DNA of 64,000 bases from Tubulanus polymorphus (lineage: Eukaryota; Nemertea; Palaeonemertea; Tubulaniformes; Tubulanidae): contig NC_134028.1 of assembly GCF_964204645.1 (NCBI RefSeq), forward strand, positions 4,314,501 through 4,378,500. Direction: 5' to 3'. The position numbers and the translations under genes are program-made. A model generated the notes under the pieces. The model was given only the letters and a program-made list of their open reading frames with translations, had not been told where the DNA came from and did not search any database. Positions 1-64,000 of the stretch are shown in pieces; the first letter of the stretch is position 1, and the number at the start of each line of letters is the position of its first letter.

Positions 1-271
1 AACGGTTGTCCTCGTGATGCCTCGCCGTGTATCCACTGGATACAACTTTATTGTTAATGTCTTCTGATAGGAATTTTTCAAATTTATTGATGCTTATCCT
101 TTTACATAGAATATTATATTTGAATAAAAATTACTGCCACATTAACCGTCATGATGAGGTGTTTTATCTTTGATGTTGACAGTTAATCGGAAGAAGAAGA
201 GGTAAATGAAAGTGTCGATCAGGAGGGCAAAGAATCTCCAGAATCTCTCCAAAAAGGAATCGCTACATCAC

Positions 272-453
272 AATCAAGAGAAAGACATCAATAGCAAAGA
301 GGAGTTTTATTTCAGAATCTCTATATAAACTTACTGTCAGCGTCGATACATAACAGGCCCGTAATCAAGAGAAAGACATCAATAACAAAGAGGAGTTTTA
401 TTTCAGAATCTCTATATAAACTTACTATCAGCGTCGATACATAACAGACCCGT
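272..453. repeat. 91-bp tandem duplication, two copies
   Basis: Two adjacent 91-bp copies (272-362 and 363-453) differ at only a few positions. Each starts AATCAAGAGAAAGACATCAA and ends in a CCCGT pentamer. The near identity suggests a recent local duplication. No coding function is visible. Confidence 0.9.
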
Positions 454-455
454 AC

Positions 456-479
456 AAGGGGGTTCGGACGAACCCCCTT
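456..479. repeat. Short perfect hairpin
   Basis: AAGGGGGTTCG at 456-466 is followed by a 2-nt loop and its exact complement CGAACCCCCTT at 469-479. It directly follows the 91-bp tandem copies and may mark the end of a small non-autonomous element. An animal intergenic region gives no reason to call it a terminator. Confidence 0.75.
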
Positions 480-1659
480 TGATGAAAGTGCCCTTTTTCA
501 ATTTTTTTGACGTCTGGAAATTTTTTTCACACAATTTTCATGCCCTTTTTTACAAGTGGTCCCTAGATCCGTCCCTATTTATGGTAAAAAATGCAGGAAA
601 TTTATCTAAAAACAGGTAAGTCCACCGCCACCATCTTTGGGTGCCTTGGTGGCATTGTCCTTTCCCCAAAGTAGAACCCCCTAAATAAAAATCAAGTGGC
701 ATTACAATATTAACTCTGCTGAGCTCGAAACTCTGGGGACCGGTGATTTCTGAGACCCGCACGAGGAGAATCTCCCGTGCCAGGATTCGACCTCGATTGA
801 AACTCGATACCGACATGGTAGATTTGACAGCGCGGCGGCGCGGGGATCTTAGACACTATCAGAATATCAATATCAATATCAACATCAATATACAAATGGC
901 GTGCTCTACTGCGAAAAGCAAAAACCTCGCCTAATTTCAAACAAAGGCAGCCTCCTTTAAGACCCCAGAAATCAATATTTCAATATTGGGTAAGTATTCA
1001 TAACATTAGTTAAAATGGCGAAAAATATTTCATCTTAGATATTGTAGGTAATCATATTTCAGAGGTGAATCTAGGCGCACATGGTGAAAACCAGTCAAGC
1101 AAGACAAGTTGAAGTTGAAAAACTAAAAAAAAAACGGGCCAATGATGGATTGACTGACCTGGGAGGATCCAGGAATTTAGAATATGGGGCCCAAAACTTC
1201 AAGAGCCATCTGACTCTGATTTCTAGACAATTGGTCTTGCTGTGTTTCGGGCCTAATATATTCTCAAATGATTCTTCAGTGAATTAGCTTAGCTATTATG
1301 AATTCATTCTGTTTTTATCCAGTAATTGTGTTTTCATTTGTAGATGTGCATATTAAACCATTTTATAAAGAATTGACATCAGAAACAGTGAAAACGTGTA
1401 AGTTTATTTCATGTTTTAAATGTCTTCTTTTTTCGGTTTCAGAAACAGTTATTCATCTATTAATTCATGTATCTTCATTACTTTCTTTTATGTTTGATGT
1501 TGAACTTAAAAGGCAAAACCCAAAACCGTAGATGGAAAGCCCCTGGATAAATGAACTAGAGAATGGAGCGAACGATTCAATTTGTAAGTTTGAATTTCGA
1601 ATTTGATAATTTTGCAGTTATCAAAGAAAAGAAAACAATCTTTGATTTGTCTATCATAG
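480..1659. other. No gene supported
   Basis: Apart from the microsatellite at 864-892 I see no coding region here. There are short exon-like pieces near 1340-1392 and 1441-1531, with TTTCAG- or TTTGTAG-type acceptors and a GTAAGT-like donor. Their frames do not chain into anything I recognise. Confidence 0.5.
864..892. repeat. ATCAAT-type microsatellite
   Basis: Imperfect hexamer repeat of ATCAAT/ATCAAC units inside non-coding sequence. Confidence 0.8.
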
Positions 1660-1908
1660 GTATCACTACAATGGGAGCTTGGACAGGACAACAAGGAATC
1701 AATGCTTTACAATAAGACTTTCTTGGAATCGGCGCAAGACAACCAGGAATCAGTTCTTTACAGTAAAACTCCGTTGGATTCAATACAGGACACGGAGTTA
1801 GTACTTTACAATCAGACTCTTAGATTCTGCACAGGACAACAAGAATCACTGTTTTACAATAAGACTCGCTTGGATCTGGATTCTGTACAGGACGTCAGGA
1901 ATTACTAA
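1660..1908 (+). repeat. About 51-bp tandem repeats in an exon-like open frame
   Basis: An acceptor-like ATCATAG at 1653-1659 is followed by about 80 open codons ending in a TAA at 1906-1908. The sequence is four degenerate copies of an about 51-bp unit (starts near 1684, 1735, 1786 and 1832). Each encodes a version of QDNxES-LYNKTxLDS, with N-glycosylation-like NKT or NQT triplets. The third unit is 46 bp, so the frame shifts between copies 3 and 4. It could be the last exon of a repetitive protein or a minisatellite that happens to be open. I recognise no family. Confidence 0.35.
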
Positions 1909-2234
1909 ATGGAAATTCAAGATAAGTTACATTTATCTTATTTATCAGTTGTTGATTTGATTTAAGGGACCAGTTTAATGTTATAAACAATGTTTTTAAA
2001 TGAAATCTGGGCTTATGCATTTGTTAATTGAATCCATTCAAATGTCTTTATATCGGTGGTGTATATTTGATAAGGATTAGTTCATAGGTGGGATTCTTAT
2101 TTCCGCGATACATAAAGAATAAAGTGGGTTTACAGGTTTTCTAAATTGAGATCAACTCAAAGTTATTTCTAATCAATACGAAACTGGTCCCTGATATCAA
2201 TAACACAACTGTTATCAATCATGTTCCTTCGTCA
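1909..2234. other. No gene supported
   Basis: AT-rich sequence with no sustained open frame or recognised repeat. Confidence 0.5.
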
Positions 2235-2445
2235 CAATCAGATGTGTTCACAATTTCTCTGGATTATACAGCTGTAGATTTTGGACTGATTGAACAGTTA
2301 CAGATACATGTAACATTGTGTGCAGATACAGAATACAGATCTCTGCATACTTCATCATGTGATTGAACAGTGATTTGTTCTCTGATCTTCACAATAATTC
2401 CCAATCGTCTAACTAAAACATCGTAACACTTCAACTCATCTAATC
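2235..2445 (-). repeat. Inverted repeat, left arm (partner at 6945-7147)
   Basis: The reverse complement of this segment matches 6945-7147 closely over about 200 bp, from the ATCAGATGTGTTCA end to the TCAACTCATC end. Similarity stops abruptly at both ends. Read on the minus strand, this copy has an open frame of about 58 codons with several cysteines (CICNC) that runs out of the C-rich strand of the neighbouring minisatellite. The partner copy has stops in this frame, so coding is doubtful. Confidence 0.85.
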
Positions 2446-2452
2446 GTGGGGT

Positions 2453-2800
2453 TCGGGGAGGTTGGGTAGGGTTGAGGGGAGGCAGGGGTAGAGGGAGGGC
2501 GGGAGGGAAGGGGTCCGGGAGGGCGGGAGGGAAGGGGTCCGGGAGGGCGGGAGGGAAGGGGTCCGGGAGGGCGGGAGGGAAGGGGTCCGGGAGGGCGGGA
2601 GGGATGGGGTCCGGGAGGGTGGGGAGGGATCGAGTGAGGGAGGGTGGGATATAGGGGTGGGCTGGGTAGGATGGGTGGTGGTAGGAATTTGGAGGGAGGG
2701 TAGGAGGGTCTAGGTGGGTGGTAGCGTAGGTTTTAGGTAGGTAGGGGTTTAGGGTATAGGTGGGTGGTGAAGAATTTAGGTAGGTGGTAGTGTAGGGTCA
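2453..2800. repeat. G-rich 24-bp minisatellite, copy 1
   Basis: About six to seven copies of a 24-bp unit built on GGGAGGGCGGGAGGGAAGG (2491-2632), flanked by looser GGGTAGG/GGTAGG repeats to about 2800. Runs of three or more G at short spacing fit the G-quadruplex pattern on the plus strand. The open frame through it (Gly-Arg-Ala-Gly-Gly-Lys repeats) is a by-product of the repeat. Confidence 0.9.
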
Positions 2801-2844
2801 GGTGCAGGTTTAGTCTTGGTAGTTTTTTAGTCTTGAACTTCAGG

Positions 2845-2864
2845 ATATTTCAGAAAATGTGTCC
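2845..2864 (+). repeat. 20-bp inverted repeat, left copy (partner 3782-3801)
   Basis: TATTTCAGAAAATGTGTCCC here is exactly complementary to 3782-3801. The pair brackets about 920 bp that includes a tRNA-like block. They could be terminal inverted repeats of a small element, but I found no target-site duplication. Confidence 0.55.
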
Positions 2865-2994
2865 CATTTTTCATTGCATTTTAATAACCGATAGGATTAG
2901 TATAAAATTCCTTTACTGTTATGCATCGTCACACGAGACTGAACATACAATATTACAGTAGTTACACATATGACAAGCTGGTTAAATGGACTAG

Positions 2995-3070
2995 TTCTAT
3001 TAGTTTTACTGGTTTATAGCGCGAGACCTGGGTTCGATCCCCAGTGAGTGCGCGTAATTTCGCTGTAACT
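2995..3070 (+). repeat. tRNA-related SINE-like fragment
   Basis: CCTGGGTTCGATCCCCAG at about 3027-3044 forms a tRNA T-arm (5-bp stem, TTCGATC loop) and carries a B-box-like core. TATAGCGCGAGA lies upstream. There is no matching 5' acceptor strand or clear A box, so it is not an intact tRNA. A tRNA-derived SINE head is the likeliest reading. Confidence 0.45.
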
Positions 3071-3781
3071 TCTCTTAAAATCGTTAAGAGATAATTGCCC
3101 CTGATTTTGAATGGGCACTTTTCAATTTTTAGGGCCATTATTCAAGTTGGCCACGAATCAGTAATTTACTCGAATGATTAGAAACTGCTCCCTGGTAGCA
3201 ATCGAAATAGGCATCGAAATATGTCTGAATGAGCAATTCAATCAATCAACAATTATTTTCGTAATAATTACTGTTGAAATACTGCTTCTTTTTGAATACG
3301 TTGCCAACTACTGACTGACTGTAGTGAGAGGACTGCAGCCTAAGGACTTTGAAGATTGTTGTTGAGTTGCAGTCCACGTTCAGTCCACGTTTTTTTTACC
3401 GAATGACCTTGGATTAATTTTCTCCCCGGCAAGACTTGTGATTAAAATGGTGAAATTGTGAGCGTATTTCATTCCTAATTTCAACCAGGGAACTGCTCAG
3501 AATGCATCAACATTCGTCTGATTTTCCAATATTTCGTAAGTTTGGTGTTTCGCATTTGTGGCGCTCGCTGTCGATGGCTGAGCTGTCATTAATTCCCACA
3601 CACGTGTGTAATATAGTGTCCCAATATTCCATGTTCTATTTCTCAAAAACGATGTCCCCAGGACGCTTCTGTAGTAATCGCTTTAAATCAATTTTCAGAT
3701 TCTCTTCATTTGCCTTCAGCAGCACGCGGCACGGACTATTTGAAGATATTAGTTAGTAATCCTAGTGTTTCCACAAGGAGG

Positions 3782-3801
3782 GGACACATTTTCTGAAATA
3801 A
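3782..3801 (-). repeat. 20-bp inverted repeat, right copy
   Basis: Exact reverse complement of 2845-2864. See the left copy. Confidence 0.55.
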
Positions 3802-4882
3802 ACTGTACAATTTATAGGTGGAACAATGATGTCACGGACAAAGACAGAGAGACTATTGTTCTATAATATTTCCAGCAACATTTATCATTGATTAGATTCT
3901 ATTGAAGTCAGTTTATTTCAAGCTGTGACTTCTTGTTTGCTGGACAGAATTATTTAAAGGCACTGTTGAACTTATTATACTTCAAGAAATATTTATGTAC
4001 CAGATGCAGTTTTATCTAGTTTTAGAGTACTAAATCCTCTCCTGATTATTGTGGGATTCTCTACATGTTTTATCAATGGTTAGATTATTTCTCTTTATGA
4101 CAGTTAGAGATTATTTTGCTATTTTTCACGTTCATATCATTTTATATGAAAGTTATTTCGTCCTCCGCAGTTTAAGTATTTGAAATTTTATCAGGGTTTC
4201 AATTTGTCTAGTTTATATGACGTTATAGCTCATAGACGTTTGATCGATGCATTATTCCAGACTCTAATTTGCTTAGATCCTTATTTTTGACTTTATTAAT
4301 TAGTGCACAGATTATGAACTCATTTAGGGTATAATCTTAAAGTGGGCCGGACACTAGTGTCAAAGCCACTGCAACAACTACGCCACGGCAATTCATCAGC
4401 GACATTGACGCCGAATGTTTTCCCCGCATATTAGTATCAACGACGCAGTTTCAAGCGCTGCATCTGTCACTATTGTAGGTCAAGTGATTACTATTAATGA
4501 ATGATATGATCTCGTCGCGCGCTTTCGCGTTGTAACTTAATCCTGCGGCACTGACGCAGAATTAGGCGCACACACCGCACCAAAAATATTAAGCATGTCA
4601 GATATCGGGGTCCAAAAACGACTGAAAATTCCCCCCCGCACACTAGGTGATTTTGACGCCGGTGTACTTGTTATGGCAGCTTTGATGCTATTGTGGGACC
4701 CGCTTAACCTTAATGCATCTGATCAATCCAATTATGGTCAGTTTTCAAAACATGCAACGCTCAATTTCATGATGTATGCGTTTGTTTGTTCAGCAGTGAC
4801 CATTTAATGGCTAAAAACTGCTCCGCGTGTAATGTATCAAAATTCTGAGTAATTCTTAAAATCTAGTGCTACCTTTGTATAG
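3802..4882. other. No gene supported
   Basis: AT-rich sequence without a credible coding exon. The short open frame at 4595-4807 matches nothing I know and lacks splice or start support. Confidence 0.5.
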
Positions 4883-5236
4883 TTACTGAACCAAGACCAA
4901 GAACCAAACTTTGCATTTACTCTTATCGAACCTGGCCCATGTAAGTCACCTTAAACGAGGGCCAAGAGCCAAATTAATTCTCATGTTATCAAACCAAAGC
5001 CGTGAGCTAAATTTACTCTCTGCGGTCACCAAATCAGAACCATGGACCAAACTCTGCCTCTTTGGTCACCAAACCAGGGACTTGAACCAAACATTGACTC
5101 TTTCGTCACCAAAAACAGTGCCCTGAACCAAACATTGACTCTTTGGTCACCAAACCAGGGTCGTGAACCAAACTGACTCTAGGTCACCAAACCAGGGCCG
5201 CGAACCAAATTTTGACTCTTTGGTCCCCAAACCAAA
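4883..5236. repeat. About 42-bp minisatellite (GGTCACCAAACCAGGG type)
   Basis: Eight or so degenerate copies of an about 40-43-bp unit containing GGTCACCAAACCAGGG, then GAACCAAACATTGACTCTTT. The 3' copies are the most alike. The open frame across it is repeat-driven. Confidence 0.85.
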
Positions 5237-5318
5237 TCTATTTGTGAATAAAATGATTTATGTGGAACAAATGACGTTGTTAATGTAAGAATCATCTGGA
5301 TACAATATAGTTTATCAG

Positions 5319-5340
5319 TGCTGCTGCTGCTGCTGCTGCT
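5319..5340. repeat. (TGC)n microsatellite
   Basis: Seven consecutive TGC/CTG triplets. Confidence 0.9.
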
Positions 5341-6599
5341 ACTGGTTTTATTGGCGGCAGCTGTGAGGGATTCTAGTCTAAATCAACAAACAATGTTACT
5401 GTCATTTGACATTGATTTATTGCTGCTTGTCTCTACAAGACATATAAATTTGATCCCAGTTGGAACTGATGAGTGTCATTGAGAAGACAAATGATAAAAT
5501 GAGAAAAGCCAATAAGAGAAAGCCATATGAAAAGAAAAATATGAAGCGAATGTAAAACAGCATAAAATGCTGATATAAAGAGTGGGGTCTGAGAGCAATT
5601 CGAAGGTTTAGTGTCTTGCACGCTTAGAGGGCGGGCAGGGGTCTATTCCTACCTCGACTCAAAAAATTCTGTCGGCTGAAACAAAAAAGAGTGAAAAAGA
5701 AAAATGAAAAATGGCAAATGATGAAATATGGCTGAAGTTTTATGCGTTCCGCTGGGTTCAAGTGTAACTTAAAAGACAATGAAACAGATTATTAATTATC
5801 TGTTTTACAACATAATTATAGACATCTGTAGTTTATAAGCATTGATTGATAAATCTTAGGCATAGGATTCCATAAAACAACTTGCTCATTTAAAGCCTCT
5901 AGCAGTAGCAGTAGTAGTAGTAGAGAGATAGAAATGTCTAATCTGACTATCAACTGTCATTGGTCCCACAATGGTTTCATAATGAGAATGATCGCATGTT
6001 GAATTCATAATCATAGCCTTGTTCATTTTTGATCTATCTGAATCAACCATCATTCTTGTCCTTGGTTGGTGTTTGCCCTCCACCCAACATTGTGAGTGTA
6101 GAGTTTTGGTCTGGTTCTGGTGAACCATCCATATTTCCCTCCCAACAATGTTAGTTTAGTTTCTTTGGTTTGGTTTGATAATTCAGAGATGAATACCTCC
6201 ACAACTGAAACTCGCTCCGTTTGATAAATGAAATCTAAATGCCGTTATCTAGCAACATGCCGTGAAACTTAAATTGATTTGAACAATCCCCAACATGATA
6301 CCAGCGTATGGTCACATAATTACTAATTGGATGGCTAAGAAAAAATAGAAAGGAATAATTTGAATAAATTCCTCAATTGTTAAAGGAATCATCTATAAAA
6401 ATGAGGCCTTGTGATTTTCAACACTGTTGGTATTTGATCATTTGAATTCCTCCATCTCTGAGTCTTGTGGATGATGCAATCGATTGGGTATTCGATTTCT
6501 TGATGAAATTGATATTATCGTGAAAAATGGCAAATCATTTTTGGAGGTATTGTACAGACGAGTGATGTCATAGGAAGAGACGAAAGAGTTGAGGAGGCT
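5341..6599. other. No gene supported
   Basis: AT-rich sequence. An imperfect AGTAGC/AGTAGT tract lies near 5900-5925. I see no coding exon. Confidence 0.5.
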
Positions 6600-6944
6600 T
6601 GATGGGAGGGCATTGAGGGAGGCTAGGTGGGAGGGCATTGAGGGAGGGCATTGTGGGAGGCTAGTTGGGTGGGCATTGAGGGAGGCTAGGTGGGTGGGCT
6701 TGATGGGAGGGCATTGAGGGATGGGGTCAGGGAGGGTGAGAGGGATGGGGTGTGGGAGGGCAGGAGGGAAGGGGTGTGGGAGGGCGGGAGGGAAGGGGTG
6801 TGGGAGGGCGGGAGGGTAGGGGTGTGGGAGGGCGGGAGGGTAGGGGTGTGGGAGGGCGGGAGGGAATGGGTGTGGTAGGGTGGGAGGGAAGGGGTGTGGG
6901 AGGGCGGGAGGGATGGGGTCTGGGAGGGTCAGGACGGGAGGTTA
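6600..6944. repeat. G-rich 24-bp minisatellite, copy 2
   Basis: The core at 6716-6930 repeats a 24-bp unit almost identical to copy 1 at 2491-2632 (shared GGGAGGGCGGGAGGGAAGG, GTGT in place of GTCC). It is preceded by a looser GGGAGGGCATTGAGG period. The G-rich strand is the plus strand in both copies, although their unique flanks are inverted. G-quadruplex potential is high. Confidence 0.9.
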
Positions 6945-7147
6945 GGTGAGTTGAGGTGTTAAGATGTTTTAGTTAGACAGTTGGGAATTGTGAAGATGAG
7001 AGAACAAATCACTGTTTAATCACAGGATGAAGTAATGCAGAGATCTGTATTCTGTATCTGCACTATGTCACATGTTTCTGTAACTGTTCAATCAGTCCGA
7101 AATCTAAAGCTGTATATAATATAGAGATTGTGAACACATCTGATTGG
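6945..7147 (+). repeat. Inverted repeat, right arm (partner at 2235-2445)
   Basis: Matches the reverse complement of 2235-2445 with scattered substitutions and small indels. Similarity stops at the TGATTGGGA boundary. Confidence 0.85.
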
Positions 7148-7199
7148 GACGTCTCTGTTGACGTTTTGAATTATTTTCGAACTAGAAACTACTGTTTAA

Positions 7200-9100
7200 C
7201 TCTCATCTGCTGTTTTACTCTTTATTTCAGAAAAACACGGCACCAGCAGCTGGTAAAAGCTGTTTGGAGATGTATCAGTATTCATTATCAATCTGTTTAT
7301 TTTTCATATCACAACAGTTTGAGGTGAGTTTTCAATCATTCAAATACTGATCAAAGTTGAAATCATCAACGTCTTATGTTTTTCATATATATTTTTTTAG
7401 TGGACAGAGCTATGGAGGTCTTAGCGCCCAACAACAACCATCAATACCGCTAGCTGAAAAACATTGAGGAAAATGGTGAGATATGGTTTGAAACTGCTCT
7501 TATTTCATAACAACTTATGTAATGTATGCTTCTCTACAAAATCTGTATTCTAGGGGCCAAAATGAAGGTGAACCATTGCCTATCTGCAAACAGTAAACAT
7601 TGCGTTCTACCAAACACAAGTCAGAAGTGGGGAGTTTTCGATTTATTGCAGTAATTTGTGGTGTGTAAGTAATTTTCTCTACATAGTTCAACCTGGTGCT
7701 TGCTTGTTTACAGCCTTAGGGTTCAATTATCTATGTCTTTATTTCGGGAAGTCATCAGTATGGCTCTTGGATGTGAAATCCTGCTAGAAAGTGAAATAGT
7801 CTGCATGGTCAAAAGGCACTAAACTAATCCGATAATCCGGTGAGTTTTTCATCACTCCACTGTGCTCGAATTTGATAATAACCCGGCGATATATTATTCT
7901 ATACAGTATTTTTGTGTGTCCTTCTCTCAAAAGCTTTGTATAAGAAGTGCTGCTGGTGCTGCTGGTGCTGCTGGTGCTGCTGCTGCTGCTGCTGCTGCAT
8001 CCCCAATCAAAATCTCCTTGGGAAATATCGTGGACAATATGCTACAATAATCAAAGGTGAGAAAAATAGTACCGGGTAATTTTCAGAAAAGCAGACGCAT
8101 GTAATGTTTCTTTATTTCACTATTCAATTTCTCTTTACAGAATGAAATCCACACAGCACCAGAATTTTACAAATTTCACATATTTCAAAAGACCTGGTTC
8201 AAAGTTAACCTTGAACATATTGCTAGATCCTCCTCACATGCATCCTGATAATTCTGCAAACTCTGGCAGTCAGAAATTGGAGACGAAAGCTGTGAGCTTC
8301 AATCTGAAACAGCTCTCATTTCATAACGACTTAACTGACAATTCATAGCATTTATACATTTGTATTTTAGGAGCCATGATAAGCGGAACCTTTGACAGAA
8401 TCTGTGAACACTAAACACTAGGAATTCACTGAAGATAATTCACTGAAGATTTCTAAATGATGGACATTGGTTTAGATCCTCAAAATAAGTATGGTGAGTT
8501 TTATATCAATTTATTGCATTAATTTGTAGTGATTTATCAGTTTTAAAATATGTTTATCATTTTTCGTCCGGTTTCGAAAGAATTATCTTCAAATCAAGTC
8601 AGCAAAATGGTGGGTCAGAAATCTGCATACACTCAACGGATTGTGATAAACTACTCAAAAGGCTGGTGGGTTTTCTGATAACACAAACATGCTGCAGTTT
8701 CTATTTATTTCACGAATTATTTTCTGGCATAATTTTTCTCTTTACAGAATGCGATGCACCAGACACATTGCAGCTGAAGGAATTGAGGAAATTCATTTTC
8801 AAATAAAGAAGAAGCTCGTTGTTGCTCAAGTTGCTATTAATTCTATAAGAAACTAAGTAATTTTTGCTACAAAATTCAACCTGGTTCTCGCTTGTTATAA
8901 AACTTCGCGGTTCATTTATTTTGTAAATTCATTTTTTTCAGTAAATCATCAGTGCTCTTAACTTAATGACATTATGGCTCTTGGAAGTGAAATCCTGGAA
9001 ATGGAAATGAAAATCTGGAAATGGAAATGATCTGCATGGTCAAAATGGTACAACACTTAAAAGACCGCCTTGGTGAAATCCAGCCTCAGAAACTTGAGCT
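7200..9100 (+). repeat. Degenerate tandem duplication with exon-intron texture
   Basis: Blocks recur at offsets of roughly 0.8-1.2 kb: 7488-7605 resembles 8305-8425, and 7668-7830 resembles 8854-9050 (shared TTCAACCTGGT, ATGGCTCTTGGA, CTGCATGGTCAAAA). Acceptor-like TTTACAG or TTTCAG and donor-like GTGAG sites recur (for example 7231-7322, flanked by TTTCAG and GTGAGT). Frames are short and broken, so this looks like a decaying duplicated exon block or a non-coding spliced transcript. I recognise no protein. Confidence 0.5.
7948..7999. repeat. Interrupted (GCT/GGT)n microsatellite
   Basis: GCTGCTGGT triplets pass into pure GCT repeats. It sits in a possible exon of the duplicated block, where it would encode Ala/Gly. 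No protein is supported. Confidence 0.9.
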
Positions 9101-9400
9101 TGAACTTATCAGATAAACACAAGTTTTAAAATGGTTGGTTTTTCTAATAATATTTAGCCCCAATTTCTGACTGCTAGAGTTTTGCATTGTAAATACGATG
9201 CTATTGTTCTCACAGTATGATTTTTTTGCAGCATGAAATTTGTCCAATTGAAAGTTGATCAAAGATTGAATCATGGTGTTTGATACGGTAACTATAAAAC
9301 TCTTGTTTCTGAAGTATTTCATGAAATTTCCAATTGACTGTTAATCTAATCCAACATTTGCGATGTAATATTTGCAGACACAAGTTTTCTCTTATTCTAG

Positions 9401-9651
9401 GACGAAGTGGGGATCAATATGCCATTTGACAGGGACACCGACCAATACGCCGTCTACCTTGAGAATGATATACTGCCACTTACTGCAGACATCTGCAATT
9501 TTTAAGTTTAAAGCCAAATGAAAATGTTTATATTGTGCCGACCAGCAGTACAGACCTACTGTTGTTCTGTTTGTGATGGTTTCATTTACTGCGAATCATG
9601 TATCCATAAAAAATGGAGTCATCCCCTGATTCGTCTCACAATGCTGTGACG
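9401..9651 (+). pseudogene. Exon-like remnant with a cysteine-rich finger, frame broken
   Basis: After an acceptor-like TTCTAG (9395-9400) a 35-codon open stretch ends in TAA at about 9505-9507. The same frame then reopens (about 9514-9648). There it spells a C-C-x2-C then Y-C-x2-C then H-x2-K-W-x-H arrangement resembling a B-box or ZZ type zinc finger. An adjacent frame contributes a CLYC pair just before it, as if a 1-nt indel broke a longer finger. It reads as a relic, not a working gene. Confidence 0.35.
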
Positions 9652-9660
9652 TCATTTTTG

Positions 9661-11094
9661 CTGTAGAATTAATTGCCTGTTCACTGAATAGATGATTTGA
9701 ACCCGCTATATACAAATTCAAAAGATTAAACACGTAATTTATTTATCAAGAATCAGAATCAAAATAAATTTAAGTAAATGAAGAAATAACTAGAACAACC
9801 AATGCACAAAATAACAAAACCTCTCAACCTGAGCACATAACACCCCCGCGCGCTACTTTTTCGATTAACTTTTTCTTCCTATTCATTCCCCTATGTTTTA
9901 GTTATTTCTTCACATCTGACAATGGTCTCTAGAGAGACTCCAAGACGTTGTGTCTTTTAATTCTTTTAAATTTGTATAGTCTTAATCTTATTTTGATTTT
10001 TACTGAAAATTGAAATTGAAGAAAAATGATGGGCTTTCTGAGATAGAGATCAAGGGTATGAGATATTTAACACACTCCGTGTAATTGTATTAGTTTGTAA
10101 TTGTTTCTACCTCAGAACCCAGTTCCACTGTTCTGGGCATGTACGTATACACTTGTATAATAATGTATTGTAAATGGGCTTATAGTCCCACAGTAAATGA
10201 AAGTTGACAAATGTTGACACGTTTTCTTTTAAAAATCATGGGACACTATTTTGTATGAACTGTTGTATCGTGTTATTTGAAATAAATATATATTTTCTCT
10301 GTTGTTCCATTTGTGATCACAGACGCCAGCAGTTTCATAGACTCTGCGTCACGTACAATGTAAGGTTTATCATGTAACGTTATAAACCTTACGTAGGTAT
10401 GATTTACTCCAACAATTGCTTAGAACATATTTCATTTTGAAGAAAAAATCCAAACGTTGATTCCTCTTATGATTGTTAAACGACCATGTAGACCCGGTTT
10501 CACTAACATAGTTTAAACTTAATCCTCAATCAATGTAAGAGTTTATTGTGAAACTTGACCCTGATGAAATACTTTGTACTCGGTGTACGCGTATGAAACT
10601 GCAGGCTTCTAAACTGAAACTCGCAAAACCTACCCAGGGTCCTACAGTTCAGGCGCTGTCTGTGCCCTCGAAAAATTTTGGTTTCGGTTGAGATCAAAGT
10701 GCACACAATCTATGAGCCATAAAAAATAATTGCCTTCCTACTAGGCCTAAACCATATGTGAATGCAGGGTCCGATCTAATGAATGAAAGCCACTTGCCCG
10801 GGGCCAAGCACATCTGAAATTTCACCTGACGCCTCAAAAAATCGGGAAACTAGTTTTCAGACATTAAAATGTGTTTAGTGGGACCCTGGAATGAAAATGA
10901 ACTCTCCGAAGTTTAGGAAGGCAATATATATGAGGTACTTTCGTTTTGTCAAAAGGGTATTTCTAAAAAAGAAAATGTACTCGTCGTAGAATTGAAAAAG
11001 GGCAAATTATGCCCAAAAATCTTTAAAAAGGCGAAGACCCAGTCAATTCATTCTTCGCCTTTCTATTAATGATGATGAAATTAATCTGTTTCAT
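9661..11094. other. No gene supported
   Basis: AT-rich intergenic sequence with several AATAAA motifs on the plus strand (for example near 9765 and 10281) but no coding exon that they could serve. Confidence 0.5.
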
Positions 11095-11165
11095 GAGGGT
11101 TAGTTTTATTCAACGTTTCGACTATAAACCAATAGTCATCTTCGCGAATACTGAGGTACAACAGA
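11095..11165 (-). repeat. Hammerhead-like dispersed repeat, degenerate
   Basis: On the minus strand the order is GCGAAGATGACTATTGG, then TATAGTC, then GAAACGTTGAATAAA. GACTAT and ATAGTC pair as a 6-bp hairpin followed by GAAAC, as in hammerhead helix II plus the GAAA core. The upstream core is GCGAAGA instead of CTGATGA, so it should not cleave. The same family occurs at 26076-26243. Such motifs are known from Penelope-like retroelements and retrozymes; assignment here is by pattern only. Confidence 0.5.
11105..11110 (-). terminator. Possible poly(A) signal of the GRL101-like receptor
   Basis: AATAAA on the minus strand, about 145 bp past the receptor's stop codon and the nearest canonical signal downstream. 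It is part of the hammerhead-like repeat, so the gene may use a repeat-derived 3' end. Confidence 0.4.
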
Positions 11166-11253
11166 AATTGTGAAAAATATATGCGATCCAGAAGAAAGAG
11201 ACTAATTAAGCTACCAGCTCGAGGAAACATGTTCGCATCTGAAAAATGACCCT

Positions 11254-14200
11254 TTACTTTTCTTGATGTCGAAGTCCAGAAGATTTTACTGATCTATTTG
11301 GTTGTCGTTTTCTGTGTTTATTTCGAATTTGAATGGATTTCATATCGATTGTTAGAATGGTGTAAAGAAGTGGGTTCAGAGTTGAGTTTATCGGTAAGAA
11401 AAGCACGGCCAGCCAAGCAGCAACCTGGTTCGGTATCTCGACTAAAAATATAGCGCAAAATTGAACAATTATTAGCGGCAACCAGCAAAATAAGTTAGAC
11501 AAATTTATGACCAAACTGCGTCGAGCTAGAACGAGTTCTGTAGGATCAGCTCTACCCGAACCGGACCTGCTTCCAGATACGTACTTGTATATCTGCATGT
11601 ACGACATCATTATCAGAGTGAGGATGATCGCGTTTAATACAGCGAATATAGCGAACGAATATTGCCAGCCATTGACATCTACAGATATAAGATTCATAGG
11701 TAAACAGACACCTGTGTTACCGTAAAAATCATCACCAAAATAAGACGAACGAGATAGCGGCAGAAAGGCAATCAAACTCAGGATTATCCAACATAAACAA
11801 GATAGAATCGAAATACTTGTTGAGGATACGAGCGAGTTGCCAGAAAATGGATCAAGGATATTTGAATATCTGAAACGCGTGAGCAGAAGGAGAAATGTTA
11901 AAGAGCCTTCACAAGATATCGTCACCACAATTCCGGCTAAACTACATAATGAACTACGAGTCCAAGTTTCAGAATTCATAAAATATACACCTTTATACAC
12001 GTAATCAGTTGCAGCGATCAGAAACAGATAAACAGACATCAGGAAATCACAAAGCGCGATATTAATGATGAGGATATCTGACGATCTATTTTGCGTTTCT
12101 GATGATGCTCGAATCGACCTAAAACGAAATAAGATAACATTAATATTGGAAACGAATGAAAAACAAGCGATGATCCAGATGACTGCTCTGAGAACAGTGT
12201 TATCAATGAGGTCTGAGCACGATGAAAATTGATCAGGATCCGGGAGACACCGGTCAATGTTGGGTACCATGCAGCAGAATTTATACGCGTCCGAAGCGAG
12301 AAAATATAACGATGTCAGATTATCGAAGATATTATTTTCCACAGAAATTATCCGAGAGTTGTTGGTAAAATCTAAAACTCCCAGAGACCTTAACCCAGAA
12401 AACGCGTATCTGGATATTGAATTGATCGCGTTACTGCTGACATTTAGATGTTTCAGCGCTGGTAAACCTCGGAATACGTTACGAGTAAGAACTGAAATGA
12501 AGAGACCGTGGAGATCGATAATCGGAAGTGATGTCAAACCATTGAAGCTACCATCGTTCAAATATCTCAGCGGATTTCCAGTGAGTAAAAGTTGTTTTAA
12601 ATTGTTTAAACCAGTGAATGTATTAGCTGGTAGTGAAACTAGGCGATTATACGACAGATCTAATGTATTTAGATTGCGTAGATTAGAAAACGCGTGGGAG
12701 ACAATGCCAGATAGATCATTGCGGGATATATTCAATATAAAAAGGTATAGAAAAGAGGAAAATGTCGATACATTAAATGAAACTCGGTTATTCGATAAAA
12801 TCAAAACTCGAGTCGACGCGGCAAAAATTCCAAAAATATCTGATAGAAAAGCATTTTTACAATCAATGAAACGACCTTGACATTTACAATATCTAGGACA
12901 CGTGACATCACAGTAAGCCTCGTCGTCCGAATTATGTTTACAGTTAACGACGCCATCGCAAACTTCCGACTGAGGTATACATCTATGTTCATCACCGCAT
13001 TTAAACATCCCTGGACACGAAAACGTTTCACAATTAAGTTCATCTTCTGAATGAGGACAATCTGATCGACCATCGCACACGTGTCTAATCGGTATACAGT
13101 AAGACGATGGACACTTCACTGTACCAACTGGACATTCAAACTCACTACAATGCAGTAAATGTTCGAGTCTTCTACAAACAGGAAAACCTGTCGACCTTCT
13201 TTCTAAAATACACCTATCTCTTCTCGCATAACAATGAGGAGAACTAAATGAACATCTTTGTTTATCTGATTCTGTACAGAGTGAAGTGAAATTGGCCGTG
13301 CAGTAGTTCTCTGTAGTGCATTGAACTTGTGGTTTAATTGTTATGTTGGTTGTTACTATTTCATCGTCTTCGAGGTCCCCACCACAATCTACAACGCCAT
13401 CCCGATACAACAGAGAACTGATACAATTGCCATTTACACACGAAAACCCGTTACATTTGTCTGAAGAGCAGCCGATCTCATCGGATTTATCTTCACAATC
13501 TACCAGTCCATCACACCGTTTGTATTTACCCATACATTGTCCATTGTTACAGGTAAACTGTTCAGATGAACATATATCATGATAGCACGAGTCCTCATCA
13601 GATCCGTCAGCGCAATCTCGTACAAAATCACATAACTTACTGACTGATATAACTCGTCCATCTAAACACTGGAACTGACTCAGTAAGTTAGAACCCGAAC
13701 AATCCAGTTCATCTTCACCGTGTTGACAGTCGTTTCTGGCATCACATACGCGATGGTCGCTGATACATCTTTGATCGTTGCATTGAAACTGCCACGATTT
13801 ACAACCGCTTACAGAGACTAACTCGTCACTTGTTACATTGTTGGAACATAGCACGGAATGCGCTTTATCTGTGACATTATTAAACGTCGTCACTGACCAT
13901 TTCACTGTTTTGGTATATGTTATCCAATCTTTAATTACAACTGGTTTTATTGCCACAGTTCTTCCGATTGTATCATGTGACAGTATAGCTCCATATTGAT
14001 ACTGATAATCGAAAACATTTATCCAATGCTGAACCGCAATATTAGATGTTATTATACCTATGTCACCGCCGATTTTAAGACACATTTCTCTGGCTGCCTG
14101 GATTGTGAGACTTTCAGTTTGGAGCGTTTGCCAGGCTGTAAGTATCTGATAGCAACGCGTTTCAATATGGACCCACCCTCTTAGACACGTGGAATTAAAT

Positions 14201-17200
14201 TGTTCAAAGTTGTTCCGTGCTATTTCAGTTGTATCGTTTTGTGAAGATGTATTAAAGTCGTTTCTTTCTGTTTCACAAATGAATGTTGCATGCGTTTGTA
14301 TGAGTTGACACGGGAATCGAACCCAGTTCGCTGATCCTCGTGGATTATTCAGTATCATCGCCGTACACGGCATATTGACGTCAGTTATTGGTTGTTTCTT
14401 TAACGGAGATATCAATCCTAGAATAACTTCTGGTATTGTGTCATTAACAGCGGGTGTGAACCATTCCGTGTAACTTAACGGGTTTCCATCAGACCACGAG
14501 TAATAACCACTGGACTCCTAAAAAAGTAATTTTAAAACATATCCGTTTTCTTCTATTTCTACTTCTTTCGAATCTCTTTTTGGAATAACTCTGCATCACG
14601 CAGTAAGAAAATTTATCATGATTTATCAAAATTTATCAAAATCATGATTTATCATGATTTTTCAAATTTCTATGAGATCGTTCATAAAACAGATATTTTA
14701 CCTGCCATTTCAATCCAATCATCACAATCAGTGCCACCTGCGAATACGCCTTGTGAAGCAATTTTGTAGCGAACAGCTTTTTCACGGCCCTCATTTCACC
14801 TTCAGAGTTGATACTGAGAAGATGTCCTCCATGTTTCTGTTGACAGTAAATTTCAGCGTTTTCCCAATTCAGACGTTCATGTTTGACATATTTAATGCAC
14901 GAGACACCAGAATCCAGAAAATCTGATCGGCAGCCATTAATTCGATGTTTCAGTAAAGGCGATTGTTCTAAAGTGTATTGAATTTGAAATATCGGACTAT
15001 AGGTTGACAGCTCAAAATGCACGTCATACCCGAGTAGACTGTGCAATACAAGTCCTGGTACCGCGTTATTTTCACATATTCTTGTTGTGTGACGGGTTTC
15101 CGTAAACTCGGAAAATAAACTATCGGGATTACGAAATATTTTGATGATTTGTGTAAGCAATATAAATTCTCTTATGCGGTAACTGATAGATTTAGAGCAT
15201 GATGTTTGTCCGATGGATTTAAACAGGAATCTGATGTAATGATTAATATTTTTGTCAGTAGAAAAAGAAAAGGCATAGAAGAATTTTGTTTCAGAATAGC
15301 CAGGAAATCCCGGGAAGTCGGGCGACTGCACGAGTCCGCAATAATCTACCTCGTTACTTGTGCTTCCACCTTCAAAACCTGGATTTTTTCGAAGTTTTCG
15401 TTTTAATTTCTGACATTTACGCCGTAATACAATTATTAGTGATGACCTCCAGAATTCATATTTAGTGTGCAATAATTTCACATGGTTTAATACGAGACTG
15501 GTATTTAGCACGTGACTATTGAGACTTATCGCTGAACAGAGATTCATAGCTCCGCGATAACAACCGTCAATTTGATATTCGTATTTTGATAATATATCTA
15601 TATTTTCTATCGGTAGACGTCGATTTTCAGGTGTAATCACTAGACAATGTGACGTCATTGTGATCTGACGTTCACCCGCCCGTAGAACATACCCGTCGCA
15701 GTCAGTTGGAAATAGGTTGAGGGCGCCAGTCAATAGTTTATCATCCCAGTTGTAAGCGTACGTTACTACAGTAACCGGTCCTCCTGATGTAATCAGACTG
15801 GCGACGTTACGACTGTATCTATAACCAGGACAATACGGACCATAGCGTCTAGCTGTAAAATTACCACCATCATATATATAAAATCCAGCTCTCTCGCACG
15901 TCTCTGATAAGACTGTAAATGATAATTTATTTTCATAGATGTCGACTCTCGAGCTGAGTGGAAGTCTAACGATACGATAAGAAAACCTCCGTTTCGAGTA
16001 TCTGGGGGACAGATAATAATGCGATATTGAACGTCCATTTGATACCTACAATGATACAAACATGAAATCGATCATCAGTATAAATCGATGTATTATGCCT
16101 AACTTTCCACTACCATTTTACCGCAATATACAGCGACTTCGCAGTTGAAGGGTTAATGATTTATGTTAGTTTTTATTGACAAATTACGATTTATATATAT
16201 TGTGCATATTAGTTCATCGCTGTAAAAACAAACTCAATACAGTAAATTCATGGCTTTTTTAATTTGCCATTTACTCACTTTTCTATTTTCAACTTTGAAG
16301 TCTGTTTTCTTCATTGATTCTATTTTGTACTCAACCATGTTTGAATTCCGGAACGATTTTCCGACGGAATTCTCTAATAACAGTAAACACAATGTCACGA
16401 AAAATCCGTCAGATTTTGCACTTAAAAATTCGAGATGGTTTTTACTGAGTAAAATATCAGTTCCGACAATCGCCAGTCCTTCCTGTTTATAAACACCGAT
16501 GACGTCACCGGAAGCGATCAGATCACGGGTCCAGTTGAAGACGATGTATTGCAGTATATCAGCTGTGATAGACCAGCAGTATAAGCGTTTAGACTGAGTT
16601 ATTACGTGCGGCCTATCACCAGGAAGGAGAACTCCGGATTTGTTTTTATAGATCGGAATCGATGGATTAGAAATATTCCAATCTGATATTCTATACAGTT
16701 TTACAAATAGATTTGTTTTGAGTATTGATCCGGCCTGTTTCATTGAAAAAGTGAGAATAGCTTCGTTAGTTTTCGTGTAAACGGAGGTGGGCGGATGTCC
16801 GGTTTGTTCTTGTATATTCATTAAAGGTTCACTTGTGTTCCAAACGTCATAAATCCGAAAAGCCACATGTAAACCTGGTTGTCTTGATCTTAAGTCAACT
16901 TTCTCGAAAGTCAAATTCATGCCAAAACCCTTTGGTATTCCGGACCACTCTAGCCAGAGAAGGCGACAACTTGACATGTAGATAGCGAATTTGTAACCAG
17001 TTTTCAAATGTTTTAATTGTGTTATTGTCTTTGAGTAACAGTCGTGAAATGTTCTCAGGCGATCGCGTTCTTCCTCAAAATGATAAGATACATAGATTCG
17101 ACTTCCTTTTACAACATTTACATCACTGTTAAACGTCAACGATAATGAATTGCTGCGGTAAATATCTAATTGTTTTCCATCGCCGCACAGTAAGTTATCA

Positions 17201-17505
17201 GAATCACTGATGTGAACGTAGTTATCTCTACAGAATAATGACGGCTCGATGTCGTAGTAAACTTGGATGTGAAAGGTACCCGGTAAAGAGCTGTTGATGA
17301 ACCAATGACATTCAACATCGCGCGTAAACGAAGGATAATTCGGTGAAAAGATGTAACCAGACGTAGAATCGAGTGAAAACCACGTATTGTTACACCGTGT
17401 ACTGACAGTTACAGACGGTTGATCGGTAGAGATCCAATCAGTCGTCTGAACCGACGACAGTTTCATTGGAAGAATGAGCAATAACGTTAATAGACAACGT
17501 ATCAT
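11254..17505 (-). CDS. GRL101-like 7TM receptor with CUB, C-type lectin, LDLa and LRR ectodomain
   Basis: Three coding exons, 17505-16279, 16045-14702 and 14517-11254, join in phase 0 (GTGAGT and GTAAAA donors, TTGTAG and TTTTAG acceptors) to give about 1,944 aa. I start at the second ATG because it opens directly on a signal peptide (MIRCLLTLLLILP); an upstream in-frame ATG lies at 17556. Order: CUB (about 45-165); further CUB-like segments to about 740; C-type lectin domain split by intron 2 (about 800-940); a second lectin-like domain (about 965-1085); six LDLa repeats, some lacking the full acidic SDE box (about 1096-1395); a cysteine-flanked LRR block of about six repeats (about 1397-1625); a rhodopsin-like 7TM (about 1640-1920). 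TM6 has CWLP, TM7 has NPLLY, and the DRY site reads TRF. The closest known form is the snail receptor GRL101, related to relaxin-type LGRs. Ligand and G protein cannot be read from sequence. Confidence 0.9.
14609..14661. repeat. Short TTTATCA-rich repeat in receptor intron 2
   Basis: Overlapping copies of TTTATCATGATTTATCA and TTTATCAAAA, close to the 3' end of receptor exon 2. Confidence 0.7.
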
Positions 17506-18006
17506 GTTGGCGTTCTCGGTCAGTCCATGGACTAGTCTATCTAATCTAATGTACATGTTTATAACAGTTTGACCCTAACCACTGCGATTAGATAGCGAGT
17601 AGAGGAAGACTTTTCAGATTTCATGATGCCGCGAGCAATGTATCGACCATCCGTTGAGTTCAGACTACACGGCGCTCATTAAAATGTAATTCAATAATCT
17701 ACGAAACTGCATTGATGATTAACGAGATTTAAACGAAATGTTAAAAAGATTTAATGCGATATTTGATGCTGAGTCAGATTTAATACGCTTGCGGTGTAGA
17801 AGGTCTAGAAATGCATACTACATTCGTCTCCTCTACTCGATCCGTGACCCAAAACTGACCAGGCAGAACTTGCGTCTCACGTAGAAATGCAAGCTCTGAA
17901 ATCATCAACGGTAGTTCAGATAATTTGCGGAATAATCAAAATAACAAGATTAAGTCTAATGAAAGAAAATGAAGCTGGATGTATCAAAAATATGTGCACA
18001 ACTCTT
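17506..18006. other. Receptor 5' flank / protease 3' flank
   Basis: The gap between the protease poly(A) signal and the receptor start holds no other gene. The promoter of the receptor must lie here or in the protease 3' end. I could not identify a convincing TATA box or initiator. Confidence 0.6.
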
Positions 18007-18012
18007 TTTATT
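18007..18012 (-). terminator. Poly(A) signal of the CUB/LDLa/trypsin gene
   Basis: Minus-strand AATAAA in ATATAATAAAAAG, about 235 bp after the TAA at 18247. Nothing else competes nearby. Confidence 0.6.
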
Positions 18013-18246
18013 ATATGAAAGGGCAAAATTCATAAAATTAACACCGCCATCATAATAGCGTCTAGAATCAATTAAAACAATTTAATAGAGCACAGAAAAA
18101 GGGTCTAGAGACTTTTCATGAACTTTCAACAAACTCATTATTTTATGAATGAACATCGTCATAGAATGAAAATAAGATCGGAAATTCATCGATTCGTCTA
18201 AAAGAAAAATAATACTGTTTTTTCGATCGTTCAGATCATGGTCGCA

Positions 18247-21200
18247 TTAATGGCGTAAATAGGAAGTTATCCAGTTCAGATGATACGTAACTCTAGCGAA
18301 AACACTCGGGTGTCGTGGAGCTAGGCAGCCTTTCGGGCCGAAACTGACCACACCGACCTGCACGTAACGCTTCGTATCTGACCTATAGTAAACTAATGGT
18401 CCACCAGAATCACCCTGCAACAGAATGCAATACCATATAAAATGGATTGAATTAATATTCATGAAGTATAAGTTATTTTGTACGATTATGTATTTACCGA
18501 GCAAGCTGCTTTGCCTTCAGCCTCATAACCGGCGCAAAGCATGTCATTCTTTATAAACCCGTTATACCAGGACGGTCCGTTACATTTCTGATTGTTGATG
18601 TACTGCAGTTTCACCTGGTTCAACACTGTCCGATCACCCGTTCCTAAAATAAAAGAGTGCATAAACAAATACGAAAATGATTGTAATGTCGTGTAAAATT
18701 TCAATCCACGTTTGTGGCCAATGTACGGAGCCCCGGAGGACACGGTGAAAATCTTTTTCGAAATAATTTTTTCGTTCGAACGAAAAAATAAATTATTTTT
18801 CACCGTGTCACCTCCGGAGCTCCGTATATACCGATGAGTTCAAACGTAATGAAATATAGCATTTAGCTATTACCTTTCGTATTACCCCAACCAGACAGGG
18901 CTAGATCTGCTCCTGTTGGTAAGGCAAATGGTGGTGGTGCTAATGCAGACGCTGGTCTAGGGGGCAAACATACTGGTATTATAGCAGGGGTGAAGGTCAC
19001 CGGTGCTGAAAGACGTAACATGGCTACATCATTCTCGATCGTATCACCCTTGTAACTCGGATGGCGAAAAATTCGTTGAACTCCGACGGTTATTCCAGAC
19101 GCTTCAGCTACGGTTAATCGATGCCTTCCGAGTAGAACCTTAAAGTTCTGTGGTAGGTGCTCGCTGCAAGAAAAATGTGTCAATTGATCTGAAAATACCA
19201 GCGTAACCATTATCTCTCTTCAAAGCCATGTCTTTGTGCTTTCATTCTTGAGATCAAAACGTAGGGCTAAACATTTTATTGGATTTAATCGTCAAGGCAG
19301 ACGATACTCACTTGCCGACGACACAATGAGCTGCAGTCAGCACCCAACGGTTGTTCAGTAAACTCCCTCCACAAACTAAAGCCTGGTTCCTGAAGAGTAA
19401 ACCCGCTTGCCACGGAAAACTATGCGGTTTCGCTTCACGCCCTCCAACTATTCGAGTTTCTAACGGTTTTACGAACGGCTTACCGCATTCTGTGTGATAC
19501 ATGCAAGAAATTAAACGATAGTGAAATACCCGATATTTAAACGTTTTTCTTTAAGGCAATTCATCGTATACTTACGTATATGGGAACACGCATGAAGGTC
19601 ATCTCTTCCTGGGCAATGGGCTGATCCTTTGCACAAGCTCGTAAATGGAACGCATGTGGCTTGGTTGCGACAAAGATAAGTATCACCGGAACAAAACTCT
19701 ATTGCTGAAACTATGAGAACCATATTCCATTAAATCGTTATATAGTTTATTCATTTTCCCTTTCAGAGAAATCTCCATAATTATTCATACCTTGTTTGAA
19801 TGCAATCTTAAAACCGGTTTTACGGATATTGCGATCGGTGATAAATTTGACGAGCATTTCGGATTGAGTCGAAGCCACCGTGATGACTGGGTTTTCATTA
19901 CCACAGAATTTTCCAAGTTCAGGACGAGACGGTATCATATCTACCAGTGATAACAAATCGTAAGGACAATCGGTACCGGTTCCAGCTTCTAGGTCCATCG
20001 ATAAAAATTTCATTTCTATCACCTAAAATGATATATAGATTTTTGTATAACAGTATTGAATGGGTATATTAACAATTGCTTGACTTGGATGATTCTAATT
20101 CTTGCCTTTCCCGGTGCTGCTCTTAATAACCAGCTACATTGTAATCCCCCGGCATACAGCGAGCTCCCATCATAACCAGGGGAACTCAGTTGCTGATAGG
20201 TGTCTACAGCTGTCAAAACTAGGGGACCATTAGCGCATGCGTCCGGTGTTGATGTAGGTGTCACTGTCGTTAAACCACCTCCGATTTGCAGCGGAACTAT
20301 GAAATTGAAAGGTTACGTAATTGATAGATATCGCCGCAAGGAAAAGCGACTTGCTAAAAGACGATTTGGCACAACAGTACCTGCTCCTGACACCTGACTT
20401 ATCCAAGAAACGTGGTCTGAAATACTGGAATAAACGCCGGGTCTACGAGCGTCAGCGCAGTTAGTCCCCCAGCTTACCACACCTATCAGTACAAATCGAT
20501 CCATTTCTTCGATATATTGGACCAAAGGTCCACCGGAATCACCCTGAAATAGACGTTGGATCTTCAATAAAAGTGTCCTGGTTTAAAAAATCGTTACCAT
20601 CTTATTTCTGAATAACAGGGTGATTTTACCTGGCAGGAGTCTTTCTGTCCCCACTCGTACCCAGCGCATAACATGTCGGATGTAATTCTACCGTCATACC
20701 ACAATTCACCATTGCACGTAGTATGGTTGATGAATGGTACCTCTACCTGGTTCAGAACGTTACTACTTCCTGAATCTACCATATACATATAAAACAACCT
20801 AGTTACTAAGATATACGATGCTCAACCCTTTCAGTGCTGACTTATTAATACCCTATAGTGCTGGAGAAAATTTGAAAATTTTAAAAAATTCCACCCTAGT
20901 GTGTTGAACAATGGGAATACCACTATAGTGCGTCTACACCGCAGTGCGGTGTATCGTTAGTTACTTGTATTTCACTATGTTTGACACTTTCTGCCATTTA
21001 TCAATAGAGATAATTGCAAATTACTAATTACATCAATACACCGCAGTGCGGTGTACTAGCAAAAATCCATCACTGATTTATACACCGCACTGCGGTGTAG
21101 ACACACTGTAAGATACTATATGAATATCTAACAGAATACAAATCTTCTTACTCTGTGTGTCACCCCATCCTACAGTTATGAGACTGGTGCCGGTGGATAA

Positions 21201-23469
21201 AGTGTGGTCCGCCGGTGCGAGACAGGCTGGACTGATTCCCGGAGAGAAAGGTGTGATTGGATGAACAAGTTTCAACAGCGCCAGATCATGAGCTACCGAT
21301 GACGGATTGAACGAAGGATGCACGATTACAGACTGAACGCCAACTAATATCGCTCCATGTTCATTGGGATCCGATAGACTGTGTTTACCTAGGTATACTG
21401 TCAAAATACCAGGAGTTCCAGAACTGGAAATATATGAATTCATATGCTTAATTTTAATGAATGACCAAATAAGGACGTATTTGCATAAGTTAAGATATTC
21501 ATCTCTTGTACAAACCTGTCAAAGACGCAATGAGCGGCCGTCAAGATCCACTCACTAGTGACCAAAGTAGCCCCACAAATATGACTATTCTTTTGCATTA
21601 ACGAGGCTGTCCAAGGCCAACTATGAGGCACGGCCTCTTTACCACCAACAATACGATAATCTACAGGTTTTATCAAAGGTCTACCACATTCTGCGGAAGA
21701 TCCCATGGTCAAACAGTTTGAAATACCATTATAGATATCGAAGAAAAAATGAAGGGAAAGTTAAGATGTACCTATGTTTTCACACGCCAACTGGTCTTCC
21801 TTGTTCGGACAATGAGGAGTGTCAGGGTCGCATAGTTCGTTGTACGCGACGCAACTGAAGTCAGACGCTTTCGAACCGGGACACATAAAATCATGAGCTA
21901 AACAAGGTTCCTTTGGACCTAAAATCAAAGTCATCAATCTATCACGTGGAATGGAAATATTTTGGATCGAATACGATATTTTGGTAATTTGACAACGAAA
22001 TTACCTTGGTAGAAATCTAACTGAAACCCAGTCCCACCGACAATATGGTCTGATTTGAATCTTACGTATGCGTGTTGACTGGTCGTAGATATTTTGGAAT
22101 CGGGCGTAGTTCGGCCGCAGAATCTAGCCAGAAGTTTCGATTTGCTGGACGCACCATTGTACAGGCCAATCCAATCATAATTACACGAGGAATGAGGTTC
22201 TGTGTTTAAATGGTGGAGTTGCATATAGACGACCTAACGAAAATGGCACAAGTTGATTCCTATATAAGAAACTAGCTATAACGATGGTATTATCTCTGTG
22301 AGATATTTCAATATTTATCAACCGATTCATTACCTGACTGGGATCTGCTTGGAGAATCCATCCACAATCGAGATTATTCGAATATTCGTCTATACCGTTA
22401 TAATTCGGAGATGATAGTCGTTGAGGGCTGGTGGTAACTTTAATTCGACCGGGTCCTTTGATGCTACACGGATCTCCGACGACGATCGCAGGTTGGGGCG
22501 CACTAGTAGGGCGGACTGTGGATGAACTAGGTGGTGGTGAGGAAGAAATAGAAGTGGTCACAGGAGTCATTGTTGTAGTTGGCTTTCTCGTGGAGGTCGT
22601 TAACATAGTTGTTGCAGTTGTGGTGGGACCTAGAAGATATAAGAATCTCAAAAAGTACAGAATTTTTAAATGAATTTCTAAATGATGTATTTGATTTCGA
22701 GTATTTACCCAGAAGAGGAACACTTTTCACATTGATGACGTAACCTTTTCGGTTTATGGCGGCATCTGTTTGAAAGACGACGGAAATCTGTCGCCCAGGA
22801 GACGTCACAGGAGTAGGGACTCGGTATCCACACATACGGCCAGTAACCTGAGTGTCGGTATCAGTATAGATGGCGAGAAAGTCGTAGTTGCATTCTCCAT
22901 TTGTCGAGCCATCTTCGAGTTCGAATTTCAGGAATTCAATTCGCAGCTACAACGATTCGAAATGCGAATTTGAAAACGAATATCATTTATAATGGAAGCC
23001 TTGTAAACGGAGTGTGGCGTACCTGGAATGCTGGAGCAGTTGTTACAGTCGTGTTACTATAAAAGTTTGCCGGATAGTCCCATCGTCCCCAATTCGGGGA
23101 TTTTAACTCGAGTTTGCTCAAAGGTTCTATCCATTTCGCAGTGGTCACCGTAGTTGGGAGGTACGGGCGCCTCTTTACTTTATGGAATTGTATACAAAGA
23201 AGCATAATCTTCATTTTCAAATTATAGAATTAGTAATACCATTATATTCTCGATGAAAAAGTCTTGTATAAGAAAAACGTATATCATATCATCATAAGCC
23301 ATTGAAATTCATCTAACCATATTGAATATGATGATAATCAACACGTTGCAAGACCCAAAAAAGGCTCCGCGTTAGCTGTACATGCGTTTAGGAAATACCT
23401 ACCTATACTTGGAGAAGCAACCAGACTTGACACCGTAGTTAGAAGCAGGTAGACTACGACACCGTTCAT
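18247..23469 (-). CDS. Secreted CUB-LDLa-trypsin polyprotease (two S1 domains)
   Basis: Seventeen exons rebuilt by hand: 23469-23403, 23177-23023, 22946-22709, 22629-22334, 22233-22005, 21918-21772, 21690-21516, 21423-21152, 20775-20630, 20543-20381, 20296-20106, 20022-19791, 19710-19576, 19489-19312, 19163-18874, 18643-18498, 18414-18247. All phases agree (3,228 nt, 1,075 aa). Signal peptide (1-18); CUB1, with its first cysteine pair missing (about 23-153); Thr/Ser/Pro linker (about 154-200); CUB2 (about 203-328); LDLa1 (329-377); S1 domain 1 (378-629) with R-IVGG, TAAHC, AHDLALL and DSCQGDSGG; CUB3 (about 645-770); LDLa2 (771-815); S1 domain 2 (816-1075) with R-IVGG, TAAHC, ENDVAML and GDSGG. 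Both triads are complete. Domain 1 has Asp189 and should cut after Lys/Arg; domain 2 has Ala189. Nearest known types are ovochymase- and enteropeptidase-like proteases. Intron 11 uses a GC donor. Substrate unknown. Confidence 0.9.
18724..18826. repeat. 103-bp near-perfect palindrome in protease intron 15
   Basis: TACGGAGCCCCGGAGG at the left is mirrored by CCTCCGGAGCTCCGTA at the right. The inner arms (ACACGGTGAAAA / TTTTTCACCGTGT) and the centre TTTTTTCGTTCGAACGAAAA pair as well. This is the form of a hairpin MITE or fold-back element lying between exons 18874 and 18643. Confidence 0.8.
20926..21107. mobile_element. MITE-like element with 22-bp perfect terminal inverted repeats
   Basis: GTCTACACCGCAGTGCGGTG starts the left end (20932-20953). 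Its 22-bp exact inverse is at 21081-21102. A third copy of the inner TACACCGCAGTGCGGTGTA lies at 21037-21055. Each copy is itself nearly palindromic. It sits in protease intron 8. Partly repeated CTATAGTG motifs from about 20817 onward suggest a larger, older element around it. No transposase is present. Confidence 0.75.
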
Positions 23470-25029
23470 GTTGAAAGTGTCGTATAGAATGAGGGCAGAC
23501 AGAAAGAATAGGATGGGTCAAATTCTCAATTCACTGATGGTCAATGCTTACTGATACGAGGGGTGATACCATTAGACGGGTCCACTGTCTCATTTTGGGA
23601 GATAGGTACAATGCCCTTTTGAAAGCTTACGATGCTTTAAGCTTAAGACTTTTGCCGTGACCAAAATGTAAAAAGAAAACTATAAGAAGAAGTCGAATCC
23701 ATTACATTGATAACAATATATATTTTCTCCAAATACCAACAAACAATTCGTGGGTATTTTGATCATCCATGTTAAAACACGTAAAATACTTTCATCATTT
23801 TAATAGTTCAACACTATAGCTATAATAATTGCATGCAATTCGTTATGGTTTGATTTTTATACAATTCACATTCAGTTTCGTAGCAAATTCTTTTGGCCAG
23901 CAAACCGGGTTTTCTGAAACCGAACAAAAGAAACCGCAGTGCGTTCAACGTTTTTTTGTTTTATCGTCTCCGTATAAAATAACATATGTAAAGCTTAATC
24001 TTCTTGTAGAACATATCGTTAACAATTTATCCGTGTGTGTTCTGATCTATTCTAACTCAAACCAATAGTACAGATATCAAAGTTCAAGCCATACTAGGTT
24101 GGGATTGCAAAGCACGTCAGTCGGATCCCCGTGTCATTAAACCATCAAGCTCCGTAGTACAGTCAAACCCCGATATACCGCCCTCCCCGCCTACCGCCAG
24201 GTTTTCTCAATGTACATCTCTAGCCATCTCTATACAAATACAAAGTAAAACACCCCCGATATACCGCCATACTCTCTATGTATTTCTAAAACAGACGTAC
24301 TTTTTCACTCGAGGACTAAAAAGACAACCAGGCTTGGAAGTTCATCATTGAAAGGTGACATCATTACATAAGAAAAAAATTTTCACACTAAAACCGGTGA
24401 ATAAATCTCTAAAAACGAAATGAAATAAAGTGAACGATAAAATAAACTTTTTATGGGCTCAAATTGTTTTTCTAGCACGATTAAACATTATCATCAAATT
24501 ACTATCACTGAAGCAATCCCAAAGAAACGACTTCTATATTTTCCAGTTTCTGAAGCAGGATTATTCGGGTGGAAACAACACGATGCTTTAGAAAGAAAAC
24601 TTGAAAAACACGCATCATATTGAATATCACTTTTAACATTGACGACAACTTTTGGTATTTTCGGGTTATTGACGTTAACTGAAGAAACGAAACAAACTCC
24701 GATAGACTCTGCGAATATATAATTCATCCGAATATTCTTATCGCATGAAGTTATTTTTTAAACACTTAACACAAATCGCGGCATTCATCGCCGAACGCGC
24801 GTATATCTGTACATAGACTCTAATCCTATGGTTTTTCATCGAGAGCAAAAAAGTGTCGCCGACCGCTGACGAAATCCCTCATTTCTCGTTTAACGAAAGA
24901 AAGAATTATCCATGTCACCCGTCATTCGATAATCGATATTCGTCATTACTGTCGCTCATTATTTTGGTAAATAGTGTCTATGGTTTGATATGTTCCCCAG
25001 AATTCCAGCAGTTTGAACAATATATTGCG
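23470..25029. other. Intergenic, protease 5' flank and synaptotagmin 3' flank
   Basis: No gene supported. A degenerate repeat carrying two copies of CCCCGATATACCGCC lies at about 24165-24290 and resembles the ends of old DNA transposons. Short open frames at 23829-24068 (plus) and 24494-24727 (minus) have no splice or family support. I saw no clear promoter element upstream of the protease ATG. Confidence 0.5.
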
Positions 25030-25035
25030 TTTAAT
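25030..25035 (-). terminator. Possible poly(A) signal (ATTAAA) of the synaptotagmin gene
   Basis: Minus-strand ATTAAA about 135 bp beyond the TAA at 25171-25169. No AATAAA is closer. Confidence 0.4.
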
Positions 25036-25168
25036 ATATCATATCCATCACATTTTGCTTGCTAAATTCCGGCGTCCGAAACAATACAAAACGCATTTTT
25101 GTACGTATCTTTTTTTTCTAAATGTAGGTAAACTGCCCGACGCGTAGTAACATACACGGAAGCTAATA

Positions 25169-40617
<15,449 letters not shown>

Positions 40618-43600
40618 CTGGAAGGAAAAAGTATCAACGAATGATATTTTCTCATGGCTAATATCTGGTGGCTCTTCCCTGAGATCATGATTGGACTGGG
40701 ACAAGACGGCATTCGGTAAAAGACTATGTTGAACCCGTATAGACGGTTGTATGTAATAAATCCAAAAATGAGTCCACGTTTTCTAAATACTCAAATATCA
40801 CACGTCGATATAAGAATATATATCAGGATATTTATCGGTCGATGTGTTTCTCCTAATTTTCAGTCATCACTTAACGCGCATCTATAACTGTCTTCTCATC
40901 TGGAATCTGAACATTCTAACTCGTTCAACTGAAGTAACATCTTTTAAATCCGTTATCATTAACTGTGACAGGCTTGACGGGCGCTTCCAAAACTTTTCAA
41001 CCCCTGTCATCAATAATCGAGTTTTTTTCTTAAATCGCTATTTAAATTTCCAGATCGCTGAATCGAATTTCGATCTACATTCACACGTGCTAGAGCCTCT
41101 TCCGCTTTTCGAGCTTCCAACACCGGATGCGGGACATCATCACCATCGACGCGCGTCTTTTTCACGCAGCGAACCTAGCGTCACAACGATCAGTTATTGA
41201 TCACTCGCGAAACCCAACACAAACCCGACTAAAGAGAAGCGCGAGTCGCGTGAAATTCTATGGTGGACGTCTGTTCAGTACGGTACTCAATTATAAGATA
41301 ACGATGGGAGGGTTACGGTATTAAAGTCGCCTGGTTAGTAATCACGTTTACACTGATTGCATTTGCCTCGCTTTGTGCGTGTTTACTACATTCTCCCGAT
41401 ACTACCCCGTAAATGCTCCCGAGTCGTCTCAGACGAGAGAAAAAAAGAAACGCCTAGACATGGTTTTTTACTGTTTGCGAATAAATCTGGCAATTTTCTA
41501 AATCTTTATTCAAGACGCATTTCATGTTCATTGCGTGATTTAGGGATTTAGATGGGGAAACTTCGAATCTATTGCTTTTAGATATATCTAGATATACATC
41601 ATCAAGATCAAACATTAAATGGCCGCCAACGTTAACATAATGACTACTCTATATAAACAGCACATATACTTTGCCCTCGCTAAATTAGTTACGAAGTTAT
41701 TCAACTCGTCGGAGGCTGTTTTCGGAGGGAGGTCACTGCAATCGTCACTGTCTCGTATATACACTGTTCCGCGTTGTGTTATCAACTAAAGAAAACATAT
41801 CGAAAAGGGATTTAACAGGGTATGTCAGAAATCACAATCCTCAAGAGAGAGATGCACTGATTGTCGCATTCATCGTATGATAGAATAATAGATGGCTTTG
41901 TAAATGTGTGCAGGCGAATCCCTTCTAGGGCAATAGGACCCGTGACAGATACTGCAGTAACATTTGATAAATGATCAATGGTAATAGCCGGGACACTGAA
42001 TTTCTGTATTTTTCTCTGATAATTTGAGATGTTCAAACCCTAAGGGATCAACACACAAGGCAAGTCGCATCTAAAGCGCATCATTCCGCAGTCCGTCAAA
42101 GCGGTCATTTATTAAGACTCGAAAACAGAAACAAATAAACGATCGTCCGAACAAAAAATATGTTATTGCATCATCTGAAAAACGCGATGCATTTTTAGAT
42201 TTTGTTTATTTTTTTACGCAAATTTACGACGTGTTTGTTGAGACGGGCGTAATTTAAATGTGAAGGAAAATCTCATTCAATATTTGGTTGACTGATTTGT
42301 GCGGACGAGTGAAAAATACATGACAGAATGTTCAAAATCAACAACACTGAATTCCTGGAAGAACCGTAGCCAATTTCGCAGTATGAAGGCTTTAGTGAAG
42401 CGTATTCGGTCCAACACCCATTAACCCAACACTATCCCCAACGATCGTTACAGATATGTAAGTTGAGATACGGTATTATTGCGCTATCGAAAATCGGTTT
42501 ATCAAGTATAAATCCGAAATTGATGGGATTGAAGAGGATACGATAACAGTTTATACTATTATAAACGAGGTTACGGTAAATCGGTATCGATACTTCGCGG
42601 AATCCAATCCAATTTGATTAGCGTAAACAGCAGCAGCGGCAGCTACGCGTAAATTTCAAATCTAGATGTCACCAGTTCTTAGGATCGGACAGTGAAATAG
42701 CCGAACAGAAGCTATTAGAACCCGTAATCCCCTCGAACGACGATGAAATTCCCGTCGAAAATAGCGCGTTAAGTATACTTAATATCTTTCTCTCCTTCTC
42801 TCTGGCGTCTGTCGACTTGTTTATAACGTTCGAAACGACAGAATGCACTTTTGACGTTGCCGATGTTGTCATCCAATGGTTATTATCTAATTGTTGATCC
42901 ACGATTTCGTGATAGCGCGCCGGCAATTATATCGACTGGCGAACGTTAATCACCGCTTCGAAACATGAACACGTAATCAATTAAACGTCAGTTATTATAT
43001 ATTAAGTTAACCCCAGGCGTGGTATGGTGCGCATCGAATGTTGACTACTTATCCCATACGGATAAATAGTGTTGATTGTAGAAGTTATTTCATCTTTTGT
43101 AAACACACTATCTGACTGTATAGATAATGTAAATGCCAAATTTCTGTTGAGCACAAATCACTCTTCTAAATCCTATGTACGAGAATTAGAAATTCTAGTG
43201 GTAAGTTCAGCGCGTAATTCTGGGGATAACCCTGCCCCAGGCCGGTAGCCCAGCACACCTCGAAGTTGAAGTCCTACGAGTCCAACCAAACGTTTGAAAT
43301 AATCAAGTCTTTAGAAAGGATGGGAGTAGAACTACGGCAACTTCAATGGTTGTTCATTCTAGATACGTTTTATTTTGTGGGCCCTGCTCAGCACTAAGGC
43401 TTTCTCACCAAACCTGTGGCCTCGTGCTAGTTACTTCTACACAGTAGAGGACCGTGACGTCACACGATATGGAGGAAGATGGCGATATTGGATATTTTGT
43501 TTATTTGCTCCATTCTCATCTGATATTGACGTGCGACCAAACTACGCACTTCACGTGTATTTAGATACAACCAGTCACATACAATAAACTAATCAGGAAT

Positions 43601-46600
43601 CAAATCAAACTATTGTGCCCAGATGCAACGGTGTTAACGGTTGATGTGCCTTGTTTAACCCCAGGGACCGTTAGGTAATAACGTTATACTGTATATAATA
43701 AAAGGTGATTAGTAGACATACGAAATATATTCAACTACATATTTATGAAGGTTTCATCACGAGCTGGAAGCATCAGGACGTTGACTGACGTTATGGGAAC
43801 GTTAGGGAGAGATGAAAAGAAATGCCAACGGCATTTATAATTTACATGAAGACCAAATACAGAACCTATTAGAGAGAATGACGATCACGTAACGCTGTGG
43901 TTATCGGCATCAAGGGCGTCGTGAATTCGTTTGGATGTTTTGATAAGTAATATATAAGTGAAACGATAGTAATAGTCGGCTGGAGGAGAAATAAGTACGA
44001 ATCAGACGAAAACATAATTCTAGACGACCTTTATACTGTACACAGGCAACAGATAGCGCTTAATCCCGTATAGCTTTAGACGCACGATTCATTAATCACG
44101 TGAGTTCCGTCGTCGTCTGGCCGATCAGATCCGAATACTTCTTAATTTGACGATTCATTCCATTGCAATGATGAATGACGGGAGATGATACAAAGTTATA
44201 ATATGATCGTATGAAAAAAACTGTACGGTTAAAAGAGCAAAACAACTTTTTTTCTTCCTTTCATGCGAATGTTGTAACGAAGAATCTCTCGCTGCGCAGC
44301 TCCCGATCTTTTGAGAAAATACTGAAAAAAATTTATCATCTAGAAATAGATTTACTCTATTATATAAAAATGCGCAATGAAATTCCTCGTCGCGGACGAA
44401 AACAGAAATTTAAGGAGGTTTCAGAATCATCACCGATTTCTTAGAATTCTCGTCTGCAAAAACAGCGACAACGACGTCAGAAATCGATGGATTTTGCAAC
44501 CATTATCAAAATGTATAGTCTCGATTTACGATTAAATGTCATCATATAAAACTAGTCGCCGGTTTTAAGGCCGGCTGTAAAGAGAAAATGAGAATTTAAT
44601 TCTCAACCGACGCGCGGAGACGTTCGGTTTCTGATCGAGCAGCGATACGGCTGTAAAACATTTCGATATCAAAATTATGTCAGGATAAATCGCGGCCATC
44701 GGAGACGATATTGACGCAGCAGTTTCCAAGACAAATAAAACTCGCGCCATATATAGACAAAATTCGTCTGGAATATGACGGAATAGAAATTCAGTGTTTT
44801 CAGATCTGTTGCGCTTTTTGCTACGAGCCAATTAAAAAATCGATGAAATTTACCAATTAAGCCGATTAACGCGCACTGACTATAAGACACATTAAACTGC
44901 TATTAAGCCAATTACGTTGCAATTAGTCGGATCCAACTTAATTGGATGGGAGACGAAATATTCCTCTACTCGTTTGGTGTGAAATAGTAGGGGTTCGGAA
45001 ATACGTTTCCCCAAAAGGGTACATCGTGATCTAATTGCTACATTTTAACGGAAATATGAAATTTTAATTCTAACAAAACCTGGGCCCTTGTTACACAATA
45101 GTCGTAACTTAAGTTCAAAGTGGTCATACACCTTTAGACTAGTCTTAAGTCGTTAGATTGGCTACAGACCTAAGACCGTCTTGACTGATATTTTAAATAG
45201 AAGCGCATGACTGTGACACTGGTACTAAAATACAAAGAATATCTATTTGTGATGTTCTTGAGATTCGCTTCTTATGAAACCATTCGAGCAGAAACTAACA
45301 GCCCGGGTACATATTCCATATTCTGCCTTGAAAGGAACATGGAATGATAACCCTTTGCCAAATGGTTATTTTGTCAAGATCTTTGTTTTCCGCGACAACG
45401 CCTTATCTTATTCTTTATATACATTTGGCGTCGTAAAACATTAACGGCCGATCGGGCAGACATATCTGCCGACTAAACAAGCGGGTAAAAGCCAAGTCGT
45501 GTTTTTTATCACCAATCTCATCAACGGTTATTGGTTCCGTCCAACGTGAAACGAATCTATCTATATATGTGTACATGTATACACCGACAAGACGGTGACT
45601 GTTGGCATATTCATATCGCGTCCATATTGAGCTAGGAACCGATCAACCAATCTCCAAACCGTCGCTCGCTTTTAACACCCTAGTCGTCCATACGCCGGTT
45701 ACAGATTGCAAAAGAATAGCTCAATACTGCGGCCGAGCGTTGGTCGGGCTTTTTCATTTCCTGACGCGAAATGACCCGCGGATCGCATGACAAGTAACCG
45801 CTGTGTTTACCGAACGATCAACGCCGAACATTTATCCATGTAATAAGACGACAGTAAACGTGCCACGTCTTAAACCGACAAACCGACCTTCTTAATGTAT
45901 ACGGAAAATTGTGTTTATCGCCCTCATACGCCGCTCAGATAGGATATAAACACAAATAAAAATGGACGTGTGAACAGTGCCAGTGTTTGCTACGCTGTCA
46001 GAAGTCTTTTTATAGCATATCGGTATTTCTATAACGATCGAGTTTTTTGCAATGAAATCTAACATTCGTTTTAGAATAAAATCAAAAAGGTTTAGCGTCA
46101 TTATATACTCTTAATTAATGCGTTTGTGTCAATTTCTAACCTGCGTTTCTATCGAAGCGAATGTCAGTCGCAGAGACGACTGGTGAACACATTCCAAGTG
46201 ACGCGGATTGTCCTCCTACCGTGCGACTACTGACTGCTATATACAACGACTAGTCGGAGTTAAGACACTGATTTAATGGCCTACCGCTTGAATAACAATG
46301 GAAAATTGCGCAAAAACGCATCAAATAATCACGGGTATGATGCATAAGCTATTCAACGGCAGAAGTGCGCTTGATTTGTCAGTTGTTTGGAAATCGTCTC
46401 TCCCCCTCTCGACGCAACAGGTCAGTTAGCGATATCTTAGAACATACATGAAAATATGACCGACCTCATTCAATCATGTAGTGTCGGAAATCTTGTTTGC
46501 TTCCAAATTATGTGTTAACCCGAAACTGGGAACAGATTGTATTTTCCCACGACGCCATTATGTAGATACTGGTGACTGTGAACACGACGAAAGACATCTA

Positions 46601-48302
46601 TGTATATTAGCGACGAGTTTTTCCTTTCACGAATCTAAGTGTTTGATGAGGACAACAATAAACAGAGAGCAATCTCTCGATTAAAGTTTAACGAGCGCGA
46701 ATAAGTGTCAACCCCGGTGAATTAGAATGGAGAAATACACGCCTTATTACTTCTTTAAAGTAACGATCTAAATCAAAAAGTCTTCAGCATCGCCGTGAAA
46801 TCGTGTACGATTAAAGCTGATACTGATGTTCAGATTCTAATTGTAAATTGAGAAAGTGATTAATTCAAATGGTGTCTTTAACGCGCGGGTCTTTATCATT
46901 TTCGGATCACAGTCGATCAGCTCCCGGGAGAAATTTATGATAAATCGCAGTTTCGTGACAGAGAATTCCAACCAAACGTAAACAGATGATAACGCTTCTA
47001 CAGGGAATGGAGTTGGTACCAGGTGGCGCAACAAAGACCGAATAACTAAATTTATCAAAATAGGCTTAGATGTATGTAAACATACTGTAATGAGTGTATG
47101 GCGTTTATTGTTAATAATTTTGATGTATTTCGCGAAGAAAAGTTCATATTTTCTGTTGTTTTATAAATATTGTATATATCTTACATTCTCCCTCCATATA
47201 CCATGGAAATGGTTGGAGTGTAAATAAATTCCAATTTCTTAATCTTTGTTGATGCAAATTAGTTCATTTTCAATGAAATTTGAAATGGATTCCAATCTTT
47301 CTCAGGGTATGGTATAAATTTCACTGAAAATTGATTTATTGGTTTTAAAGTTGATTCAAATTCAACTGGATGCGTAGAAGAAACTCGGTAACCGCTACTA
47401 GCCAACCTGGCGAATCATCGCGGAATCCTCGCTTGCCACCGTGTCGGTGCCGGTACCCAGTTCGTGGAATGGTGCAGCTGCGGTGTCAATTTGACGGCTT
47501 TTTATCGCAGTTGATAAAACACGCAAAGATAACGAGCGCGAATAGTGATGATAACAGTAACATCTAATGGTAGATCGGATGCGGTTCGACAGTCGATCGT
47601 GAGATGTTGGACAATACGTGTAATATCCTGAGTCGACGAGGCTTTTATCATAATAGGTTTGGTACTTGAAGAGTCAGTGACTGAGTCAATGGCCCGAGGG
47701 AAGTTTTATCCTATCAGTACTTTGAGAGTCTTAATATTCTGGATGGTATATATATAAGACTGGTATCATATCCCGAATGTGGTGCAATACTAATTATTGC
47801 GTAATTAACAGAGATCGCATGCGATCTAATAAAGACTTCACTCCGATTTCGCGAAATTATAGAGATCATAATTAAGCTTAATTTTTTGTCTAATTGACTT
47901 ACACCGAATTCAGATGAAATTGGACCTAATTATACATAGCACATGGATATCCGTAAAATGTCGATCCAATTTTTCTCCAAAATGAGGTATATCACAAGGG
48001 GAAATGAATAATGAATTTAGACGCCAGGTAATCAGAAAAAGCGGCGCGGGACGTATAATAATCCACCGAGGAAACACAACTGTCATTAGAATATTCGATT
48101 TATCTCTGAAATAAACTCTTTGATGGCGACAAAATAGTGGCACTTTGATCAAACCTTCTTCAACTCCGCCTTATAGTATATAAACATCGACGCTCGGTTC
48201 ATTCAGTGCAAATATGAAGAGTGGTAGGAGAAGCTGTGTAATCCCGGTGTCAAATGGAACGAGAAAAAATATAGCACTTTGTAGATTAACTTAATCTTAT
48301 CA
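40618..48302. other. SYT15 upstream intron (proposed), no nested gene supported
   Basis: I found no exon that chains in phase with the neighbouring SYT15 exon. A 54-codon open stretch at 41174-41010 (minus) follows an acceptor-like GACGCTAG but lacks a usable donor. Short relics of the GTTTATAGAC MITE family occur near 47757. Confidence 0.5.
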
Positions 48303-48845
48303 AAAATACGAGCTTTCGCTACTAGCGCATAGTAGCTTCATCAAGTATAGATGGAGTTTCATAGTAGCTTCATCAAGTATAGAACGAGTTTCATAGTAGC
48401 TTCATCAAGTATAGAACGAGTTTCATAGTAGCTACATCAAGTATAGAACGAGTTTCATAGTAGCTTCATCAAGTATAGAACGAGTTTCATAGTAGCTTCA
48501 TCAAGTATAGAACGAGTTTCATAGTAGCTTCATCAAGTATAGAACGAGTTTCATAGTAGCTTCATCAAGTATAGATGGAGTTTCATAGTAGCTTCATCAA
48601 GTATAGAACGAGTTTCATAGTAGCTTCATCAAGTATAGAACGAGTTTCATAGTAGCTTCATCAAGTATAGAACGAGTTTCATAGTAGCTTCATCAAGTAT
48701 AGAACGAGTTTCATAGTAGCTTCATCAAGTATAGATGGAGTTTCATAGTAGCTTCATCATTTACCTGGACGAATAGTAAGTAGTCACTAGCTTCATCATT
48801 TACCCGATAAAGCGACTAAGCATTAATAGCGAAAGCTTGTATTTT
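48303..48845. mobile_element. Non-autonomous element: 19-bp inverted ends and internal 32-bp tandem repeats
   Basis: The ends AAAATACGAGCTTTCGCTA (48303-48321) and TAGCGAAAGCTTGTATTTT (48827-48845) are inverted with one mismatch, and weaker similarity extends outward. Inside are about 13 copies of a 32-bp unit (about 48328-48757, CATAGTAGCTTCATCAAG plus TATAGAACGAGTTT). On the minus strand the left end reads TTGATGAA, a 7-bp hairpin GCTACTA/TAGTAGC, then GAAAGC. This is a hammerhead-like order with the first core C missing or displaced. No protein is encoded. Confidence 0.7.
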
Positions 48846-49124
48846 CAAGAAGAAATTAAGTCAGCATATGAAACACTTTCTGTCTTCAAGTTTTCTGATC
48901 AGTACTAATACGAATGAGCGCGAAACAAAATATACACACTCAACGATTTGTATAAATAATTGAAATGTATATTCGGGGGTCACGTCATCTGTATTCGTAG
49001 CTGTTCAATGGTCGCGCACATATTGTCGGCGACGGTAGAGAACGTGCTGAGAATAATCTCCCAGGACGAAGAGCCGATACTTATATCCATCAATTACAGA
49101 TACACACCGATCCATCGATGTAAA

Positions 49125-49410
49125 TATGGATTTTAAACAGTAGGTTTACTGACACTTAGTTCACTTACACAGTATGTTTACTGTCACCTAGTTCACTTAA
49201 ACAGTATGTTTACTGTCACCTAGTTCACATAAACGGTAGGTTTACTGTCACCTAGTTCACTTAAACAGTAGGTTTATTGTCACCTAGTGCACTTAAACAG
49301 TAGGTTTACTGTCACCTAGTTCACTTAAACGGTAGGTTTACTGTCACCTAGTTCACTTAAACAGTAGGTTTATTGTCACCTAGTGCACTTAAACAGTAGG
49401 TTTATTAACA
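49125..49410. repeat. 32-bp minisatellite with internal hairpin
   Basis: Eight to nine copies of a 32-bp unit, TTTACTGTCACCTAGTTCAC then TTAAACAGTAGG. ACAGTA and TACTGT in adjacent units can pair around a 4-nt loop. It lies about 280 bp from the 48.3-48.8 kb element, which also has a 32-bp period but an unrelated sequence. Confidence 0.9.
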
Positions 49411-49474
49411 TATATTTAGTTTTAATGACAATAATTCTATCCACCCTGTCCACGTTCAAGTTCAAATACTTCGC

Positions 49475-49793
49475 CGCGATCACTCAAGCGATTTTGATCC
49501 GGGCCAAATCTGCCAGATTAGGCCTTGGCCAACCTGCAGGACACGGGCCAAATTTAGCCCGATCAAAAACGTTGAACCTGGCTCATGTGAAATTTCAGCA
49601 CGGTTCATATCATTGTGTGTGATTGCTTACTTGTTCTGGTAGTGACCAACGTCATTTGCCACAGCACCGTTCTTTAGTATCGAGTCAGTGATTTACGTGT
49701 GAACGCGCTCTCTAATTAAGCACGGGCGCAATTTGACTCGGGTCTCATCTAGGCCAGTTCGACTCTGGCCAAATCATCTGCGTGTGATCGTGA
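49475..49793. mobile_element. Dispersed element, GGCCAAAT family, copy 1
   Basis: Inverted ends of CGCGATCACTCAAGCG and GCGTGTGATCGTG type flank about 300 bp with repeated GGGCCAAAT motifs and TTCTTTAGTATCGAG. Copy 2 at 62019-62299 shares the ends and the inner GTGTGAACGC block. It fits a MITE; no transposase frame is present. Confidence 0.6.
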
Positions 49794-49920
49794 CTTAAGA
49801 TACATACGGCGTTGATAATTCAAACCTAATTAGATGGAGATAATTAAGATTTTCATGTACATACATGTGACACATGGAAATTTACACGAAAACCCAACTG
49901 CGTGGAATACTGGATTAATC

Positions 49921-52900
49921 AGTTTAAAACAGTTTACAGTTTACAGTTTATTTGACAAACTCAAGGTCTACAAATTAGACAATATGAGTGAAAAATAGAA
50001 CATTATACAAAATAACATAGCAGCGAATGCCGTGTTTACACAAATATTTTAGCAATTTTACTTATAAAGATACATAAATTATAAAGTGTTCTGATGTTTT
50101 TTGTCTGCATAAGGGAGGAGAATTTATACTGGTTTGGATAAATTGAAAATTTTCTCTCAATGTACTTGGTCCTTAAAACGTCAAGGGTTGGACAACATAA
50201 TATATAATGATATTCGTCCCCTATAGCACTGTTGCAAAGAGGACAGGTCCTGTTTTCTCTGGGTACTTTCATCCATCTACCAGTTTCAATTGGAAGTTTG
50301 TGGTTACACGTTCTAAATCTACTTAAACTATATAGCAGGTCATCAGGAATGTCCGACGTGTAAATAAACTCCAGGCTATGATTATCTTTGAATAGAGAGT
50401 AATAGTCACCTTTAGGTGATTCCCTTATGGATGCTCTCCATTCTTGGAGGAACTGGTCCATTATTTTTTGTTTTAAAGTAGATTGCAGCCATCTAGTGTT
50501 TGGGAAGGATTGATCATCCCATATATTGTTTAAACCTACAGAATACAGAATATCTTTTACATTTCTAATCCATTTGAAATTTGGAGCTATGCCGTTAATG
50601 TAAAAAGGTCGCATAACTGATTTATACAGAATGCTAGAGAGTTTGTTCTGAGAACTGACTAAATTAGCCCAAAAGGAGACAATTCTAGATTTAATTACTA
50701 TAGAAAGGGGGAATCTACCAGTTTCTCCGTACAACATGAACGTTGGTGTACTATTTCGCGCTTTCAGTACGTGTCTCAGAAAACTTAAGTGAACAGACTC
50801 AATAGAATCTATGTTAGAGAACCCCCAGACTTCACAGCCATATAATAAGACGGGTACCACCGTCTGATCAAATAGTTTTAACTGACAATCTAGAGGAAGA
50901 TTTAGACTATAAGTCTTACAGTATAGAGCGTGTAGTGCCTTTTTTGCTTGTGAGACTAGGTATTTCTTAGTCGACAAAAAACCTCTATTTTGATGTAATA
51001 ATAATCCCAGGTACTTATAGCTGGTAACAACCTCAATATTTTGATTTCCCATGTGGAACTGTTCATTTCCTAAGCCTCTAGAACCAAATATTATAATCTT
51101 TGTTTTTCTAGTATTGACCTTTAGTTTCCATACATTGCAGTATTCATGGAAATTATCTAGGTTGCGCTGAAGTTCTTGCGCATTCTGCGCAAAAATTACC
51201 GTATCGTCCGCGTAGAATAGAATTACCAAGTTTGCATAAACGATGACATCGTTATGATCGGACAAACTGATCCCATTACTGGCTCTATTATGTAAAAATT
51301 CTTCTAAGTCGTTTAAGTACAGGCAGAAAAGAAGCGGTGACATATTTTCACCTTGTCTGACACCTGTCTCACAAGGAAAAAAGGCAGATAGGTTACCATT
51401 AGCTTTCACACATGATTTAACATTGTCATACATGTTCTTCACACAGTTAAGTAATTTACCGTTTATACCATTTGTAAGAAGCTTTTGCCATAGTCCGGCT
51501 CTCCAGACTGTGTCAAAGGCTTTGGTAAAATCTACGAAAGCACAATATAGTTTCTTCTTCTGAGTTTTAATAACTTCAGCTAAAATATGTAAAATGTAGA
51601 GGTTGTCAATTGTCGAGTAACCACGACGAAATCCGGCTTGGTTGTTATGGAGGATGTTGTTTGTTTCAATATAACATGTTAGTCTATTATTAAGTATTGC
51701 TGTAAAAACCTTTCCCAAACAGCTTAAAATGGTGATGGGCCTGTAGTTCTCTGGTAGTTTGTCATTTCCACCTTTAAAGATGGGACAAATGACGCCCTCT
51801 AGCCAAGATTCTGGGAGTATCCCAGTATCTAAAACGATATTAAAGAAGTTTACATAAACTGGGAGCATGATATCCTTAGTGGCTTTTATATGTTCGTTTA
51901 GGATGCCATCACTTCCAGCTGATTTACCATTTTTGAGTAGTTTAATTGCCTTTAAAATTTCCTCCGCAGATATAGCATCATTTAGTGACTCGTTTTCATT
52001 GATCATATCATTTGCTACATTAGGTAATTCTGATCTATCATCTTGCTGCTTATTGGCATCCCGGAAAAATTCATACAAGTCCTCCAGTGGTACTGGAATA
52101 TTAGTGTTTCTAGGGGTGTTTCTGTTTAAAAGCTGCCAGTATTTTTTAGGGTTATGAAGATTAAGGTTTCGAATTTCTCTTTGCATACGCTTTCTGTGTA
52201 AATTCACGTGCTTTCTTATAGTTTTTTTATAACTACGACTGGCTTCGGCAAGATCTGTATGAGTACGGTCGGTTCGAATCCGATTATTAATGCGCTTCTT
52301 AATATGGTACTTTTTCCTTGCATTTCGACATTCATGACCAAACCATGGTTTATCTAGTTTATTAACTTTTGAGGGACAGGGAGAATTCCATTTGTTACCA
52401 AAGGTAATAATACTGGCGTCATTGAATATTTCATTTATAACAGATGATAAGGAATCGATTGCATCTTTATCAAGTACATGCGGGTAAGATAGTAGTGTTT
52501 GTTCGTACTTTTGGGTATTCAAATTGCTAGCAAATTGGTCTGATTTATCTCTTTTCCAAGTTGGCCTATGTTTTACTTTTCGTGTAACTGGCCGTTCATT
52601 GCCTTTATATGGGGTAGGTGGGATACCACTGAGTTTTAGGTTGAAAGAAATAGTACAGTGCACATCGGAGAATAGGTCACAGAAATCATGCACAAAAAAG
52701 TCACACAAAAAATTAAAGCAATTCGGCGAAAGGACTACATAATCGACTACAGACGCGTTTTTGCAAGTTAATTTACCTAATCTACGATCTTTACCGAGTC
52801 GACCGTTTGCTATATAGAGATTACAATTCTTACATAAATCTAAGAGTTTGTGGCCATGGTTATTCACATACTGATCTTGGCTGATACGATCAACTGGAAT

Positions 52901-53320
52901 ATTGAACTGGAAAATTTCGGGCAAGTAATTGGTATTGTTCAAATTGAGTCTTTGCGTCAGGAACTCATCTGGTTCAACAAAGTCGGTAAAATTGCTAGTT
53001 CTTGAGTTGAAGTCACCCATTAGGATTACTGACTCATAATTAGATTGCATTGATATAATTTCGAGTTCAATGTCCGTCCAGCATTCAGGGGTTAGGTATT
53101 TTGAGCCCTCGGGCGGGATGTAGCACATACCGACGCATACGTCACTCGTTGAGTTAGGGAAAAGCTGTTTTGACACTTTAAACCATAGTATGTATTCTGA
53201 TTTAATAGGTAAGACCGTAACACATTCAATGATCGAATCGTGCACAAGGACGGCTATTCCACCAGACACTCTTTTGTACTTTTTACGATTGTTACCAAAG
53301 AAGTGCTATACTCACAACCG
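49921..53320 (-). mobile_element. Non-LTR retrotransposon (LINE), 5'-incomplete
   Basis: It carries the endonuclease-RT frame described separately, a short 3' UTR and a 3' tail of about three TGTAAAC heptamers (49924-49950). The 5' boundary is unclear because the N-terminal part of the endonuclease is missing or decayed beyond 53305. It lies in the proposed SYT15 intron 1 in the same orientation as the gene. Confidence 0.85.
50036..53305 (-). CDS. LINE ORF2: endonuclease/exonuclease/phosphatase plus reverse transcriptase
   Basis: This is a single open frame of about 1,090 codons without stops. N-terminal part of an AP-type endonuclease: SGGIAVLVHD, then GDFNSRTSNF (the GDFN motif), then SDVHC near the domain end. 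The segment before SGGI, which would carry the QET catalytic motif, is absent; the frame closes at a TAG at 53308-53306. Reverse transcriptase (about 430-760): AGSDGI, AFVDFTKAFDTVW, GVRQGENMSPLLF and the catalytic FYADDT. A C-terminal CPLCN-x-GDEYHYI-CCP knuckle follows. This layout and the absence of an RNase H domain fit the CR1/L2/Jockey-like group; I do not assign a clade. An intact frame suggests fairly recent insertion, but the 5' loss makes this copy inactive. Confidence 0.88.
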   Translation of the reverse strand, partial: HFFGNNRKKYKRVSGGIAVLVHDSIIECVTVLPIKSEYILWFKVSKQLFPNSTSDVCVGMCYIPPEGSKYLTPECWTDIELEIISMQSNYESVILMGDFNSRTSNFTDFVEPDEFLTQRLNLNNTNYLPEIFQFNIPVDRISQDQYVNNHGHKLLDLCKNCNLYIANGRLGKDRRLGKLTCKNASVVDYVVLSPNCFNFLCDFFVHDFCDLFSDVHCTISFNLKLSGIPPTPYKGNERPVTRKVKHRPTWKRDKSDQFASNLNTQKYEQTLLSYPHVLDKDAIDSLSSVINEIFNDASIITFGNKWNSPCPSKVNKLDKPWFGHECRNARKKYHIKKRINNRIRTDRTHTDLAEASRSYKKTIRKHVNLHRKRMQREIRNLNLHNPKKYWQLLNRNTPRNTNIPVPLEDLYEFFRDANKQQDDRSELPNVANDMINENESLNDAISAEEILKAIKLLKNGKSAGSDGILNEHIKATKDIMLPVYVNFFNIVLDTGILPESWLEGVICPIFKGGNDKLPENYRPITILSCLGKVFTAILNNRLTCYIETNNILHNNQAGFRRGYSTIDNLYILHILAEVIKTQKKKLYCAFVDFTKAFDTVWRAGLWQKLLTNGINGKLLNCVKNMYDNVKSCVKANGNLSAFFPCETGVRQGENMSPLLFCLYLNDLEEFLHNRASNGISLSDHNDVIVYANLVILFYADDTVIFAQNAQELQRNLDNFHEYCNVWKLKVNTRKTKIIIFGSRGLGNEQFHMGNQNIEVVTSYKYLGLLLHQNRGFLSTKKYLVSQAKKALHALYCKTYSLNLPLDCQLKLFDQTVVPVLLYGCEVWGFSNIDSIESVHLSFLRHVLKARNSTPTFMLYGETGRFPLSIVIKSRIVSFWANLVSSQNKLSSILYKSVMRPFYINGIAPNFKWIRNVKDILYSVGLNNIWDDQSFPNTRWLQSTLKQKIMDQFLQEWRASIRESPKGDYYSLFKDNHSLEFIYTSDIPDDLLYSLSRFRTCNHKLPIETGRWMKVPRENRTCPLCNSAIGDEYHYILCCPTLDVLRTKYIERKFSIYPNQYKFSSLMQTKNIRTLYNLCIFISKIAKIFV

Positions 53321-54471
53321 CTATACTCCACCCAGTTAGATTGAAGGCTCGAAATAGGTGTAATTGAAGCAAATATTCGGGTTTGCCCATTTGACGAATA
53401 TCATTCGTGAATACTTCTCAGAATACATGCAGTTAATATTATCATATATCATGGATATCATAATTACGAGATATTAGAATCACCTACCGTCCTCGTGATA
53501 TATCTATCTTTAAGTTCACTATCAAACATTTCGTTGCTTAAAAGTTTTCGAGCCCGCTTTAAGCTTCGAGAAATATTTGATATTTACTTAGCAGATTTGC
53601 CCATTCATTTTCTTCGACGAGATGCAAATGCTGAACTTTCGAAATTGAAATTCGACAAGCAATGCGGTAAATAAGCTGCAACTATTGGGTGAAAATTCAA
53701 ATCTGTATGAAACAGTCTATAAACGATAGTGATAACGATTGAATTGTTTTCACCTACGTGATAATAGTATTGTGCATTGATAATTATAATTCATCATGAC
53801 GCAATAGAAATGTACATCAAAAATTTCGCCGCAGTTTAGTCTCGGGTCAATACGAATCTAACGAATGTTCTTTTTCGAAATAGATTCTGCAGCGATCGTT
53901 TGCGAAAAGGTAGAAAAGCAATATTCGATAACTGAGAATACGTCGACGAGCTCGTAAACCCTGGTAGGAATCGTCAAAAATGACCTTTCCGGCAAAACTG
54001 TAAAAGGAACATGACCGAAACGCGTCGTCACCAATCAGTGACGATGTAGTAAATCCTGCTGTTTGATGTTCTCTCCAGGGTATTCGGTTATTGGTTGTAT
54101 TTTTTTCAGATTTTCTTCCTTGATTAAGGCGGCTATGTTATCGTTTATTTTTTCCGCCTTTTACGTAAATGTCACACGAGAAGCATCGTTTTTCTCGGCC
54201 TTTATCAGCGGTTCCGCCGTGAGTTCGCGCTTTTCATCTATCAATATTGAGTATTCGACTCACCACATTTAAGAACACCTTTGGGTCAGATTAGAATACT
54301 AAACAAGGGTATTCTAAGGTTATATTAGCTTATTTATGTATATTGTATAGTCGAATCTCATGCATTGCAGATTCAGGTATTTGCAGATAACGTAGAAAAT
54401 TGCGAAGAAATTGAAAATTGCGAGCTCGATAAGTTCGAGTTCGAGGTATTTTTACTACAAATACTACTTAC
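53321..54471. other. No gene supported
   Basis: AT-rich, proposed SYT15 intron. The frame at 54063-54272 has no support. Confidence 0.5.
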
Positions 54472-54587
54472 ATGGGTTGAATAACATTCCTGTTCAGAAC
54501 ATCTCCGATGCGAACGTTGTGAAATAAGCGTGAAAAACTGAACGTGTTCCAGTTGAAATTGTGCCGATAATTGCTGTTGTCCGCCAT
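54472..54587 (-). CDS. SYT15: Candidate first coding exon of SYT15
   Basis: An ATG in good context (GCGATGGCG) opens a 38-codon frame ending AT before a perfect GTAAGT donor. It leaves phase 2, exactly what the exon at 40617 (entering with one nucleotide) needs. The joined CDS is then 1,173 nt, 390 aa, close to vertebrate SYT15 in length. The segment (MADNSNYRHN..., Asn- and aromatic-rich) has no transmembrane helix, unlike the vertebrate N-terminus, so it could be an alternative start. Linking needs an intron of about 13.9 kb. The alternative is an unrelated exon, since phase alone matches one time in three. Confidence 0.4.
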
Positions 54588-57500
54588 CGCAGTTCGCTTT
54601 CAACGTTTCAGCGTTAATCTTGGAGAAACAAAAAAACCTGTCGTTGGAAATTATGTGCAACCGTAAAAACGAAATCCGTTGTCAAAGCAACCTGACAGGT
54701 AGAAGAATTATGAAATAAACTGTGTTTGTGTCAGTTTTATACCGGAGACTGTAACACAGATTCCGATCCGATTTTGTTCCAGTTCTGTTTATTCTGACGT
54801 GAGATGCGCCGCGCACAGACGAAAGCAACTTTCACCAACAAGAGACCTCGTGACAGAGTGATCAAATGCGTCACGGTGAGAGCTATTTCTGGGCGACACG
54901 GGCTGCACCAATGAACTAACAAAGCCTTCCCCCGGTTGATATTGATAAACAGGTGCATAAAAAAACTTGAAAACTCTGGTCACATGGCGCATCTTTCTTA
55001 CAGCGACACCAGCGGTTAAGAAGCACCCATGCGCGATTCATACAGCAACCGGAAAACGGAATATGCGAGCCCGTTTTTCTATAATGAATAAGAAATATCT
55101 CGGATGCGGAAACTGCGGAATCTATTCCGATGAACCGATGTATCTGAATGTGGTTTTACCGCGGTGGTGTTAATATGAAACCGTCTTATACGACGTGAGA
55201 GGAGGCGATCTCCAGTGAGAGCAGCCATCAGCGAACTACACGTCAGTGAATGAATGAATAACTTCCGAGACAACTTCCCCGTCTTACAGTACATACAATT
55301 CCATCCGTTTGACCATCAAACCGCCGACAATGAAATACAGAATTCTGGATTGTGACGATTATCAAAATGAATGAAGTTCTGATAATATTAGCATTGATGA
55401 ACCACTCTGTCCGCATTGTAAAGATAAGATAGGAAATCCCACAATGACTATGACTATCAATGAACGACATAGCAGTTTATTCTTTAACGTCTACTATTTC
55501 AAAACGTTGAAAAAAAACTATACTAGCCTAAGAACACGTTTCGTTCTTTGTGTTGAATTTTAATATTTAGTTGTAATAAATCATCCCCACCCGCCAGGAA
55601 CAACAGCTCACAGAATGATGCATCTATCTATACAAGTTACACCATCATTCATTCCTCGTGGAATTTTCCACAGTTTTTCTTTTGAAAAATGATTTCCACC
55701 AAAATGATATCGTCGTCTGCACAGCGGAGCACATTCGACGTCGTGACGCAACAGCCGATAAAAACACGTTCTCTCTTCGATGGTGGTATTAAATTCAATT
55801 AGTAGAAGCGGCAACCAGGTTTTTTTTCTTCATTTCATCCAAGATAAGCCTAGCTGTAGTCGTTACGGTATACGTGCTAACTGCCGTATAGAATGTCGAG
55901 AAAACAAGACACAGCCATTGATTGAAAACAGCGATTCCTAAATCTAATCACTAAACAGAGACCGATCTTAAGAAGGGGATATTCCTGATTAAATAATACT
56001 CATGTAAAATCTGAAAATGAAAGTTGATCATGGAAGCGAATCTTAATCATTTTCTCCGTGTTCCATCTACGCGCTGTGCATCAGGATTCATTTCTGCTAT
56101 TTTGCCCGTGTTCAGAGATTCCGCTGAAAAATGATCAGCTATTTTTGCTTGTGTGTGTGAGTGAGTATATACATATAGTCTGGCAGAAAGATTATTATTC
56201 CGGGTGGTGTCTCGATATCGTATGTCACAGGATGATTGGTGTATTTTTTTGTGTGGTATCATTTGGTAGCGATCAACATTTACCAATGCGCTACCATACA
56301 CTGATTAAGGAGACCTTGACAAACATTGGTGAATAGTCACTTCAGCAGTTTGACATTCCGCAGTCAGAAGACGAGGGCTGTCCCTCAATAACCTTCGGAC
56401 CTGATAAACATTCAACATTCGTCAAACTGGCCAGAAAAGGATGAGAAATAAAGATCTGGGTGGCGTTAACTCAATTGTAAATGAATTGAGTTAGCCCTAG
56501 GGCTAAAGTTAATACCAGTCTATAAAACCGGGCTCTGGTATACAAATAAACAACGGCGAATGAACATAATATCTAATGAATTAAGATTTAAATATCAATG
56601 CATGAAAACAAAATTTCAGCTAATATTTCTTCTTAAGATTATTAGATTATTCATGTATTCATTGTAATTTGTTTATATTTTTCAAAAGGAAGTTACTTAA
56701 CAAAAATACGATAAGATGAATGTCTTATGCTGGTTTTTGAATAATTGTTATCGGGCCCGAAGTCTGGATATACAGTTTTTTCGGAAATATTTTGAATATT
56801 CTAAAATCGTCGCCAAGACAATCGACGAAAGTAGTAACTATCTCGGCCAATCATTGCATTAACACGCGTTGCAATCAAAAGAAGCATTTCCTCGGTGTTA
56901 CGTTACTCCTTCATTTTTTTACTGTAATTCGCCAGCACTCGGCGAGCGAGACGGCTTGTCGCTCTCTCTTTCTCTCTCCTGGCATTCCGGCTTAAGATCA
57001 ATTTTCTTTGTATACGTTTATTTATTACGAACTGGGCTCATAACGAGAGATCGTGAGGACAAATAACGTCTGAAAATTACCGTACTATTACCCCGTCTCT
57101 TATAACAGTTTTGCTGAGTTAGCCGTAATTTCATCAAGTCTGACAATATTTGGCCATTTCTATTAAGGCGTGGACTCGTTTATCACAGCACTGATCGCGC
57201 GCAGTTCGTCGTGTTCGTCGCTAATTTCATGAGGCAATAATCCAAGCCGCCTTCGGATCGGCGGTAAGTGAATATCGCCAAGTCAGGGCACGATCTTCCA
57301 GACCCAACGGGAAACAACAGAGTAGTATCCCGTAATATTCGTCGAGTGCTATACACGGGACTGGAATTATCCCGATGGTGTTCTAAATTTATTTTTTCTA
57401 AACTCCATTAATCGAAGTAACACCAAACGCCGGCGGTGGAATAAACTTGTCTATCAGGGGTAATAGCTATGTGCGACCACGGCGTGTATCCTACCATATA

Positions 57501-60443
57501 TCAACATGATTATGCATAAATATATCATGACTTTATTTATTATCGAAAGTCCTAAAATATTTTCGCATAGTCCCGATAACTTTCTCAACTAGTGCATAAA
57601 CCCGATAGATTATTCGATCTTCGATGAAATAACTTTTTTTCCTGGGTTTAAACCCCATACACCTTTCAACTCATTTAAGTAAACTAGCTGGGTATGTGGC
57701 TATACCAGACACCAGAATCAAACCAACATGTCATTAGTGGAGCAGTGGCAGAATTTTTCAATTTACGTGCGTGTCTACACTAGAGCTGCGACAAATCTTC
57801 TTAAAGAAGCAGATCAAACGGTTTATCCTAAGCAGCTGCAGATGAAAGTATACTATTGCCTATATTAAGACGGACAGGTGTCTGATTTGGTATGTCTTTA
57901 AGCATTTTCTCTTTAGCTGAGCTCGAAAAGTACTCTGGTAATATTAAAGGGCATATGCCCAATAGATTAGGTAATACGTGCACAAGTATAATTTACGTGT
58001 AAAAATTGCATACGGGTTTCCTATGTGACCAAACAACTAACCGAGTGCTCAAGAGTGCCCAGACGACCCCAAAAGATAAACCTATGCACTTCGAGTTCCG
58101 ATTTAAAAATAAAGCCCCCTGTTTAGTTTCAGGTGTAACTGGCGGGTTTGTAAGGGACACTCGAAGATGAGCATTACATCAGATGGAATTCAAATGAATC
58201 AACCACATAAATAAGAGGGGCAATTCCGTCAAGATCAAAAGTACCTAGAAGGAAAAACAAGTTTCAAATTTTGTCAATTGTCACGTATTTTGTCACTGTT
58301 ATCTTTTCATTTCCTCGCCTTTTGCGAAGCGAGGTGATTAATGCCTTTTAACGGCGCAATTAGCACGAGGAGCTGAGTTGGTTTCCAATCGCTGACGCTC
58401 ATTATTTGAATCTGATCCGATTACGAACATTTCGTCATTAGCACCGAGACATCGACAGCGAAATCTCGGCGCTCATCTTAATTACGTCATGACTTATAGT
58501 GCATTGGACGTTAGAACGAGAGAAAGACAGTGTCGCAGTAAAACTGTTGTCGCATACTAAACGACGCATCTCTCTTCACCGATTGCAGAGAAGATTTAAC
58601 ATGCCTTCTCTGCTTTGCCTTTGTTGTTGAGCGCTTCAGTTGTTTTCGGTCTTTTCTTACTTTTTTTTAATTTCCGATTGGAGCGCCTGCGCTTATACTT
58701 TACACCAACCAAAGTCGAATCTTTTCTAAGTTACGAACCTCGTGGCCTTTTTGTGCATACTGATTCATCGTGGCATGTGACGGATCTAATATCGTATTCA
58801 ATGTGTCTAGATGCAAAATAATCCTCAGAATTTTGTCGTGGACAATCATGATAGCCTAGATGCAATTTCACATTAGCGTCTCTTGGCGTCTCTTTTTACA
58901 TAATGTGCAAAATATGAAGCTGATAATGGTGAAATACCATCCAGCTTATTCCCATTAAAACATTGGGACATGCACAGCGTTCCTGAATATACTAAATGAG
59001 GCCAGAGACTAGTTTATAGGCCTTTTTTAAATGCTTGAATACCGGACAGTTTTTTACGGCGATAAACAAGGGGCTAAATAAAACTAGGAATTTTTTTCCT
59101 CTGTAGACGAAATAACCTGTTGCTTGTGCGTTGTTTTTCGCTCTGTCGAACTGAAGCCAGTGAATAGAGGACCATCTTCGTACGTAGCACTTATATAATC
59201 TGAGTGAATGGCAGGCTAATGCAATCGATTCGAAATCGGTCCCGAATGTCTCCGTGAATGAACGTGAATCGACTCGCAAACGCGCCGGAATTATTCAGGC
59301 TGGCGGATAAAGAGTGACAAGCGTCTACAGGCGCCATGTCTGCAGGAACGATCAAATGGAAATATTGTCGCAAATTTTCGACGCATTTCACACCGAGAAC
59401 TCAACACCGAGATAATTAAATTTCACGTCGTTCGCGAATTACGTGTACATAAGTATACAATACACATGCTCAATTCTAGAATTCCTGTTTAGATGGATTC
59501 GTGTATCTGACGCCTTAAGTTACGTCAGGTAAAAACTTTAAGATGATAACAGGAAACATGACAAGGTCAATGAGAGGTTAAAACCTGCAGAGAGCTAATA
59601 CCCTTGTTGATGTTTCTCTTCGAAGCGAAGACAAGACTTAACGATTGATATTTGCCGATGTTAACGAATGAATGTGCAGATCACCGAATTGTTTACAAAC
59701 AACACGAGCTAAGCCGTCAGATCATCGTAGATACCTGCTTACGTTGACAATTTCAGCGGATGACTTCATTCGCCCGAGTCGCTGTTGCGGCAATCGAATC
59801 CTGCCGCTCCCGCGTAAACAGGATGACAAACGAGGTGGGGGTAGAATTGAAACGGACGTAATCACCAGAACGCATCCGATCCGCCACGTACATAATATCG
59901 GAATTATTTTTTATTCAACAAAGAAACCTCCAGCATCCATTAACGTTTTTAGCATCGAAAACAAGTTCGAAATGGTAATTAACACGGGGGCCCAAAACAC
60001 GATCTTTAGAAATATTAATTATAAGTAGTGAGACGGACAAGCGGGCGTTATGAAACGAGCATGTATAATGCACGGGTTCGTATATAATAAGAATATTTCA
60101 CGGTTTCAGAAAACGTATAACAGATGATGTTGACAGCGTCTTTGTTGTTTGAGAGGCATTTCGCCAGCGCGAGCGTCCGTTGCTTCTGATGGTTTTCATC
60201 ATTCGATGTTAATACCAGCGAAATGAGATCTATTCACAGCTCGATGATCTTATACCCGCGAATTAAAGGTAAAGTTTCCGGCAGCGTTTGCGTTTTTTCT
60301 ATTCTATTGTATATTCATATGGAAGTTGCAGCTACGCCGAAAGGGGAGCAGCAAGGTGATAATATGCGTCGCGTAGAAAATGAGAATTTAGAGAGAGAGC
60401 TCCGCGTATATCATTTTCAACGTTGAGAATTACATGAACTTAC
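54588..60443. other. No gene supported
   Basis: Intergenic or far 5' sequence. Many short frames lie on both strands, none with homology. Noted: a TC-rich tract near 56955 and the partial MITE at 56455-56537. Confidence 0.5.
56455..56537. mobile_element. Partial copy of the 40.2-kb hairpin MITE
   Basis: Carries GAGTTAGCCC, GTTAATACCAGTCTATAAAA and CCGGGCTC in the same order as the right half of 40191-40310. The left half is missing. Confidence 0.6.
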
Positions 60444-60582
60444 CTCACCGGTTCGAGCATCTTCTAACGCCGTCTGAGTAATGAATGACCACGTATTTAC
60501 CCCTAAATGCTGCTCGTTACCCTTTATCATAGATCTACCCTTACGAAACGTAGTACCCCGATATACCGTTTGGGAGCAATAA
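60444..60582 (-). CDS. Unassigned candidate exon
   Basis: 139 nt between an acceptor-like TTATTTAG and a consensus GAG-GTAAGT donor. 46 open codons (VYRGTTFRKG, MIKGNEQHLG) enter with one nucleotide and leave in phase 0. That phase cannot feed the SYT15 exon at 40617. A second frame (ATG CTC GAA CCG GTG AG) would leave in phase 2 and could encode a five-residue alternative start. I recognise no family. Confidence 0.3.
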
Positions 60583-61207
60583 CTAAATAACACGCGGTAC
60601 ACACCATGAAACTACGATTCCCCAGACAGTTCACATAGATTACACATACAGACATTAACGTTATCTGTGATATCAAATTTAACGTCCTTGGGAACAGAAC
60701 CGGTGGTGACGACCGTATTCATCTTGCGGGAATAAACGTTCCATACTACATTTGCATAATGAGTCAGTTGTTCTCATATTGTCTATCTGTTGAAAGGTCT
60801 ATAGGCCTGCAGTAACAGTATTGGGAATAAACTTTTCGATTCGAAAAGCCTCCTTTTTCGAAACCCCAAACTGTACTAGGACTTAATCGCTTTTAGAGTT
60901 TTACTTTCGATAGCCAGGCGCGCGCTCATACCTTACGGTAACTATTATGGTAGCTCTAGTCGTAATGATCTCGTCTCACTTAGCACAAGACGTACTTGTG
61001 TTCTTGAAATGTCGGAGAGTGGTCTGATAGGGCTAGATCCATGACATCTCGAGTTTCATCTACAAGTCGGAGATGCGGTAAGGGACGTTGTGCATTAAGA
61101 CAATGAAAATTGTCAAACAGTCGTTTCTTTCTGTGATGGCTCTATCGCCAGGCTACAATGCCGCAAGTATACTGCCCTGATATTTCAGTCGGTGACAACT
61201 TTAAATG

Positions 61208-61320
61208 GCGCGTTCACACGACGAAATTTAGACCGGTCTAAATTTGGCCCGGGCCAATTTAGACCGGACCAAGCGTTCACACGGGCAAAAATACCGTTCC
61301 AAATTAGACCGGTCTAGTAA
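61208..61320. mobile_element. GGCCAAAT-family fragment, copy 3
   Basis: CGTTCACACGACGAAATTTA and a second CGTTCACACGGG bracket repeated TTAGACCGG motifs and TTTGGCCCGGGCC. It shares vocabulary with copies 1 and 2. Confidence 0.5.
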
Positions 61321-62018
61321 GGTTACAAAACCAGTGCAATAAGTTTTGGGCAACTATGGTCATTAAACCTATTGAAACTATCTTCATTAAAATCACGATC
61401 AATAGTCAAAGTACTACACGCAAGGAAATATTGGGAATTCAGTAAATTTGATGAATGAAGGAGCCCGACACTCTATTATAGCCAGTAGATCAGGGCTTAC
61501 GCCGCTGTTTCGATCCATTATACGTTTATTTGCTCGGTAAAGGTCTCCAGTACGTAGTATAAGTCGCAATACTGTTCTGTCATTAACGCAGATCGGAAAT
61601 TGTCGCCTTCATCCAACGGTTTGGAAACAATGAAACTTGTGGTGCGATCGACGAATGGCGAATTTCCGTCGCATAACGAGATGTCTAACAATTGGACAGA
61701 GCGTTTATAGCGTACACTTATGTCTAATGAAAAGTCGCCGTAAGATTATTGAAACGATAATAAGTACGCCAAGAGTGTTCTGAAATTGGGCTCTTATCGA
61801 CATAACTTCATAAACGTTCATCTCAGGCAATTCACTTTCAAACTCATTACGGTGTAGTGGTTTGATGGCACAAGGTCAGTGGCGTTGGTACGGACGATCA
61901 TATTCACCGACTCTACTGTAATTTCCAAGTGTTACACAATCTGAATAATCTTTCTGTATTTCCCCTTTCGTAAGTTGCTGGCGTCAATCAGCTATTTGGC
62001 ATTGTTGGGCCTGCATAC

Positions 62019-62299
62019 GCCACGATCACACGAGCAAAATTTGGCCCGGGTCAAAAACGCTCGTTTAGCCCGACCATAAACGTCGGACCAGGCCCAAGCC
62101 AAATTTTAGCACGGGACAAAATAATTATTTGAATTACGTTCCGGAAATGACGCACTCCACTTTGTTCAAGCATTCTTTAGTATCGAATGAGTGGTCTGCG
62201 TGTGAACGCTCTCTCTTATTACACATGGGCCAAATTTGGCTCGAATCTGATCCGTGCCTATTTGGCCCGGGCTAAAAATCCTCTCCGTGTGCTCACGGC
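62019..62299. mobile_element. Dispersed element, GGCCAAAT family, copy 2
   Basis: Ends CCACGATCACACGAGC and CTCCGTGTGCTCACGG are inverted. Interior TTTGGCCCGGG motifs and a GTGTGAACGCTCTCT block match copy 1 at 49475-49793. Confidence 0.65.
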
Positions 62300-64000
62300 T
62301 AGTGTAAAAATATTTTCCATGCAAATAAAGTAAATAGTATTGTGAGGCGTCATTTTTCTAAGATGGCCACAGATTACTTTACAATTTTAGAAAGAAAAAT
62401 GTTCTTGGCCCTCTACCGGCCTTGTGGTACCGCATTACTATACGATGAGTGAAATGAAAAAAAAACTGATGCACATGACATGTATTGTACGCGTAGCATC
62501 GTGAATATTGCTTTTCAGGAACCATTATCTCGTTAAAGGGAAATTAAATCTGTCTTCTTTAATACAAATACAGCGGAGTCGTAATTACACCGCACCACGT
62601 CGTAAATGTTTCAGGCCACGTTCTCGCGATTGCAATTAATGCAGTAACATCACGCGTGGTAAATAATACCCCAATTAACTACCACTTTGTCGCAGCAGAT
62701 CGTTTAGCGATGATTAATATGCCGAAAATACAGTGTTTTCCGTCTCAAGATTATGCCGCCTGTGAATGATTCGCTGAAGAAAGACCTGACTGTAATATAT
62801 ATGACATAGGGATAGAGTCACATTCACGCTATATCGCTTGTTCGTCCGTTCTAAAAAAATGGTACGGACTAATTTAGAGGAAACTTAGTGTGAGGGCTTA
62901 TGGTTGTATAGATCTAGCAACCTTGTTAAAAAGATCGAAAATCTGTTCGTTATAACCAAAAGTTCGCTATATCTATTTGGGAAGAAATTTTATGTTTGTA
63001 ATAACCGATAAATCGTAATATAAGAGGCTGTTATAACGGGTTCCACTGAAGCGGCCATTCTGTTTTGATAATCGCGTGGTATTCTTCAACGCATGCCCAG
63101 CACAGCTACCGAATGCGCCGACGACTTTCATTTTTTAATCGAAGGTCGAGACTGGTAGAATATGAAGAGGGGCTTTGCGAAAAGGATATACGCCTGTTGA
63201 TATAGATCTCGAAGATTTCTAGTGGTGTTTGCAGACGTTGCTGCTGGTTTCTGTATGATGAAAATGAACGACGAGCTTACGGTGCCAGCGCCGCCGCAAT
63301 GCAGTATTTGGCGAAAAAATTGGAACAAGATTCAATATACGACTTCGATAGGGTAAAATTGGCATCTCGACATTCCGATCGCTTAATACGGAGGAGACAA
63401 TCCGACACAACAATGCAATCGACAAGCGAAAGACGATTCCAGGCATATCTAGTGGCGATAATTTCGTTCTATTGATTCAAGAGAACCGTGGAAAATTGAT
63501 CGACCGTTTTTGTATCATTGGCAACACAATTACTACACCGTTTATTCCACGTGGAGATGGTGCCAGGTATGAAGGGGACAGTGTTTCGTTTCTGGCGGTC
63601 ATTCCACACGGGGAATGGCTCGGACTTGGTTGCCCTCGCCCTCTCAGCTCATGTTACCCTTATCCTGCCAGTATGATCAAATAGAACAAGCTAAATAATA
63701 CATGAACATGGACATTAAATTCAAACTGAACATGGACATGGCGCTTATCGGACATCATAACATGTGTTGGTCGATATTGACACTCCTTTCAGCACAGTAT
63801 TCATCATTACATCTGATTTAAATTGATTTTAACCAATCAAATAGTTAATATTGTCCGCTGATGCTTTGATACACATCAAAATATACACATATTACGTATA
63901 CTAATTACACTATATTTCCATTCATGATCAGAATATACAAAGTTATGATCGATAGATTGATTGATTATGTACTAAACGTCTGTAAGTAAAACAATAGACC

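Follow-up and report, generated by a model that had tools for sequence, protein, structure and literature searches.

A candidate two-headed S1 protease gene with CUB and LDLa-like domains in Tubulanus polymorphus

The minus strand of the 64,000-nucleotide stretch of Tubulanus polymorphus DNA analysed here (the window, whose positions are used throughout) holds, from 23469 to 18247, a 17-exon model that splices without an internal stop and encodes 1,075 residues. The predicted domain order is signal peptide, CUB1, then two modules of like composition, CUB2-LDLa-S1 and CUB3-LDLa-S1. Recomputing the exons from the window sequence gives the following borders, lengths and phases.

23403..23469, minus strand: exon 1, start codon and predicted signal peptide (hydropathy and eye)
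23023..23177, minus strand: exon 2, CUB1 first half, without the first cysteine pair (Pfam, CUB1, 2.4e-16)
22709..22946, minus strand: exon 3, CUB1 second half; phase 0 in, 1 out
22334..22629, minus strand: exon 4, Thr/Ser/Pro-rich linker and CUB2 first half; phase 1 in, 0 out
22005..22233, minus strand: exon 5, CUB2 second half; phase 0 in, 1 out
21772..21918, minus strand: exon 6, LDLa-like domain 1 (Pfam 16.9 bits, below the cut-off of 24.1), with six cysteines and, judged by eye, mostly altered calcium ligands; phase 1 in, 1 out
21516..21690, minus strand: exon 7, S1 domain 1, R/IVGG activation site and His57; phase 1 in, 2 out
21152..21423, minus strand: exon 8, S1 domain 1, Asp102; phase 2 in, 1 out
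20630..20775, minus strand: exon 9, S1 domain 1, Asp189; phase 1 in, 0 out
20381..20543, minus strand: exon 10, S1 domain 1, Ser195; phase 1 donor into CUB3
20106..20296, minus strand: exon 11, linker and CUB3 first half, ending at a GC donor (GT at 20085 as the alternative)
19791..20022, minus strand: exon 12, CUB3 second half; phase 0 in, 1 out
19576..19710, minus strand: exon 13, LDLa-like domain 2 (Pfam 16.2 bits, below the cut-off of 24.1); phase 1 in, 1 out
19312..19489, minus strand: exon 14, S1 domain 2, R/IVGG activation site and His57; phase 1 in, 2 out
18874..19163, minus strand: exon 15, S1 domain 2, Asp102; phase 2 in, 1 out
18498..18643, minus strand: exon 16, S1 domain 2, Ala189; phase 1 in, 0 out
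18247..18414, minus strand: exon 17, S1 domain 2, Ser195, Gly216, Ser226 and stop codon

For the first CUB3 exon the preferred donor is the GC at 20106, so the introns are not all GT-AG; the rival GT donor at 20085 would lengthen this exon by 7 residues. Pfam finds three CUB and two trypsin domains in the model and no match to SEA, EGF or sushi domains. The sole 19-residue stretches with a hydropathy above 1.6 lie in exon 1, which is predicted from this profile and by eye to encode a signal peptide; elsewhere none exceeds 1.5, and the profile gives no second strongly hydrophobic (membrane) stretch in the model. Both LDLa exons encode six cysteines and score under the PF00057 cut-off, and their acidic loop appears by eye to be altered, which places them outside PF00057 as a family with calcium ligands. 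As the LDLa of a paralogue on contig C1 clears the cut-off at the same position (40.8 bits), we take the window domains to be worn LDLa domains.

The His-Asp-Ser triads are complete in S1-1 and S1-2. Each domain also has an R/IVGG activation site and two cysteines, at position 122 and N-terminal of the site, which as a pair tie the activated domain to its own linker in known relatives. The pocket residues of head 1 are D189, G216 and G226, and those of head 2 are A189, G216 and S226; the first pocket is predicted to be trypsin-like and the second not, the specificity of head 2 being read from residues 189, 216 and 226 by pocket rules taken to apply here. The 136-201 cysteine pair is absent from S1-1, S1-2 and the C1 paralogue's S1, and among the 45 rows of the S1 tree only L009 and L011 also lack both cysteines. 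When solved relatives were sought by sequence, plasminogen came top for both domains, followed among the best 60 of 533 for S1-1 by hepsin, TMPRSS2, matriptase, enteropeptidase and plasma kallikrein, and among the best 60 of 529 for S1-2 by TMPRSS11D, hepsin, enteropeptidase, an elastase, chymotrypsins and trypsins. The true trypsins in the latter set are a point against a non-trypsin reading of head 2.

The initial annotation had proposed an internal tandem duplication of whole exons with preserved intron phases. The exon series does repeat with equal phases, the LDLa exon leaving in phase 1, the His exon in 2, the Asp exon in 1 and the next in 0 before the Ser exon, and the lengths then given (147/135, 175/178, 272/290, 146/146) are exact on recomputation. 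The repeat had been started at the second CUB exon; that exon does repeat, but so does the one before it, which encodes the first CUB half (22629-22334 and 20296-20106) and is where the repeat begins. The CUB exons of both modules leave in phase 0 (first half) and 1 (second half). The gene itself begins at 23469, with the signal peptide and an extra CUB ahead of the repeat. Aligned with a splice-aware profile aligner, the S1 introns of both modules fall at the same profile positions, 46, 135 and 181, in phases 2, 1 and 0. At the protein level, S1-1 and S1-2 give a local score of 557 against a shuffled mean of 32 (z 106), and z against shuffled sequences is 16 for LDLa plus linker and 30 for CUB2 with CUB3; a chance likeness of the two modules is excluded by these alignments.

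The use of intron phases as proof of duplication was rejected. Introns in phases 2, 1 and 0 at profile positions 44-48, 133-141 and 181 are found in 30 of 43 S1 loci from the genome, whose models are automatic and not individually curated (nine of the 43 have exactly those three introns, and L001 would be a tenth if a GC donor is read by eye). Being a common pattern of this genome, the S1 phases are no evidence that the module was copied, and the case for duplication, as we read it, is made by the sequence likeness. Of the original proposal, one gene with two related modules and exon borders of matching phase stands, neither of the outcomes named as able to overturn it having been found, and the S1 phases as its proof do not.

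The modules are also nearer to each other than to other genes, S1-1 and S1-2 being reciprocal best matches among 49 S1 domains; the runner-up is L037 for S1-1 (475) and the C1 paralogue for S1-2 (457), and by identity the margin is small (47.4% against 45.7% and 45.6%). The best match of the C1 paralogue's S1 is S1-2. A clade of S1-1, S1-2 and the C1 paralogue has a support of 100/96 in the 45-row tree and 100/95 in the 49-row tree, for which four S1 domains from seven further loci were added and the other three, L048-L050, were dropped (stretch too short). The pair scores of S1-1 are higher with L037 (475) and L002 (445) than with the C1 paralogue (410), and so this three-member clade is drawn from the tree and the lost cysteine pair. 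Codon positions 1, 2 and 3 of the two window copies are 55.7, 62.1 and 33.7% identical, and 18 of the 79 fourfold sites they share agree, as by chance (0.26); the copies appear to be old and constrained.

The C1 paralogue is a single-headed CUB-CUB-LDLa-S1-CUB gene, and it is most likely that the second LDLa-S1 of the window gene arose by duplication within the small family that includes it. How this came about can be read in three ways. It is quite possible, if short of an even chance, that the five LDLa-S1 exons alone were copied behind a pre-existing CUB, in an ancestor like the C1 gene whose last CUB would be the counterpart of CUB3. The order of the C1 gene is identical to that of the window gene up to CUB3, as are the phases (by eye). 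The rare junction of S1 with CUB is already present in the C1 gene, so CUB3 may predate the second LDLa-S1. How rare the junction is can be judged from the 50 S1 loci outside the window: only L001 was seen to splice on from a phase 1 donor to a CUB, in 42 an in-frame stop lies no more than 9 codons from where S1 ends, and the remaining seven are either partial or were not traced onward. The LDLa-plus-linker score is also highest between the window modules (114, against 80 and 89), and a tree of nine CUB domains joins CUB3 to the C1 gene's CUB3. Support for that join is weak (67/74, no branch being starred), a CUB2-CUB3 pairing is not rejected (p = 0.257), and the CUB2-CUB3 score of 166 exceeds the 93 of CUB3 with the C1 gene's CUB3.

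We incline somewhat more against a second reading, still a tenable one, in which the doubling is ancient and the C1 gene derives from a copied double-module gene that has lost its last LDLa-S1. The free trees speak against it by pairing S1-1 with S1-2 (94/70 with 45 rows, 88/54 with 49), and among the matches listed there is no trypsin match 3′ of the C1 gene at 163-168 kb of contig C1. However, neither window S1 is rejected as the partner of the C1 S1: the p values are 0.425, 0.355 (49 rows) and 0.085 (LDLa added) for S1-1, and 0.454, 0.519 (49 rows) and 0.252 (LDLa added) for S1-2. With 49 rows, joining S1-2 to the C1 S1 improves on the free tree by 0.29 log units, S1-2 is the best match of the C1 S1, and adding LDLa to a 15-row S1 tree leaves the three-way fork of S1-1, S1-2 and the C1 S1 in place. 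The C1 gene also stops just past CUB3, where other CUB exons splice on. The third reading, that of the initial annotation, has the whole CUB-LDLa-S1 module copied in tandem in the window gene after its split from the C1 gene; it agrees with the free S1 trees and with CUB2-CUB3 topping the 11 pairs tried among both genes' CUBs, but it is unlikely, as the S1-CUB junction of the C1 gene would need an independent origin and CUB2 and CUB3 are not together in the CUB tree.

That two separate adjacent genes have been read as one is very improbable: an 84-base phase 1 intron separates the first S1 from CUB3 and, having no in-frame Met, leaves no room for a gene border, the open frame of exon 11 has no Met either, exon 10 has no stop close to the S1 end where 42 of the 50 other S1 loci have one, and the C1 gene has the same S1-CUB junction. 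On these grounds one gene is far more likely than two.

MASP, C1r and C1s have the order CUB-EGF-CUB-CCP-CCP-S1, and the window gene differs from them in having neither EGF nor sushi in Pfam. Matriptase (ST14) is membrane-anchored and carries a SEA domain; the window gene shows neither a membrane stretch nor a match to SEA. The CUB, LDLa, S1 order of matriptase recurs in each window module (with the LDLa under the cut-off) and in the C1 paralogue, but matriptase has several LDLa domains, and the window gene one LDLa-like domain per module and two S1 (PMC3967958, in excerpt). The closest known kinds are the polyserases, ovochymase, Nudel and the schistosome SmSP1. SmSP1 of Schistosoma mansoni (CUB, one LDLa, S1; full product detected only in eggs) shares the module order but has a single module (same excerpt). 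Nudel, LDL(2)-SP-LDL(2)-SPH-LDL(3) in the excerpted text of PMC11172050, likewise has two S1 domains with LDLa ahead of each, but its second domain is a homologue without the triad and no CUB is named there, whereas the window gene has one LDLa-like domain per S1, three CUBs and both triads intact. Ovochymase is similar in being secreted and in having multiple S1 and CUB domains on one chain; in the excerpts of PMC9265791, however, HrOvochymase (S1-CUB2-S1-CUB3-S1, the third S1 without a triad, no LDLa named) begins with an S1 and has blocks of at least two CUBs. The window gene begins with a CUB, and has one CUB between its S1 domains and an LDLa-like exon ahead of each S1, which bears out the earlier view that this arrangement is unlike ovochymase. 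Polyserase-1, -2 and -3 also carry S1 domains in tandem on a single chain. Polyserase-1, which is membrane bound, has two active S1 domains and an LDLa, polyserase-2 has one active domain only, and the word CUB is absent from PMC1435904, in contrast to the three CUBs here. With two S1 domains in one reading frame, the spliced model belongs with the polyserases or polypeptidases, defined by at least two, and no CUB-LDLa-S1-CUB-LDLa-S1 protein was named in the open-licence papers searched with limited wording. This is a new arrangement of a well-known enzyme kind, and not a new kind of system.

Taken as a whole, the locus is best explained, with somewhat better than even confidence, as the gene for a secreted zymogen with two S1 protease heads, one of the polyserases (polypeptidases). 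Its CUB domains may bind targets or hold oligomers, and the LDLa-like domains would be disulphide-held spacers and not calcium-dependent binders. Head 1 would cut after Arg or Lys, and head 2, by the same pocket rules, would prefer large hydrophobic or small uncharged residues. Because the activation site of head 2 ends in Arg, head 2 could be activated by a head 1 in its own molecule or in one next to it, and one binding event might then bring two cutting specificities to one place. More speculatively, and we think this rather doubtful in its full form, the chain could be a self-contained cascade, in which a trypsin-like head 1 activates a chymotrypsin- or elastase-like head 2 duplicated in the same small family, both on CUB arms and with the LDLa domains as plain disulphide spacers.

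Several described multi-S1 proteins have an extra domain without triad or activity, among them HrOvochymase, Nudel, most mealworm polypeptidases and polyserase-2 (excerpts of PMC9265791, PMC11172050 and PMC1435904). The window gene has kept both triads, within one small clade, while its pockets have diverged and its Arg-ended activation sites are retained, and this divergence together with those sites makes a cis-acting two-step protease a testable idea. Otherwise the locus is one of ordinary exon shuffling within a large and well-known family, in which the single-headed C1 paralogue offers a natural comparison for the addition of a second head via phase 1 exon blocks.

Positions 4314501-4378500 of contig C4 make up the window, and its genes are those of an animal. 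Splice signals and reading frames join 17 exons on the minus strand into an uninterrupted reading frame of 1,075 residues. It runs signal peptide, CUB1, a Thr/Ser/Pro-rich linker, CUB2, an LDLa-like domain, the first S1 protease domain (S1-1), a short linker, CUB3, a second LDLa-like domain, the second S1 domain (S1-2) and stop. Searched whole, the protein matches CUB three times and trypsin twice in Pfam, with no match for either LDLa-like exon; run singly these reach 16.9 and 16.2 bits, below the cut-off of 24.1, and they hold six cysteines with an acidic calcium loop that is, by eye, altered in both. We prefer a GC donor at 20106 as the probable end of the first CUB3 exon, since it leaves the frame unaffected and drops seven residues that are an insertion relative to the other CUB domains aligned. 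By eye, three copies, exact or near-exact, of the palindrome-like word acaccgcagtgcggtgta stand at window 20934-21101, in the 376-base intron between exons 8 and 9. A long inverted repeat (arms ~45 bases by eye) with the look of a small mobile element lies at window 18724-18828, in the exon 15-16 intron. Two loci compared below are:

Window 23469-18247, minus strand: the gene under study, with both S1 domains
Contig C1 163001-173000: S1 locus L001, a paralogue in the S1 tree clade of S1-1 and S1-2

The initial annotation held that a CUB-LDLa-S1 module was duplicated within this gene with its intron phases kept. Recomputation reproduced the phases and exon lengths reported for the repeated series, and the series itself stands, but it begins one exon earlier than proposed, at the first CUB half. 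Module 1 (CUB2-LDLa-S1) and module 2 (CUB3-LDLa-S1) are 41.3% identical over 409 aligned codons (S1 47.0%, CUB 33.9%, LDLa plus linker 33.9%), with alignment scores far exceeding those of shuffled controls. Agreement at shared fourfold sites (18 of 79; chance is 0.26) is at chance level while identity at codon positions 1 and 2 is 55.7% and 62.1%, which indicates, at the level of sequence, that the duplication is old and that both copies have been kept under constraint.

The preserved S1 phases are a different matter. In a comparison prompted by the kallikrein intron phase pattern, a splice-aware aligner was applied to the 43 S1 loci fetched first from the 267.8 Mb, 77-contig assembly. Phase 2, 1 and 0 introns fall at the same three S1 places as in the window domains in 30 of them, nine loci having exactly these three and no others, so a match is likely for any two S1 genes here and we rejected the S1 phases as evidence of internal duplication. 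Phase 1 flanks on every CUB, LDLa and S1 block of the gene show solely that the blocks can move or be copied with the frame kept. Looking in PMC2967472 for intron phases turned up none.

When each was aligned in pairs with 48 others, S1-1 and S1-2 came out as mutual best matches (score 557, 47.4%), so that neither is nearer to any other S1 compared. The identity margins over the next-best matches are small: the runner-up for S1-2 is L001 (457, 45.6%), and those for S1-1 are L037 (475, 45.7%), L002 (445) and L001 (410), an order in which S1-1 alone gives no pointer to L001. S1-1, S1-2 and the L001 S1 form one clade in trees of 45 rows (43 loci plus the two window domains) and 49 rows, with branch support pairs of 100/96 and 100/95. 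None of the three has the 136-201 cysteine pair, and among the 45 rows both of its cysteines are otherwise absent solely in L009 and L011. Inside the clade the two window domains pair at 94/70 (45 rows) and 88/54 (49 rows). Tree tests did not reject grouping either domain with the L001 S1; S1-2 together with L001 gave a tree better than the free one by 0.29 log units (49 rows), and once LDLa was added to the test, pairing L001 with S1-1 had p 0.085 and pairing it with S1-2 had p 0.252. L002 itself (1750-5205, minus strand; contig C4 26.69 Mb) carries at least three CUB domains, an LDLa at 50.9 bits, well above cut-off, and one S1 that has the 136-201 pair. At L020 a small cysteine-rich exon upstream of the S1 (135-275) resembles a clip-type domain by eye.

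L001 encodes CUB-CUB-LDLa-S1-CUB and then a stop, with phases that by eye are those of the window gene. Its LDLa scores 40.8 bits, comfortably over the Pfam cut-off, and its three CUB domains also exceed theirs (64.4, 73.0 and 28.4 bits against 21.4); its first exon was not found, and no trypsin match lies downstream among the matches listed. As the S1-to-CUB junction is common to both genes, it was probably present in their ancestor. Either the window gene acquired a second LDLa-S1 behind a CUB already there, as suggested by the CUB tree, which pairs CUB3 with the last CUB of L001 (67/74), or the L001 gene lost one LDLa-S1. Against the former, CUB2 with CUB3 was not rejected (p 0.257), and that pair scores 166 versus 93 for CUB3 with the last L001 CUB. 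On these comparisons the proposed module duplication is thus unproven for its CUB part. L001 also carries a ~22-base repeat array (6820-7180) in the intron that separates its LDLa exon from its His exon, and a ~76-base tandem repeat (3200-3750) downstream of the gene.

If the two modules were separate genes, S1-1 might be expected to end as S1 domains usually do here: an in-frame stop lies within nine codons of the S1 end in 42 of 50 S1 loci elsewhere in the genome, two of which (L012 and L043) also have a donor-like word nearby. In the window gene there is no stop near the S1-1 end, the intron from S1-1 to CUB3 is 84 bases with phase 1 at both sides, and the exon 11 open frame has no Met codon, which makes one gene spanning both modules, as originally annotated, much more likely than two. 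The other eight loci comprise three truncated or partial ones (L022, L048, L050), four with longer tails traced no further (L025, L032, L033, L038), and L001, the one locus of the 50 seen to run on into CUB.

Both S1-1 and S1-2 have His57, Asp102, Ser195 and Cys122, and Arg precedes IVGG in each. S1-1 has a trypsin pocket (D189, G216, G226), and S1-2 has A189, G216 and S226, a combination that should suit hydrophobic or small residues. The best 60 of 529 solved relatives of S1-2 include elastase (1bru) and chymotrypsins, which are not among the best 60 of 533 for S1-1; these relatives lend weak support to a predicted taste of S1-2 for hydrophobic or small residues, weak because trypsins are listed for S1-2 too. 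The protein would be secreted as a zymogen, its CUB domains binding; head 1 (S1-1) would be opened first and may then itself open head 2 (S1-2), both heads presumably remaining disulphide-tethered.

The CUB-LDLa-S1-CUB-LDLa-S1 arrangement is not named in the parts consulted of the open-licence papers searched. The window gene is real and most likely a single gene. Schistosoma SmSP1 is a single CUB-LDLa-S1 chain, with one module versus two here (PMC3967958), and HrOvochymase has the order S1-CUB2-S1-CUB3-S1 with a last S1 that lacks the triad, whereas both window heads have it (PMC9265791). Human polyserases share tandem S1 domains with the window gene (PMC1435904). Nudel is LDL(2)-SP-LDL(2)-SPH-LDL(3), and sushi domains occur in other mealworm polypeptidases (PMC11172050). 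The multi-trypsin-domain proteins of Nematostella are polyphyletic according to the tree legends, in contrast to the one clade of the window S1 domains (PMC6767649). A syllid worm is reported to have three ovochymase-named transcripts with fewer domains than the ascidian protein, one of which its authors grouped with mollusc chymotrypsin (PMC6350857).

The next gene downstream (window 11254-17574, minus strand; three open frames) carries a CUB and, at 20.3 bits, just below the cut-off of 22.6, a C-type lectin. One long open frame combines its five LDLa stretches with leucine-rich repeats and a 7-transmembrane receptor. We take this gene to be much like the snail receptor GRL101. Finally, a 1,089-residue open frame with a YADD motif at window 50036-53305, minus strand, looks by eye like the endonuclease and reverse transcriptase of a LINE retrotransposon.
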